From assembly GCA_020975725.1 (NCBI GenBank), contig QXJR01000012.1, positions 659,501 through 723,500 of the forward strand: a DNA stretch of 64,000 bases. The letters are read 5' to 3'. Of the stretch, positions 1 through 64,000 are shown piece after piece. This DNA comes from Picocystis sp. L7. Taxonomy: Eukaryota > Chlorophyta > Picocystophyceae > Picocystales > Picocystaceae. A program made the position numbers and the translations under genes. Each line of letters starts with the position of its first letter. The first letter of the stretch is position 1. The notes beneath the pieces were generated by a model. The model was not told the origin of the DNA and did not search any database. It worked only from the letters and a program-made list of their open reading frames with translations.

Positions 1-1023
1 CCTGTCCCGTCGCTTGAGCAGGTTCTCGACCTTTCGGGCTGTCTCGATTTTGTTGCAGAAGACCAAGGTACGCACGTGTTTTTCCGACTCTAGGATGGTG
101 GCCAGGGCATTCGCTTTGCGCTTGATTCCACTCTCCTCGGATATCTCGTCCCCTCCGCTGCAATCCACTAGACGTTCCTGCAATCCCTTCGGAACGCGGT
201 GCACACCCGGGCCTGTCAAGATTTCCATCGGTTTGTCTCCAAGGTCTTCTCTCAGGTCCTCCAGCGTCTGTGCGGGCATGGTCGCGGTGATGAAGACGGC
301 CCTTGCGTACCCCGCCATGGCCCTCAACAGCAGGGCGTCTTCCCGGAACCCTCCCTCCCTTCTCAAGAGCACGTCCGCCTCGTCGAACACGATATCAAAG
401 ACGTCTCCCAGATCCAGAGATCCATCGTCGTGCAGTGCCAACAGCCTCTGCGGCGTTCCGACGACCACGTCGATGCCTTCTTGTAGTGCTTCCCGTTGTG
501 TTCGGATGGGCCTGCCTCCGGTGGCGGCCATGCATCGCACCCGCAACCCGCCTTGGGAGAGAAGACGAAGCACGCCTCTCACCTGCGATGCCAGCTGTCC
601 GGTAGGCACGACGACGACGACCGACGGATGTTGCGCTCGTTTTCCACGCGCAGACTCGCGTGCGACCACGGCCTGCAGCAAGGGTGCAAGGTAGGCGAGG
701 GTCTTGCCTCCACCGGCTCGATCCGCCAGCAGGACGTCCTTTCTCTTGCCCAATTGCTCGCTCTTCTCGCCACGCAAGAGCGGCAGGAACGCGACGGCTT
801 GTGCGTGCGACGGCCTCGACGCTCCGGCGGCGGCCAGTGCAGCCGCCACGTCGTCTCGTGCACCCAAGGCCGCGAAGTCCGCCACCGGTGCGTAGAAATC
901 CGCCGTGGAGGTGGCAGGTGCGTCTTCTCGATACGTTCGTGCAACGTTCGCGGTCGAAGCCAAGCGTCTTCGTGCGCTTCGCATGGAAGCGAAGCGTCGA
1001 AGCACCGCCTTCGCCATCGCCAT
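1..1023 (-). CDS. DEAD-box RNA helicase, organelle-targeted type, 5' part (gene runs off the left edge)
   Basis: An open frame of 341 residues starts at the ATG at 1023 and is still open at base 1. Helicase motifs appear in order: an ATP-binding loop DRAGGGKT (motif I, a divergent AxTGSGKT), PTGQLASQV (Ia), GTPQRLL (Ib), FDEADVLL (II, the DEAD box) and ITATMPAQ in place of SAT (III). The sequence then enters domain 2 (LVFCNKIETARKVE) and is cut off. The N-terminus (MAMAKAVLRRFASMRSARRR) is rich in Ala, Arg and Ser and lacks acidic residues, as in plastid or mitochondrial transit peptides. By family such proteins remodel RNA or ribosomal particles in the organelle, which is inference here. The C-terminal motifs IV-VI lie outside the window. 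A copia element lies about 170 bases upstream, in the same orientation. Confidence 0.85.
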   Translation of the reverse strand, partial: MAMAKAVLRRFASMRSARRRLASTANVARTYREDAPATSTADFYAPVADFAALGARDDVAAALAAAGASRPSHAQAVAFLPLLRGEKSEQLGKRKDVLLADRAGGGKTLAYLAPLLQAVVARESARGKRAQHPSVVVVVPTGQLASQVRGVLRLLSQGGLRVRCMAATGGRPIRTQREALQEGIDVVVGTPQRLLALHDDGSLDLGDVFDIVFDEADVLLRREGGFREDALLLRAMAGYARAVFITATMPAQTLEDLREDLGDKPMEILTGPGVHRVPKGLQERLVDCSGGDEISEESGIKRKANALATILESEKHVRTLVFCNKIETARKVENLLKRRDR

Positions 1024-1194
1024 GGGACGTCTTGGACTCGATGGTCCCAGGCGGATGGGAAGAACACAGAAGGATGGGCAATCGAATCGAGATCTTGACG
1101 TAGATCTCGATATCGTGTTGCGATGGATCCTGGGTCCTCCCCACCTCCTCCCCTGGTCGATCCGACCCGAAGCTCCCTTTCGACGGGTAGGGAG

Positions 1195-1637
1195 TGTTAG
1201 AAAGAACTTGATCAGGGTCCTTCTGTGTGGGACAATTTGGGTCACGTTGTGAGTCTGATCCGAGGGTTTCGTTGCTGCGAAGGTTTTCTCCTTCTCTGTG
1301 GTAGCGATCCACACGAGAGGCACGTCGTTGGCGATGCAGGCGCGTTGCTCGAAGGCAGATGGGCGGTGTTGGTTGGTAATGCAAAAACTGATTACAGGTA
1401 AAGTCGCGAGCGCTTTAAATACTGCGTTCTAGCGAGTTTGTCGAGGGGTTGGTCGCCTCGTATTCTCCGCAAGCTGATCATCCTCTTCGTCACGTGCGTT
1501 CAGGGGCTTCTGCGTCCTGAACGTCTTCGTCGGTTCTTCCGTCTCGACTTGCTGGGAAGTACTGTTTTGGCGCGTCTTCCTTTGGGCTTGGTTCAGTACG
1601 GGGCTGTGTCTTACTGGAAAGGGTATTCCTTCCAACA
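1195..1637 (-). repeat. 3' LTR of the copia element
   Basis: This is the second 443-base LTR. On the minus strand it is preceded by a purine run (GAGTGGGAG) that fits a polypurine tract. It points toward the DEAD-box gene, whose start codon is about 170 bases further on, so its internal TATTTAAA box could in principle supply a promoter. That last point is inference. Confidence 0.93.
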
Positions 1638-4600
1638 CTCCCACTCAGCTCTGTATTGGTCCAGGTCATTCCGAGTTGCTGTATGCATAGCTTGAATTTT
1701 GCTGTTGGTACTTGTTTTGTCAGATAGTCAGCCCACATTTTTTCTGTTTCGCAGTAGTTCATTTCCACTTCATTTCTCATTGCTCGTTCTCGTATGAAGT
1801 GATGCTGGACATCAATATGTTTGGCCCGTGTGACAGATTGTGGGTTCTTTAGCAGTCTGAGTGTTGACTGGTTGTCGATTAGTATTGTGACTTTGACTTG
1901 TTTTGGATTCAGCAGTTGTTGGACTAGGTTTCTGATCCATAGACTTTCTTTGATTGCAGCAGAGGCTGCCTGGTATTCGGCTTCAGTTGTGGAGGTAGCT
2001 ATTGTTGGTTGGAGCTTGCTCTGCCATGATACTAGTCCACCCAATACTTGAATGGCAAATCCAGTTCTAGACCTTCTGTTGTCTTTGTCACTTGCATAGT
2101 CTGCATCGCTGTATGCAGTGATTTGTATGGCTTGGTTTTCATCTTCAGTCGTTCCGGTATAGTTAAGCTGAAGGTCTTCAGTTCCCTTGAGATACTTCAA
2201 TGTTCCTCTCATGGCGTTCCAGTGGATGCTTGTGGGGCAGGTATTGTATCTTGCGAGTACTGAGGCTGCGTGAGTAAGGTCTGGTCTGGTTGTCCCACCG
2301 AGGTACTGGAGCTGTCCCACGATTTTTTGGTATGTGGTCTGTGCCACTATTTCTCCTTTTTCTTCGCTGGTAACTGGTACTGACAAGGGTTTTGTATTTG
2401 GTTTGCATTCAGTGACTCTGTGCTGCTCCAGGTACTCCTTTACCTTTGCTGCTTGTTCCATGCTCATGATTCTGTTATTGCGATCTCTGCTGATGGTTAT
2501 TCCTAGGAAATTTTTGGCTTCTCCCAGGTCAGTGGCCTTGTAGTGTTGCCTGATTAGATCTTTAATTTGGTTTATGAGTGTTGTGTTTTTGCTGGCTAAC
2601 AGGATGTCGTCTACGTAGAAACACAGGTAGCAGGTTCCTTGGTCAGTCCGGCACTTCAGCATGTTCTCATCCACTCTTATGCACTCGAATTTCATCTTCT
2701 TGAGTGTCTTTGTTAGTTCTTGGTTCCAGACTCTAGGTGCCTGTTTGAGTCCATACAGGCTTTTGTTCAGCTTGAGAGCTTGGTTTTCTGTCCTTTTGTT
2801 GAGTCCATCTGGTATTTTGAGGTATACCTCATCTTCCAGGTCAGCATTTAGGAATGCTGTTTCGATGTCCATCTGGTGCATTTCCAGATCCAGGTGATTG
2901 ACTGCTGCGAGAAATATTCTCAGACCTGTTTTGCTGACCACTGCTGCGTATATCTCATCATAGTCTTCTCCAGGTTTCTGATGACAGCCAAGTGCTACCA
3001 GCCTTGCCTTGTATTTGGTGATGTTGTTCATTTCATCCCTTTTTACTCTGAAGATCCATTTGGACCCCAGTGGTTTCTTGCCTGCAGGTAGGTCACAGAT
3101 GTCCCATGTTCTCATCTTTGAGAGGGACTCCAGTTCATTGTGGATTGCCTCAGACCAGAGATCCTTGTCCGGCCTTTTCATAGCTTTGTGGTATCCATCA
3201 AATTTGTCTGGGAGTCCTTCTGTGAGGTAAGCTTTGAAATTGGTCTGTCTGTTTGGCCTCAGATTGTATCGCTGACTGTTTTCCTCTTCCGCTGGTTCAG
3301 GTTCCTCTTCTTCTTGCTCTTCATCAGAGCTCTTGCTGGATAGCTCCCACTGATCTGGAGTTTCCATTGAGTCTTCGAGATACATTGTTTGTTCATTTTC
3401 TGTTGATCTGTTGTACTGACCCATTTGCTCTTCATTGAATCGAACATTTCTGCTGGTTACCAGTCTGTTGCTTAGTAGTACACGGTAAGTCGTGGAGTTT
3501 TCATACCCAATGAAAATTCCTTTTTCACTTCTGGGTTCAAATTTGCTTGTCCACTTTTCTTTGGGCTTCAGTACCCATGCTTCGCATCCAAAGGTTCTTA
3601 AGTGGCTAACTGATTGTTTTCTTCCTGTTAATTTTTCCAGGGGGGATTTGGTTTCTGCTCCATGAGTGGGGGGCAGTTTGTTTCTGGTGTAGGCGTAGGT
3701 CCGTACGGCTTCTCCCCAGTATTTTTGTGGTAGGTTACTCGCGTTCAGCATCGTGCTCGCGTGCTCTCTTATGTCTCGGTGGAGTCTTTCTGCGTCGTTT
3801 TGTTGGGGGGCGTAGCCAGCTGTTTTTTCGTGTTCTATTCCCCGTTCTGACAGAAAATCTGCGAGTTGTTTTCCCAGGAACTCTTGTCCCAGGTCAGTTC
3901 TGATGGCTCGTACGCGTTTTTTTTCCTTCTGCCTTTTGTTCCAGCACGTTTATGGCTCTTCTTGCATATTTCCCTGTGTGACCTTTTGATTGCATCAGGT
4001 ACACTAGGCATGTCTTGGTTGCATGGTCCAGAGCAGACATGTAGTATCTGTGTCCTCCTGGTGTTTCAGGATGTATGGGACCAACTACGTCCATGTACAC
4101 TAGATCCAGTGGTTCATATTGGTAGTCTTTTGGCTTGAATTTGGTCGCTGTTTGCTTGTTTTCTGCACAGGCATTACAGTTTTCGCTCAGTTTGTATGGT
4201 AGTCCGAGCTTTTTGATTCTGCTGCTGTGTATGTGGCCCAGTCTTTGGTGCCATATACTTGCTGTTGCAGCAAAGCAGTAGTTTGCGCTCTCTGTTAGAT
4301 TGGCTTTTATGGTCTTGTCTCCTTGGGTGATGAGGCAGGTTCCTTTGTTGAACCTTACTGATGCTCCGTTGTCTGTCATGCAGGTTACCGAAATCAGGTT
4401 GGCTGAGAGTCCTGGTACATATACTACGTTCTGCAGTTCTATTTTGGTTTGGTGGTCATCCTTCAGTGTCAGTTTTACTGTTCCTATTGCTTTGGTCTCT
4501 AGGAGTGTTCCATCTGCTATTTCTATGTGACCAGTGTGAGCTCTTAGTGTGGTGGTGTCCAGAAAATCTTGGTTCCCTGTCATGTGCCAGCTGGCACCTG

Positions 4601-5465
4601 AGTCTATTATCCAGGTCTCATTGTTCTGTCCTTTGAGTTTTGCACTGTTGGCTACTAGGCTCATTGGTCTTTCAGTCCTTTTGGTTTGGAGAGTGTCGCT
4701 GCTTCTGTTTCTTGGTGGGTATGCAGCTTTGAAGAATCTGCATATTTCCAGCGTGTGGCCGGGTTTTTTGCAGTATTGGCATTTTTGTTTTTGTGATCCA
4801 GTTTGTGGTTTGTTTTCTGGTTCTTGGGTCATGTATGCTCTACCTTTCCTCAGATATGCTTCCTCATAGGCCAGGGATTCTCTGACACGGGCCATGGTTA
4901 GCTTCTGGTGGTAGTGCTTCAGCGTTACCACTACCATGTGGTAATTATCTGGAAGTCCATCCAATACTTGGTGGCACACTTCCTCTTCAGGTATGTCGAT
5001 GTTAATTTGTCTCAGTTCATCTACCACCTGGACGATGTTGTTCATGTATTGATCAACTGACTGGTCACTGCGTTTACGAGTTTTTGCGAGCTTTTCTTTC
5101 AGTTCTCCTTCTCTGAGGAGTCCAGTATGCTGGTACAGTTCCTTTAGTGTGGTCCATACTTGATGAGCTGTGGTACAGGTGGTTATGTGTCCACTGTACT
5201 CTTCACTTACGCAGTTCATTATGCAGCAGCGGGCTTGCTGCATTTTGTTATACATGGCTTGATGCTCCATTTTCATTTCTCCATCCTTTTCTTTTTCCAC
5301 CTTTGGTTCTTCTGCAGTCACAGTCCACAGATTGTGGATTCTCAGATAATTTTCCATTCTGATGAACCATTGTCTCCAATTCTTACCATTTAGCTCAGGC
5401 ACAGCAGTCGTTGCTGCTGGGTCCACCATGTTGTTGGTGTGTTGAGGCTTTCAAGGCTCTTAACC

Positions 5466-5908
5466 TGTTAGAAAGAACTTGATCAGGGTCCTTCTGTGTG
5501 GGACAATTTGGGTCACGTTGTGAGTCTGATCCGAGGGTTTCGTTGCTGCGAAGGTTTTCTCCTTCTCTGTGGTAGCGATCCACACGAGAGGCACGTCGTT
5601 GGCGATGCAGGCGCGTTGCTCGAAGGCAGATGGGCGGTGTTGGTTGGTAATGCAAAAACTGATTACAGGTAAAGTCGCGAGCGCTTTAAATACTGCGTTC
5701 TAGCGAGTTTGTCGAGGGGTTGGTCGCCTCGTATTCTCCGCAAGCTGATCATCCTCTTCGTCACGTGCGTTCAGGGGCTTCTGCGTCCTGAACGTCTTCG
5801 TCGGTTCTTCCGTCTCGACTTGCTGGGAAGTACTGTTTTGGCGCGTCTTCCTTTGGGCTTGGTTCAGTACGGGGCTGTGTCTTACTGGAAAGGGTATTCC
5901 TTCCAACA
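5466..5908 (-). repeat. 5' LTR of the copia element
   Basis: This 443-base terminal repeat begins TGTTG and ends CTAACA on the minus strand, the usual TG...CA ends. It matches the other LTR base for base as far as I can read. A TATTTAAA box lies inside and could be the element's promoter. The minus-strand bases just after it (GGTTAAGAGCC) are only loosely like a tRNA-Met primer-binding site. Confidence 0.93.
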
Positions 5909-6091
5909 GGGAGACCCGGGCTGGGGACGGGGACAGTCCCGGATCGATCGAGGTACATCCCCAGGAACAGAAAGGTGGATTCGCCTGCATGGACACCGTA
6001 TGGATGGAGGGAAGTGATCCGTCCGAGCAAGGAAGAGTGTATTGAGAGGTGTGAGGGTCCCATCATGGAGACGCACGTGCAGTTATTGAGA

Positions 6092-6643
6092 TCAGTCTTC
6101 CTGTAGCCCAGCAACGACGAATCCACCCAAGAACAACGCACCGAACGTGCCGAAACTGACGCCGCAGAACAAGGTCTTGAGGACAACCTCCACCGTGTTG
6201 TCGTCGGGGATCAAGGTTGCTCCCAGGACCGTGAGGACCAGGAAAGGCAGGGACAGGGACGAAATCACCGCCGGATCCGTCGTGGCTGCATTCTCCAACA
6301 GAGAAAGCAGGCCCAATCTCTCCGCCGTAGACAGCAATCCCAACTTCTCGATCTTGGACAGTGTGAGTCCGCTCTTCTCCGCCAGGCTCAGCAGTCCCGA
6401 TTTCTCTACCGAGGAGAGCAGCTTCTTCTTCTGCACGCGCTCGAGCACGTCCACGCTCTTGCTCTCGTCATCTTCGAGGAAGATTCCGGTCCCGAAGAAC
6501 TGCTTCTTCCATCCGTCGTCGTAGGTCACGACCTTCTTGGAACCAGACGCCATGACGCGTCCAGGGGTCCCACGGACCGCCCTCGTGGTCCCTGCCACGC
6601 GCGAAGGGCGAGCCGCGGGCATTCTCGTGACGGATGCACGCAT
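6092..6643 (-). CDS. RIQ/DUF1118-like thylakoid membrane protein
   Basis: The protein has 183 residues. The chosen start (ATG at 6643) opens an Arg/Ala/Ser-rich, acid-poor transit peptide of about 35 residues. The middle carries the repeating pattern LLSxxEKxGLLSLAEKxGLxLSKIEKLGLL typical of DUF1118, the family of Arabidopsis RIQ1/RIQ2. Two hydrophobic segments follow (around PFLVLTVLGATLIP and FGTFGALFLGGFVVAGL), and the protein ends shortly after. RIQ proteins act in grana stacking and light-harvesting antenna organisation, which affects non-photochemical quenching. Which RIQ it equals cannot be judged. The family is known from green plants and algae and supports a green-lineage host. An in-frame ATG 267 bases upstream (6910) would add a low-complexity leader and is less likely. 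Confidence 0.8.
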   Translation of the reverse strand: MRASVTRMPAARPSRVAGTTRAVRGTPGRVMASGSKKVVTYDDGWKKQFFGTGIFLEDDESKSVDVLERVQKKKLLSSVEKSGLLSLAEKSGLTLSKIEKLGLLSTAERLGLLSLLENAATTDPAVISSLSLPFLVLTVLGATLIPDDNTVEVVLKTLFCGVSFGTFGALFLGGFVVAGLQED

Positions 6644-6938
6644 GGCTGCTGCTCGATGTCCTCGAAGCGGTCCGGCTCTCACGCGAAGCGCACACGAACG
6701 CGAGCTTCGGCGCTGGGCTTCGACGCTTCTGTCCCTAGAAGCATGGGAGCCTCTCGTTGGCCTGAGCGGATCTCCCACCCTGCCCGACGAGGATCGTGCT
6801 TTCGTCCCCATCGACTCCTCGGCGATACGTGGATGAAATCGGGATCCTGGATCGGGAATTTCCCTGTGGATGAGGTGGGGATCGATCGCATCCCTCTCGA
6901 CCAGTGCCATGGGTTAATTCGAACGAAAACAATTGGTG

Positions 6939-7943
6939 CTACAGGGTCGGAACCTCTCCGCCTGCGGTGAGGGGAACGAGGCCAGAGGCCGTGATGGCGA
7001 AGGAGAAGGAGAGAGGAGGCATCGAAGGCGATTTGGCCACCGAAAGACGACGGTCTGTGGAGGTGCGAGACAGGGTCAGCCGCGTGTGGACCGCATGAGC
7101 CCATCGCACACCCAGCGCGGCTGCCACCTCCGCCTCTCCACCCTCCGAAGCGATGGCACCAAAAGGCTGGTGTGATCCGGCCGATGCACCCCCTCCCACC
7201 ACTTGATTGGTCACCACCACGGGAATGTTGAATGACTCGGCCAAGTGGCGAAGGGCCGATGCTTGAGCGCCCAGAAGATCGAAACGACGGGATGCATCCC
7301 CGCGCATCAAGACCGCCACACTGTCCACCGCCACCACAGCTACCCGATCCTGGATCATCATCTGCTCCAATCCGAGCAATAAAGGAGCCATGTCTTCCAC
7401 CTTTTCTGGTGGAGGCACCACGCGTATCCGCGCAAGTGTCCCTTGGACATCAGAGTCCTGCATCGCATGGCCCGTCCACGCACGTGCCATCTCTGCCACG
7501 CGCTTTGCACTGAATTTGCGCTCTGCATCGACGTACACTGCACGTCTTTCCTTACCTCCATACGTCGTCGGCATAGCAGCCGAAAGGAGAAGGGCAAAGC
7601 ACATCTGCGTCTTTCCTGCACCAGCAGGACCGGCCAGCTCTGTGATGGCTCGTGGCGGAAGTCCTCCGCGCATGGCTGCGTCCAATGGAGAAATTTTGGT
7701 GGGCAGGTGTCCACTGGCATCCATCCTCCTCATCGATGCGACGTCGGTAGCGGACGGTGCCACGGCCTTGGCAACGCGACACAATGCACGAGACGCTCCT
7801 GGAACCGATACCCGCAAAGCGTCGGCGACGTCCAACAGGTCGGAGCGCATCAGATCCGAGGCCGTGCGCACACCTCTCGCCGCCAGACGCGAGGTGTCGC
7901 TGGTGGACGCGCCCAGCTGCGCCAAGGACCGCGTGTCGGCCAT
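6939..7943 (-). CDS. RAD51B: RAD51-family recombinase paralogue, RAD51B-like
   Basis: The protein has 334 residues, the usual length for RAD51 paralogues. A helix-hairpin-helix-like N-terminal region (about 1-75) precedes the ATPase core: Walker A GPAGAGKTQ and Walker B VAVVAVDSVAVL. The linker LPTKISPLDAAMRGGLPPRA resembles the RAD51B signature before Walker A, and VVVTNQVV is the usual strand after Walker B. RAD51 paralogues help load RAD51 on resected DNA in recombination repair. The start at 7943 (MADTRS) was chosen because the frame upstream (to 8183) would run into the neighbouring gene and looks non-coding. The assignment to RAD51B rather than another paralogue is moderately secure. 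A RAD54B-like gene lies 35 kb away. Confidence 0.82.
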   Translation of the reverse strand: MADTRSLAQLGASTSDTSRLAARGVRTASDLMRSDLLDVADALRVSVPGASRALCRVAKAVAPSATDVASMRRMDASGHLPTKISPLDAAMRGGLPPRAITELAGPAGAGKTQMCFALLLSAAMPTTYGGKERRAVYVDAERKFSAKRVAEMARAWTGHAMQDSDVQGTLARIRVVPPPEKVEDMAPLLLGLEQMMIQDRVAVVAVDSVAVLMRGDASRRFDLLGAQASALRHLAESFNIPVVVTNQVVGGGASAGSHQPFGAIASEGGEAEVAAALGVRWAHAVHTRLTLSRTSTDRRLSVAKSPSMPPLSFSFAITASGLVPLTAGGEVPTL

Positions 7944-8100
7944 CGCGAGGACGATGCGGTCGCGTCGAAGTGCGCCTCGGTGGTTCAGGTTGCGCGGGGA
8001 GCTGTCGCTTCGACAGCTGGGGAGAGACCTGGGACCCTTCCCCCACCCAACACGGTGGAGATCCAGAAGGAATGCAAGCGATCCAACACATGGCGACGCT

Positions 8101-9345
8101 TCAAGAAGGAAGAGGAACTTGATTGTCGGGGTGATCGGGATGGCGAACGATCTGGCGGATGAGACGCTGCAAGTACGTCGCACTGGATGCGCGGTCGTTC
8201 TGGACAGCGTCTCGGTGCAGAACCTCCAACGATTCCTTCACCCCAAAGTCTAGTGCGAGGGAGAGCTCCCGGGCACCCCCCTTTGCGACCGTATCCATCA
8301 AGCTGCGGTAGCACTGGCAGAGGTAGTTCTGGGCATCATCAAAGCCCTGAGTGTCCGTAACGAGCTTGGACAAAACACGCATGACACTGGCACTCCTCAA
8401 CATCACAAGGCTCACGTCGAAGTCTGGCGGGCACGCCGATTGATTGGCCAGCAACCTCGAAAAGCCAAACGCTGCTACAGTCAGGGGGTGAGAGGACTCG
8501 TAGCTCGTGCCCACGTTTCGTTCGTACATATCTGCTACTTCGGGAGGCAGTCTACCACGTGGACAACAGTCCCGATTCAAATCTTCAATCTGCCCATAGG
8601 TAATCAGCGGGACAGCAGCGCATCGGTCGCCAAAGAATTCTTTCTTCTGGTCTGGCGCCGCTGCAAGGACGGACAGCTGAATGACCGAGGCTAGCTTCAC
8701 GGCAGGGTCCTTGCTCGTGGAGAAGATCTTCACGAGGGAACCGAGCGCACCGGGTTCTGCATCGGCCACCAGCTCACCGGGCCTGAATTGCATACCCGGC
8801 AGAACCTTTCGTTCTGATTTGCATTTGATTCCGCGAGCAAGCAAAGCTAGGCTTTCCAGTGCCCTTTTACGAGCTCGATCGTCTGGGTGAAGCTCCAGCG
8901 CTTTCGCGAAGCATTCGGCAGCTTCGCTGTTATTGTGCAGGGCCCTCAGTGTCTCTCCGAGCCTAACGTACGCCTTCGACCACGAGGGACTCTCCTGAAC
9001 GGCTTTCTGCGCGTCCATCATGGCTTCTTTGTACGCACCTCTCGCCAACCTCACCGCGGCTCGGTTGGACAGGCACTTGCTTCGTTCGTCCGAGGCGTCG
9101 CATCTTTCCAGTGCTTCGGTGTACCATCTCTCCGCCTCGAGGTGATCTCCTCTTTTCCAGGACTCGTTGCCACGCAATCTTGCGTATTCATCTCCTCCCA
9201 TCCTCGCGTGCGGCGAACATCCGCCGTCGCGGTCTCCAGAGGTCGACGTTCGAACTACCAGAGAAGATTCTCCCCCGGGGTCATCCTCTTCCAGCCGACC
9301 CCAGCCTTTCTGTGGGGATAGAAGCAATCGAATCGTCACGTCCAT
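8101..9345 (-). CDS. TPR-repeat protein with an armadillo-like C-terminal half
   Basis: The protein has 414 residues from ATG 9345. Three tetratricopeptide repeats lie at roughly residues 53-165 (for example GNESWKRGDHLEAERWYTEAL and AYVRLGETLRALHNNSEAAE). This TPR block resembles those of Hsp90/Hsp70 co-chaperones such as UNC-45, STIP1 or DNAJC7. The remaining ~250 residues are helical with no motif I recognise. The precise role is unknown. A start at 9201 (MGGDEYARL), at the edge of the first TPR, is an alternative. An ATG at 9441 is in frame too but would overlap the 3' end of the neighbouring gene by 35 bases. The stop is 157 bases before the RAD51B-like start. Confidence 0.7.
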   Translation of the reverse strand: MDVTIRLLLSPQKGWGRLEEDDPGGESSLVVRTSTSGDRDGGCSPHARMGGDEYARLRGNESWKRGDHLEAERWYTEALERCDASDERSKCLSNRAAVRLARGAYKEAMMDAQKAVQESPSWSKAYVRLGETLRALHNNSEAAECFAKALELHPDDRARKRALESLALLARGIKCKSERKVLPGMQFRPGELVADAEPGALGSLVKIFSTSKDPAVKLASVIQLSVLAAAPDQKKEFFGDRCAAVPLITYGQIEDLNRDCCPRGRLPPEVADMYERNVGTSYESSHPLTVAAFGFSRLLANQSACPPDFDVSLVMLRSASVMRVLSKLVTDTQGFDDAQNYLCQCYRSLMDTVAKGGARELSLALDFGVKESLEVLHRDAVQNDRASSATYLQRLIRQIVRHPDHPDNQVPLPS

Positions 9346-9406
9346 GATAAAGCCTAGGTGCTCGACTGAAAACGCGAGTGAAGGATGTCCCAAGCGGTGA
9401 CGAAGG

Positions 9407-11251
9407 TTAATGGAAGCGTATCCATTGCAGTTCCAGCTCAAGGGTGCCCTGTTTGGCGCCGAGTAGGTGAAACATGGCCTCCTCCGATCTCTGGGTTATT
9501 TCTGAAACTTTCACGTTCACGTGACCCAGCACATTGTTGCGTCCAAAGTCCTTGTCTTTCACCTGTACTTCCAGGATACTGTCGCGTGGTATCGAGACAA
9601 ATTCAATGGTCTCATTCCATGCTGGATTGGCATTGTTCTTTATCACAGTTGTTGACTTCTTCTGCAGGTAGTTTCTTTCGCCCCTCTTCTTGTGCTCGTG
9701 CTTATTGACCACCTTCAACGACACGTACGCATCCGCCTGGCCGAACCAGTCGCTGCTCAAAAGATCTTTGGCTTCTACTACTCGGACGATCAGTGCACCT
9801 ATCTCAGCACCAGCGTCGCCAGCAGGCATCTCCCTGATAGGATTGCACAACAGGGAGAGCTGCAGTTCACCGCGTCCTTCCCCGCAACTATCTTCTGAAA
9901 AATCCTCCAGGCCGAGGGGGAGCCACGCGATCTTCTCAACACCGGGTTCCAAATCATTCAGCCAAAACTTGTGCCTGCCCAAGAGCTCCTTTTGCTCAGC
10001 CCCCATGATCATGAAATCCAAGTCGTACACCTCAATGTGTAGAGGTTGAGCATCCGTTTCCTCCACGAGCAGGTCGAATTCTTCGTTCCAGACCGGATTA
10101 AGATTGTTCTTGATCACACTTGTCTTCACTATCCTGGTCTGTCTCGTGTACAAACTGACAAAAGGGTCTGATTTCCCGATTATGTCCGTGTCTGGCAAGT
10201 TTCTGGCAGAGATGACTTTAATGTGAAGGCAATGGGAAGGCCTCAGATATAGATCATCCAGTGGTCCGGTAACGCTCTCATCCAACCAAGGCATCACATA
10301 TCGGTTGGGCCATACCATCATATCTTCTAGGAGGCCTTTGATGAAGGGAATCATCATCTTCTTCACGGCTCCCGCCATAGGAATCCCCTTGCCGAAATCC
10401 AGATCGAAGTAAAACGTTGGCGGCTTCATGAATGTGATGGAAACGGCCCCAAAAAATGGCGGTGTATCCACCAAAGGTTTCAGCAGTATCCTCAGAGTCC
10501 CTTGGAAAACAACATCGGTCACTTTTGGAGACATTTTGGTTCCAAAGGCGTGTATGGCAAGCTGAACAAGGGCAGACCCTCCCCACACCACATCCACATC
10601 AAGAACTACGTGGTCGTCCTTTGGGTCGGGGCGAATCCCTACGATTTCGAGCGGGCTACTCCCCAAGGATAAGGTTTTGAAACCCATGTACTTCACGCTT
10701 GCAGGCTTGTAGTGCTCAAAGAGCGGCTCAATGTTCTCCCTGAGGTTTTTGCAGAACATGCGGTCGTAATATGGCCACAACTGATGCATAATATTGTTGA
10801 CCCAATCCACCTTGGCAAAAGTGAGCTGCTTCACCCAAGACGGGATTTCTCCAAGCACGATACGAAGAACCTGGAGCTTCAGTAGGTCATGCATGGTCAT
10901 GTTGTTCATGATCACTATCTTTTCCTGCTTCCTCCTCAGCTTGGAGCGATAGAAGTACCCGATGACAGTCCCAAAGAGCAGTCCGGTGACGATGCCAATT
11001 GAAGATTCCCACGGATTCTCGAAGAACATCACGGAGTTGTAAATCGCCACCAGGATCATGACGATCATAATGATCGGAAACGGTCCCGAGAGATCCCGTT
11101 TCAGCACGCGTAGCTTTCGCTTGGCGACCTGCAGGTAGGACGTTCCGATTTCCGACACGTCGGACTCTCCACCTTCGCTTTCTTCGTCGCTTTCCATGTC
11201 GACCACGGGGTAGAGATCCCTCGTCAGTTCCATTTCGTCTTCTTGCACCAT
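9407..11251 (-). CDS. Extended-synaptotagmin-like membrane-contact protein (TM, SMP, two C2 domains)
   Basis: The protein has 614 residues. An acidic N-terminus is followed by two close hydrophobic segments (about 58-77 and 84-101) that can form a membrane hairpin. Residues about 130-330 match an SMP lipid-transfer domain (for example SWVKQLTFAKVDWVN and VWPNRYVMPW). Two C2 domains follow (about 335-450 and 480-614), each with a calcium-loop pattern: GKSDPFVSLYT and GQADAYVSLKV, and NPVWNEEFDLLVEE and NPAWNETIEFV. This order is that of plant synaptotagmins and animal extended synaptotagmins, which tether ER to plasma membrane and move lipids. The start at 11251 (MVQEDEMEL) was preferred over in-frame ATGs further up because the upstream reading has no domain character. 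Confidence 0.9.
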   Translation of the reverse strand: MVQEDEMELTRDLYPVVDMESDEESEGGESDVSEIGTSYLQVAKRKLRVLKRDLSGPFPIIMIVMILVAIYNSVMFFENPWESSIGIVTGLLFGTVIGYFYRSKLRRKQEKIVIMNNMTMHDLLKLQVLRIVLGEIPSWVKQLTFAKVDWVNNIMHQLWPYYDRMFCKNLRENIEPLFEHYKPASVKYMGFKTLSLGSSPLEIVGIRPDPKDDHVVLDVDVVWGGSALVQLAIHAFGTKMSPKVTDVVFQGTLRILLKPLVDTPPFFGAVSITFMKPPTFYFDLDFGKGIPMAGAVKKMMIPFIKGLLEDMMVWPNRYVMPWLDESVTGPLDDLYLRPSHCLHIKVISARNLPDTDIIGKSDPFVSLYTRQTRIVKTSVIKNNLNPVWNEEFDLLVEETDAQPLHIEVYDLDFMIMGAEQKELLGRHKFWLNDLEPGVEKIAWLPLGLEDFSEDSCGEGRGELQLSLLCNPIREMPAGDAGAEIGALIVRVVEAKDLLSSDWFGQADAYVSLKVVNKHEHKKRGERNYLQKKSTTVIKNNANPAWNETIEFVSIPRDSILEVQVKDKDFGRNNVLGHVNVKVSEITQRSEEAMFHLLGAKQGTLELELQWIRFH

Positions 11252-12571
11252 GGCGTGTCGTCCACGAGGAAGACGTGCACCACGTCTTGTTGAAATTGGA
11301 GATTCGGGTTCGACTGGATCCTCAGGGTTCGATCGCGTCCCCTTGATCGGGGGAAACCGAAACGAAAAGGGAACGCAGCCCCAATCCAAACCAGGGTCGT
11401 TTCCCCCATCCAGACTGGGGTCATTGGATGAGACAACGTACGACAACAGCACCCAGAATGAAAAGTCGAAGCGGATTGGAAGATCGATGCAGAGAGGAGG
11501 GGTGGGGAAGAACGGAGTGGAAAGAACCACCCAACCCGACGTGCAGGATGCACGAATCCAAAGGGGAACGCAAAACCGTCTCCGGGCATCCGGTAGTCAT
11601 GGAGAAGGGAAGAACGGGAAGGATGAGCGGCAACAAACAATGACACCCGTTTGCGAGCTTGTCCTCTAGTATAGTGAATTCGATTAACAATCGATGCAAG
11701 GACAGCAGCTCGGGGCAAAATGCCAAAGTCTCCAAGCCATACGCTGGCCCGTGGCGGCAAAACGAAGATGGTATGTGATGCCCTCCACAGCATCCTGGTT
11801 GGCGAACGCACCATGCACAAGCCAGAACCAAACCCACACAAAGACAAAGAGTGTAGACAGGTGGGGCATCAATCGTTGTCACTTGATTGATAGGTGTTTG
11901 CAAAAGCCGTAGAGATTTCATTGAAAGGGGTCGATCCCTGCACACACGATTGATGCATCCCTTCCATAATTCACGTTCCCTTACTCGCCAAGCGAAGGGG
12001 GAGTGTAGTTCAGCAAGTCGCGATGTCGCTATCGAATGCCGCGAAATTCTACTTTGTACGAAACAAAACAAGGGCCCGAGCAGTACATAGGATTGATGAT
12101 TTGCAACACGAGAAGTAGATACTAGCTTCGGAACAAACAAAAGGTTCATTCCGGCGAATCTCGATCATGCATTGCTAGAAGATTGCATGGACAAGACACC
12201 CTATCGTTCACTCACGTGTGTTGCAACCTACTTCCTGTATCGACCGTTTGCCGCCACATTGCCCTATCATTCTTGGTCAAGGACTTTTGCCGGGAAAGTT
12301 CGGGGTGCATTCCTTGGACCCCCATGCTACAGCCTCCTTCGTTCCCCCGACTCTCCCTGTGTTTCTCCCTCAGGGTCGAACCCAACCATGCTTCCCGCCA
12401 GATCGAAGCAGACGCAAGATCAGGGTCCGCCTTCACCTACGTCATGAGGCGGCTGTCTTCGTTTGCAAAGCATTTGAGATCGAAAGGCGCCAGCAGGGCC
12501 TGCACGTCGAATTTTGACCTCGCAGGTGAAGGGTAAGCCACCGATTTTCGCTCATCCGTCCAACGTGCGAC
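11252..12571. other. Intergenic region, 1.3 kb, divergent
   Basis: This lies between the divergent starts of the synaptotagmin-like and subtilisin genes. It holds short open frames on both strands without domain character. It is less GC-rich than the coding regions around it. I see no tRNA, repeat or other feature that I can support. Promoters of both genes should be here. Confidence 0.5.
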
Positions 12572-14674
12572 ATGTCTCTGGGACGATGTGTGCTTCTCCT
12601 CTTGCCGTGTGCTTGGTGTTTTTTCACAACATGGATCGGTAAGGCCCATGCAAACCACGAGTTCCACGTGACAGTGAATCCAATCGAAGCTCTCCTGGAA
12701 CATGCAATTGATCGTCCGACCTTCCAGCGAGAGAAGGTGGGGGAAAGAAGCCTGAATCGTGCAAGCAGCTGCTCTGAACACATCATCAGGTTCACCGGAC
12801 ACAATGTAACAGAGGCACGAGCTCGAGAGACCGTAGAAAGCACCCTGTTACAGTATGCACCTGAATGTGCGATTGTCATCAAAACTTTTGCCATGAAAAC
12901 GAGCCCCGTTGTCGTAGCCCAGCTATCCAAGGAAGGCGCTGAAATAGCTCAGCAGAATGGAATGGTTGTAGAGGAGTCCCTGGCAGTGTTTGCTCTTACC
13001 GGATCCGATGCACAGCGCTTCAGGGATCCTTCTGCTTTCTTTTCGCTGGAGGCTCAAGGGCAGCAGGTTTCACCTCCATGGGGGCTTGACAGGATCGATC
13101 AACGTCAACTTCCGCTGAACGAGCTCTACCGCTTTAACTTCACAGGAGAAGGTGTCCATGTCTATGTCCTTGACACTGGTATCAACGCTGAACACGTTGA
13201 ATTTTCAGGCAGGGTAGGCAACGGGCGCGACTTTGTCGATGACGATGATGACCCAGAGGATTGCAATGGTCACGGAACGCACTGTGCGGGAATTGCAGTT
13301 GGAGAGGTGGCCGGTGTGGCAAAGAGGGCAACCGTCCATGCAGTTCGCGTATTGGGTTGTACTGGGGCAGGTACAACTGCCAATGTCATGGCCGGCCTGG
13401 CATGGGTAATGGACCAAGTCAGCTCTCACGCGGAACCATCTGTGGTGAGCATGTCCTTGGGTGGAGGCGCAAACACAGCATTGGACGCGGCTGTAGAAGA
13501 AGTGGTCGCAAGTGGAATTCCAGTAGTGGTGGCGGCTGGTAACGAAGGTCAGGATGCCTGCAATGTCTCCCCTGCGAGGTCACCGCTCTCAATCACTGTG
13601 GCCGCAACCAGGAGGGATGATCGTGTTGCAGATTTCAGCAATCATGGTAGCTGCGTGAATTTAAGTGCACCAGGTGTTGGAGTTTACTCTGCCATTCATA
13701 CTGGTGTGGATACGTACGCGGATTATAGTGGCACATCTATGGCCACGCCACATGTTGCTGGCGTCATTGCATTGTATCTATCTGTACCTGGTCATGGGCG
13801 GGAGTCCCCCGCCGAGGTACTCACTTGGCTCTCGCAAACAGCAGCTCAAGAAGTTATACATAGCCAATTGATGGGCAGTCCTTGCAGAAGTGGAACACCA
13901 AACCTACTTCTTCAAAACTGCATCAATGCAGATGGGAGGCCCTGCACTGCATCCCAAGAAGCGGCTCCAACGTTGCAGCATCCGACAGCCACGGGCAGTG
14001 CTCTGTTGGACGAGTGTAAGACCCTTCATATCCATGTGGAACCTGATAGATTTCCAGAAGAGATTAGTTGGGAACTCTCTCTGCTTCCCGATCAATGTGT
14101 TGCAAAAGGTGGTGCAAGTGGGGCTGTTGTAGAAGTATGCAGTGCTGGACAGTACATTTTTGATATACACGATTCCTATGGTGACGGTATCTGCTGCAAC
14201 CACGGGGAAGGCTACTATCTACTGGTGCTGGATGAAGAAATTATCTACGAAGGCACTGGAGAGTATGGATTTGGCGAGCGAGTGGAATTTGTACTGAATC
14301 AAACTGCTGAACCTCCGCCTTTGGCACAATGCGGGAGCTTAGAAGTGAGCATTACTCCTGATGACTTTCCTCTCGAGGTACAATGGCAATTGGAAAGAGA
14401 TGGAGAGCTCGTCACCACCGGAGACTACAAGGGCATGCTGGTGGACTTGTGCCAAGAGGGAGAGTACCGGTTCAACATCACAGACTCATGGGGAGATGGC
14501 ATATGCTGCGAGCATGGCAAGGGATCCTACACTCTGCGTGTGGATGGTGAGCTACTTCATTGTAGTGACGGGCAGTTTGGGTCCGGTGAAACCATTTCGT
14601 TCCCATACCCATACACCCAATCTGTCTTGCCACCAGGTTGCCCAGAAGCAGAACCGCCTCTTGATGTGCTTTGA
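12572..14674 (+). CDS. Secreted subtilisin-like serine protease (S8) with duplicated C-terminal Cys/Gly domain
   Basis: The protein has 700 residues. The first ~27 form a signal peptide (Leu/Cys-rich core ending near KAHANHE). A pro-region follows. The S8 catalytic domain spans about 165-455 with Asp in [12 protein letters not shown] (D201), His in NGHGTHCAG (H234), oxyanion Asn in AAGNEGQDA (N324) and Ser in [13 protein letters not shown] (S389), so the triad is complete and resembles proteinase K. After it come two copies of a ~95-residue domain (about 487-582 and 592-690). Each has an F-x-E-[EV]-x-W-[EQ] start, a D-S-[YW]-G-D-G-I-C-C core and a G-[EK]-G-x-Y-x-L strand. Similar modules occur in protist and bacterial secreted enzymes; their ligand is unknown to me. 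The product is presumably exported or vacuolar. Confidence 0.92.
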
Positions 14675-15467
14675 ACGAGCAAGGGATTGCAATCCAGTCC
14701 ATGGCCCTAGCAAGATCGTCCGCAAGTGTGACAGGCTTTCCACCCACCTGTTCTGCTACTTTGTCGAAAGCACGATGAAAAGTCATGTAGCGTATTGCGC
14801 CAGAAAACGCTTTGTAAAGCTATTGTACCTTGAAGTAGCGGGCCGTTTGCGTCCACCATCAACGATTGTCCAAACAGTGTGGCTCTGCAACGCAGCACAA
14901 GTTTAGAGAGTGACGTGTGGGTTGATACTGTGCCCACATTTTTCTGTGGGGTGTGCCAATTATAATCACCCTTCAACAATGGCACACCGTGAGCTTCGCT
15001 TGGTTACGACATCCTGGTGTGCAAATCCCAGAAACTTCATCACGTACTCGCTGTTGTACCAGCGTCCCATGCACGTCTCCTATGGGGTCCCCCGGCCCCA
15101 TCGTGCATGCGCATAGCTTCATGGCTCCATTACTGCTCCTTGTTGGGACACCTGTGACATGTCCTACACGGCATTGCCCAAGGGACACGCGATGGAATGG
15201 ATTTGGAAGCTGCAGCCATCCATTCCTTGCCATCCTCGCTCATCCAGGACACACATGCACACACGGGGATCAGGTTGTCTGTTCTGTTCTCTGGGTTGAC
15301 CCAGCCCATTCCCCTTCATCTTTCTCACCTCGGATTGTGTGGCAGGGAGACGGTCGGTTGGACACCCCACACCCCCAGCTTCCTGCATTGTGATTGGTGG
15401 GACGGTCTCGGTTTCTCGGACGGACCAAAGCACGAACAAAAACCAAAGCACGGACCAAAGCACAGAC
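14675..15467 (+). other. Intergenic region between subtilisin and phosphatase genes
   Basis: This 793-base spacer lies between two genes on the same strand. It must hold the 3' end of the protease mRNA and the promoter of the phosphatase. No further gene, RNA or repeat is evident. Just before the phosphatase start, a short imperfect repeat of ACCAAAGCAC occurs three times (about 15424-15466). Confidence 0.45.
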
Positions 15468-16562
15468 ATGGCGATTGCTCGGCGCGTCCAAACGGTCCAT
15501 GGACGGCGGTTTCGGGGAGGCAGGAGGCACGTGAAGTGCGCCTGCGCGATCCAGGAAAAGACCTTGAGGCTTGCCGCGGCAGCCGTGGCCATCCCGCACC
15601 CAGCCAAGGCGGAAACCGGTGGCGAGGACGCCTGGTTCGTGGCGGAAGCGTTCCATGGCGCAGTGGGCGTGGCCGACGGCGTCAGCGGATGGGCGGAAGA
15701 CGGAGTGGATCCTGGAGACTACGCCAGAATGTTCATGGACGCCTGCAAGCAGCTGCTGGAGCAGTCCGCGATCGACGACGCCGTTCAAAGCAACAAGGAC
15801 ACCGATGAATCCGAGGATTTGGAAGACAGAAGAAAAAGGTTGAGGAGGGAAAGGAAGAAGCTTTTGGATCCAGTGGGACTTCTGGCGCATGGACAGGCAC
15901 GCACCAGGGTGCTAGGAGCGGCCACGGCGTGCGTAGCGCTGCTGGATCACGACACGTTGAGGGTCGCCCACGTGGGAGACAGCGGTGCACGTGTACTTCG
16001 AAAGGGAGAGTTCGTCGGAAGCACCACCGTTCAACAGCACATGTTCAACTGTCCATTTCAACTCAGCCACGAGGAACTCGTGGAAACCACCGACACCGCC
16101 GAGGATGACGCAGAATACATTGAGTGGAACCTCGAAGAGGGAGATACCGTCGTCGTGGCCAGCGATGGACTGTTCGACAACGTGTTCGACGAGGACATTG
16201 CGAAAATCGTAGCCGAAGTGGAAAGGAGGGTTGCCGAAGAAGCAGTGCTATTGGGAGAGGGCAAGCACGAGGGTCTGGAGATGGGCAGGAACCTCAGCAA
16301 GTCAGTGGCGGAGGCTTTGGTTGGAGCGGCCGTCCAGAAGTCTCAAGATATGGAATACATTTCCCCGTTTGTTACCGAAGCACTCAACCAAGGGATGGAA
16401 GGACAGTTGCTATCTCCATGGGAACGTATTCTTGGGAAAAAGCTCACTGGGGGAAAAGTGGATGATATCACAGTGGTAGTTGCGAAAGTCGTTGAGAGCA
16501 GGATCATGAAGGACTTCTCTATGGAGCACGAAGCCCACACGTCTGTCGAAACCATGCAATAA
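15468..16562 (+). CDS. PP2C-type phosphatase resembling plastid PSII-core phosphatase PBCP
   Basis: The protein has 364 residues. The N-terminus (MAIARRVQTVHGRRFRGGRR) fits a plastid transit peptide and decided the start. PP2C metal-binding elements are present: GGEDAWFV and VGVADGVSGWAEDGVDPG near the beginning, HVGDSGARVLRKG in the middle, ASDGLFDNVFDEDI, and GKVDDITVVVAKV at the end. The phrases HPAKAETGGEDAWF, DGVSGWA and WERILGKKLTGGKVDD match plant PBCP, which removes phosphate from PSII core proteins (D1, D2, CP43) and counters the STN8 kinase. The wider PP2C/SpoIIE-like group also contains TAP38-unrelated proteins, so orthology is inferred from motif spelling. An acidic insert around residues 100-125 (NKDTDESEDLEDRRKRLRRE) is unlike the plant protein as I remember it. 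Confidence 0.87.
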   Translation: MAIARRVQTVHGRRFRGGRRHVKCACAIQEKTLRLAAAAVAIPHPAKAETGGEDAWFVAEAFHGAVGVADGVSGWAEDGVDPGDYARMFMDACKQLLEQSAIDDAVQSNKDTDESEDLEDRRKRLRRERKKLLDPVGLLAHGQARTRVLGAATACVALLDHDTLRVAHVGDSGARVLRKGEFVGSTTVQQHMFNCPFQLSHEELVETTDTAEDDAEYIEWNLEEGDTVVVASDGLFDNVFDEDIAKIVAEVERRVAEEAVLLGEGKHEGLEMGRNLSKSVAEALVGAAVQKSQDMEYISPFVTEALNQGMEGQLLSPWERILGKKLTGGKVDDITVVVAKVVESRIMKDFSMEHEAHTSVETMQ

Positions 16563-18767
16563 ATCGGATGGAGACCGCATGTCACTCAAATAGCGCATAA
16601 CATCAATGACCGCCATCTACCTATGGGACAGAAAGTGAGACGATTCATAGCTTTCAGATAGCTCTATCGTTGAACTCTTTTTCTGCCAGAGCTAGGTCGC
16701 TACAAAGCTTCTCCTACCGGTGACATCTGCACAGTCCATACTACATCCCGTCAGATTCATGCGAATCTGTAGTGACCTTTCTCGATTTACTTTTCCCCTT
16801 CTAAATCTTCTTCTGTAGGCCGGATGGACCATCGGTTGATGCATGGACTCCTTTCTCCTTTTCCTCCGACTGCTTGGCTGTGCATCCCTCGGGTGCAAGG
16901 TCCTTGCAGCTTCATGCAAATCAGTCTTGGGGTTGTGCAGTCTGTGTCCCAGTCCTTCCTTCCCATCCTCCAAAGAAGTGAAGCATTTTTAGAGCTTTTG
17001 GTAGCTGCAATTTGAGTCCGTAAAGCTCCAACTGTGCTTTGCCCGGGAGGCTTCACAAAGCTCCACTTCAGCACACAAAGACCTTGCCGATTCCATCGTT
17101 TGGAGTAGCTGTGGGTTGGTTTTTCCGTCATCTTGGCATCGAAGTTGCACGATCACGTCCACAAATTGCATCGTTTTACGATTAGTCCGCTACTCTGCGC
17201 AACACCTAATGCGTGCATTCATCCGGCACTCACTTGTTCACAATAGAGCAGGCACCCTGCACTTGAGAATCGTGCAAACAGAGCGTTTTTCGGGACAATG
17301 ATGAGCATCCCTTTGATATGCAAGTTATGAAGTCACTTCTATGGGAGTTACAATCGTTCATTCCGGTGACTATGCTTTTGTGGGTCTTCGCTTCCTTGAA
17401 CATAGATCCTTGTGTTTCAGGGAGAAGAACTGTATCTTACTTAGAGTGGAAGATGCTACGCTTGGATGCACTAAATTCCTTGTCAATGACAGAAGGTCCT
17501 TCCGTTTGCAATGGTCCCACTACGATACAAAACCTTTCCTACTACTCGGAAATCAATACGAGGGGTCGATGCTTCGCTTCAATGCCGTTCCTAGGCTTTG
17601 ATTGGATTCGTTCAAAGCATCGTTTTTCATCCGAAGATAAGCTTTGTTACCATGAGAATTTCGGATCTACTCCATTCCTTGATTCGACGTAAGATTGACT
17701 TGTAAATTTCGTTCCACCAGTAGCTCTTGCTTCCGTAGGGGTGAGTCCATATCTTGTTCGCTCTTCCAAGGGCCACAACAAACTCACCAAGCATACTCTT
17801 CTACACCACTACTGGACGATTCAATGCCACGGCTCGGGATGCAAAATAATCTTTCTTGTCAATTTCGGCCAAGGATTGGGCTAGGGCCACAAGGAGATGC
17901 AACTCTTTCTCTTGCTTTACCAATACATTCCATGGTGCTATTGCACGTGCTGGACCCATTAGAAATGCGGCATGCTCCGCTTCTTTTTCCTAGATTGCAT
18001 CCGATGCATTAGCGGCAACGCTCTTATGCCCCCAATTCCGTGTCTGCATGTTTCTCGCGAGTTGTCAATATAGGCACCTCCCCAACTTGGGATGTATAAA
18101 GGGCAAGTGCTTGCGCTTCACCCTCTTCATGTTGTACAAGCTCCATCAACCGGTCTGTCGGTTCGAAACGCTTGGAGGATGCGATTTCCGTCTCTTTTGC
18201 CTCTCGTTTGGCGTTGCGACAGTACAACGACTCATGAGGTGTCGTTTTGGCCGTACCTTCAGTTGGCTACACTAGTTGTCCCAAAAGGTCCTCGCTATGT
18301 TCGCCCCAAAACCAGAGTGTTGTCCCACTTGCCTTGCGATATTTTACCAAAAGACTTCCTATTCGTGCGTCCGAGCATCCACATTGCAATCGGTTGCTTC
18401 TCTTGCGTTGCATTTCTAGACCACCTCCTCCACTCCTTCCACCTCCTCCGTGACACAAAGGTATCAGCTGCGAACTTTCCAAGCGGAATCGTCAGGACAT
18501 GTTCCACTCCATTCAATTGTTGCGCTCCAGGCGCGGTTAGTGACCGCATCACTCGAAACGTCGACATCTCACCAGCCATGCTTTGCACTGGTCGGTGCAT
18601 TCCGGTTCATGTTCGGAACTGCCAATGCCCCCCTTTCGGTCGGGTTTCGAAAACCGAAAACAGCCGAAAACACGAGGAAGGGATCGAAGTGGGGACATTG
18701 CAGGAATGGGAACAGACACACAAGGTGCGAGGAGAGGTTTCAGGTAGTAGAATAAAGAATAGATGGC
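16563..18767. other. 2.2-kb stretch with no supportable gene, lower GC
   Basis: This lies between the phosphatase 3' end and the 3' end of the aminotransferase gene, so no promoter is needed here. It is visibly richer in A/T than the flanking coding DNA. Only short frames occur: the longest, about 230 codons (18092-18784 on plus), has no domain character and runs into the aminotransferase gene antisense. On the minus strand several medium frames follow each other between 18600 and 18020. They may be remnants of a decayed gene or element, but I cannot name a family. Confidence 0.5.
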
Positions 18768-20087
18768 TCAGACTCGGCCGGTGAGTCGACCGACAAAATG
18801 GGTGAGGCGGCTTTCAAAATCGTCAAGGGCCTCCATGCCTGCCCAAGCAAAGCAGATGCGGAAGAATCCAGGCTCCAACGCATGCATGTCCCGTCCGGGA
18901 GACAGCAGGATACCTTCTTCTTTCAGCAGACGATCGTAGAGCCTGTCCTCTGCCTCCCACGTGGCTTCATCAAGGAAGCTCCTAAAATCAGCCCAGACGA
19001 AAAGGCCACCCACTGGGAACACGCAAGATGCGCCCACGCGCTGCAAAGCACTCGAAACCTTGTCGTAGGCCGTCTTCAACAGCCGGCGGTTTTCTTCTTC
19101 GAAACGATCCAAAAATTCTTCGTCTTCCAGCATCTCTGCCACTCGATGCTGCAGATCACCTGGGATTGCATGAAAGTACCCCAGTCCACCCAGCACGTTG
19201 TTGAGATCCATGTTGCGGGAGTGGATGAAGCCCACCCGCATTCCACTGGCAGCAAAATCTTTGCTGAGGCCCATGATGGAATGCACTCTTTCATTGCACG
19301 CTTGTGCCAGATCGGGACACTCTTGCACGAGGGATTCCACAGCATCGGCGGACGTGCACACGTTCTCCACCAGACCATTGTACACAGAGCACAGGTAGAT
19401 TTCATCAGAAACCACGTGCATATTTCTTCCCATCGCCCACTTGATGGCCTCTTTCATGCGTTTCAGTTCCATTGCATCTCCACAAGGATTGTGGGGTTGC
19501 GTCAGCAGCAACATTCTGGCCCTCTTCCCGTCCTTTTCGACCTGTCGGGCCGCTTCTTCCAGCGCTTCAGGTCGATTTCCTCGTGCCGCCACCGGTTGCA
19601 CTTGGGCTCGGGTGGACAGATCGGAATCGAAGGAAGGGTAGTACGGTGCTGGTATGATGGCCACGTCTCCTGGATCGCACAGCGAAAAGGCCAGCATTTC
19701 CACTGCAGATCCACAACCGTTGCATGCCGTCACCACGGACGCGTCGGCTCGCGCTGCTTTGGGGAACAGGCGACGTCCCGCCGCCTCTCGCAGGCGCAGG
19801 CATCCACGCATGTCTCCATAACGCAGTGATTCAGGCGGCGGTTGCTTCGCTTCGTGGATGCGTTTTGCGATCCACAGCGATGCTTCGAGTCGATTCTCCG
19901 CCACGGCCAACAGCAGCAGTCCGTTCCGGTTCTCCTTCGACCACGGTCTGCTGGCATCGTTCTCTGCTGTTCCGTGGCGTTGGGCCGCTTCTTCGGCGGT
20001 GAGTGCGCCCAAGAACGCCGCCAGGTACCTCGGAGGCGGTTTCGCGGTGTCTCGCATGCGCCGCGAGAGCACGTCGGACGCGGCCAT
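18768..20087 (-). CDS. ACC-synthase-like class I aminotransferase (PLP-dependent)
   Basis: The protein has 439 residues from ATG 20087 (MAASDVLSRRMRDT). It follows fold-type I aminotransferases: ESLRYGDMRGCLRLREAAGR near the start, NGCGSAVEMLAFSLCDPGD, PAPYYPSFDSDL, LLLTQPHNPCG (the NP motif), VVSDEIYLCSVY (Asp for the PLP ring nitrogen) and GLSKDFAASGMRVGF, where Lys forms the PLP aldimine. The SLSKD-x-[GA]-x-x-G-x-R-[VI]-G spelling and overall pattern are those of ACC synthase and ACS-like aminotransferases. Whether it makes ACC or transaminates amino acids cannot be told from sequence. The frame is open upstream to 20309, but that stretch contains simple GGCGATGGC repeats and is more likely leader. 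There is no clear transit peptide. Confidence 0.88.
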   Translation of the reverse strand: MAASDVLSRRMRDTAKPPPRYLAAFLGALTAEEAAQRHGTAENDASRPWSKENRNGLLLLAVAENRLEASLWIAKRIHEAKQPPPESLRYGDMRGCLRLREAAGRRLFPKAARADASVVTACNGCGSAVEMLAFSLCDPGDVAIIPAPYYPSFDSDLSTRAQVQPVAARGNRPEALEEAARQVEKDGKRARMLLLTQPHNPCGDAMELKRMKEAIKWAMGRNMHVVSDEIYLCSVYNGLVENVCTSADAVESLVQECPDLAQACNERVHSIMGLSKDFAASGMRVGFIHSRNMDLNNVLGGLGYFHAIPGDLQHRVAEMLEDEEFLDRFEEENRRLLKTAYDKVSSALQRVGASCVFPVGGLFVWADFRSFLDEATWEAEDRLYDRLLKEEGILLSPGRDMHALEPGFFRICFAWAGMEALDDFESRLTHFVGRLTGRV

Positions 20088-21117
20088 GACGTCGGACACG
20101 CACGTGCCTCCTTCCCGACCATCCACCGCGTGGATCGGAGGAATCCTTACGGTGCCCCCACGAATCCTCGTCGGCACACGCGATCTGGTGGTCCGAGGAG
20201 GGACGCGCAGGAGGTCGTCTTGGCACGTTCGTCCGCCATCGCCATCGCCATCGCCACGGGAAGAGGGTAGAGGCATGGATCGTTCGTTCGTTCGTTCTCT
20301 CGATGGCACAGCACGCGTTCAGGCGCATGGATGGTTTCCAATGCGTGCGCGGTGGATGGGCGCGGGACGCTGGGAAGTCGACTTCCGGCCGGATCCCGTC
20401 TAGTGCGTCTACCTTTCGTTCTGTTGGCTTCCTTTCCATCGATCGCCTTTCCGGTCGGCATCCGTGGTGGTCCATCTCCGCGTGTCCACGCGCACGTCCT
20501 CTTCGCTTCCACGGCGTTCCTGGGTGCGGTTTCGAGCGCCTGGGATCACGGGGGGGGGGGGAAGGATCACGTGCACGTTCCTTTTTCGTTCTTTTCCACT
20601 CTCGTGGGAAGGAGGGAGGAACGGTGGAGACGTTCGCCCCCCTTTTTTTCCCTCCACCACCACCACCACCGGTGGGGTGGGTCGGACGGTACGGTACGGT
20701 TCGTTCGTTGGTGGAGGTGGCTGGTTCGGTGAGGGGGGAGGGTCTCCACGGGTTCGGAAAGGGAGGGAAAGGACGGGTTGGAAAGGAAGGGCGTGGAAGG
20801 GGAGAGGACCTATGGGATGGGCAGCGATCGATCTCCTGTTTTCCCGACCCTTCCTTCTTCCCCCGCGGGACTCGTCCCTTCTTCTTCTTCTTCTTCTTCT
20901 TCTTCCGGTTCCGATCCCCCCTCCCCCTTTTCCCTTCGACGGGAGTGGGGCGTCCCGTTTCGGTTTCGAAAGGAGGGTTCCTACTTCCGATTCCGATTCC
21001 CGGGGTGGAGAACGAACCCACAAGGAAGGGAGGGACCCTCGATTGTGACGGGAACGGCAACACGACCGACACCCCGAAGCCAACCTCGGTTCCCTCCCAC
21101 CTGGAGGGGACGCGATC
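20088..21117. other. Divergent promoter region rich in homopolymer and microsatellite DNA
   Basis: This separates the aminotransferase (minus) and NhaD (plus) starts. It contains a 12-G run (about 20550-20561), a T/C tract with a CCA repeat (about 20640-20672) and a CTT microsatellite (about 20878-20905). Long frames can be read through it on both strands, but they are low-complexity and shadow the compositional bias. No gene is supported here. Confidence 0.55.
20878..20905. repeat. CTT/GAA microsatellite
   Basis: About nine uninterrupted CTT units lie in the pyrimidine-rich leader of the NhaD gene, about 210 bases upstream of its start. Confidence 0.95.
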
Positions 21118-23022
21118 ATGACGCGTCGAGAGAGGCGTCGCATGGGACCCACGTGGCCGAAAACGATGCTGGTGATGGTGCTGGGGATGGGAATGGTGCT
21201 GTGGATGGGGGCCACGTGGAAAAACGGAACACGTGCCCCTCGCAGCCGGGTGCTGGAACGGGATCGTGCAGCCCAAGCGGATGCCGTGGCCCAAGCCACC
21301 GTGCGTGCTGCAGTGCTCGCGCAACAGAGGCTGGGTGCAAAGGGTAGAGACGCGTGGAGGGAAAAGACACAAGCCAAATGGAACCCAAGGCATCGAGATC
21401 CCCAAACGGAGAACCGAATCCACGCCGTGCAACCAGGAGATGGACAGATCGCCACAGGATGGGACCCAGGACAGAAACAGGCCCAGGACGAGGTGCAACA
21501 AGGAGAGAAAAGAAACACACCCGAAGAAGAACAGGAAGCAGACATGCAGAAATTCATACAAAACGTCGAACATCCCAAGATCATGAGGGATTGCGAAGAA
21601 GGTAGCAGCGATCCTTTCTGCATCCATCCAGAAGAGGAAAGAGTCAAACTCACCACCAGCGTCGGTGGATTCCTCAGCCTCGCCATCTTCGCAGCAGCCT
21701 ACATCATGGCCGTGCAAGAAGAGAAATTGGGACCGCACTTTCGAAAGTCCGCGCCCATGACCGCCGCTGCAGGCCTCATCTGGATGACCGTGGCCATCTC
21801 CTACAAGTTCAACTCGCCCGAAAAAATCACCCTTGTGGCCGCGGTGGCCAGGCACGAGCTCCTGGAGTTTGGGGAAGTGTTCCTGTTCCTTCTGGTAGCC
21901 ATGACGTACGTCAACACCATGCAGGAGCTCAACGTCTTCGGGTACCTTCGGGTGTTCCTGGTGGAGAAGGAATACAGCCTGAAGACCATGTTCTGGGTGA
22001 CGGGACTGATCTCCTTCTTTCTTTCGCCCCTCGCCGACAATTTGACCACCGCCCTTCTCATGGGAGCGGTCATCAACACTGTGGGAAGAGGGCATCCCAA
22101 CTTCGTGGTGTTGGGATTCATCAACACAATCGTGGCATCGAACGCTGGTGGTGCGTTCAGCCCGTTCGGAGACGTGACCACGCTCATGGTCTGGCAGAAG
22201 CACAAGCTCGACATCGCAGACTTCGTGGAGCTCCTGCTCCCTTCGTTTGTGAGCTGGTTCGTGCCAGCCAGCCTCATGTCTCTGACCATTGGTAAAGGAC
22301 AACCCCTGCCCGTGACAGAAAGGACCAGGCTGCGCAAGGGGGCCGTCACGGTGACGTGCATGTTCCTCTTCACCGTGACCCTTTCCGCGCTGGTGCATGC
22401 ATTTCTGCAACTCCCCCCTGTGCTCGGCATGATGACGGGAATGGGAATGCTCAAGATGTACGGCTTCTTCTCGTCCGGGAAGAACAAGAGAAAGCTGGCC
22501 TGGTCCAGCGATGAGAATATCAGCGCCATAGATCTCGGCGAAAGGATCGATGAAGCCAGCGGGGGCTACGGTCCACTGGATATTTTCAAGAGGATGGAGA
22601 AGACGGAATGGGATACCCTCCTTTTTTTCTACGGAGTGATCATGTGCGTGGGGGGGCTGGGATTCTTGGGTTATTTGGATGTCTTGGCGGGGCTGATTTA
22701 CGGCAGCCTGGGGCCTACGGGGGCCAACATGCTTGTTGGCATCATCAGTTCCATTGTGGACAATATACCGGTGATGTATGCTGTCCTGAGCACCGATCCG
22801 CCCATGCCAAGGTCGGAATGGCTGCTGGTGACCCTCACTGCAGGGATTGGAGGATCGATTTTGTCCATAGGTAGCGCTGCGGGAGTTGGATTGATGGGCC
22901 AGGCTAGAGGGGTGTATAACTTTCGTGCCCACCTACGCTGGTCTTGGGCAATTTTGTTAGGCTATGTAGCTGCAATCTTTGTGCACCTGTGGCTGCAAAC
23001 CACCATGGACATATCCGCGTAA
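21118..23022 (+). CDS. NhaD-type Na+/H+ antiporter
   Basis: The protein has 634 residues. The N-terminal ~180 residues hold one hydrophobic segment (MLVMVLGMGMVLWMGATW) and a charged, Gln-rich linker, a lead region that could target a plastid envelope. The rest is a polytopic transporter with about 11-12 hydrophobic segments. Family marks of NhaD are SPLADNLTTALLMGAVI, NTIVASNAGGAFSPFGDVTTLMVWQ and ISSIVDNIPVMYAVLS, with the conserved Asp/Asn/Thr residues in broken helices. These proteins exchange Na+ for H+; the Arabidopsis member NHD1 acts in the chloroplast envelope. The location here is inferred from the family and the N-terminal extension. The start is the first ATG after a long pyrimidine-rich leader. 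The gene converges with the V-ATPase gene (227 bases between stops). Confidence 0.92.
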   Translation: MTRRERRRMGPTWPKTMLVMVLGMGMVLWMGATWKNGTRAPRSRVLERDRAAQADAVAQATVRAAVLAQQRLGAKGRDAWREKTQAKWNPRHRDPQTENRIHAVQPGDGQIATGWDPGQKQAQDEVQQGEKRNTPEEEQEADMQKFIQNVEHPKIMRDCEEGSSDPFCIHPEEERVKLTTSVGGFLSLAIFAAAYIMAVQEEKLGPHFRKSAPMTAAAGLIWMTVAISYKFNSPEKITLVAAVARHELLEFGEVFLFLLVAMTYVNTMQELNVFGYLRVFLVEKEYSLKTMFWVTGLISFFLSPLADNLTTALLMGAVINTVGRGHPNFVVLGFINTIVASNAGGAFSPFGDVTTLMVWQKHKLDIADFVELLLPSFVSWFVPASLMSLTIGKGQPLPVTERTRLRKGAVTVTCMFLFTVTLSALVHAFLQLPPVLGMMTGMGMLKMYGFFSSGKNKRKLAWSSDENISAIDLGERIDEASGGYGPLDIFKRMEKTEWDTLLFFYGVIMCVGGLGFLGYLDVLAGLIYGSLGPTGANMLVGIISSIVDNIPVMYAVLSTDPPMPRSEWLLVTLTAGIGGSILSIGSAAGVGLMGQARGVYNFRAHLRWSWAILLGYVAAIFVHLWLQTTMDISA

Positions 23023-23249
23023 TACTTTGGAATGGACCTTCCCAAATGGCAAAATTTTGTTGCATATTTATGAATCGTCCTGGTGCTTCGACGTCTGCCC
23101 AGGACCGCTCTATATTCTGGGACGGACCTCGCCATGCAGCATTGGAGGTACCTCTCTTTTGCTGGTAATGAAAAGAATCAGCATTTTGCTTCACTCGTCG
23201 TGATCGTGCGCAAGAAGCGTAGGACAATAGGGCAACCCCCGATACCCCG

Positions 23250-26234
23250 TCAACCTGCCTCGTCAATACCAGGAACTGTGGCAAAATTGAAGGGCATAAA
23301 CTTGAATCCATCACCGGCATAGAACTTGTTTTGAAACTCTACCCAGTGCAGACGCAGAGCGTGGAGGAATGCCGAAAGGGTCTCCATCACCATAAGGACA
23401 CCCAATGTTGCCATCGTGAAAACAAACAAGCCTATGATCAGCAATATTGGGCTACCAGTCTTCATGGCTGTGACCAGAATGCGGTCGTAAAACACCGCAC
23501 TCAGCTGCGCGTGAGCAAGGGAGAGCGCCCACAGTCGAAGGTAGGATGCTGTGTTCGATACAGCTCCAAGCACAAACTCGATTGTGTGGATCATTTGGTG
23601 GACGAAAGTCTCACCAAAGTCAAACTCGTCCACCTCCCCGTGCCCTGAATGAGATGCCAGCACGGTCACCCCTTCTTCCTCCCGCTCTGGCAAGGCTTCG
23701 TCATGTACAAGCTGATTGTACTCCCCCCCTCTACGGCGCCGTTCGTGCTCCTTGCGCAGGATGTATGGCTTTGGGAGCAGCATCCAAGGGACGCAAACCA
23801 AGGCTATCAGCAGGAGGAGGACTTGCACTGCTCCTTGGCCGGCAAACATGAGATTTTCTGGACAACCAGGTCCTCCATCTGGACCCTCTCCTTGACAGTC
23901 CACGTTCCCTGGGGACAAAAACATGTAAATCATGGTGTGGTAGAGATCTGCGACTGACCCAGTCAGCCACTTGAGCATGATCAGGAAGGACAAGTATCCA
24001 AAAAGGCACGACAAGAATAGGATCTGGGGCACGAACTCACAGACCATGCTCAGTCTGTCCCTGAAGAACCGCTGGTTGAAGAAGGAAATCAAGATACCCA
24101 GCGTCATCTGAGCGACGCCCATGATAATGCTCATCTTCATCTTCATGCTGTTGGTAAACGGCAACTCTGTCTGGGTCCCGTGCCAGACTGGGTCCACTCC
24201 AACAGGATAAGGACCATTGTCCCCCATGACCAATCCACTGCCAGTGGCCTCTGGGCATTCAAACATGCTGAGAGAAGAATCTGAAGGGCAAACAAATCGC
24301 GTCCCACCAAAGATAGACATGGGTATGGAGAAGGCTTCGTTGTAGAGCAGCCCAGTGTAAATGCTAAAGGCCCCCATCATAAGCAGCACATAACGCCCCG
24401 AAAAGCACATGCTCACCATTTCGTTCAGTTTGCCGCTCCCCAGCTTGCGCTCCCACAGGACCAAGGCTCCCGCAGCCAAGGTCAGGAGCAACCCATGGCC
24501 CACATCTCCAAACATGACTGCGAACAAGAAGGGAAATGTAATGATGGTGTAGACCGTTGGATTCGCTTCCTGATATCTAGCTACACCATACGCATCCACG
24601 ATTTCTTGGAAAGCAAGCGTGAACTTGGTGGTCTGATAGTAAGTGGGTGGAGGTTCCTTGGTGGAGAGCGGTTGAAACACCGTGCCCACGGGCGAGCTAG
24701 CTCTTTGGGAAGCCCGTTGCAGCGCACCTTGGATCAGTCTCTTGGAATCGGCTGGGATCCATCCTTCTGCAATGAGGCACTTCCGGGTGACATCAATGCT
24801 GAACATGTTCAGTATATGGTAGATGGCAGCCTCGCGGGTGACAATGTCAATCCAGGTGCTCAGCTCACTGGCTATTGCAGAAACCGTATCCTCCCACTGC
24901 CCTTGGCCGGCTTCAATGGCGTAAGAAAGCTCGTGCAACCTCTCGTTCACTTCAGCATGCATCTCTCCTTGACGGGAGAAGTCTTCTGGGTACGGATACA
25001 GGTTAGCATCAAACGCCTCGCAGATCTTGGCAATCTTTGCACGAGCCCGTTCTCCTGCGTAGAAGACCACAAAGACGCTCTTTTCCACGCGTTCTCCAGT
25101 GGTAGGATCGACCAGGGATCCTTCGATTTGTGCCTGTTGAAAACATTGCCCGGTCAGTCTCCCATTTCCTACCTCTCTTTCTTCACTTCCCCGCCCCTTT
25201 TTCGAGAACCATCCAGGCCAACAGGCGAGACAGGCATGGTTCCTGCACTCCGGTGCCGGTCTCGTGTGGGAGGGCGGACGGACGAGGAGGGCAGCATTCG
25301 CCGCCTTTGCGCGTGCACACGTGGTCTCTTTCGCTCTTGCAGGGCATTCGGTTTCATTTGAATGCGTTGTTTGGCAGGAGGGTGGATCCCCTGTCTCGGT
25401 ATGGCAGTCCCCATTCGTAGCGAGAATCTCACCTGTTTCATGAACATATTGCCACGGGTGGCCCGAAAGAGCACCCGTTCGAAGCTGAGCATCTTTTCTT
25501 GCAGGATGAGTCCAGTGACGTATCCCAGTCCTCTGGCCATGGCTGCAGTTTGGAGGGAGTCTCCTTCGAGCAAGGGTCGACCGCTATCGGTGCGTTCCAG
25601 TGGGTTGTTGGCCCTGCTTTGGAGGGGGATGGTATCTTCGGTGTCTGCGGCCAGGATCCTGGCTTCGTCGAAGAAGTGGCTGGCTCTTTCCATGACCATC
25701 TGCATTTCCACGAGCTCTGCGTGCGACTTGCGGAGCTGATCGTTGTTTGTGTTGGCTTCGATCATGCGTTGTTCCATTTCTTCCAGCTTGGTTTCCAGTT
25801 CGTCCATGTCCCACCTTTGGCTGTGTTGGCTGCTTCCGCTTCCGTTTCCTGTTCGAAGGAGCATCCCACTCGTTTCGACGGTTCCTTCGTTCCTGTTCCG
25901 CGGCATCCATTCGGGCCGTTGTTTCTGCACTTGCTCTCGAAAGAAGCGCAGCTTCCTGGCCAGTTCGTCGCATCTCTTGACTTGCACGGCGTAGTTCCTT
26001 TGGAACGCGCTCTGTTCTTCGTTGAGATCTTTGAACTGGACCAGTCCGATCTGTCCCAGTTCTTCCACGGTCTCGTGGGCTGCTTCTGCAGGCACGATCA
26101 GCTGCACGAGCTGCATGGCTTCGGACCTGCGTGGCCGTGCGCGTGTCCCATCGTCAGTGTCTCTTTCTTTCCTCGGTCTCGTCTCCGTCCTTCTCCCTCC
26201 GCTTTCCGAAAGATACGCACCGGAACAGCTCCAT
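23250..26234 (-). CDS. V-type ATPase subunit a, three exons
   Basis: Coding exons: 26234-26221, 26126-25433, 25133-23250; introns of 94 bases (26127-26220, GTGCGT...CAG) and 299 bases (25134-25432, GTGAGA...CAG). The spliced product has 863 residues. The first exon gives only MELFR; joined to [12 protein letters not shown] it restores the conserved start of subunit a, which decided the model. The N-terminal cytosolic half (to about residue 390) contains [13 protein letters not shown]. The membrane half has eight or so helices, including [20 protein letters not shown], which carries the essential Arg of the proton path. The subunit couples V1 rotation to proton flow across vacuolar and endomembranes. 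The short end [16 protein letters not shown] is normal for the family. Phase at exon 2/3 is 0. Confidence 0.95.
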
Positions 26235-26427
26235 GGCTGCGACGTGGACCACGAAGGGAGGAAGGTCGTGGGCGCACGTGTGGCAGATGGAATCTCCCCT
26301 CCTCCCCATCACCACCCACCCTCCGACCCAGGTCCACGATCCCTGGAAAGGGAAACCCCACGGGTTCGTTCCGGGTTCGATCCAGACGGATACCCACACC
26401 CATCCATCCATCCCCGTCCCCCCAAAA

Positions 26428-26455
26428 CCCTAAACCCGAACCCAAACCCAAACCC
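26428..26455 (-). repeat. Degenerate telomere-like repeat (CCCTAAA type)
   Basis: Four to five units of the C-rich strand, CCCTAAA followed by CCCGAA, CCCAAA and CCCAAA, lie head to tail. CCCTAAA/TTTAGGG is the plant and green-algal telomere unit. One unit is perfect and the others are short by a T. It is interstitial here. Confidence 0.6.
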
Positions 26456-27707
26456 TCCGGATCCTCCTCGGTCGGTTCCCTTCCGACCACCGGGTCGGGT
26501 CCCACGCCTTCCTTTCCCACCGTCCAGCCGTTCCCCACTTCCCGCTCCGTTCCACTCGAATCGCCGACGTCGCCCTCGGGATCGATCGCAACCGAGCCAA
26601 TGCCGCGCTTTCGTGCATGCTCCGTGCGGGGAAGAATCGTCCCCTCTTGACGTCGGGGGAACGACGCGCGAGAGAGGGTCGAGAATCCTACCCCGTTCGC
26701 GATGGAAACCCGCGGAATCGAAGCCATCCTTCGCGATCGGAGAAGAACGAGGAGCCTCGAAAGAGATCCGATCGCCGTGAAGAAGAAGAAAGAAACCCAA
26801 ACACGCCGTGCAATCGACGCGCGCCTCCACGATCGCACCCGAATCGACGGTGCAACTCCAAGGAGGCGCACCTCCACACCCAGGAAGCGGTGGACGGATT
26901 GCAGATGAAACGCCCGTACGGGATGGTGCACGTCCTCGGTCGTGGGTGCGAGAACACGACCAAGACGCGAGCAATCAACGTGGCTCCCGTCCCCGTGCCC
27001 AAGGAAGTGTCCTTTTTATTCGATTCGAATTCTCGAGGGACGATGGGAGGCGTGGCGCTGCCCACGACTCGTGGTCTACGTGGCAACGTATGCGTGAAAG
27101 CACCAAGCCATTCGAAAGGCCGCTTCCGGGCCGCAAGGCTACGAAACTACGAACGCGCCCATCGAAACCAACGCCATCGTACGCTTTTGCCGTTTGGGCG
27201 GGGATCCTCGGTGGAAGCCATGACGTCCTCGTGTTGTTTCCTCCTTCCCAACCTGAGGGGGCGAAGGATGCACCTCGCATGCCGCAGTGTAGGTCTCTTT
27301 CGCATGTTCTCGAATTCTTTGGTCGACGAGCCCCTCGGCCTTTGCCTTGCACGGTGCGCATGGGCGCTTGAGGGTAGGGTTGGGCGTGAACGGGGATCCC
27401 TAGTCCAAGGCGGGGTGTCTTCGGTTCTGGGCGTGCGACCTCCTACGACCCCTTTGGCACGACACCGAGCACGCACGAACGAGGCGTCATCCGTCCATCC
27501 GCTCTCTTTTTCTCCCTCCTTGCTTCCTCGGGCGTGTGTTCGCTCGTGTGGCAACCTCGCATCCAAGCCTCTTTTCTTCCACCTTCTCCTTCGTTGGCGC
27601 GCGCGCGTGTTTGCGTCTTTGGCTTTTCCGCGGTCTTTCCTTCCTATCCCCTCCACCTTCGTTGCGTTCGTGTGCGTCTGCCAAGGTGTCCACCGACACC
27701 GACGCAC

Positions 27708-27755
27708 GGTGTGTGTGTGTTCGTGTGTTTGTGCGTGTTCGTGTGTGTGTCCCCC
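27708..27755. repeat. GT-rich microsatellite tract
   Basis: An interrupted (GT)n run (GTGTGTGT, TTCGTGTG, TTTGTGCG units) sits in the C/T-rich leader region of the AMP deaminase gene. Confidence 0.85.
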
Positions 27756-28133
27756 GTTGTTCTTCTTGGGTCTCTTTCCCCTTCCTTCTCGGGAGGACCC
27801 TACCCTTCGGGTGGTGGTACGGTTTCGTCGTGGGGTTCGTGGGGTGGAGGGTTTGGGTTCGAACCCGGGACACGTGGGGTGAGAACCGATCCCATCTCCT
27901 TCTTCTCCTTGGGGTTTTCCCTCCTTTCCCCCGGGTCCATCCCTCGAACCCCCCCCCTTACTTTCCCCGTTCGGAAAGGGATGGAACCCGTGGGGTGTTT
28001 CCCATCGATCTCCCATTCCTTCCCATGGATCGATGCCCTTTTCCCCCAACTCGACGGGAAGGGGATCGAACGAACGAAAACCACCACCACCGACGCGGTG
28101 GAAGGAGCGACGAACGCGTCGAAGAACGAAGCG

Positions 28134-30617
28134 ATGGGAAGCGGATGGGACGCGAACGGGAAGGGATGGTGGATCGTGCTGGTGGGAACGATCGGGACCA
28201 CCGCATTGGCCTGCGGATGGTGGAAGAAGATAGGAACGAGTGGGACGCACGTGTCCGAAACCCACGCGAAACCGAACCGAAGGAACGCGAAGGAAGGCGT
28301 TCGAAGCGATGGAACACCCGTGCGTGCGGAAGGGAAGGAGGAGAACAAGAGCATAGAAGGACCGCTGTGGGAACACCTGGTGGAACGTGGATGGCACGAC
28401 GCACACCGACCCAACGTGCGACACGCAGAGAACCAACCGACACCGGAGACGCGTGGAAGGAAGACGAGGAACCGTGCGCCTTCCGAAGAAGACGATCCAG
28501 GAACCCCGGATCCAGGAACTGCGACCGAAGAAGACGAAGCGGACGTAGGCGTAGATGGAGAAGAAGAGGAAGGCGAGACGCCCATCGTGACACGGATGAG
28601 GAGACAATCCGTGCTCCCTTCCGATCGAGGGACGAACAGCTACGGAGGATTGCATCCGATAGACAGCGCCAACGGGAGCGCCAACCAATCCAGGATCCAT
28701 TCCAGCCTGCACAGCGTCGCCTCCGCCGAAGAGAAACACCCAAGGGTCGTGTACAGCAAGTTCCAGCACCCAGAAGAGGTGTTCACCGAAGAGACCGAAG
28801 AGGTGTGCGCCATGATGCACGAAATGCTGCAGATGAGAGACAAGTACCTCTTCCGAAGCAAGGAAGACCTCGGACCCGAAGGACCAAGCAGACCCATGGA
28901 AGAAGCCAAGGTGCCCACAGAAATCCGTCCCCAACCCTTCGAGCACAAAGGCATGGAAAAGGTGGCGGTGACCTATCGAATGGTCAAGGGGGTGGTCCAC
29001 GTGTATCCCAAGGAAGGTGACGGGACGCCGCTGTACAAACCGCCCGCCGATGACCGGGAGTTCTTCACCGACATGCACCGCATGCTCAAGCATGCCTCCC
29101 TGGGACCCGTCAGGACCCTCACCTACCATCGCCTCCTCCTGCTGGAACAGAAGTTCCAGATGTATCTCATGCTCAATGCCGATCGAGAGTTCCTCTCCCA
29201 GAAGACGGCCCCGCACAGGGACTTCTACAATGTGCGCAAGGTGGACACCCACATCCACCACAGCGCTTGCATGAACCAGAAGCACCTGCTACGTTTCATC
29301 AAGAGCAAACTCCGGAAGGAGCCCAACGAGGTGGTCATCTTTCGAAACGGAAAGTACCTGACCTTGAAGGAGGTCTTCGAGTCTCTCAACCTGACCGCCT
29401 ACGAGCTGAGCGTCGACACGCTGGATATGCACGCGGACAAGTCCACCTTTCACCGGTTCGACAAGTTCAATCTCAAGTACAACCCTTGCGGGCAGTCCAG
29501 GCTCCGGGAGGTGTTCATCAAGCAGGATAACCTCATACAGGGGAGGTACTTGGCGGAGCTGACTCGTCAGGTCATGGACGATCTGGAGGCGGCCAAGTAC
29601 CAGATGGCGGAGTACAGGGTCAGCATCTATGGGAGGAGACAGAACGAATGGGACCAACTGAGCAGCTGGATCGTGGACAACAAGCTCTACTCCGACAACG
29701 TGCTTTGGATGATCCAGATCCCCCGCCTCTACAATGTGTACAAGGACATAGGACTGCTGAACAACTTTCAGCAGTTCCTGGACAATATCTTCTTGCCCCT
29801 CTTTGAAGTCACGGTGGATCCTTCGACTCATCCCCAGCTTCACGTATTCCTCCAGATGGTGGTGGCCTTCGACATGGTGGACGATGAGTCCAAGCCCGAG
29901 AGGAGACCCACCAAGACCATGCGCACGCCGGAGGACTGGGATCTACCTTTCAACCCGGCCTTCTCCTACTATGTGTACTATATTGGGGCAAACCTGCACG
30001 TGCTGAATCAGCTGCGCGAGGCCAGAGGGCTTAATTGCATCAAGTTCATGCCTCACGCGGGGGAAGCGGGAGATGTGGATCACCTGGTGTCCACCTTCAT
30101 GTGGTCGCACAGCATCGCCCATGGTATCAATCTGAGGAAGAGCCCGTGCCTGCAGTACCTGTACTACCTCAAGCAGATCGGGCTGGCAGTGTCCCCTCTG
30201 AGCAACAACAACCTGTTCCTGGATTATCACCGGAACCCGTTTCCCACCTTCTTCAACCGGGGACTGAACGTGAGCTTGTCCACGGACGATCCGTTGATGA
30301 TTCATTTCACCAAGGAGCCGCTCGTGGAAGAGTATTCGGTGGCGGCCCAAGTATGGAAGCTCTCCTCCTGCGACTTGTGTGAGATTGCCCGGAACAGCGT
30401 CCTGCAGTCCTTCTTTCCCAACGAGTGCAAGATGCACTGGGTCTCCAAGACGTTCTGGAAACCCGGCGTGGAAGGCAACGAGATCGAGAAGACCAACGTC
30501 CCGCACGAGCGTCTCGCGTTCCGATACGATACCTTGCAGACGGAGCTGGACCTGGTGGAACGGGGTGCGGCACTTTATTACGAGAAGAATCCCGACCACC
30601 AAAAGTTTGAGCTCTAA
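28134..30617 (+). CDS. AMPD: AMP deaminase, plant FAC1 type
   Basis: The protein has 827 residues. The start at 28134 (MGSGWDANGKGW) gives one N-terminal membrane segment (IVLVGTIGTTALACGWW), as in Arabidopsis FAC1. A charged, poorly conserved region follows to about residue 240. The catalytic domain carries DTHIHHSACMNQKHLLRF (zinc His residues), STFHRFDKFNLKYNPCGQ, HAGEAGD and SLSTDDPLMIHFT, and matches the plant enzyme almost word for word over about 450 residues. It hydrolyses AMP to IMP and ammonia and steers purines to IMP or breakdown. The open frame continues upstream to 27534 through a pyrimidine-rich leader; ATGs there (for example 27981) are unlikely starts. The gene converges with ISN1, the enzyme for the next step, with 277 bases between stops. 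Confidence 0.96.
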   Translation: MGSGWDANGKGWWIVLVGTIGTTALACGWWKKIGTSGTHVSETHAKPNRRNAKEGVRSDGTPVRAEGKEENKSIEGPLWEHLVERGWHDAHRPNVRHAENQPTPETRGRKTRNRAPSEEDDPGTPDPGTATEEDEADVGVDGEEEEGETPIVTRMRRQSVLPSDRGTNSYGGLHPIDSANGSANQSRIHSSLHSVASAEEKHPRVVYSKFQHPEEVFTEETEEVCAMMHEMLQMRDKYLFRSKEDLGPEGPSRPMEEAKVPTEIRPQPFEHKGMEKVAVTYRMVKGVVHVYPKEGDGTPLYKPPADDREFFTDMHRMLKHASLGPVRTLTYHRLLLLEQKFQMYLMLNADREFLSQKTAPHRDFYNVRKVDTHIHHSACMNQKHLLRFIKSKLRKEPNEVVIFRNGKYLTLKEVFESLNLTAYELSVDTLDMHADKSTFHRFDKFNLKYNPCGQSRLREVFIKQDNLIQGRYLAELTRQVMDDLEAAKYQMAEYRVSIYGRRQNEWDQLSSWIVDNKLYSDNVLWMIQIPRLYNVYKDIGLLNNFQQFLDNIFLPLFEVTVDPSTHPQLHVFLQMVVAFDMVDDESKPERRPTKTMRTPEDWDLPFNPAFSYYVYYIGANLHVLNQLREARGLNCIKFMPHAGEAGDVDHLVSTFMWSHSIAHGINLRKSPCLQYLYYLKQIGLAVSPLSNNNLFLDYHRNPFPTFFNRGLNVSLSTDDPLMIHFTKEPLVEEYSVAAQVWKLSSCDLCEIARNSVLQSFFPNECKMHWVSKTFWKPGVEGNEIEKTNVPHERLAFRYDTLQTELDLVERGAALYYEKNPDHQKFEL

Positions 30618-30894
30618 TGCAGCCTTCTTGTATGCAGTGCTATACCCAGGCAGGCCGCAGGAAGGAGTATCGCTGCCCATCCTCATCATGCATCTGCCTG
30701 CGTTTATGTATACATTGTGCTCTGCGCTCCCCTTCCTGCTCTGGAGCACCCCCGAGCTGGGCGGGGCCTGCACGGGTGTGAACCGGGGCCGATTCGGGTG
30801 CTGTGGAATTGGAATTGACATCGGTCGCCCGTTCCGTCCTGATCCAGCGGGCGTGCGCAGCACCTCCACGGTGGAGTGTGTAATGCAATTTTGG

Positions 30895-32097
30895 CTATTC
30901 GATGTACGGGGTCTTCTTCTGTTGCTGGATGTCGTTCATGAGCAGGCTGATGAAGAAGGTGGTCTCTCCTGGGTTGGCCACCCACAGGATGGGACATTTG
31001 TCTCGCGTTGCGCGGTCGTTCCCACTGACCGTGAACCGATCGCCCACGTGCAGGGCTTGGTGGGGATGTACGTGCAGGTAGTCCATGAGCGCTTCGAGTC
31101 CCATGGATTTGTTCCCCACGTCCACGAAGACATCGTTTCCCCCGTTGAAGGCGCAGCACGGCACCTTGAATCCGGTGAGGTGGTGTTGGGCGGAGAGGGC
31201 GATGTCTTCCAACACTTCGTAGATGGTGGGTTGTTGAGGTAGGATACCCACGCTCCTTTCCTTGCGCAGGAGCTGCACTTCCAGGCGCAGGTAGGATGCG
31301 GTTTCCAGCAGCACGTTCTGGGCTTCGGAGAGCAGCTCTTGTATGTCCTTTTCTTCCCATTCTCTCATGGCTTCGGATTGCCATTCGTCTTCGGCCACGA
31401 ACTCCAGGCCGTAGTCTTCGGTGACACGCAGCAAGTAGTTGCATTCTCCGCCCATGATGTGGAACCGATCGGTGATGGCTTTGGGCAGGTGCAGGTGTTG
31501 GAACGCCTCCAGCAGTCCACGTATCCTACCTTGGAACTTGGTGACGTCTCCTGGATATCCCGCCGCCGTGACGATGGCCACGTGTACGTTGGAACGCAGC
31601 AGGGCGACCATGTGTCCGATGATCTCGTCTTCCTGTTCGATGTGGTGTCCGTCTGCGTACAGCGTCCCGTCCGCATCGAAGGTGATGAGGCGCAGGTCTT
31701 CGGCCGACGCGCGCAGCTGTGCGATGTTCAGGACGTGTCGGATCTCCGCGAAGTTCGGCTTGACGAAACGGCGCCGTAGCAGGGACGCGTGTGCGTCGTA
31801 TTCCTTGAGCGCTTCCACGAGTCGCAGAGGCGTGTGGATGCGTCCTACGCTGGGCACCAATCGACGTAGCGTGCTCCTTTCTGCGTCTTGGGCGTGTTCT
31901 CTCAACCATCGCTCCATCTTCTGCATCACTTCTACTGGCGTGTGGGTCAGGTGCATGGCCATCATGAACTCGATCAGCTGGTCCTGTTCCTTCAGGTGTC
32001 CCTTGCGACGTAGCACGCGTGCATCTGCGCCACGAGACACCTCGTCCAAGCGAGACCACGATTCTGGCTCGTACAACAGACGACGCCAACGAGACAT
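30895..32097 (-). CDS. ISN1: IMP-specific 5'-nucleotidase
   Basis: The protein has 400 residues. The start at 32097 (MSRWRRLLYEPE) corresponds to the beginning of yeast Isn1; an ATG at 32259 would add 54 Arg/Gly-rich residues and cannot be excluded. Family landmarks are LVPSVGRIHTPL, PNFAEIRHVLNIAQ, the HAD nucleophile region LITFDADGTLYADG, VAIVTAAGYPG, FHIMGGECNYLLRV, CAFNGGNDVFVDVGNKSMGL, LHVGDRFTVSGND and LWVANPGET. The enzyme removes phosphate from IMP to give inosine. It is best known from fungi and Plasmodium. Its neighbour makes IMP from AMP, so the pair forms a two-step AMP-to-inosine route. The coding strand upstream is purine-rich. Confidence 0.93.
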   Translation of the reverse strand: MSRWRRLLYEPESWSRLDEVSRGADARVLRRKGHLKEQDQLIEFMMAMHLTHTPVEVMQKMERWLREHAQDAERSTLRRLVPSVGRIHTPLRLVEALKEYDAHASLLRRRFVKPNFAEIRHVLNIAQLRASAEDLRLITFDADGTLYADGHHIEQEDEIIGHMVALLRSNVHVAIVTAAGYPGDVTKFQGRIRGLLEAFQHLHLPKAITDRFHIMGGECNYLLRVTEDYGLEFVAEDEWQSEAMREWEEKDIQELLSEAQNVLLETASYLRLEVQLLRKERSVGILPQQPTIYEVLEDIALSAQHHLTGFKVPCCAFNGGNDVFVDVGNKSMGLEALMDYLHVHPHQALHVGDRFTVSGNDRATRDKCPILWVANPGETTFFISLLMNDIQQQKKTPYIE

Positions 32098-32740
32098 CGT
32101 CGGTGTGTCGGACGCTGCACCCAGACACGTCCGTCCCCTACGTCTCGTCCACCATGGATGGCAAGGCGTGCGTTCCTTGCTTCCCTTCCCTCCGAAACGA
32201 CCGCGAAGCGTCCTTCCATGCGCACCTGCGCGCGTGGAAGCGTGTCCGACGACCGCCATCCCAATCTCTTTCCTTTCCTCCTCTCCTTCCTCTTTGTCCC
32301 TTCTCCCTTTCCTCTTTGTCCCTTTGTCCCTTTCCTCTTTGTCCCTTTCCTCTTTGTCCCTTTCCCCTTTCCCCCTCCCTCTCTTCCCCCTCGAGGTCAT
32401 CCTTCTCCCATTCGGTCTGGGGTTGTCCGATCCCACCCCGGTCCATCCCTGGGTTGAACGGTGGCCTCACACACAGAGGGAGATCCCCATGGGTGCCTGC
32501 CCAGGAGGAGAAGGACGGGACCGAACCAGGTGGAACCCATGGACCGTCCCCAACCCTCACGTGTGCTGGGCACGTCATCCATCAAGGCAAACGAACACGT
32601 CCGTTGGAAAACAGGAAAACGGGACCCAGTTGACAGGATCGATGCGTGACCAGGTCCAAAACCACACGACAGAAGTAGGATACACAACCATCACAACGGA
32701 TGCCGGATGAAGATGGATGGACCCTCCACGATACCTCTGC
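32098..32740. other. Intergenic region with TTTCCTCTTTGTCCC-type tract
   Basis: This holds the ISN1 promoter and the 3' end of the SET gene. Between about 32275 and 32390 the plus strand is a repeated pyrimidine tract made of CCTTTCCTCTTTGTC-like units. An ISN1 start at 32259 would still leave this tract upstream. A GGACCGTCCCC word occurs near 32545 and again near 39172. Nothing else is supported. Confidence 0.5.
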
Positions 32741-35011
32741 CTAAGATACCCACGGTGCGGCTTCGAACTTCTGGACCGCATCGTGATCAGCAACGTCCCA
32801 GGCGTGAGGGATCAAGTCCAGCGTGACAAACCATTGGAAACCTGCATCGTCTGACACCACGTGAGCGTTGACCTCCGACAGGTGGCCCGTCACCACGCCA
32901 GAAACACAACGGTCGCTCGTGGTAAACGTCAGCCGCTTGCCGACGTCCTCGTGCTTGAGCTTGGACACGTCCTCAGAAGGTGGACTCTCCAATTCCAACC
33001 AGAAGTGGTTCTTCGGACGCAGACGCAGGGTCTCCTTCCGTCCATCCTGAAAAGAAACGACGAAAGATTCCCTTTCTTCAATGTAACGGGTGACCGTTCC
33101 CTCGCGAAAAATACCATCCTTGAAACGGACAAAGACGGTGTGCCCCTGCCGATACCTCCCCCGTCCAATCTTATCAAGACGACCCCTGCAGTCTGGAGCG
33201 CCACACCTACACTGAAAAGAGGTGGCGTTTGTTTCACCATAGTGCTCGAACTGATAATCGTACGTCAGCTGCTCCCCGGGTTGAATGTCACGGAGGGCGA
33301 ATATGCCCACCCGTATCTCTCCTGTCCCTGCATCCCGCCACTTCTGCGTCTCACAATTCGGCTTGCAGCTGCTGTTGATCAGACGCGCAATGTTGCTCTT
33401 GTGCCGTGCATCGATGATCGTGCCGGAATTGATTTCCATCAGGTAGAAGTTCCTCTCGCCACATGCTTTGGCCTCCCACAGACGGTTTCCACACTCGTTC
33501 TCGTTGATTATCTCGCCCACGTACTCGATCACAAAGCTCCCTCTGTCGATCGGTTCTTTGGTGACCACACCCCATCCACAGTGTTCCGTCAGGAATGGGG
33601 CTAGCTTGGGCGATTTGCGCTTGTGGAATGGGCCGTTGGTACAGAAGCTTCCACAAGGACAGGTCTTTGGATCACAAGCCACAAACATCCTACGATTCAT
33701 GCAATCCTCACCGCAAGATGGAGTGCCATCTGTAGAAGGTTTACAGTTGCAGACCTCTATCTCTTCGCTTGGCAACCGTCGTGGAGGCACTGCATGCGTC
33801 CAAATCGACTTCCGGATCCCTGCATATTGTGGGAGCCTCGAGTCTAACACGTATCCAGGCAATGTAAAGGCGACATCTTGCACCGGCATCATGTCCCCGG
33901 GTGGCCAGGCAGGCACCTGTGCCACAGGGAGAGGGACGTCTTCGGGAAAATCTTCCAGCAGCTCCACCACCGGCTCGACGTTCCACCAACCATCTGGCTT
34001 AGCCTGGAGATCCGGGCTAAGGTAGGATTTCGCTTCTTCGATGGCAAAACACAGGCTCCTAAGCTTCGCCGAATCCAGGTTCTTCTGCAATCCCTCGGCC
34101 CAGGTCATGGTTGGAAATTTTGGACGAAGCAATCCATAATCTCGGGTACCAAAGAATTGGACAGCATCGATTCGGCTCTGATAGATGGATGGTGGCAACG
34201 GTACCTTGGCTTTTTTCCGGTCGACGACTTGTGCTGGCCAAAACGGATATCCCTTCTGCTTTACCCACAGCACCTGGTGAAACGCGGCAGCCTCGGCAGG
34301 CGTGTCAAAGACAGGATCTCTCTTACGCTTCGTCGGCTTCTGCTTGGATGCTTTCGAGGAGGGGAGGGGCAATTCTCTCTCATGAACAAGCCCCTTTGGA
34401 CCTGAATGCTTAGGTTGAGGAGGAAGGTGTCGGCTGCCTTTGGAAATCTGCTTGACTCCTGTGGACATGGGGAACATGTCTGCGACCTCTTTGGGTACGT
34501 ATTGCTTGTAAGTGGGTGGAAAGCTGTTCATGACCGAGTGTATCTTGTGCTTCAGGCACAAGGAGCATCCTGGTGGTGCCATTCCGCTGCACTGCCAGGT
34601 CTTTGCGGTCTTGCTGCACCTTTTCCAGATCCAGGGGATCAGCGTGACGCTTACACGTCTGGTTTCGCACTCCATTTTCACTCGAACTTCGGGGCTGTGC
34701 CGCAGTTCGTGGTAGATGGGTAGGATGATCTCACGGAGTTTGCTCCGGATCACGTCCACGTCGGTTCCGAAATCTCTCTCTTGTGTGACTTTCTTCATCC
34801 CAGGACGCACGCATGGGATAGCACCGTTCCTTTTTCTCTTTCTGTTTGTGTTGGGTCCTGGGTGAGGGTCCGCACGTGTCTTTCTTTTCCATTCGGTTCC
34901 TTCCGGCACGACCTCCAAGTCTTCTGTACCTTGGCTGGAACACGCCTCCGACCCTTCCTGTCCCGTTTGGACGCCATCGACGTCGGAAGGAACGCACGTG
35001 GCGTCCGCCAT
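32741..35011 (-). CDS. Histone lysine methyltransferase with PWWP, AWS-SET-postSET and Tudor-like domain
   Basis: The protein has 756 residues from MADATCVPSDVDG. In order: an N-terminal segment with KLREIILPIYHELRHSPEV; a Cys pair region (CSGMAPPGCSLCLKH); a basic linker (KPTKRKRD); a PWWP domain (LWVKQKGYPFWPAQVVD to about DYGLLRPKFP); an AWS Cys cluster (CNCKPSTDGTPSCGEDC, CDPKTCPCGSFC); the SET core (FVIEYVGEIIN, NFYLMEINSGTIIDARHKSN, ARLINSSCKPNCETQ, EQLTYDYQFEHYG) and post-SET (CRCGAPDCRG). A Tudor/agenet-like pair of modules (VFVRFKDGIFREGTVTRYIE) ends the protein. AWS-SET-postSET is the SET2/NSD/ASH1 class, which methylates H3K36; which degree is unknown. The start is placed where the coding strand changes from pyrimidine-rich leader to ordinary coding; ATGs further up give low-complexity sequence. 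Confidence 0.9.
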   Translation of the reverse strand: MADATCVPSDVDGVQTGQEGSEACSSQGTEDLEVVPEGTEWKRKTRADPHPGPNTNRKRKRNGAIPCVRPGMKKVTQERDFGTDVDVIRSKLREIILPIYHELRHSPEVRVKMECETRRVSVTLIPWIWKRCSKTAKTWQCSGMAPPGCSLCLKHKIHSVMNSFPPTYKQYVPKEVADMFPMSTGVKQISKGSRHLPPQPKHSGPKGLVHERELPLPSSKASKQKPTKRKRDPVFDTPAEAAAFHQVLWVKQKGYPFWPAQVVDRKKAKVPLPPSIYQSRIDAVQFFGTRDYGLLRPKFPTMTWAEGLQKNLDSAKLRSLCFAIEEAKSYLSPDLQAKPDGWWNVEPVVELLEDFPEDVPLPVAQVPAWPPGDMMPVQDVAFTLPGYVLDSRLPQYAGIRKSIWTHAVPPRRLPSEEIEVCNCKPSTDGTPSCGEDCMNRRMFVACDPKTCPCGSFCTNGPFHKRKSPKLAPFLTEHCGWGVVTKEPIDRGSFVIEYVGEIINENECGNRLWEAKACGERNFYLMEINSGTIIDARHKSNIARLINSSCKPNCETQKWRDAGTGEIRVGIFALRDIQPGEQLTYDYQFEHYGETNATSFQCRCGAPDCRGRLDKIGRGRYRQGHTVFVRFKDGIFREGTVTRYIEERESFVVSFQDGRKETLRLRPKNHFWLELESPPSEDVSKLKHEDVGKRLTFTTSDRCVSGVVTGHLSEVNAHVVSDDAGFQWFVTLDLIPHAWDVADHDAVQKFEAAPWVS

Positions 35012-35477
35012 GTCTCGTTGGTGCGAAACCGTAGGTTCAAATGCTCCTGCATCCACCCTTCCCGGTTCCCTTCTCCCAGTTGGATTGCCAAGGCCATGGA
35101 TCGAAGGGAGGGAGGTTCCACCCACCCATCCTGGGTCTGTCCCGAAGGGAGGCACGGAGGACCCGAAAGGAAAAAAGGGGATAGAAGGGGATAGAAGGGG
35201 GTAGAAGGGAAGGGGGGTAGAAGGGGTAGAAGGGAAAAGGAGAGGACGTTCCCTTTTCCTTTGCCTTGTGTGGGTCCGGGTGAAGGTGAGGGGGAGGGAG
35301 ACGAACGAGAAGGACCGCGGCGACGCGTGTGGCAAGGACGGAAACGACGCCGTCGGATCCAAAGGATACGAAGATGGCCGCGGTGCGTGTCCCAGAAAGA
35401 GAGGGAAGACGATGAACACGGCGTGTTGCGGGACGCACACGAGGCTGACGAGGGATGGACCGTCGCTGTGCGTGCAG
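35012..35477. other. Divergent promoter region with purine/pyrimidine repeat
   Basis: This lies between SET (minus) and SmF (plus). At about 35163-35245 the minus strand reads as repeated CCCTTCTACCCC and CCCTTCTATCCC units, close to the tract before the ThiE-ThiM gene. It is probably part of the SET leader or promoter. Confidence 0.5.
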
Positions 35478-35836
35478 ATGACGCCACTCAACCCAAAACC
35501 GTTCCTGGCGGAGCTGACTGGAAAACAAGTGGCCGTCAAGCTCAAGTGGGGAATGGAATATCGAGGTGGGCGCGCGTTTCCCATGCGTCTCGAAAGAACA
35601 GGCGCGAGGCTGGGGAAGGAAACCGACTGACGGTGCTTTTGCGACGGAACGTCGGATCCCTCGGGACGGATATCGGGACGTCAACAGGGTACTTGGTGTC
35701 TGTGGATGCGTACATGAACCTCCAGCTGGCCAACTGCGAGGAATGGATCGACGAAAAGCTTGCGGGAAACTTGGGCGAGGTGCTCATACGATGCAACAAC
35801 GTCCTTTACCTCCGACAAGCACCGGAAGAGGAGTGA
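35478..35836 (+). CDS. SNRPF: Small nuclear ribonucleoprotein SmF, two exons
   Basis: Exons 35478-35565 and 35688-35836 with a 122-base intron (GTGGGC...CAACAG). The spliced protein has 78 residues. Exon 1 gives [20 protein letters not shown] and ends in WGMEYRG. Exon 2 begins [20 protein letters not shown] and ends [20 protein letters not shown]. Together they form the two Sm motifs of SmF (Sm1 with [12 protein letters not shown] and Sm2 with IRCNNVLYL), and the length is right. SmF is one of seven proteins of the ring on U1, U2, U4 and U5 snRNAs, so the organism keeps a normal spliceosome although introns are few. The reading phase is kept exactly across the junction. An unspliced reading would break the Sm fold. 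Confidence 0.95.
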
Positions 35837-36510
35837 TCCGTTGTCGTCGCCGGATCTTCGGTGGATCCTTTCGCACCATCTTGAAGTCTTTCCCGGTGGT
35901 GCGTGCGTCCATCAGGCACGTCGACGGATGGAAAGGATCGTCCTTGCCGTGTTTTGGACCGGTGCACCTGTGGGTTCGCAAGGACGGATCTTTGGGACCT
36001 CTCCTTTGGTTTCGGTTCCCCCATTGGATCGTCCCGCCCGTACGGAGGGGATGGACGGACCGCACCCATCGCTTGGCCTTCCCATCGCTTCACTCGTACG
36101 TGATCCCTGCGCACGTGTTGAACATGGATTGTCCCTTGTTACGTTCTCCTTGGGGTTCGTCCTCCCTGTCCCACCACCCTGTTGTCCCTGGACCGGACGA
36201 GATCGTCCTCCTTCCCCCCCCTTTCCCGGTGGTGCCCGAAGAGAGAGGGTTGGGGACAGCAGGGGGGAACCCGTTTCGTCTTTCGAACCTTCTCGACGTG
36301 GGTGGGACGCCCCGGTCTGTCCTTCGATGGGAACCCGAGACGGTCCGGGTCTGTCCCGGGATTCCATGCCGGTGCAAAAGGGTCCTTGTCCTTGGGCTTC
36401 TCCCGATCCAGATCCAAAGGGACAGAAGTGCAGCACGAACGCACCCACGTGCTTTCGAGAGACCGACGTCGACCGACGCGAAGCACGAGGAAGAAGGAGC
36501 GAACAATAGG
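35837..36510 (+). other. Intergenic region between SmF and the Rossmann protein
   Basis: This 674-base spacer lies between two plus-strand genes. Its first two thirds are C/T-rich on the coding strand with G/C-rich words such as GGTCCGGGTCTGTCCCGG (near 36335). The composition turns purine-rich about 60 bases before the next start. No additional gene is supported. Confidence 0.45.
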
Positions 36511-37431
36511 ATGAAGGTGGCGGGATTCAAGGCAGCGAAGGGGCGTGGGAGAACGCAAGCGGTGCAAACGAGGTGGAAGCGGACCGTACCCACGAAGAGA
36601 AGGGAAGAGAAGAACGTGCTGCGTGCATCGGATGGAGAGAGCACCGTCGACGTGGACGATACAGGAGAAGAAAAGGTGGTGGAGAAACCACAGGCCGCGC
36701 TGGCTCCACCCAAAGCCAAGTCCGTGGTGGTGCTGGGAGGGAGCGGGTTCGTAGGATCCCACGTGTGTCGAGCACTGCTCGACAAAGGAGCCAAAGTCGT
36801 TTCGGTGAACCGCAGCGGACCACCACCGTCCGACGGGGAAAAGTGGGCCAACCAAGTGACCTGGATCAGAGCCGATGTGTTCGACGAAGACAGCTGGATC
36901 GACTGCCTCGAAGGTGCCGACGCCGTGGTCTCCTGCATAGGTGGATTCGGAACCGTCGCGGACATGGAACGGGTGTGTGGAGACGCCACCGTCAATTCCG
37001 TCGGGACCGCCAAGAAAAAATCCGTGCCCAAGTTCGTCTTCGTGTCGGTCTACGATTACAACATCCCCGACGAAATCAAGAAGAGGACGGGCTACTTCAG
37101 CGGTAAAAAGAGAGCCGAAGAGGCCGTGCTGAGCGAGTTCCCTGAAGAAGGCGTGGTGGTCCGACCAGGATTCATCTACGGAGACAAGAGAGTGGGAGAC
37201 GTCGTGCTCCCGCTTGGAACCGTCGGTAAACCGCTCGAAGGCGTGCTGAAGAACCTGCCAGAAAATTTGACCGACATGCTGAAGAAGCTGCCTGCGTCCG
37301 ATCTTGCGCTTGCCCCTCCCGTCAGCGTGGAGGTGGTCGCCAAGGCAATCGCCAACGCCGTGTACGATCCACAGGTGAAGGGGGTCCTTGAGCTGAAAGA
37401 AATAGAACGTCTTTCTGAGGCGTCGTCGTAA
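36511..37431 (+). CDS. Plastid NAD(P)-binding Rossmann-fold protein (atypical SDR / epimerase-like)
   Basis: The protein has 306 residues. The first ~70 are Arg/Lys-rich then acidic, as in plastid transit peptides followed by a linker. The Rossmann fold starts with VVVLGGSGFVGSHVCRALL (GGxGxxG dinucleotide motif). Further marks are ADAVVSCIGGFG, FVFVSVYDYNIP, the KKRAEEAVL helix and GVVVRPGFIYGDK. The catalytic Tyr-x-x-x-Lys pair of classical SDRs is not evident (YFSGKKRAEE stands at the position), which is typical of atypical SDRs. Plant relatives are plastid, often plastoglobule, proteins of uncertain reaction. The start was chosen at MKVAGFKAAKGRGR, the first ATG after a stretch of unrelated composition; the frame is open far upstream. 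Confidence 0.82.
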   Translation: MKVAGFKAAKGRGRTQAVQTRWKRTVPTKRREEKNVLRASDGESTVDVDDTGEEKVVEKPQAALAPPKAKSVVVLGGSGFVGSHVCRALLDKGAKVVSVNRSGPPPSDGEKWANQVTWIRADVFDEDSWIDCLEGADAVVSCIGGFGTVADMERVCGDATVNSVGTAKKKSVPKFVFVSVYDYNIPDEIKKRTGYFSGKKRAEEAVLSEFPEEGVVVRPGFIYGDKRVGDVVLPLGTVGKPLEGVLKNLPENLTDMLKKLPASDLALAPPVSVEVVAKAIANAVYDPQVKGVLELKEIERLSEASS

Positions 37432-37553
37432 GCAAAAATTTCATTTCGGAGGAGTTTGTTAACATTTTGGCGAACGGTCTGCCTGGCACAAGAGCTGCAC
37501 CCTAGACCGTTCCCTACCTGGCCAGCTCTACGGACACCCACGGCACACCGTGC

Positions 37554-38933
37554 TCAGTGGTCGTGATTGCATTCGGGTTTATTGCTGAATAAATGCCCCA
37601 TCTTTAACCGTTTAGTCTCCAGGTACTTCTCGTTCTCTGGATGGATCTGTGTGTACAACGATATGCGCTCCGTGACTCTGACGCCGTACTCTTCTAGGCT
37701 CGTCACCTTGGACGGGTTGTTGGTCATGAGGCGCACGGATCGCACCCCGAGGTCGGTCAATATCTGAGCTCCCACTGCAAAATCCCTCGCATCGATTGGA
37801 TGCCCCAGGTCCAGGTTTGCCTCCACGGTGTCCCGTCCTTGATCTTGGAGGTGGTACGCTCGTATTTTTTCCGCAAGCCCGATGCCCCTTCCTTCGTGAC
37901 CACGCAGGTATACAACCACACCGGCACCTTCCTTCTCCAACATGTCCAAGGAAGCTTGCAGCTGAGGCCCGCAATCGCAGCGCTTGGATCCCAAGATGTC
38001 CCCGGTCAAGCATTCTGAGTGGAGCCTCGTCAACACGTTCTCCCCGTCCCCGATGTCTCCCTTGACAACCGCTACATGTTCCATTCCATCCAGCTCGCTG
38101 ACATACGCGTGCAGTACGAAATCCCCGTGCTCGGTTGGCATCTGCGACGCCGCCACCTTGTTCACCTGCCGTTCCGTCCGTTTGATGTGCTGCACGAGTT
38201 GATCGATCGTGATCATGCAGAGCCCGTTGGCCCTGGCAAACTTGTCGCACTCCCGCAGGCGCATCACCGATCCATCGTCGTTCACCAGTTCGCAGAGCAA
38301 CCCAGCTGGATAGCATCCCGCCAACCTGGCCAGGTCCACCGCAGCTTCGGTGTGTCCACGTCGAGCCAGCACACCCCCTGGCCTCGAACGCAACGGGAAC
38401 ACGTGTCCAGGTTTCCGGAAGGTGTCGGGGGTGGAGTTGGGATTGGCCAGGGCGTGAATGGTTTTCGTTCGGTCTGCGGCCGAGATTCCCGTGGACACAC
38501 CGATGCTCAGGTCCACCGAGACGGTGTAGGCCGTGCGGTTTGGATCTGCGTTGAGGTGCGGTGCCACCATGGGACCCAGTTCCAGTCGGTCGCAGTCCAG
38601 GCCACGCATGCCGACGCACACGACTCCGCTGCAGTGTCGTACGACGAAGGCCATGGTGCTTTCCGTCACCTTTTCGGCGGCGAGTATGAGGTCTCCTTCG
38701 TCCTCTCTCGTGGCGTCGTCGAGCACCACGACGGGTTCGCCACGTCCGATGGCGGCCACGGCGTCCTCCACCGCGTCGAAGGAGGGCGCACCCACCGAAT
38801 CCACCCCGGCCGTGGCCTTCCTGGGTCTTCCCCTTTCCTTCTGCATCCATCCCTTGCGCGCGACGCGCGTCGCTGTGCGTACGGGTGCGCCAGGTGCGCA
38901 CATTCGCGTGGCCATCGCCGCCGGTGTCGGCAT
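37554..38933 (-). CDS. RIBBA: RibBA: bifunctional DHBP synthase / GTP cyclohydrolase II (riboflavin)
   Basis: The protein has 459 residues. A ~50-residue transit peptide-like lead (MPTPAAMATRMCAPGAPVRT) is followed by the RibB domain (about 55-255) with DDATREDEGDLILAAEKV and RRGHTEAAVDLARLAG, and the RibA domain (about 260-455) with the zinc site HSECLTGDILGSKRCDCGPQ and YLRGHEGRGIGL. RibB makes dihydroxybutanone phosphate from ribulose 5-phosphate. RibA opens GTP to the pyrimidine precursor. Together they are the two entry points of riboflavin synthesis, plastidial in plants. All metal and catalytic residues I can check (EDEGD, the three zinc Cys) are present, so both halves look active. 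ATG at 38915 (MATRMC) is an alternative start. Confidence 0.96.
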   Translation of the reverse strand: MPTPAAMATRMCAPGAPVRTATRVARKGWMQKERGRPRKATAGVDSVGAPSFDAVEDAVAAIGRGEPVVVLDDATREDEGDLILAAEKVTESTMAFVVRHCSGVVCVGMRGLDCDRLELGPMVAPHLNADPNRTAYTVSVDLSIGVSTGISAADRTKTIHALANPNSTPDTFRKPGHVFPLRSRPGGVLARRGHTEAAVDLARLAGCYPAGLLCELVNDDGSVMRLRECDKFARANGLCMITIDQLVQHIKRTERQVNKVAASQMPTEHGDFVLHAYVSELDGMEHVAVVKGDIGDGENVLTRLHSECLTGDILGSKRCDCGPQLQASLDMLEKEGAGVVVYLRGHEGRGIGLAEKIRAYHLQDQGRDTVEANLDLGHPIDARDFAVGAQILTDLGVRSVRLMTNNPSKVTSLEEYGVRVTERISLYTQIHPENEKYLETKRLKMGHLFSNKPECNHDH

Positions 38934-39260
38934 CCTTTGTGTCGTCCCCTGCCTTCGGGCACACCTCCCCTCTCCCCTGTCCCTGCTTCACCCCTTCCCT
39001 TTGGATCAGACGCACCCCCCTTCCACGTGGACCGATGGCAGGTGAAGGCAAGAAGGACGTGGCCCTTGCTTGGAAGGGGGGAGGGGGGTTGAGAGAGCAA
39101 CCCCACCCCCCAACCGAACCCACCCCGGACTGGTGGTCCGGGGTGGATGGGAGAGAAGGAAGGTCTCCCCGGACCGTCCCCATCCGTCTCATGGGACGAA
39201 CCCCGACCGTACGCCTCAACCGTACGATGCACGTACGGGAAACGGACGTCGGCGTGGACG
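38934..39260. other. Divergent promoter region with perfect inverted repeat
   Basis: This lies between RibBA (minus) and the ketopantoate-reductase-like gene (plus). It holds a G-run (39076-39088) and a perfect 11-base inverted repeat with a 5-base loop at 39120-39146, listed separately. Confidence 0.5.
39120..39146. repeat. Perfect GC-rich inverted repeat (11-base arms)
   Basis: Arms CCACCCCGGAC and GTCCGGGGTGG are separated by TGGTG. It lies in the divergent spacer, about 115 bases from the start of the plus-strand gene and about 190 from RibBA. It could be a regulator-binding palindrome or an RNA hairpin in a leader. I know of no match to a described riboswitch. Confidence 0.8.
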
Positions 39261-40085
39261 ATGTCCAACCGCGTGGCGCAGTGGGAACTGGTGGGCGATG
39301 GACGAATCGGAAAGGCATTGAGACGCATGGCTGAACGAACGGACGCATCCACGGTGGTGTATCGAAGAGGACAGAACGTCTCGGAGCGGCGGAAAGGACC
39401 GGTGCTGGTGTGCACCCGTGCCGAAGCCCTGTCGGAAGTGCTGAGCCAAACACCCCACAAGAGATGGAAAGACCTGTGCTTCCTTCAAAACGGAGCCATC
39501 GAAGGATGGCTGAATCAACACGAACTGCAAGACAACACCAGGGCGATCCTCTACATGAGCGCGATCGAAGGAAACCATGGACAAATGAAAGTGGAAGACG
39601 GAAGAAGGACGGTGGCCACCGGACCCTGGCAAGAACCGCTCTGCCAGCTCCTACGAAGCGGCGGCGTCTCGTGCAGGAGCGTCGATCGGGATCGATTTCA
39701 GACGCTGGCGGCGGAAAAACTGCTCTGGGGATGCATCTTCTGGCTCATCAGTACGGCGACCGGTGGATGCAACGTAGGCACCGTCGCTCGACACCATCGG
39801 GACGACGTGGCAGGTCTGGCGGAAGAACTCTATCCCATCGCAGCCAGGTGCTGGAACCACCCGCGAGCGGACACACAGCAGGTCGTCGAAGGCTTGTGCT
39901 CCTACTCTCTCGCCATCGAGGATGCCGTTCCGAGCCCGACCATGGCCGTCCAGGAGTGGCCCTGGAGGAACGGCTGGTTCTGGGAACAGCAGCCGACGGA
40001 GAAACACGGGTGGTGGCTGCGCAAAGCCGCCCTAAACTTGCCCGAACTGCAAGCACTGGCCGGCCCCCATGTCTTTCGGGCGTGA
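39261..40085 (+). CDS. Ketopantoate-reductase-like Rossmann protein (plant-type, function unknown)
   Basis: The protein has 274 residues. It opens with MSNRVAQWELVGDGRIGKAL, a short lead and a G-x-G-x-I-G dinucleotide loop, and so seems to lack a long transit peptide. Later marks are VLVCTRAEALSEVL, LCFLQNGAIEGWL and a helical C-terminal half with EKLLWGCIFWL, CNVGTVARHHRDDVAGL and PTMAVQEWPWRNGWFW. The layout is that of PanE/ApbA ketopantoate reductase and 6-phosphogluconate-dehydrogenase-like proteins: an N-terminal nucleotide domain and an all-helical C-terminal domain. Plants have an uncharacterised protein with the same WRNGWF end. The lysine expected of a true ketopantoate reductase is not obvious, so pantothenate synthesis should not be assumed. 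Confidence 0.72.
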   Translation: MSNRVAQWELVGDGRIGKALRRMAERTDASTVVYRRGQNVSERRKGPVLVCTRAEALSEVLSQTPHKRWKDLCFLQNGAIEGWLNQHELQDNTRAILYMSAIEGNHGQMKVEDGRRTVATGPWQEPLCQLLRSGGVSCRSVDRDRFQTLAAEKLLWGCIFWLISTATGGCNVGTVARHHRDDVAGLAEELYPIAARCWNHPRADTQQVVEGLCSYSLAIEDAVPSPTMAVQEWPWRNGWFWEQQPTEKHGWWLRKAALNLPELQALAGPHVFRA

Positions 40086-40103
40086 CCACTTCGGGGCTGC
40101 TGC

Positions 40104-40970
40104 CTACAGCAGGCCGCTCTTCAGCACGTTCACTCTGGCAAAGGGCCTTCCAAACGCCTGTTCGGCCACCGTGGCCCGTGTGTCCCCCATCGATTTTGCA
40201 GCCTTGAAGAAAGGAGAGTTGGAATTGTTCCTGACGGTCGGAAGTTTCTGCAGCTCGCCTATGACTTCCATGCCCTCCACGACCTCTCCAACGATGAGGT
40301 TGGTGCCGTCCAGGTCAGGGTCCGCTGCTGTTGTGATTGCGAATGCACTCCCGTTGGGCTGGGGAGGTGGCACGTCCTTCACCGTCACCAGCTTTCCCTT
40401 GGTCGCAACCAACTTCTCCGTGGGTACGAACTGGGAGTCGTCCCGATAAACTTCCAAGGAAACCAAGCCAGGTCGATCGTGCTTGAATTTTGACGCTCGC
40501 AATTCTTTGACCAGGTAGAGGGAGGAATCCCCTCCGGAGACGCGCACGGGCTGGTTGGTTCCAGAGAGGTTGAAGGACCTCACTCCAGCGTTGTAGACGA
40601 CGTTCCCCGCCACGCGCGTGAACGCCGTTTTCCTGTATCCTACGCCTTGTATTCCTTTGGCCAGTTCCAAGAAACGCTTCCCACCGATGGATTGGTCGTC
40701 CCACACTCGCACCACCACCCTCCCTAGCGGTTGTCCGTCCACTCCCACTTCGAAGAAGGCGTCGGCGGGCGCGATGCCGCCCACGTCCGTGTCCTCTGCG
40801 TCCGCCCAGGCGCGTCGGGGGACCGTCCAAGCCATGCCGGTGACCAGCAGGAGGTCCCTGCGCCTCGCATCCGATGCGAGCTGGACGCGTTCGTCCGCAC
40901 GTACTGCTCGGTCCGACCTGCCGACACGACCTACCGTACGCCCACGTGCGACGGATGAAGGACGAAGCAT
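40104..40970 (-). CDS. Thylakoid-lumen cyclophilin-type peptidyl-prolyl isomerase
   Basis: The protein has 288 residues from MLRPSSVARGRTVG. The lead is bipartite: an Arg/Ser-rich plastid part followed by RRRDLLLVTGMAWTVPRRAWA, a twin-arginine-like lumen signal with a cleavage site near AWADA. The mature part is a divergent cyclophilin fold (FFEVGVDGQPLGRVVVRVWD, GTNLIVGEVVEGMEVIGELQ, KLPTVRNN). The classical active-site Arg/Phe/Gln block is altered, as in plant lumen cyclophilins such as CYP26-2 or CYP28, so isomerase activity is uncertain. Its 5' end overlaps, on the opposite strand, the proposed start of the DUF6737 gene. An internal Met (MAWTVPRR) could be used but would remove the plastid signal. 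Confidence 0.85.
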   Translation of the reverse strand: MLRPSSVARGRTVGRVGRSDRAVRADERVQLASDARRRDLLLVTGMAWTVPRRAWADAEDTDVGGIAPADAFFEVGVDGQPLGRVVVRVWDDQSIGGKRFLELAKGIQGVGYRKTAFTRVAGNVVYNAGVRSFNLSGTNQPVRVSGGDSSLYLVKELRASKFKHDRPGLVSLEVYRDDSQFVPTEKLVATKGKLVTVKDVPPPQPNGSAFAITTAADPDLDGTNLIVGEVVEGMEVIGELQKLPTVRNNSNSPFFKAAKSMGDTRATVAEQAFGRPFARVNVLKSGLL

Positions 40971-41268
40971 CCCTGGTGAGACGGAAGAGGACCTTCCGGA
41001 GAGCGTGTGGGCGCTCAAACCGTGGTGGTGCCAACCATACAGCATCTTGACCACCGGTGCGACGTTGGTGGGAGGTTCGGCCTACGTCTCTCGCGATTGG
41101 GAAACGACCTGGTTGCGTGTTTTGTCGGTTGGTTTGGTGGCTGCTGCGGTGTTGTTGTGGTGGTCGGCCTTTCTGGTGGCTTATCCACGTGCTTACGCCA
41201 CCTACCGAAGCCAATGGAAGCGGCAGCAAGTGCGTGATTCGGACGCCTTCCCACAGGATCGAAGCTGA
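40834..41268 (+). CDS. DUF6737-like plastid membrane protein
   Basis: The protein has 144 residues. Residues ~55-125 contain SVWALKPWWCQPYSILTTGA and LLWWSAFLVAYPRAYATYR with two hydrophobic helices. This S-V-W-x-x-K-P-W-W-C-Q-P-[WY]-S-I pattern is the core of DUF6737, found in cyanobacteria and plastids; function unknown. The only in-frame ATG that leaves a sensible lead is at 40834. It gives MPVTSRRSLRLASDASWTR, an excellent Ser/Arg transit peptide, but this part lies antisense to the cyclophilin's own lead (137-base overlap). The ATG at 40953 is out of frame. Either the two genes overlap head to head, or translation begins elsewhere. Confidence 0.7.
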   Translation: MPVTSRRSLRLASDASWTRSSARTARSDLPTRPTVRPRATDEGRSIPGETEEDLPESVWALKPWWCQPYSILTTGATLVGGSAYVSRDWETTWLRVLSVGLVAAAVLLWWSAFLVAYPRAYATYRSQWKRQQVRDSDAFPQDRS

Positions 41269-41526
41269 ACGTCCCTCGTCCGAGATGGCGAATCCTCGGT
41301 CTATCCACCTTCGGATCCCATGCTTTTCGGTTTCAAAAGGTGGGGATAGAAAGGGAAACTCGAGACCCCCGAACCAGGAACGCAGAAGGAGGGATGGGAA
41401 GGATCTACGAGGCTTCCGTAGGGGAGGAGGCGACACCGAGGTCCCCAACCAAGGGAACGGGTGCAATGGATCGGCAAGGCCAACACCCGTTTATTTCAAA
41501 GGTGGCGAGAGCGAATGCATGGAACA

Positions 41527-42816
41527 CTAACGGGCCTTGCGACGAGCCTCCACTTCCTTCTCGTCCAAATCGGCCGCGTGCTTCTGGGCGAACTCCTGGA
41601 TGCAAGAGAGGATGAACACGCCCACGATGGTAAACACAAGCAAAGACCAGACTGTTGGACGATGAGACCACACCGCCGCTGCGATCTCCTTCCAAGTCGA
41701 TGTGTGAAGGAAGTCTGCCTCCTTCTCCCAAATCCAACGAGGGTCGGAGATGGCTTCAGCCGCTCGCCGCTCGGTATTCGCCTCGAACTCGCTCAACTTC
41801 TCCGCCAGAAGCTTCTCCATGACCTGAGCGGGAGGACCGTGGAATTTTTCCGGGAAGAGGTGTGCAAAGGGAACCTGACCAGGCAGAAACCTGCCCAAGA
41901 TCTGCAAGAACCTGGCCCTCGATGCCTTACGGAACACCGTCACAAAAAATGCAATCTGCAAGTTGACCTTGACCACGGCCTTTCCGAGCACGGTTGCTCC
42001 GAAGAACGTCCAGAACGGCATGAGGAAATGACCGCAGCACATGCCACAAAGATCGAAGGTTAGGTTCGGGTAGGCGGACATCAAGAAGACGCCAAAGAAT
42101 CCCCATTCCTGTAACAGCTTGATCATGTTCTTGGTCATCTTTTGCACCAACCGTTCCATTGTTCCAGCCTTGTGCTTGTGGTGCACGTCCTCCAGAGCGT
42201 CCTCGAGCTCGTGGATCTTCTTCCCGGCCAAGGCCGCGGAGTAACTCAGAGCATACGGAGGTATTTCACCGATCGCCGTACCGAGTCCCCACAGGAAAGC
42301 AGGAAGGACGACCTTGGTCCAGAGCTGCAAGAAGGTGACCTCGTATTTTTCGCCTCCGAGGCATTGGAATCCTTCGGAGCTCCACCACATGTCGGTCATG
42401 GAAACAAAATTAACGCTGTGGCATCTTTCAGCGGTGAGCACCACCTTGAGCATGTGCGGGAAAAGGAAGAGGATCCCCGAATGCATGCCGCTTCCGAGTC
42501 CTATGGACGAGAGTATCCCTAGACCGATCCACCACACCACGTACGCCAGGTACTGATCGACGATCTGCGCGTGTCCCCACCCTTTGAGGATGGCGTAGAC
42601 GGCGATCGACGGATATCCGATCGCGAACATGGTCTTGTGCTTGGCCACCGCTCTCATTCCTTTGATCGATCCATCCTTGGCTTCGGCGAAGGCGAGCTTC
42701 AAGGTCTTCCAGGGTGCCTTTCTGAGCGTGATGTTCTTCCTTCGTTCCAGCTGTGCTTTGCGTAGTTCGATCCACTCCCCTTCCGTTTCGTGCTGTGCAG
42801 TTTCGATCCCGTCCAT
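41527..42816 (-). CDS. VMP1: VMP1-like autophagy / ER scramblase protein
   Basis: The protein has 429 residues, the normal VMP1 length. The N-terminus is charged and cytosolic (RRKNITLRKAPWKTLKLAF). Hydrophobic segments follow, with the diagnostic block SSIGLGSGMHSGILFLFPHM, then WGLGTAIGEIPPYALSYSA, WGFFGVFLMSAYPNLTFDLCG and CGHFLMPFWTFFGATVLGKA, which form the VTT (SNARE-associated/DedA) core. A last hydrophobic helix (WSLLVFTIVGVFILSCI) and a charged tail end it. VMP1 works in the ER membrane, moves phospholipids between leaflets and is needed for autophagosome formation; plant homologues are KMS1/KMS2. It shares a ~410-base promoter region with the RAD54B-like gene. Confidence 0.93.
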   Translation of the reverse strand: MDGIETAQHETEGEWIELRKAQLERRKNITLRKAPWKTLKLAFAEAKDGSIKGMRAVAKHKTMFAIGYPSIAVYAILKGWGHAQIVDQYLAYVVWWIGLGILSSIGLGSGMHSGILFLFPHMLKVVLTAERCHSVNFVSMTDMWWSSEGFQCLGGEKYEVTFLQLWTKVVLPAFLWGLGTAIGEIPPYALSYSAALAGKKIHELEDALEDVHHKHKAGTMERLVQKMTKNMIKLLQEWGFFGVFLMSAYPNLTFDLCGMCCGHFLMPFWTFFGATVLGKAVVKVNLQIAFFVTVFRKASRARFLQILGRFLPGQVPFAHLFPEKFHGPPAQVMEKLLAEKLSEFEANTERRAAEAISDPRWIWEKEADFLHTSTWKEIAAAVWSHRPTVWSLLVFTIVGVFILSCIQEFAQKHAADLDEKEVEARRKAR

Positions 42817-43230
42817 CCGTCAGTCCTTCAGCTCGTCTTCCTGGATCGTTCCTCTTCGCAGATTTGCATCTTCCTCCCTCCTCGCGCACCGTGCTTTGTT
42901 TCTCCTGGTGGCGTGTCCGCGCCGTCTTCCCCGCCATCTCCGAGGAACGGTCGATCTCCTTCCCCGAACCCATCCACTCCGATCCAGACCTTTCGTGCAC
43001 CTCCTACACCTTCGGGGCACCCATGAGACGAAGACGAAGGACCCAATCACCCTCTCCAACACCGAGAAGGGGTCGACCCGATCGAAGTAGAGAAGGAAAG
43101 GAAGGTGAAGGAGATGGAAAGGAAGGTAAAGGGGAAAGAAAGGAACCGCCCCCGGGTGAATGGAGGAGGGAAAACAACGATCCAAAGCGTCGTCCCTGCT
43201 GCGCGTGCTGCGCTCCTGCTGCGTGGAAGG
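42817..43230. other. Divergent promoter region VMP1 / RAD54B
   Basis: The part next to VMP1 is C/T-rich on the plus strand and the part before RAD54B is purine-rich. An open frame runs into RAD54B from 43105, but the family start is at 43231. No other gene is seen. Confidence 0.5.
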
Positions 43231-45690
43231 ATGCGACGGAGTGCGGCGCCGTCGGTGGTGGAAGGGAAGGAACGAGGACAAGATGGCTCGAACAAGCGAT
43301 TCAAAGCGTTTCGACCGCCCTTGCTGGTCGAAAGGAAGGCCATGGACGGGGCGAAGGAAACCCACGGACAAACCAGAGAGAAACAGATGGAAACCGAATA
43401 CTACCGAGTGCTGTACACCAAGCGATCCATGAAAAAACAAAAAACGTACCACGATGGAGTGCTGGTGGTCAAACCGGACCACACGTGCACGCTGCTGGAC
43501 GAAGCGGGGAAGAAAATTGGACAGACCAAGTGCAAGGAAGCCAGGTCCATGCCACCTGAAGCAACCTTGAATGTGGGAAACTGGGAATCAATCATCAGCG
43601 ATAGGGTCGACGAAGCACAGTACACGAGTGGAACCGTCTTCCTGGGACACTCCGCCTCCAGCATCACAGGAAACACGCTCGCACCCGCCAAAACTAGAGC
43701 TCCCACGTTTCGCAAGCCACTCATGGACAATAACACCAACACGCAAAGACGCCCGGAAGTACACGTGCCCGCGGATGCCGTCCTGCTGAACCGGGATGCG
43801 TGGACGCAGAAAACCCAGCATCCCGTTGTGTTGCCTGCCAGGTTGAAGAAGATCTTGAGACCCCACCAGATCGATGGAGTCACCTTCATGTACCAATGCA
43901 CAATGGGGCTCAAAAATGCGTCCATCAACGGTTGCATCCTTGCCGACGAAATGGGACTCGGAAAGACCCTGCAAGCCTTGTCTCTGATCCACACCATGCT
44001 GAGCTGTGGGCCGAAAGGCAATCCTGCCATCCGTCGAGCGATCATCGTGTGTCCCTCGTCGTTGTGCAACAACTGGGCCAAAGAATGCCGCAAATGGTTT
44101 GGCGACGAGCGGCTCAGACCCCTGGTGGTGCAGACAGGCGAGAACCCCGAAGAGGCCATCTCGAATTTCTGTGTCGGTCGAAACTGGCCCCTCATGATTA
44201 TAAGCTACGAGCTGATTCGGAAATACGTTGCCAAACTGGCAGGTAGATGCGATCTACTGTTCTGCGACGAAGGGCATCGTCTCAAGAAAGCACAAGGAAA
44301 CCAAACCATACAAGCACTGCGAACACTGCACTGCCCCAAGCGGGTGATCCTTACGGGCACGCCCATCCAAAACAACATGGAGGAGTTTTACGCACTGGTG
44401 GATTTCGTCAATCCTGGCTACTTGGGCGAGCTGAGTCTATTCCGAACGGTGTACGCCGAACCCATCGCCTCGAGCAAGGACAGGAGTGCAAGCGATGATG
44501 TGAAATTGCTGGGCACGGAACGGTGTGCAGAACTGCAGCGGAGGACTGACTGCTTTCTTCTTCGGAGAGCGGCGAAGATCAACGAAGTTTATCTCCCTCC
44601 CAAGCACGAGTTCATACTGTTTTGCCCCGTGACCAGCATTCAACGCACCTTGTATCAGACACTCCTGCAACAAGCCCTGCGACACAAACTCGGCAGGGTT
44701 CAGGATGGTTCACACGGTGGCTCAACCACACAGGCCTTGTCAGTGATATTCCTGCTCCGGCAGATTTGCAATCATCCAGATTTACTGTTCTCCAAAGAGC
44801 AAGCAGTTGAAGGTCTCGAAGACGGCCTGCCAGGAGAGGACACGAATATTCTTTGCGACCTCAGGAGTGCAATTCAGACCGCGTTTCCCCCCGAATACCA
44901 AACACCCGGTCCTTCCTTGGCATCAGGAAAGACGGTCGCGCTTCTTGGCATGCTGCAGGATCTTTTTGAGCACACGGAAGAACGGGCGGTTGTTGTCTCC
45001 TCTTCTGTTCGTTGCCTTGACCTCATTCAGAAACTTTGCATTGACCGGGGATGGAAGACCTTGCGTCTGGATGGACAGACGGACGTGAAGGAAAGACAGG
45101 GATTGGTAGACAGGTTCAATGGAGGAGAAGGAAGCGTTTTCCTGCTCTCCACAACAGCAGGGGGCGCGGGGCTCAATCTTGTGGGTGCCAGCCGCCTATT
45201 CCTTTTCGACAGTAGCTGGAACCCCGCTTCTGACCTCCAAGCCATGGCTCGGGTGTGGCGAGATGGCCAGAAGAGGGAAGTCTTCATCTATCGTCTGCTC
45301 ACCGCGGGCAGCATCGAGGAGAAGATTTTTCAACGTCAAATCATGAAGGGCGAGGTCGCAGCACTTGTGTCCAATTCTGGGGATGGGGATAGCAGGAGTT
45401 TCACATCCAAGGAGCTGAAAGAGCTGTTCATCCTCCATGAAACGAGGTGCCATACCTTTGACATCATGAGGAGCGAGGACAACGCCGTGGGAAAGTGGTC
45501 GAACGTAACTGCGGCGCCCGGGGACGACATCCTGTGTAAGGCTGTCGACGACGCACACGTTTCCTTTGTGCTTCGCTCTTGCACCACTGCCACAGAAGAG
45601 CAGGATGGAACTCCCATCGTGCACGACCCTGACGATTCTGTCCCGATCAACGCCACGCAAGACATAGATGAATTGGAACTGATGGAATAA
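43231..45690 (+). CDS. RAD54B: RAD54B-like SNF2 DNA translocase
   Basis: The protein has 819 residues. The start is fixed by MRRSAAPS, the same eight residues that begin human RAD54B. A RAD54B-like N-terminal module follows (FLVLYTKR-like YYRVLYTKRSMKKQKTYHDG). The SNF2 ATPase has LRPHQIDGVTFMYQC, ILADEMGLGKTLQALSLI (Walker A, about 236-253), LLFCDEGHRLKK (DEGH box), VILTGTPIQNNMEEFYALVDF, and the C-lobe RLDGQTDVKERQGLVDRFN, LLSTTAGGAGLNLVGA and ARVWRDGQKREVFIYRLL. It moves along duplex DNA and works with RAD51 in strand invasion and turnover. The in-frame upstream ATG at 43105 is unlikely. A RAD51 paralogue gene is at 6939-7943. Confidence 0.95.
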   Translation: MRRSAAPSVVEGKERGQDGSNKRFKAFRPPLLVERKAMDGAKETHGQTREKQMETEYYRVLYTKRSMKKQKTYHDGVLVVKPDHTCTLLDEAGKKIGQTKCKEARSMPPEATLNVGNWESIISDRVDEAQYTSGTVFLGHSASSITGNTLAPAKTRAPTFRKPLMDNNTNTQRRPEVHVPADAVLLNRDAWTQKTQHPVVLPARLKKILRPHQIDGVTFMYQCTMGLKNASINGCILADEMGLGKTLQALSLIHTMLSCGPKGNPAIRRAIIVCPSSLCNNWAKECRKWFGDERLRPLVVQTGENPEEAISNFCVGRNWPLMIISYELIRKYVAKLAGRCDLLFCDEGHRLKKAQGNQTIQALRTLHCPKRVILTGTPIQNNMEEFYALVDFVNPGYLGELSLFRTVYAEPIASSKDRSASDDVKLLGTERCAELQRRTDCFLLRRAAKINEVYLPPKHEFILFCPVTSIQRTLYQTLLQQALRHKLGRVQDGSHGGSTTQALSVIFLLRQICNHPDLLFSKEQAVEGLEDGLPGEDTNILCDLRSAIQTAFPPEYQTPGPSLASGKTVALLGMLQDLFEHTEERAVVVSSSVRCLDLIQKLCIDRGWKTLRLDGQTDVKERQGLVDRFNGGEGSVFLLSTTAGGAGLNLVGASRLFLFDSSWNPASDLQAMARVWRDGQKREVFIYRLLTAGSIEEKIFQRQIMKGEVAALVSNSGDGDSRSFTSKELKELFILHETRCHTFDIMRSEDNAVGKWSNVTAAPGDDILCKAVDDAHVSFVLRSCTTATEEQDGTPIVHDPDDSVPINATQDIDELELME

Positions 45691-45816
45691 AGACACCCAT
45701 GGCGCGCAGGGATGCTAGCATTCATTCGCTTTGATTGAGAATGGGTCTGAGAACGAATTGGTCCCCCGCTTGCAGGAGCCCGCCCTCGGACGGGGCGCTC
45801 CTTTCCGGACTTGGTT

Positions 45817-46222
45817 TCATTCGCCACCACCGAATCTCCTCCGGTTGCTGTCTTTCCTAGCTGCCAACGTCCTTTCGATGTCTGCCTGCATTTCCTCCTC
45901 GTAATCTACGAGTGCGTTGGCCGCAACTGCACCCGCTCCCATGAGCACTGCGTATTGCCAGGGTCCTGCAACCGAGCACGAGCAGGCTCGCTCCCGGTCA
46001 GTCCTCCTTCTTTCCATCCGTCGTGGGTGCGGCGTCGTGGAACGGGTTCGTGGGATCTCACGAGGGATTCCTACGCGTTTCCACTTCCTCGTTCTTCGTC
46101 GTTCGTCCTCGTCCGTTCCGCGACGCACTTCTGGTCAGGGGCAGTTTTCTCACGGAGTTGATGTACACTTGCAGCGCGAATCCGAACGCGGAACCCGCAG
46201 TGGTGGCCGACAACCCCGGCAT
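45817..46222 (-). CDS. Small two-exon membrane-associated protein, plant-lineage type, function unknown
   Basis: Exons 46222-46129 and 45965-45817; intron 163 bases (GTGCGT...TTGCAG). The spliced product has 80 residues. It begins MPGLSATTAGSAFGFALQVY, continues through KLPLTRRPWQYAVLMGAGAV and ends in an acidic/basic tail (MQADIERTLAARKDSNRRRF). The junction creates L-T-R-R-P-W, which matches the L-R-x-P-W-E-H pattern I remember from small uncharacterised plant proteins of the same length. One weakly hydrophobic helix on each side of the junction suggests membrane association. I cannot give a function. The unspliced second exon alone could not start properly. The donor is of the same GTGCGT type as in the V-ATPase and LTO1 genes. 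Confidence 0.7.
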
Positions 46223-46819
46223 GTTTGCCTTCCTTTCTTCGTGCCGTTGTAGTTGCGGCCCACGACACGTTCTTTCTTTCGACCTTGTATGGATTTCGAT
46301 CGCAATCCTTTCGCTTCGTCGCGTTGGAACGGCGCTTTGTCGTGTTGGATCCGTTCGACGGGGTTCGTGGACCCGGTCCCGTACGCGTACGCGTACCTGT
46401 ACGTGCGGGTCGGATGTGGGGAGGGGGGTTTGCGGGACGGAGGATCTCGTGTCGATGGGTTCCCCTGGGCTTCCCCCTCGTTTCGAAACCAGTCCCATCG
46501 ATCGGATGCGAGTCGGGGAAGGAGGGGGAGGTTCCCACCATCTCCATCCCATCCCCCATGGGACGGATGGCCTTTCGGGCGAGGAGGTCCGGGGAACCCA
46601 ACGTGGGTGGGGAACGAGGAGTCGTGGAAGCTCCTCCCCCACCGGGAGGGGGAGGGGAGGGGGGAACCTTCGAGACACCCTCGGTATCTCAAGGCCGCCA
46701 TTGGAGGGAAGGACCGGGTTCGTTTCCGTTCGAAACCGTCGTCTCTCCTCGATCGCATGGGAACGAACACCCAGGGTGGATCCTTCCCATCCACCCACCC
46801 TCCTCCCACTTCGACGAAG
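46223..46819. other. Divergent promoter region
   Basis: This lies between the small two-exon gene (minus) and LPAAT (plus). It contains CGTACGCGTACGCGTACCTGTACG, i.e. four near-copies of a GTACGC unit at about 46379-46402, and a run of G-rich words (46417-46430 and 46650-46665). Long frames pass through but have no domain character. Confidence 0.5.
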
Positions 46820-47776
46820 ATGGAAGCGAAGATGAACACCACACGTGGATGCACGAGGATCCCCAAGGTCGCGGCGAGAACACCCAACACGTGCCATGCA
46901 AGACGACCGAAGAAATCCTCCAGAAGGGAAGGGAAAGGAACGAAGATCCTACACGCTGGCGCGCGGACGATACCGGACAGGAAACGAACCGCAAAACCAG
47001 ACGCGACGGTGCGAGCTGCGGCCCAAGGGACAGCGGCAGTTCCCGAACTGCCCAAGGAGAGCGTGCTCGACACCGCGAGGGCTCTCCTCTTCTACCTCAC
47101 CACCACCCTCCTCGCCATCCCCCTCTTCGTGTCCATGCTGGTCATGCACCCCTTCGTGATGGCCCTCGACAAGTACAAGCGCGGGGCACAACACTTCGTG
47201 AACAACGTGTGGGCCAACCTCACCACGTCCCTGTTCTTTCGGATACAGGTGATAGGCAGGGAAAACCTGCCGCCCAAAGGACAACCGGTCGTGTACGTAG
47301 CCAACCACCAAAGCTACCTGGACATCTACACGCTCTTTGCCCTGTGGAGACCGTTCAAGTTCATCTCCAAAACGTCCAACTTTCTCATTCCCATCGTGGG
47401 ATGGAGCATGTACCTGACCGGACACATCGGGCTGAAGAGGATGGATCGAAGGAGCCAGCTCGATTGCTTGAAGACGTGCGGAGAGATGCTCCAACGCGGA
47501 GCATCTGTCCTGTTCTTTCCCGAAGGGACCAGGAGCGACACGGGAGAGATGGGAGATTTCAAAAAGGGTGCCTTTTCCGTGGCAAAGAAAGCCAAGGTGT
47601 CCGTCGTGCCAATCACCCTCGTCGGGACCGGAGCTTTGATGCCCAACGGAAAGGAAGGCGTGCTGCGCCCGGGGAAGGTCAAGATGATCGTGCATCCAAG
47701 CATCCAACCAGACAAGGACGCCGACGAGATGTGCAAGGAAGCACAGGAAGTCATCGCCTCCTCCTTGCGCCACTAG
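46820..47776 (+). CDS. 1-acyl-glycerol-3-phosphate acyltransferase, probably plastidial
   Basis: The protein has 318 residues from ATG 46820 (46832 also possible). The first ~85 residues are Arg/Lys/Thr-rich and acid-poor, as in plastid transit peptides. A membrane helix pair follows (LLFYLTTTLLAIPLFVSMLVM). The acyltransferase blocks are in order: VVYVANHQSYLDIYTLF (NHxxxxD, catalytic His and Asp), FKFISKTSNFLIPIVGWSM, VLFFPEGTRSDTGEMGDFKKG (substrate-binding Arg) and VVPITLVGTGALMP. The enzyme adds the second acyl chain to make phosphatidic acid. It is like plant ATS2/LPAT1 in length and layout; plastid location is inferred from the N-terminus. It converges with the sigma factor gene (144 bases between stops). 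Confidence 0.92.
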   Translation: MEAKMNTTRGCTRIPKVAARTPNTCHARRPKKSSRREGKGTKILHAGARTIPDRKRTAKPDATVRAAAQGTAAVPELPKESVLDTARALLFYLTTTLLAIPLFVSMLVMHPFVMALDKYKRGAQHFVNNVWANLTTSLFFRIQVIGRENLPPKGQPVVYVANHQSYLDIYTLFALWRPFKFISKTSNFLIPIVGWSMYLTGHIGLKRMDRRSQLDCLKTCGEMLQRGASVLFFPEGTRSDTGEMGDFKKGAFSVAKKAKVSVVPITLVGTGALMPNGKEGVLRPGKVKMIVHPSIQPDKDADEMCKEAQEVIASSLRH

Positions 47777-47920
47777 ATCCCATCGCGTTCGACGCAGAGA
47801 GGAAAAAAGGCACGTGCATTCCGATTCATAATAAAAGAATGTTTATTTCTGGCCAGCGTGCATCAGCAGTGAGTGAGCTCATGGGATCCGCCAGGATACG
47901 CGCGCACGCCCATCAACTAA

Positions 47921-49162
47921 TCAAGCAAACATTTCTGCATAGCCCGACAACAACTCGTGGCAGGCGGGTCTTCGCATGGCCTGCAAGCCCCTCATTTCCA
48001 ACTTCCGGACCGTCTCGTGCGACACGTCCAACTCCTGCTGGACCTCCCTCAGGGTCTTGCACACCCCATCGTCCAATCCAAACCGCATTCGGATCACCGC
48101 AGCTTCCTCGGGCATGAGGGTGCTCAGGACCATGTCCAAATCTTGACCCATGAGCACGTCCTCCTCCACGTCCAGCATGCTGTCGTGTTTGAACGCGGGC
48201 TCCTCCTTGTAATCCTCGAACAACATGCTCAGCGATTTTCCACCTGCAAGCTCCCTCATCCGCTGCAACCTTTCCACGGGCATTCCAACTCTCGTGGCAA
48301 CCTCTTGCTCGCTGGGCGTCTGCCCTCGGACTTTCGAGAGCTCGGATGCCTCTTTCTTCGCCTTGTGATATTCCCGTGAGGCGTACTCCGGCAGCCTGAC
48401 GATCCCCGTGTATCCCAGCATGGCCCTACGCACGTGCATTCGCACCCAGTTGTAGGCGTAGGTACCGAAGCGTGCTTTGGACGTGGGGTCGAATTTCCTC
48501 ACCGCTTTGAGCAATCCGATGCAACCTTCCGTGACCAAATCGTCGAAGCTGAGGAACGTCATGGGCTCGTAATACTTGGCAATGGTCCACACGAGTCCTA
48601 TGTTGGCGCTGACAAGCTCTTCTCTCGCGGCCAGTCCGTCCCACACGTCCGCCAGCACCTTTTGTACGGACTCGGCTCCCACTTCTCGTGCCCATTCTTC
48701 GTCGGTGGGTTGCTTCCCTTCCATTCGGTCTCGCAGCCGCTGCCTCGCATCTTCAAGTTCGTGCAGTCGCTTCACTTTCTCCGCCAGTTCAGCTTCTTTA
48801 TCCTTGGACAGGGCCACGCGCACCTCTTTCGATGTACAGCACTTGGGTTCTTCTCGGTGGGCGAGTTTGAGTCTGTTGCTGGTGGTTTTGACGTCCGTTC
48901 TCTTGTGGCTGTCTCTTCTGACCGTCCCTCTCTTCTTCCCAGCTTCCCGGTTGCTTCGCACGGCGTTGCTTCGCACCACGTTCGTGCTCAGCACGGCGTC
49001 CCTTTCTTCGTGCTGTTTCTTGGGTCGATGTCTTTCCCTGGTCGCATCGATCGCGTTCCAAGCCCTTGTGGTGGTGGCACATTCCTCTGGATGCATCCTG
49101 AGTTGCGCCAGTGCGTTCCTGCGATCCATCACCGGTGTTCTTGCGGCGTGTGTGGTCGTCAT
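47921..49162 (-). CDS. SIG: Plastid RNA polymerase sigma-70 factor (nucleus-encoded)
   Basis: The protein has 413 residues from MTTTHAARTPVMDRR. The Thr/Arg/Ala-rich N-terminal ~110 residues serve as transit peptide and linker. Sigma regions: 1.2/2.1 with LVSANIGLVWTIAKYY, 2.2-2.4 with SFDDLVTEGCIGLLKAVRKF and ARFGTYAYNWVRMHVRRAM (-10 recognition and melting), 3 with LPEYASREYHKAKKEASEL and GQTPSEQEVATRVGM, and 4 with LPEE-like LMPEEAAVIRMRFGLDDG and TLREVQQELDVSHETVRKLE (-35 helix-turn-helix). It gives promoter specificity to the plastid-encoded polymerase, so the cell has a plastid genome. The C-terminus (LLSGYAEMFA) is slightly longer than in bacterial factors. The frame continues upstream through CT/GA simple repeat to 49591 and is not thought coding there. 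Confidence 0.95.
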   Translation of the reverse strand: MTTTHAARTPVMDRRNALAQLRMHPEECATTTRAWNAIDATRERHRPKKQHEERDAVLSTNVVRSNAVRSNREAGKKRGTVRRDSHKRTDVKTTSNRLKLAHREEPKCCTSKEVRVALSKDKEAELAEKVKRLHELEDARQRLRDRMEGKQPTDEEWAREVGAESVQKVLADVWDGLAAREELVSANIGLVWTIAKYYEPMTFLSFDDLVTEGCIGLLKAVRKFDPTSKARFGTYAYNWVRMHVRRAMLGYTGIVRLPEYASREYHKAKKEASELSKVRGQTPSEQEVATRVGMPVERLQRMRELAGGKSLSMLFEDYKEEPAFKHDSMLDVEEDVLMGQDLDMVLSTLMPEEAAVIRMRFGLDDGVCKTLREVQQELDVSHETVRKLEMRGLQAMRRPACHELLSGYAEMFA

Positions 49163-49614
49163 GGCGTGGACGTGTGGTTCTGTCCGATTCCCTGCACCAT
49201 GGTGGCACCACGTCACGAGCCACTCCCTCCCACCCCCACGAAAGGGCACCCCTTGGGACCAGCAAGGATCGAAAGGACGGGGCGTCTTTGTGCGGTCCTT
49301 GGGATGACCTCCCTCCCCCCTCTCCTCCCCCCACGAAGAGGAGGCAGGAGGTAGGAGGAAGGGGGGGGGCACGATCCCTGTGTGTGGACCCAAAGGGGGG
49401 GGGCGAACGGGAGGGTGTCCCATCGACCCTCTACCTCCTTCGGGTTCCCACCCTCGCACCTGGGTCCCTCCTCGATCGGTCGGGGTGGAGTGGGGGGTGT
49501 GGGGTGCATCCGAGACCCCTCCTCTCCTCTCTCCCTCCTCTCCTCTCCAATCCTCTCCCTCTCTCCCTCCCTCTCTCCCTATCCTCTCCACTCCTCTATC
49601 CCTCCTTTCTCGAG
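49163..49614. other. Sigma factor leader and CT-rich simple DNA
   Basis: The sigma factor promoter lies here. From about 49515 to 49610 the plus strand is nearly pure CTCTCC/CCCTCT repeat. The tyrosine-recombinase element begins right after it, and the same kind of tract resumes on its other side (52242-52340). G-runs occur at 49363-49370 and 49396-49404. Confidence 0.6.
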
Positions 49615-49643
49615 AAATATTGTAAGGTTTCGTTACAAACTGA
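49615..49643 (+). repeat. Candidate recombinase site, outer left
   Basis: Left arm AAATATTGTA is perfect, then a 9-base spacer AGGTTTCGT, then TACAAACTGA, which keeps only the first half of the consensus right arm. It marks the probable left end of the element. Confidence 0.5.
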
Positions 49644-49769
49644 CCCTATTTATCGATATCTTTTGTAACCATTCGTCCAATATTTCGAAAATCTTTTCTT
49701 TTTCGGTCCCGATTCCCCTTTCAAGGACCAAAAACGAAACCGGGGAAAACGAGATGCCAAAATTTATGG

Positions 49770-49798
49770 AAATATTGTATTGATATCTTACAATATTT
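49770..49798 (+). repeat. Candidate recombinase site, inner left
   Basis: Perfect arms AAATATTGTA and TACAATATTT flank the spacer TTGATATCT. The site lies 110 bases before the recombinase start codon, so recombinase binding here could also control its own gene (inference). With two preceding G it is nearly identical, inverted, to the right-end copy. Confidence 0.65.
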
Positions 49799-49907
49799 GA
49801 TCTCGATCAACGCAGTCGAAAGTATCGATGTTCGTCGACAGAGATATCTACCTTTTGTCGACCGTTGGGAGACGTACAACGACGAGCACGGAGGATTGGC
49901 AACGACG

Positions 49908-52055
49908 ATGGCGCAAGACCCGAACGACTGCCTCGGCAACGAGCGCGTTCGAAGAGATGCCATCGATGTCTCTATGACTCGAGATATTCAAAGAATGAGC
50001 AGGTCCAAAGCTACCTTGAGAGATTACACGACCAAAAACTCAAAGTTCCTTCTTTGGGCGATTGAGAACTATGAAGGGCTCAAAGAACTTGGTGCCCACG
50101 AATTTATGTGCGAAGATTGGGTAAAACGAGTGATTTTGCAAGATGAAAACCGAAGAGTGAAAGAGGTGAAGAATATACTTGCTAATATTGACCCTATAAA
50201 TAGGAGTGGGTTGGAAGGTATCCTTCATTTGGATCAGTTGGACTTCTCCGCATGGAGCTACTTCCTTACAAGTATACGGCGCAAGAATAAAAACGGAGGG
50301 GAATCCTACTTGAAAAACTATGGCAATTTTAAGTCGGCCTTTCGCTTTTTGTTTCGTTCGGTGGGTGTGACTTTGCCACCATGGTTTGACACGCATGCAA
50401 AGGAGCTTGTCACGGCCCTTAGGAGAGTCTCTGCTCAAGAGCGTGGGGAAGATGCCGGAGAGTCACATCAAGTGGGAAAATGCTCTCTCCCGTTTCCTCT
50501 CTATTGTGCAATGGCGCATGAGCTTCTTCGAGATGGACTGTGGAGTGCCCACTTCATTCATGTGTACTCATGGAATCTCTCGGCAAGGGCATCTACAACT
50601 TGTGCTCTACGGCTATCTCACTTTGCTTGGGACAATGATTGCATGAAGATTTACATTCCAACACAAAAGAATGATCAAGATGGAGGGAAGCAAGGTCAAT
50701 ATCCACACCATGTGTATGCAAACCCAAACATTCCATACATATGCCCATTATTATCCTTGGCAATGTTTTTAGCCACTACCGAGAGGGCAGATTCAGATGG
50801 AAATGCTTTCTTTGATGAACAAGCAGCTTATGCAAGGCATTCAAAGCAAATGGTAGCATGGAAAGAAAAAAATGTTGAAATGCTCCGTGCATATGGCCTT
50901 GAACCTAGTGATATCGGGACTCATAGCAACCGGAAAGGAAGTAGCACCTTCGTAACATCTGGGGTTACCGATGGCCCAAGCATTGTTGCTATGTGCAATC
51001 GAGCCGGATGGGACACCGGCAAGGTGTTGAGCACCTACTTACGGTACGAGGCGGCCGGTGATCAATACATTGGTAGGATTGTGGCCGGCCTTTCACCATC
51101 AAGTGGAACAAAGTTTGCTCAGCTTCCTCCTCACTTCCTCCCCGGAGTAGATTTGCTGGTTCTTAATCAGCTCCTCAAAGTGGCATTTGGGAGTTTCACA
51201 CGGAGACCACTAGTGCAACCTGTGTTGGAGCATTGTTTGGCCACTCTTTTGTTCCATGAGGCATTCTTGCTTCACGATTTGGGCCAAGGGAACCCTCTAC
51301 GGTTTATACCGCTATGGCACGATCCATCCCGAGAGCATTTGAAGAGATTTCTGACCTGTGATGGCAATGAGGACAGATGTGGGAACGGCATCACGGCCAC
51401 CGGCATACCGATGAATGTGCACATCCTGTCCAGTTGCACATCAACAGCCAAGTCCATCGAGAAATTGAAGGACAACCTTCCTAAAGTTGTTCTTCAATGC
51501 CTCGAAGAAAGAGATGTTGACTGTGGGAACATCACATCAGCCTCCATCCGCAACATATTCCAAGAAATGATCCAGCCCCTCATGACGGCAGTGACGGAAA
51601 GCATCGAGGGTGGTGGGCAGCGGCCATGCGTACATCCACTTCAAGAGCCCAACATGCTTGGGCTCACACGTTTGCCAACAGCTCCTCTCCATATACCAAC
51701 CAAAATATCTGTGAAAGCAGCCTTTGTGAGCTATTCATCAGGCCAAACTCCATGGAAAAGGCTCACAAACGCTATGGTGGACAAAAAAGACCGAGTATTG
51801 TTAGCCGACCTCAAGTTCATCATGGAACACATCGAACGCGAGTTGGTCAAGAAGAACGCATGGAACGGAGAAGTGCCCATCGATCCAAGCTACGCAACGA
51901 GGCTCTTTGATCTCGCGAAGGAGCATGTGCCCACGAAGACAAAACACGGACGTACCCTCATGTGGCGAAGCGCATGCTTGTACCTCCGGAAGCAATGCAA
52001 GGCGAGGGCACAAGAAGACCAAGACGGGGACTCCTCGCCGCTTCCGCCATCTTGA
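49908..52055 (+). CDS. Tyrosine recombinase of the Crypton-like element
   Basis: The protein has 715 residues from ATG 49908; the frame is open further up but has no ATG. An N-terminal helical core-binding domain (about 25-190; SKATLRDYTTKNSKFLLWAI) precedes the catalytic domain. Candidate active-site residues are Arg in LSARASTTCALRLSHF (R227), Lys in IPTQKNDQDG (K254), the H-x-x-R pair in GTHSNRKGSSTF (H339, R342), a Trp in NRAGWDTGKV at the second-His position, and Tyr in STYLRYEAAGDQYIGR (Y377, Y380 or Y387). A ~300-residue C-terminal region (GITATGIPMNVHIL, then a helical segment) resembles that of recombinase families expanded in oomycetes and algae. Its role is unknown. No zinc finger or reverse transcriptase is present. 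It should cut and rejoin DNA at the element's ends through a covalent tyrosine link. Confidence 0.85.
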   Translation: MAQDPNDCLGNERVRRDAIDVSMTRDIQRMSRSKATLRDYTTKNSKFLLWAIENYEGLKELGAHEFMCEDWVKRVILQDENRRVKEVKNILANIDPINRSGLEGILHLDQLDFSAWSYFLTSIRRKNKNGGESYLKNYGNFKSAFRFLFRSVGVTLPPWFDTHAKELVTALRRVSAQERGEDAGESHQVGKCSLPFPLYCAMAHELLRDGLWSAHFIHVYSWNLSARASTTCALRLSHFAWDNDCMKIYIPTQKNDQDGGKQGQYPHHVYANPNIPYICPLLSLAMFLATTERADSDGNAFFDEQAAYARHSKQMVAWKEKNVEMLRAYGLEPSDIGTHSNRKGSSTFVTSGVTDGPSIVAMCNRAGWDTGKVLSTYLRYEAAGDQYIGRIVAGLSPSSGTKFAQLPPHFLPGVDLLVLNQLLKVAFGSFTRRPLVQPVLEHCLATLLFHEAFLLHDLGQGNPLRFIPLWHDPSREHLKRFLTCDGNEDRCGNGITATGIPMNVHILSSCTSTAKSIEKLKDNLPKVVLQCLEERDVDCGNITSASIRNIFQEMIQPLMTAVTESIEGGGQRPCVHPLQEPNMLGLTRLPTAPLHIPTKISVKAAFVSYSSGQTPWKRLTNAMVDKKDRVLLADLKFIMEHIERELVKKNAWNGEVPIDPSYATRLFDLAKEHVPTKTKHGRTLMWRSACLYLRKQCKARAQEDQDGDSSPLPPS

Positions 52056-52199
52056 TTTGCGTCTCCATTTCTCCCGCACGTGTGGTGCAGTCGACGACCT
52101 GTGTACTGCACGACGTAACGCAAACTAGGGCAAAGTCATTCCATTAATCGATATTTCTTTCCTGCATCTATCGCGATCTTTTCCAAAGATATCGATTAA

Positions 52200-52229
52200 A
52201 AATATTGTAACGATCTCAATACAATATTT
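52200..52229 (-). repeat. Candidate recombinase site, right end
   Basis: Perfect arms AAATATTGTA and TACAATATTT flank a 10-base spacer ACGATCTCAA on the plus strand. Read on the minus strand it differs from the inner left copy by one substitution and one extra base. The spacer asymmetry gives it the opposite orientation. Confidence 0.65.
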
Positions 52230-52443
52230 CCAGGTAAAACACTCTCTCCCTATCCTCTCCACTCCAATCCTCTCCCTCTCTCCCTCCTCTCCCTCTCTCC
52301 CTCCTCTCCCCTCCACTCCTCTCCCTCTCCTCTCCTCTTCCACCAGGGACGCGTGGGATGGGTGGATCCATCCTCCCCCCCTCGTCCCCTTCCAAACCCA
52401 TGTTCCTCCTTTTCCAACATCCAACACGCGACACCGGAAGAAG

Positions 52444-55350
52444 ATGGAAGAAACACAAGACACCCAAGCGAGCGGGGATGCCTCGAGGGCGGTGCGGATG
52501 CGACTGGAACGAGAGATGCAAGAGACGGACGAAAGAGCGAGGGGAACGTGGACACCCACCGCAAAGCTGGGGATGGGTCCAGTGCAGGAGCGAGAACGAA
52601 ACGCACCCGACCAAAGGACGGACGAGGCAAAAGGAGTGGGAGATGGTCAGGAAGATCGATGCACGGGAAAGGATGGATCCCAAGCCGATTGGAAAGAGAG
52701 GATCCTGGACGCCGCACTGGAAGTCGTCCATCGATGCGCACAAAGGAACGTGATCCCAGAAGACGTCGCCTTCCACCTCGAAAGGGTCCTCCACGCCATC
52801 CGACTCGTCCTACGCACCTCCGAAGCGCCGGAACAGCTGAAGAACGCCGTGGATCCACACACCAAAGGGAAGATCAAAGACGCGGCCCTGCAGATACGAG
52901 AGGACGAATCCGTGCGAAGGATCCTCGCCAACGCCTGGGAAAGGACCAGGAAGGACGGAGTACGTGCAGTGTCCCAATCCGTCACCTGGAACGACATCAA
53001 AGAAGAGACGCAAGGTGCATCCAAAGTCCCCGCCGTCGGGGCCCTCCTGGCATGGGTGGAATCCATGAGGATCGAAGAAGAAGAAGCGGAGGAAGTCATG
53101 GAAAAGGAAACGGAACTCTCCGAAGAAAAACACGCCAAATGGCACCATCGCACCCTGGAAGGCACCCTCAAAGAATCGCTGGGCAGGGAACTGGACCTCG
53201 CAGAAGAAGAGCTAGCGAGAGCCCTCAGCCAGCTCTGGAAAACCTGCAGGAGCAAACCCGTCGTACGACGGGCGTGGGAACTCGTGAAGGAATACACGCG
53301 TGCGGCCAAAGAGGAATCCAAGCAGAAAGGCATCCAAGAGGTGTCAGAGGGGGGGACGGCACAGCTGAAAGAGGATGCTGGCCGAGGCATCATGCCCAGC
53401 GCAGAGCTGGGAGACAAGGCCGAGAAGCTCTGGGAAGAAGTGAAGCCCGTGGCCTTCGAAGTCCTCAAGGAGGTCCTGCACACCGCGTGCCTGCGGGCCA
53501 AAGGATTGCGCCTTCCCACCATCCACGGGGTGACCGAGACAGCAGTGGGCAAGGTGGCCTTCTACCTCACGAGGATGGCCATCTCGGAGCTCAAGCAGGA
53601 CCTAGACAGCGTGAAGCTGGAGCGAATGGAAGGCAAGGAGAACAACCACTTCCAACTGGTCCTCTCGGACGTCTTCGTTAGCATCACGGGATTTCGATGG
53701 CAGTTTCAGCAGCTGGGCGTGCCTTGGCTGGACGGGAAAGGCGAAGCCAATGTGACGGTGCGAAAGGTGGAGATCAAGTTCTTCTTTTCGTACGAGGCAT
53801 CGAACAAGGGGATGGAAGTCACCATGGAAGGCGCGGCATTGAATGTCCCCAAGGTCAACCTGGTCCTCAAGGAGGACGCAGGACCGAGCTGGCTGTACAG
53901 CTTCCTCACCTCCGTCCTGAACGACAAGCTCCGCAACGTGTTGCAGAAGGAGCTCAACGAGGTCATATGCAAGCTGGCGGTCCGGTTATCCGACAGGATC
54001 GGGCTGATGTCCGATGGCGTGCTGGCCTTGCACTTGTCCCCGGCGGTGTTGGAGCTCGCGGCAGCCATAGATCCCACGGTCTTCGACAACGAGCCCGTGA
54101 TCGCTACGAATGGTGGCCAGGTGCACTTGCTGGGAGAGGGCATTTCGTTCTTGCACTTCTCCGCCGCCAAGCACTCGCCCAAGGTCGTCCTCTTCAGCTC
54201 CCAGTCTCACATCCCGAACCTGTACCTCCAGCTGGCCAATGAGTACGGGAAGGAGCTGACTTTTGGATTTGTATCCTGCGTCGAGAGCAGCCTGAGGGAG
54301 TACTTTGGGGTGAAGCAGGCCCCTCTACTGGTTGTCTTCCCCCAGTTTGGGAGCTGCGCACCTCCCTCCGTGTATCGAGGGGAGCTCACCATCAACCCGC
54401 TGAGGAGATTCCTGTCGCAGTTCTGCTTCAAGCCAGGCGGGGTTGTGGAAGTGACGGCGAGCTCGCTCTCCATCTTTCTGCAGCAACCCACACACACCAC
54501 ACTGCTTCTGTATTTTTCCCAGTCGAGTTCAAAGGAGACGTTCACCCGGTTGGCCAGCATCGCCCAGATGTTTCAGAGCTCCTCCCCACCGGCCATTTTT
54601 GGGGTCGTCGACGAAGATCACGTAGAAATTTTGGAAGCCCTGGGCCGGGAGCCAACCGATGGGGGAGAATTCGTGTTTCCGGCGGCGTTGTTGGTTCCAC
54701 CTCCGGTGGTTGTGGCCACCAACGGGATGGGCTTCACCAAAGTGCACCGGAAGGAAATGCTCTGGATAGGGGGAACCATCACCCCGCGCCTGCTGGCCGA
54801 TCGAGTGGGAATGTGCACGTCAGAACCAAAGAAGGGAATCGTGCAGCTCAACCCCTCCAATCTTTCCCTCTTTTTGTGTTCGAAACCGTACAAGGCCAAG
54901 GTGATTTTAGTCGTGGAGGAGCTTTCGGGTGCGTTGTGGAAGTCCTTCCACGAGATCTGGAGCAAGAACGGGAAAGTCCTCTGCATGGGTGTCTTACCTC
55001 CCGGGCGCATGGGCAAGGCAGGCCATGACATGTTGAAGATCGAGGGAGCTCCCGCGGTGGCCGCCTACCAGACCCCGGGAGCGAGGAAACGGTTCTTCTC
55101 CCGTACGAGCTCTCATCTTTTGGAGGAGAGTGGGTTTTCTTCCCAGGACTCCGACAAGCACATGAAGCGTGTGCAATCGGAGGGCACGATGGAGCCCTCG
55201 GCCAGCTGCATCAAGCTGGAGGTCCCACCCCTGCCAGCGGGTGTGCCTTTTTCGAATTACGTGATCGAGAAGGAAAGGTTGTTTGGTCCCGCGCTCACCC
55301 CAGAGACGTTGCATGCTTTTTGCACGAGGAGCCTCAAGCTCCAGAAGTAG
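52444..55350 (+). CDS. Large TULIP (BPI/LBP-like) lipid-binding protein with thioredoxin-like C-terminal part
   Basis: The protein has 968 residues. Residues 1-80 are low-complexity and charged. Residues ~80-390 are helical and acidic (many EEAEEV- and KEES-type stretches). From about 355 to 560 the pattern resembles BPI/LBP or SMP-type TULIP domains: AFYLTRMAISELKQDLDSVK, LVLSDVFVSITGFRWQF, VTVRKVEIKFFFSYEA, LNDKLRNVLQKELNEVICKL. Residues ~575-660 resemble a thioredoxin fold without active cysteines (SPKVVLFSSQSHIPNLYLQL, FGFVSCVESSLREYFGV, QAPLLVVFPQFG), and a second such segment may lie around 680-740. The last 200 residues are unassigned. There is no clear signal or transit peptide. The likely role is lipid transfer or membrane tethering, an inference from fold resemblance only. 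Confidence 0.6.
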   Translation: MEETQDTQASGDASRAVRMRLEREMQETDERARGTWTPTAKLGMGPVQERERNAPDQRTDEAKGVGDGQEDRCTGKDGSQADWKERILDAALEVVHRCAQRNVIPEDVAFHLERVLHAIRLVLRTSEAPEQLKNAVDPHTKGKIKDAALQIREDESVRRILANAWERTRKDGVRAVSQSVTWNDIKEETQGASKVPAVGALLAWVESMRIEEEEAEEVMEKETELSEEKHAKWHHRTLEGTLKESLGRELDLAEEELARALSQLWKTCRSKPVVRRAWELVKEYTRAAKEESKQKGIQEVSEGGTAQLKEDAGRGIMPSAELGDKAEKLWEEVKPVAFEVLKEVLHTACLRAKGLRLPTIHGVTETAVGKVAFYLTRMAISELKQDLDSVKLERMEGKENNHFQLVLSDVFVSITGFRWQFQQLGVPWLDGKGEANVTVRKVEIKFFFSYEASNKGMEVTMEGAALNVPKVNLVLKEDAGPSWLYSFLTSVLNDKLRNVLQKELNEVICKLAVRLSDRIGLMSDGVLALHLSPAVLELAAAIDPTVFDNEPVIATNGGQVHLLGEGISFLHFSAAKHSPKVVLFSSQSHIPNLYLQLANEYGKELTFGFVSCVESSLREYFGVKQAPLLVVFPQFGSCAPPSVYRGELTINPLRRFLSQFCFKPGGVVEVTASSLSIFLQQPTHTTLLLYFSQSSSKETFTRLASIAQMFQSSSPPAIFGVVDEDHVEILEALGREPTDGGEFVFPAALLVPPPVVVATNGMGFTKVHRKEMLWIGGTITPRLLADRVGMCTSEPKKGIVQLNPSNLSLFLCSKPYKAKVILVVEELSGALWKSFHEIWSKNGKVLCMGVLPPGRMGKAGHDMLKIEGAPAVAAYQTPGARKRFFSRTSSHLLEESGFSSQDSDKHMKRVQSEGTMEPSASCIKLEVPPLPAGVPFSNYVIEKERLFGPALTPETLHAFCTRSLKLQK

Positions 55351-55672
55351 GTTCATCGCATGAGGTAAATAAAAAGGCGTCCCGATGCCGTAGGTCTCCT
55401 CGTTTGGACCTTTCATGTGGATCCTTCGGACGGGACCATGGTACGCCCGTCCGGTAGTGGCTTGGAACGAATGGACCTGGTGCCATGGGTCCTTTCCTGG
55501 GCCACGTATCGACCCGTCCCACGAGGCACAGGGCTTCCGTCCTGGAGCGTGCGACCATCCCTCCGTCTTTGCGACACCAAGGAGGACACCTGACGACCAA
55601 GCACCCACGTGTCGTGCTTCTCACCATCGCGAAGGATCGGCTTGGGTGCTTCGTCGTGCCCACGCAGGTAGG
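55351..55672. other. Spacer before LTO1
   Basis: It starts with the 3' end of the TULIP-protein gene, with a candidate poly(A) signal (AAATAAAAAG at about 55364). The rest should contain the LTO1 promoter. No gene is seen in it. Confidence 0.45.
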
Positions 55673-56247
55673 ATGGTGGGATCGAGGGATCCCTTCGATT
55701 TCGTGGACGCGTGCGTCGGTCTGGAACAGATGCACGTGTCGGAAGGAAGAGAAGAAGGCATCCGGTGCGTGTACATCTCGTTCGCATCGCCAAGGAAGGA
55801 AGGATGCCTTCGACCGCGGCGAGCACGACCCGCACGAGGACGACGGATCCGTCAGAGACGCGTCGTTTTCGACCTTCGCTGACGCGTTCGCGTCGCGGCA
55901 CGGCTTGCAGGGAAGGCAGAGCGCTCGGTTTGGAAGAAGGAGAGTCGTTGGGACGATGGAAAGGTTGGGAGATGGGTTGGGAGATGGGCAAGTGCGCTGG
56001 AACGGTGTCTTTGCTCGTCCGAATATTGGACAAGAACGCACCGACGGCAAGCGAGGCCAGAATCTTGCGCAAATGCCGCTTGTTTTTGGATCGGTTGAGA
56101 CGCACGCCGTTGCATCGGGCCGATCACGAGGCGTACGTGCAAGACCTGGATCGTCTTCGTGGATTGTACAAATCCATCGTGTCCAGTCGCGAGCCCGACC
56201 TCTCGGGTTTGCTCGACAAGCCGGATCCCACCGCCACGGGTTTTTGA
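55673..56247 (+). CDS. LTO1: LTO1/ORAOV1-like protein, two exons (ABCE1 Fe-S maturation adaptor)
   Basis: Exons 55673-55764 and 55911-56247; intron 146 bases (GTGCGT...TTGCAG). The product has 142 residues. Exon 1 encodes MVGSRDPFDFVDACVGLEQM and ends in EGREEGIR. Exon 2 continues EGRALGLEEGESLGRWKGWE and MGWEMGKCAG. This is the deca-GX3 region of LTO1/Yae1 proteins, a glycine every fourth residue, after the D-P-F-D-x-x-x-x-x-x-x-L-E start. The phase is kept across the junction. In yeast and humans Lto1 with Yae1 recruits the cytosolic iron-sulfur machinery to the ribosome-recycling ATPase ABCE1/Rli1. The C-terminus here (SSREPDLSGLLDKPDPTATG) lacks the C-terminal Trp by which Lto1 contacts the targeting complex, as I recall it, unless a further exon exists. 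Confidence 0.85.
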
Positions 56248-57138
56248 ATCGAATTTCCATCCGTTCGTCTCTCCACGGCCTTTCTCGGCGTCGTGTCGGC
56301 GTCCGCATCCACGACGCTGTGCACGTGCGGATTCCTTTCCCATCCGATCCACCGTTTCGTGTGGGATCCGTCCTCCTCGTCCGGTGGATCGCGATCCCCG
56401 TTTCCTTCCATGCACCGTCCACGTCCGCCTCGACCGCTTGGCACCGCGTCGATCGACGCTTCTGTCGTTTGGATCCCGGTTGGAAGCGCGGCGTTCCGTC
56501 CAGGAAGGCACCGTCTCCCGTGGTTCCTGGGACGCGTCGATTGCCACGAGATGCATGGGATGGGATGGGATGGAATTGGATGGGTAAGGATGGGCAAGGA
56601 TGGGTAAAGATGGGTAAGGATGGAATGGGATGGGTAAGGATGGGTAAGGATGGAATGGGATGGAATGGGATGGGTAAGGATGGAATGGGATGGAATGGGA
56701 TGGAATGGGATGGAATGGGATGGGATAGATGGGTAAGGATGGGTAAGGATGGAATGGAATGGGTTGGGTAAGGATGGGATAGATGGGATGGCCCGATTCC
56801 ACCCCCCTTTCGACGACCATCCAGGATCGCGAGGGCAATTTCCTCGACCCCCCTTTTCCCCTTGTCGTTCCCTGTCCAACCGAATGCCCTCTCAACACCC
56901 CGTCTCCACCCGGGGCTAGACCCACACGTCCAAAGGGGGGGGGGAATGGGCACCCGAACCCGATCGGAAACGGGTGGGAACGTAGGGAAGGACCTGGGTG
57001 CCAAGGGACAACACGGGACTGGGTCTTCTCCCTTGGTGTCCATCCTTGGACCCTGGTGCCACGATCCGACTGCACCCATCCAACTCCATCCCAACCCAGA
57101 AGGGACCCACATCCACCACGCGGTCCAACACCCGCGTC
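56248..57138. other. Spacer with GGATGG satellite and G-run
   Basis: It lies between LTO1 and the TLC-domain gene and is dominated by the satellite at 56555-56791. A run of ten G (56936-56945) follows. The last ~130 bases before the TLC gene are C-rich. No gene is supported. Confidence 0.5.
56555..56791. repeat. Tandem satellite of GGATGGGTAA and GGATGGAATG units
   Basis: About 240 bases are built from 5- and 10-base variants: GGATG, GGATGGGTAA, GGATGGAATG, with a few GGATGGGCAA and GATAGATGG changes. The two 10-base types alternate in blocks, which suggests growth by slippage and unequal exchange. Purine-rich on the plus strand. Confidence 0.93.
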
Positions 57139-57942
57139 ATGGAAGGACAGACGCATCCAGGACACCCCCAAGCGATCCTACTCGTCAGTGCGTCCCTACA
57201 CGCCTTGCTCTTCCTGGCCTCCAGGAGGATCTCCTGGAACGCATGCCCTTCGTACCAAAAACTGGGCGACGAAAACGAAAGGAGGAACTGGGACAGTCGA
57301 GTCGTGTCGACGGTGCACGCCGCGTTCGCCGTGTGGGCCTCCGTGTGGCTCTACACGAACGACGGAGATCGAGTCTTTGGAAAGATGGGAATGATGGAAG
57401 CGGACGACGAGATCTTCCTCCATCATAACACCACCAGCACGGCACTCATGGCCACGTCCTTGGGATACTTCTGCTACGACGTGGTCGTCCTACTCAAGTA
57501 CTACCCGAGACTGGGAGGCATGGACTTCCTCTGGCACCACTGCACCGCCATCTTCTGCTTGGTGCTCAGCCTCGCCTCCAAAAAAGGACACTTCATCGTG
57601 CTGACTGCCATCGCCTCCGAAATGAGCACGCCTTATGTCAACCTGAGGTACTTCCTCCATCAAAGCGGGGCCAAGGAAACCTATGCCTACCTGCTCAACG
57701 GAGCGCTCCTCTGGCTGGTCTGGCTCGTGTCCAGGATCTACATGTTTGGAAGCGTCAGCCTGTTCATGTTCTACAACGCCAATGCGCTCCTCAAAGAGTT
57801 CACCCCCGTCATGGCCGTCCTCATCCTGATCTCCGTGGGCATCCTGAACGGACTGAGCCTGAACTGGTTCTGGAAGATCACCAAGGGACTGGTCAAGGCG
57901 CTCGTGAACTTGAGAAGAGGAACGAAAATCAAATCCAACTAG
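57139..57942 (+). CDS. TLC-domain membrane protein (TLCD4/TMEM56-like)
   Basis: The protein has 267 residues. A first helix (ILLVSASLHALLFLASRRIS) precedes the TLC domain. The domain marks are WDSRVVSTVHAAFAVWASVW, STALMATSLGYFCYDVVVLL, MDFLWHHCTAIFCLVLSLAS and EMSTPYVNLRYFLHQSGAKE, and six to seven helices in all. The His-His pair and the E-x-S-T-P-x-x-N segment are typical of TLC proteins related to TMEM56/TLCD4 and plant TLC proteins, not of ceramide synthases, which have a longer lag motif. Function in lipid sensing or synthesis is suggested by the family but not shown. The start (MEGQTHPGHPQ) is at the composition switch. Confidence 0.85.
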   Translation: MEGQTHPGHPQAILLVSASLHALLFLASRRISWNACPSYQKLGDENERRNWDSRVVSTVHAAFAVWASVWLYTNDGDRVFGKMGMMEADDEIFLHHNTTSTALMATSLGYFCYDVVVLLKYYPRLGGMDFLWHHCTAIFCLVLSLASKKGHFIVLTAIASEMSTPYVNLRYFLHQSGAKETYAYLLNGALLWLVWLVSRIYMFGSVSLFMFYNANALLKEFTPVMAVLILISVGILNGLSLNWFWKITKGLVKALVNLRRGTKIKSN

Positions 57943-58400
57943 GCGAAAGGAACGAGGTGGAACGGACCGGTCACGTTGAACCACGTCCGAACAAGCCGCA
58001 GGTACCGCAGCGAACCTGGCGCAAGTGCAGATGCAGGTCGACCCCCCCCCCTAGCAAACACACGCCCACGAAGAACTCCTCGGACGCGTTGGAGCGCATA
58101 GCGCGTGTCGAAGCCCGAGGGGCAACAGTTTCTGGAAACGGCATATCAAAATTACAGCTCCCGGACACGCGTGCCTTGGAATTCTTCCAAAGAGAAGAAC
58201 CGGGAGGAATGCTTGTTTGGACCCCAGGCACATCGGGACGTGGGATGAATCTCGTAGGAGGGTGGGCGCACGAGAACATGACCCTTCGTGGCGGGCAATG
58301 CAACGTAGCCTGGGTCTTGTCGCGCCTTGGGCGGCCGGGGCGTGAGTGGAGGCAGAGCAGGAACGTGTTCGTCCTTCTGAAACGCCCGATGATCCTGTTC
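57943..58400. other. Spacer between TLC and SelO 3' ends
   Basis: The genes converge, so no promoter is expected, yet 458 bases separate the stops. A C10-11 run lies at about 58039-58049. Frames on both strands are short and without domain character. On the minus strand a short C-G-T-C-G stretch near 58000 looks zinc-knuckle-like but stands alone. Confidence 0.4.
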
Positions 58401-60182
58401 CTATGACGAGCAAGAGAGCATGGTAACCCCCACCTTTTTCGTTCCCACCGGCGCCCGGCGCCCGTACCTTTCCTCGACCCCTTCTTGCTCTTCAAAGGGA
58501 CGCTGGCATAGCGTGAAGAGCTTGTGGACCTCGCTGTAGTCGCCCTCCTCGGCGCGGTCGATGGCCGTCTGTAGGAGGTGGTTCCGTAGAACGTACAGAG
58601 GGTTGACGGCGTCCATACTTGCCGTCCGCTTGGCCAACATCCCTGGGTCTTCCTGCTGCACGAGACCCCGGTACTTGAGCAAAAATTCAGCCCACTTGCC
58701 CTTTCGCTCCTCGTCCAACTGGGAAGGGAGCAGAGCACCCCCGTCCACCAGCGGTTGGATCAAGGAGTCTGGATCGCTGGTCTCCGCAGACACATCAACG
58801 CGTGCGAGGCTGCGGAAGGTGCAGTTGTAGTCGGCCTTGTCCTCCGCCATGAGGAGGGTGAGCTCGTCCAGGACTTCGGCCGAGTACGTTTTCTCGAGCC
58901 CCAGCTTCTTCGCGAACTTCTCGTCGTACTTCGATCTGAACATGTCCGGGTACGAGGACACGGATTCCTTGGCCTGTTCCAGAGAAAGAAGATCCGCTTG
59001 CACCCAAGCCTCTGCCATCCTTGCAATGTTCCACAGGGCCACGTCCGGTTGGTTGCCGAAGCAGTAACGGCGCCCCGGCAAGTCCGTCGTGTTGGGAGTG
59101 AACGAAGGGTCGAACTCCTCCACAGTTCCGTAGGGTCCATAGTCCAGCGTGAGCCCGAGGACGGACATGTTGTCGGTATTCAGCACTCCGTGCGTGAAGC
59201 CCACGCTGCACCATCCCACCACAAGGTCCGCCGTGCGCTTGACGATCTCGTCCAGCACAGCCTTGTACTTGCCTGGGTCCGGAACGCCGGCGAATTCCTT
59301 CATGTGATACTTGATCAGGTAGTCTGCGGTCATTTTGACCAGATCCAGTTCTCCCCTGGACGCCGGCAGCTGGAAGGTGCCGAACCGTATCCATGTGGGC
59401 GCGACCCTGCACACTACAGCTCCTGGTTCCCACCTGGGATCTCCGCTGTACATGATATCCCGCATGACTTCCGCGCCGGTATCCACTAGGGCGAGCGCGC
59501 GGGTGGTGGGCACGCCCAGCGCGTGCATGGCTTCAGACATGAGAAATTCACGTATGGACGAGCGCAGCACTGCCCTCCCGTCCGCCATGCGGGAGTAGGC
59601 CGTTTTTCCCGGTCCTTTGACCTGCAATTCGTACCTCCTCCCGTCTGCAGTCACGCTCTCCCCCAACGTGATGGCCCTTCCATCTCCCAGCTGTCCGGCC
59701 CAGTTTCCGAACTGGTGTCCGCCGTAACAAGCGGCATAGGGGACGGCACCCGACGGGAGCGGACGCGAACCGACGAGGCACTCGGCCAGCTTGTCCTTCT
59801 CTTCTTCGTCTTCCAAACCCTTCGGATCTGCCCCCACGAGTTCGACCACGTCTCGGCTGACGCAGATGGTCTTTGGCGATCGCTTGGCTTCGCCTGCCGT
59901 GCCTTGTCCTGCATCGATCCCTGGCGGTGTGAGCACGGCAGGCGACCAGAGCGCTTGTTTCACCGTCCTGGGACGAGTGAGATCCAGTTCCGTATCGACG
60001 CGTTCTCCGGGCAATTCGCGCACGAACGAGTCGTCCCACAGCAGTTGGCCGAGCGCTCGCGAGGGTTCGGCTTTGGGATCGACCACGGTGGCTTTGGCTG
60101 CGGTCATGACGCCTTTCCAGTTCCTTCGGGACGTGTTCCTACGACCGGCCAGCCTCCACGACCAGGTGGACGCCTTGTGCAT
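58401..60182 (-). CDS. SELENOO: SelO / YdiU protein AMPylase, Cys form
   Basis: The protein has 593 residues. The N-terminus (MHKASTWSWRLAGRRNTSRR) can form an amphipathic basic helix, fitting the mitochondrial site of eukaryotic SelO; a start at 60107 (MTAAKATVV) would lack it. Family marks: LLWDDSFVRELPGE, YAACYGGHQFGNWAGQLGDGRAITLGE, LQVKGPGKTAYSRMADGRAVLRSS, GVPTTRALALV, GFTHGVLNTDNMSVLGLTLDYGPYG and RYCFGNQPDVALWN. This is the pseudokinase fold that binds ATP upside down and moves AMP to Ser, Thr or Tyr of target proteins. The catalytic N-T-D-N and D-Y-G elements are present. The protein ends in SCSS with an ordinary TGC (58410-58412) at the place where animal SelO has selenocysteine, so no SECIS element is needed. 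Confidence 0.94.
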   Translation of the reverse strand: MHKASTWSWRLAGRRNTSRRNWKGVMTAAKATVVDPKAEPSRALGQLLWDDSFVRELPGERVDTELDLTRPRTVKQALWSPAVLTPPGIDAGQGTAGEAKRSPKTICVSRDVVELVGADPKGLEDEEEKDKLAECLVGSRPLPSGAVPYAACYGGHQFGNWAGQLGDGRAITLGESVTADGRRYELQVKGPGKTAYSRMADGRAVLRSSIREFLMSEAMHALGVPTTRALALVDTGAEVMRDIMYSGDPRWEPGAVVCRVAPTWIRFGTFQLPASRGELDLVKMTADYLIKYHMKEFAGVPDPGKYKAVLDEIVKRTADLVVGWCSVGFTHGVLNTDNMSVLGLTLDYGPYGTVEEFDPSFTPNTTDLPGRRYCFGNQPDVALWNIARMAEAWVQADLLSLEQAKESVSSYPDMFRSKYDEKFAKKLGLEKTYSAEVLDELTLLMAEDKADYNCTFRSLARVDVSAETSDPDSLIQPLVDGGALLPSQLDEERKGKWAEFLLKYRGLVQQEDPGMLAKRTASMDAVNPLYVLRNHLLQTAIDRAEEGDYSEVHKLFTLCQRPFEEQEGVEERYGRRAPVGTKKVGVTMLSCSS

Positions 60183-60835
60183 GCCCTGTTTCTATTCTTC
60201 TCGTGGTGGTTCTACGTGCACGTGGCACTGTCCCACCTACCCCCCACGTCCTCCTCGATCTCCGTTGCGCGCGCGCGCGTGTTGGATGCGGCACGTGGGT
60301 GTTGTGGTTGGGCCTCGTTTCCGACGGGATGATACGTACGTCCCTTCCATGCCGTACACTTCCACACCCACACACCCACGGAACACCCCGTAGGACCCAC
60401 CGAATCTCCCTGGTCTCCCCTGGCGACTCTCCCTTGTGGGTGGATTGGGACCCACACCGACACATCCAGAGACCCGTCAACGTGGGGGGGGAAACTGTTC
60501 CTTCTGCCCCCCCCCTTTCTATTCCTTCTACCCCCTTCTGCCCCCTTCTGCCCCTTTTCCTTGTGTTCGCTCTATCCCTTCTGTTCCTTCCATTCCTTCT
60601 GTTCCTTCTGTTCCTTTCTACCCCTTCTATTCCTTCCCTTCTGCCCCCTTCTATTCCTTCTACCCCTTTCCGCTCTTCCATCTATCCCTTCCCTTCTGTT
60701 CCTTTCTACCCCTTCGATCCCTTCGATCCCCTTCTGCTCCATCTATCCCTTCCCTTCTATTCCTCCTGTACCCCTTCTGTTCCTTCCCTTTTCCATGGAC
60801 GACACACCGTCGAATCGACGACGACGGCAAGCACC
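60183..60835. other. Divergent promoter region with long pyrimidine tract
   Basis: This lies between SelO (minus) and ThiE-ThiM (plus). From about 60498 to 60794 the coding strand of ThiE-ThiM is almost pure C/T, built from TTCTATTCC, TTCTGTTCC, TTCTACCCC and TTCTGCCCC units. I looked for a TPP riboswitch (CTGAGA and the ACCTGATCTGGATAATGCCAG-like core) and saw none. Confidence 0.6.
60498..60794 (+). repeat. Pyrimidine repeat, CCTTCT(A/G)(C/T)(T/C)CC units
   Basis: About 300 bases of near-continuous C/T with an irregular 9-10 base period lie directly upstream of the ThiE-ThiM start. A shorter relative lies upstream of the SET gene in the same orientation to the gene. Confidence 0.8.
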
Positions 60836-62389
60836 ATGAAGGCGTGGACGCGCACGCGAGGTCGTGTGCGCGTCCCATGGAGACCTGCGTGGAACGAAAA
60901 GGCGTCGTGGATCGCCAGAGCAGAACGGGGAGGAGGGAGGGCCACGTCCGATCGAATGCGCAAACTGCGTGGATTGTACGTGCTCACCGATCCAACCGGG
61001 ACGCCCGATGCAACGGTGGTGTCCCGCGTGAAGGAAGCCATCCTAGGAGGTGCGAAAGTGGTGCAGTACAGACACAAAGGAAACACGGACGAAGAAGCCG
61101 TGGACGTGTGCCGACAACTGGCGAAGATCTGCAAGGAGAACGGAACGCTCTTCCTCGTCAACGATCGTCCCGAACTGGCACGAAGGGCGGACGCAGACGG
61201 CGTGCACGTCGGACAAGACGATGGTACGGTCCGACAGGCCAGGGACGTCGTGGGACCGGGAAAGGTCGTCGGTGCCTCGTGCTACGGAGACGTCGAACGT
61301 GCCAAGACAGCCGTGGAACAAGGGGCAGATTACGTGGCCTTCGGATCCTTCTTCCCCTCGCCCACCAAACCCAAGTCCCAAGTGGTGCCTCCCGACGTGA
61401 TCGAACGAGCCAGGCAGCAAGGGGTGAACGTGCCCATCTGTGCCATCGGAGGGCTGGATCGTAACAACATGATGCAGATGGCAACGAACGTGCCCGACAT
61501 GTACGCCTGCGTGTCCGCCGTGTGGGAAGGAGACGACGTCCTGGAAAACGCCCGAAAGCTCCATAGGCAAACCCAACATGGGCTACGGGAGAAGATCTTC
61601 CAACAACTGGATCGGATGAGACGGGACACCCCGCTCGTGCAGGCCATCACCAATTACGTCACCATCAACGATTGCGCCAATATCCTGCTGGCGATCGGGG
61701 CCTCCCCTGCCATGTGCGAGTCCATGGACGAGGCCTACGCCTTCAGCGCCATCAGCAACGCCGTGTACTGCAACATAGGGTCTCTCACCAAGGAACAAGA
61801 ACACGCCATCCTGCAGGCCTCCCGTGGAGCTGCCGAAGCAGGAGTGCCCATGGTGCTGGATCCGGTGGGATGCGCCGCGATCCCAAGACGCGTCCAGTAC
61901 GTGGACAAGGTGAGGTCGTTCGGCAGGGTGGACGTGGTCAAAGGGAACCTGGGGGAAATAAAAACGCTGATGGGCGAAGCAAGCCTGGTGCGAGGGGTGG
62001 ACTCGCTGGAAGACGGCACGGACGGGGTGAAAACTTGCAAGTCCCTAGCGCAGAAGTGGGACTGCGTGGTCGTGGCCACAGGAAAGAAAGACATCGTCAC
62101 CGACGGAGAAACAGTCATCCTGATCGACAACGGGGTGGAACTCTTTACCAAAATAACCGGCGCAGGATGCATGGCCGGGGCCCTCATCGCGGCGTTCTGC
62201 GGCGCCGGTAAGGACCAGCTGGTGGCCACCGCGGCCGCGCACCTGTGCATGGGAGTCGCCGGAGAGTTGGCCTTTGAGCAAGACAGGGGGAACTTCCCCG
62301 GATCGTTCCGTGCCCATCTCATGGATCAGATCTACCTCCTCGACGAGGAGGTCTTGCGCAAGCGCGGTAAGATCGAAATTCTGGGGTGA
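60836..62389 (+). CDS. ThiE-ThiM fusion: thiamine-phosphate synthase / hydroxyethylthiazole kinase
   Basis: The protein has 517 residues. A basic N-terminal ~40 residues (MKAWTRTRGRVRVPWRPAWN) may target an organelle. ThiE (about 43-245): LRGLYVLTDPTG, KVVQYRHKG, LFLVNDRPELA, ADGVHVGQDDG, DYVAFGSFFPSPTKP and VPICAIGGLDRNNM. ThiM (about 255-517): RRDTPLVQAITNYVTINDCAN, SPAMCESMDEA, VLDPVGCAAIPRR, VDVVKGNLGEIKTLMG and the catalytic KITGAGCMAGALIAAFCGAG. ThiM phosphorylates the thiazole alcohol. ThiE joins it to HMP-diphosphate, giving thiamine phosphate. This ThiE-ThiM order is that of fungal Thi6, whereas plants usually fuse ThiD to ThiE. It converges with ThiD (123 bases between stops). Confidence 0.96.
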   Translation: MKAWTRTRGRVRVPWRPAWNEKASWIARAERGGGRATSDRMRKLRGLYVLTDPTGTPDATVVSRVKEAILGGAKVVQYRHKGNTDEEAVDVCRQLAKICKENGTLFLVNDRPELARRADADGVHVGQDDGTVRQARDVVGPGKVVGASCYGDVERAKTAVEQGADYVAFGSFFPSPTKPKSQVVPPDVIERARQQGVNVPICAIGGLDRNNMMQMATNVPDMYACVSAVWEGDDVLENARKLHRQTQHGLREKIFQQLDRMRRDTPLVQAITNYVTINDCANILLAIGASPAMCESMDEAYAFSAISNAVYCNIGSLTKEQEHAILQASRGAAEAGVPMVLDPVGCAAIPRRVQYVDKVRSFGRVDVVKGNLGEIKTLMGEASLVRGVDSLEDGTDGVKTCKSLAQKWDCVVVATGKKDIVTDGETVILIDNGVELFTKITGAGCMAGALIAAFCGAGKDQLVATAAAHLCMGVAGELAFEQDRGNFPGSFRAHLMDQIYLLDEEVLRKRGKIEILG

Positions 62390-62512
62390 GCGGGTCCTCC
62401 ACGGGGCACGCTCTCCCTTGGCAATGCGCCGTTTGCCCTCGCCAAATCGTCAAAGTCTGCCCGGCTGTGTCCACCACGCACAAGCGCGTTTCCGCCCGGC
62501 ATCTTCGGAGGC

Positions 62513-63484
62513 TCAGGTCCACTGTCTTCCGAAGTGATGAACGGGACCGTGCCCTTCTCCCATGTGATATCCTGCCCCGGCCCGTATGGCGTCCACCAAG
62601 TAACGCCTGGCCTCCTGGGTGGCCTCCTCCAGAGCCAGACCGTGCGCTAGGAACGACGCCAAGGCAGAAGAGAGGGTGCAACCCGTCCCGTGCGTGTTTG
62701 GTGTTTCGACTCTCTCCGAACGGTAGAGGGTCAGCTGGGCCGTCCTGTGATTGTACAGAACGTCCACGAGTTCCGTACCCGAAAGGTGTCCCCCTTTCAG
62801 AAGCACCGACGTTTCCAAGGTGCGTCCCAACTGGGTTGCCCCGTCTTGCATCTCGTCTGCGTGAAGGGTATCGACTCCTAGAAGCATGGCGGCTTCGGGG
62901 AGGTTGGGAGTGATCACCAACGCCCGAGGAAGGAGCGTTGCTTTGAGCTCTTGTAGGGCCTCCTCCTGAAGGAGAGGGTCGCCTGAGGTGGTCACCATGA
63001 CCGGATCCACCACGACCTGATCGATGCGGTGCGCACGAAGCGCATCCGCGACCGTTCGCACGATCGATGCTGAATGGAGCATGCCGATCTTCACCACGTC
63101 CGCTCCAATGTCGGAGAGCACGCTGTCGATCTGCTGTCGGACGAACCGGGAGGGTACCTCGTGGATGGCCTGGACGCCGACGGTGTTCTGCGCCGTCAAC
63201 GCCGTGATGGCGGTCATTCCGAAGCATCCACACGCACCGATGGTCTTGAGGTCCGCCTGGACACCCGCTCCACCACCCGCGTCGCTCCCGGCGATGCTCA
63301 GAACGCGTCGATACGTCCGGCATCCGGACGAGCCGTCGGCACGCGTTCCCTCGTTCCGACGGTCGGAGAGCACCGCGACGCGCCGTTTTGGACGTCCACG
63401 TACGCTGTCCAGCACCGATGGAGGCGTGCAGGTCCGTTCCAGCGCTTCGGACCGACGCCTGGGAGGCGCAGCAGCGACGTCCAT
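62513..63484 (-). CDS. THID: ThiD: hydroxymethylpyrimidine (phosphate) kinase
   Basis: The protein has 323 residues from [20 protein letters not shown]; an ATG at 63550 is also in frame. The Arg/Ala-rich lead of ~60 residues could target an organelle. The ribokinase-like domain starts at [20 protein letters not shown] and has [72 protein letters not shown] and the catalytic [20 protein letters not shown]. It phosphorylates HMP twice to HMP-diphosphate, the pyrimidine partner that ThiE uses. No ThiE or TenA domain is fused to it. TenA lies upstream on the same strand (stop 297 bases away). Confidence 0.95.
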
Positions 63485-63780
63485 GGTCGTCGGTGGGATC
63501 CGACGTTCTCGTGTGAACACATGGTTTCGAAAGGGAAGGGTGGGGTCCACTGGACCCCACCTGGATGGAGATCCTCACCCGCCAGAGGATGTATGGGGAG
63601 ACGAAGGAAAGGGACCATCCAAACGAGGAGCAAGTGGACAAAAATCAACGAAGACGAAGGAGACCCCGCCCTCTGCAGCGAAGTGGAGTCGACCTGGACC
63701 GCCGAAGAAAGCACGGGCAAAGGGACACACGCACGCCCGTTTGCGATCCAACCTGAAGCCGTTCTCCGTCGTGGAGGTCT
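63485..63780 (-). other. ThiD leader and TenA 3' region, with perfect hairpin
   Basis: This 296-base spacer is between the TenA stop and the ThiD start. It contains the 23-base inverted repeat listed next. No TPP-riboswitch core is recognisable. No gene is seen. Confidence 0.5.
63539..63561. repeat. Perfect inverted repeat in the ThiD leader
   Basis: Arms GGTGGGGTCCA and TGGACCCCACC pair fully with a one-base centre, so it is a DNA palindrome more than a comfortable RNA hairpin. It lies 55-77 bases upstream of the ThiD start at 63484; with the alternative start at 63550 it would straddle that ATG. It recalls the GC-rich repeat at 39120-39146. Confidence 0.8.
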
Positions 63781-64000
63781 TCACACCGGCCAGTTCTCCT
63801 TGCGATACGCCGTGTCCCAGAAGATCCATTCCATCTTGGTGGAATACAAGAAGGCTTGGGTCATCCTCTCCCGCATCCTCTCCGTCGTGGCCGAGGCGTA
63901 ACGATCGGTGATCTCGATCGCTTTCAGCACGGCGGTGGTGTACTCGTCATCCCTGTACGTGTCGATCCAGGCCTGGTATGGATTGTTCTCGACCTGTGCC
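63781..64000 (-). CDS. TENA: TenA/THI-4 family protein, C-terminal part (gene runs off the right edge)
   Basis: The last 72 residues are in the window: [20 protein letters not shown], then [14 protein letters not shown], then a stretch ending [20 protein letters not shown] and the stop at 63781-63783. The N-P-Y-x-x-W-I-x-T-Y and [YM]-E-W-x-F-W-D-x-A-Y blocks are the classic end of TenA. TenA proteins hydrolyse thiamine breakdown products (TenA_C, amino-HMP) or related formyl compounds so that HMP is recovered. Whether this one has the active Cys (TenA_C) or Glu (TenA_E) type cannot be judged, because the relevant N-terminal part is outside. It is on the same strand as ThiD, directly upstream. 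Confidence 0.92.

Follow-up and report, generated by a model that had tools for sequence, protein, structure and literature searches.

A Crypton-type transposon of Picocystis sp. L7 with a tyrosine recombinase gene and an ordered set of mostly palindromic sites near its ends

A tyrosine recombinase gene flanked by lox-like palindromes lies in a 64,000-nucleotide stretch of contig QXJR01000012.1 of Picocystis sp. L7 (the window), and the locus raises the question of what these palindromes do. A first-pass annotation had taken them for the borders of an element and for sites at which the recombinase itself may act, by excision, by flipping of the gene or by self-regulation, possibly in a group distinct from Cryptons. 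Comparison of copies across the genome (20.5 Mb in 30 contigs scanned) leads us to another reading, to which we assign a probability of about 0.78: a recently active Crypton-type transposon with the tyrosine recombinase as its single gene, a probable circular form, and four sites (S1 to S4) that are probable arm sites, strands being exchanged at a short core.

Extent and gene content of the element

Ten full copies of the element, here family A, are present at six loci: the copy in the window (C10), four in tandem on C24, two in tandem on C13 (array numbers that the assembly may miscount, the units being identical), two separate copies on C22 and one on C4. The part common to all starts with TTCTCGAGAAATATTG and finishes with CCAGGTAAAACACT, and the flanks are unlike between copies; at C10 and at one C22 copy (C22a), CT-rich repeats are common to both flanks of the copy. 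The unit begins with TTCTCGAG, directly preceded by the shared bases CT (49605–49606), ends with AAAACACT and measures 2,637 bp (2,638 bp in the C13 array). Copies differ from one another at 0–12 positions; the two on C22 are identical despite the 11 kb between them, and those within an array are identical or one position apart. The palindromes do belong to the element ends, as first proposed, but the borders set there (49615 and 52229) fall 8 and 14 bases short of the true ends (Table 1).

Table 1 Features of the family A element, with positions counted from the first base of the window.
Feature	Position	Strand	Basis or remark
Left recombination core CTTTCTC, the element's own	49605..49611	+	Identical in 10/10 full family A copies
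Whole element, family A	49607..52243	+	Ends set by ten copies (six loci) and four tandem junctions
S1, outer left half-palindrome AAATATTGTAAGGTTTCGTTACAAAC	49615..49640	+	Sequence; arm motif equally placed in families A–D
S2, degenerate palindrome CTTTTGTAACCATTCGTCCAATATTT	49660..49685	+	Sequence; counterparts in families B, C and D
S3, perfect palindrome AAATATTGTA-N9-TACAATATTT (10+9+10)	49770..49798	.	Sequence, pattern scans
Tyrosine recombinase, 715 aa	49908..52055	+	R227-K254-H339-xx-R342-W368-Y377; conserved residues, predicted fold
S4, perfect palindrome AAATATTGTA-N10-TACAATATTT (10+10+10), near right end	52200..52229	.	Sequence, pattern scans
Right recombination core CTCTCTC, a shared CT followed by target sequence	52242..52248	+	Varies by locus as CT-N-T-N-Y-C

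The element contains one long ORF, the sole other of at least 100 aa wholly inside it being a 132-aa antisense frame. No cargo genes appear in the ORF list of the 2,637-bp unit, and neither that list nor a Pfam search with the long protein gave a reverse transcriptase or other mobile-element gene; DIRS, Ngaro and PAT retrotransposons were rejected because the element has no reverse transcriptase ORF. Elsewhere, the window carries part of a Copia-type retrotransposon polyprotein (RVT_2; 1493–3751, minus strand) and a RAD54B-like gene whose nearest named proteins are from Myrmecia, Botryococcus and Trebouxia (41–43% identity), which by this one gene makes a green-algal host, or one related to green algae, likely.

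The long ORF starts 109 bases past S3 and ends before S4, so that the intact R-K-HxxR-W-Y recombinase lies between the inner left and right palindromes as originally annotated. Judged from conserved residues, among them the catalytic R-H-R-Y, and from the predicted fold, its product is a tyrosine recombinase. A sequence search among solved structures found no recombinase, and Pfam gave no match at E 1, GCR1_C included. With the predicted fold, Foldseek reached a best E-value of just 1.8e-3, and a viral library returned integrases at 2.3e-3 at best; these fold searches are informative mainly for residues 25–577, the C-terminal rest having no assigned fold. Named relatives include oomycete and diatom proteins, aligned over 19–78% of the query. 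No relatives were confirmed in viral contigs by pattern scans reaching close relatives only (one of them a single alignment-derived peptide pattern), or in prokaryote genome contigs by a scan of the same reach built from a single protein. One protein with the source label Pavlova lutheri (P0005) is 100% identical over 556 aa to a family B recombinase on C21 (L038, subfamily B2), which may reflect contamination, a shared host or recent transfer.

Palindromic sites and the recombination core

The three sites with shared arms were present as first described: S1 pairs the arm AAATATTGTA at 49615 with GTTACAAAC, a degenerate counterpart, and S3 and S4 are inverted copies of one another (21 nt, 95% complementary). 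S2, a weaker site, was absent from that list. The spacers of S3 and S4 are unlike in length (9 vs 10) and sequence. The 10-N9-10 pattern with up to three mismatches matched once in the window, against a mean of 0 in 100 shuffles, and the S3 pattern was found at 11 places in 20.5 Mb, against 0 for a reversed-pattern control, so that the palindromes are non-random. The proposed association with recombinase genes was borne out in the same search, all 11 S3 matches lying in element copies, ten of which have the full recombinase gene downstream, the remaining one being a truncated relic on C3. A search for S4 together with its flank matched 10 places, each of them the right end of a full family A copy.

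A looser, family B-like form of the palindrome (up to two mismatches) matched 28 places: 11 family B S2 sites, 10 family A S1 sites and 7 elsewhere. Since the outside matches equal the number given by the reversed control (7), this form is not limited to elements, unlike the family A patterns. Imperfect palindromes counted loosely numbered 13 in family A and also in family B, where shuffles averaged about 7 and peaked at 13. Family D had 12 against a shuffled mean of 7.5, and family C had 7, below its mean of 8.1, so that this count is no general signal. A second inverted motif (ATCGATATCTTT) adjoins S2 and S4 (49649–49668 and 52180–52199), with a similar motif near the right end of family B, and may be where a further protein binds.

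Cre/lox, Flp/FRT and Xer/dif sites are likewise built of palindromic arms flanking a short spacer, and their recombinases have a catalytic fold like the one predicted here; a recombinase cutting in the spacers would excise or flip the gene between S3 and S4. Perfect 10-bp arms, 9–10-base spacers and the inverted relationship of S3 and S4, which extends partly through the spacer, are what such a system would have. However, all ten family A copies break outside the palindromes, at the short core, as do all four family A tandem junctions, which read AAAACACT-TTCTCGAG and so confine the exchange to the CT dinucleotide, 8 bases beyond S1 and 12 beyond S4. The spacers also fail to match as lox-like partners should, within family A and between related families, where arms are kept and spacers changed (S4 of subfamilies B1 and B2, S2 of families C and D). 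Gene orientation is the same in 10/10 copies, none being flipped. One array junction of family B, on C1, could be read as spacer recombination: 93 bp are missing and S4 of one copy is joined to S2 of the next. By eye, though, this crossover lies in a AAAAAGTTGA common to both sites, which is found on the right side of the spacer and not inside it, as slippage or short homology would give. Lox-like excision or inversion was accordingly rejected as the main mechanism, and we regard it as highly improbable.

Site layout and end polarity across families

The arm-site reading of S1–S4 draws on families B to E of the same genome. Families with unrelated arm sequences appear, from sequence comparison, to have nearly the same layout, S1-S2-S3-gene-S4, and this is new here. 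Family A has exact arm motifs at positions 11, 166 and 183 (and at 42 and 24 from the right end), B at 12, 54, 172 and 188 (41 and 25), C at 13, 58 and 165 (37 and 26) and D at 13, 58, 152 and 165 (37 and 26), so that 22/22 fall within the first 200 or last 45 bases of the elements; the motifs were picked from element ends, which makes this concentration partly circular. Allowing one mismatch fills in S2 in all four families and adds four interior motifs, two of them in C and a single one each in B and D. The resulting totals (A 6, B 9, C 8, D 8) compare with shuffled means of 2.1–3.1, and against the largest of 200 shuffles (maxima 8–9) the total exceeds only in B and equals in C. The signal is therefore one of placement, not number. 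The arms of A and B (TTGTAA-type) and of C and D (GTCACCC-type) are unrelated, and their places agree within about 25 bases; the right-end motifs of C and D form a direct repeat, not a palindrome. By eye, the left end of family E at C3:1083408 has the same site order.

The position of S3 bears on a purely regulatory role, in which the palindromes would be repressor sites, bound by the recombinase itself or a host protein, for gene control only. S3 does lie upstream of the first ATG in families A–D, in line with the earlier suggestion that it is placed for the gene start. Its distance from that ATG ranges from about 15 to 109 bases (assumed starts), whereas its distance from the element end is kept at about 150–195. 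Because S3 of family D, some 15 bases from the ATG, retains this end distance, its place follows the element end and not the gene start. With S4 at the opposite end of the element as well, gene control as the sole function is quite unlikely.

B1 and B2 are 98–100% identical in their first 200 bases, then 48–86% (50-base windows), with 95% identity in the last 21 bases. In the four members L031, L032, L038 and L040 the left ~210 bases are near-identical and divergence sets in abruptly just past S3. This identity exceeds what selection on the sites alone needs, so the left module has likely been swapped between the two subfamilies, as far as sequence comparison can tell. Between C and D the S3 spacer is nearly unchanged, unlike that of S2. 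As regards a possible hairpin role of single strands, the S3 differences between C and D are not compensatory (by eye).

The cores of the two ends behave differently. In family A the 7-bp cores are alike at both ends and identical at 2/6 loci; the left end TTTCTC recurs in 11/12 family B copies, the twelfth being without a left end. In families A and B, TTCTC of the element is found on the left and target sequence of the form N-T-N-Y-C on the right. Over 14 separate loci, deviants from TTCTC number 0/14 on the left and 12/14 on the right (Fisher p = 6e-6; values read off by eye, leaving out the C3 relic, which has TTTCAC on the left and no right end). By eye, pyrimidine-rich and often simple-repeat DNA surrounds the majority of the family B copies and some of those of family A.

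For families C, D and E and near relatives, both ends are known for 20 elements (counted by eye, excluding those with one end seen). The three bases past the shared GRG are unlike between ends in 12 of these and alike in eight, and in 10 of the 12 unlike pairs the left core is the family-typical one. C12:663k, with ATC on the left (also in its sibling C26:6k) and TTC on the right, is ambiguous, and C4:418k, where the left core is an atypical TTT and the right one TTC, either speaks against the rule or reflects a mutation. The clearest example comes from a duplicated locus on C4, in which one and the same base has received a D element and an E element: the right flank is TTCTCCAATCG in both cases and the left cores, TTC (D) and ATC (E), are each family-typical. 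The element keeps its core on the left, and the core of the target is seen on the right. Either one-sided strand exchange, one-way mismatch resolution or an exchanged overlap of just 2–3 bases would produce this polarity. A eukaryotic lineage with multi-site, lambda-like attachment, in which an ordered set of four arm sites, most of them palindromic, co-diverges with the recombinase and one-sided exchange always moves the core with the left end, may be proposed tentatively.

Family D also has widely spaced end pairs in matching orientation: C4:1130713-1162332 (plus strand, 31.6 kb), C4:577385-593860 (minus, 16.5 kb) and C13:411231-429785 (minus, 18.6 kb). RVT_1 matches were found inside the latter two, and in the 18.6-kb pair, of which 11.3 kb was examined, one long ORF combines domains of reverse transcriptase, RNase H and integrase, and a second has weak, below-cut-off gag matches; another ORF lies in the adjoining 2 kb. 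The reading as giant cargo-bearing elements was not upheld for the 16.5- and 18.6-kb pairs, where nested retrotransposons account for at least part of the size; in the 31.6-kb pair, no RVT_1 match was obtained among the 150 of 273 candidates scored. End pairs 1.5–1.7 kb apart with no recombinase match (C13:135313-137001, C11:72177-73863, C20:365925-367441) are possible non-autonomous derivatives.

Proposed circle and relation to known systems

Different families lie end to end at C3:1083k and C1:687k (by eye), and together with the two families at one base of the duplicated locus these mixed junctions suggest circular intermediates. In the best explanation, excision or copying of the element probably yields a circle, whose joint would read S4-CCAGGTAAAACA-CT-TTCTC-GAG-S1 (predicted sequence AAAACACTTTCTCGAG). 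We infer that such a circle would recombine, perhaps by one-sided strand exchange, with a short CT-N-T-N-Y-C core, be it a genomic one or that at the edge of a resident element. Single inserts, tandem arrays and tandem pairs of mixed families would result. S1–S4 would most likely be docking (arm-type) sites at which the recombinase holds the ends together, by analogy with the arm sites of lambda-type attachment sites, and not points of strand exchange.

Arrays of identical units agree with integration of a circle at the joint core of a copy already in place. They could also arise by unequal crossing-over or replication slippage: array copies are identical or nearly so, as homogenisation would make them, but the first duplication would need homology between ends that share just 2–7 bp, and the junctions between families would be left unexplained. 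This origin is rather unlikely.

The element is a Crypton-type DNA transposon. Cryptons likewise move by a tyrosine recombinase, and extracts of PMC3212892 describe their boundaries as difficult to characterise, give them terminal direct repeats of 4–6 bp, taken as the recombination substrate, and propose a circular intermediate. Families C and D have 6-bp terminal direct repeats (GGGTTC or GAGTTC at both ends, e.g. C16:580k and C18), within the range those extracts give, and the suggestion of a group distinct from Cryptons was not upheld. The same extracts (PMC3212892) ascribe to Cryptons neither terminal inverted repeats nor long direct repeats; in the present families the very tips have no inverted repeats, whereas inverted arms of conserved layout (S1–S4) start 8–25 bases inside. 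Among the papers listed in searches of the open-licence literature we found no description of a multi-site attachment layout or a one-sided core in Cryptons.

Most CryptonS members, which occur in oomycetes and a diatom, have TATGG ends, in contrast to TTCTC...CT (A, B) and TTC...GRG (C, D) here. Proteins with oomycete and diatom names align with the recombinase in part (19–78% of the query), and the conserved C-terminal region of CryptonS may be among what they share. CryptonF carries a GCR1_C domain, for which the family A protein has no Pfam match at E 1. The Starship giant transposons of fungi have a tyrosine recombinase, the captain, with a DUF3435 domain, and short direct repeats at their ends; they bear cargo behind the captain-type recombinase, whereas family A has neither cargo nor a Pfam match. 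Arm-type sites are known from lambda-type and Tn916/Tn1549-type integrases, and the putative sites here differ in being mostly palindromes, in an ordered set of four and in a eukaryotic element. Some cnidarian CryptonV families insert in microsatellites according to an extract of PMC8869645, which resembles, by description, the A and B copies in simple-repeat DNA. The strand-biased circularising elements (SE) of Vibrio place a 6-bp core by a fixed rule, from which their authors infer a strict order of strand exchange (PMC9345347, in extract). They are likened here by description of this rule-bound placing; they are bacterial, have two recombinase genes among four shared coding sequences, and 6 bp of the left flank end up at their right end.

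The known kind is a Crypton-type transposon, and what appears new is the multi-site layout conserved across families. With several families in a single small genome, their exact ends, target sites, arrays and mixed junctions, and one base hit by two families, experiments can directly address where attachment and crossover take place and what the arms do. A recombinase whose arm sites are known and whose target is short and loose could also be of use as an integration tool.
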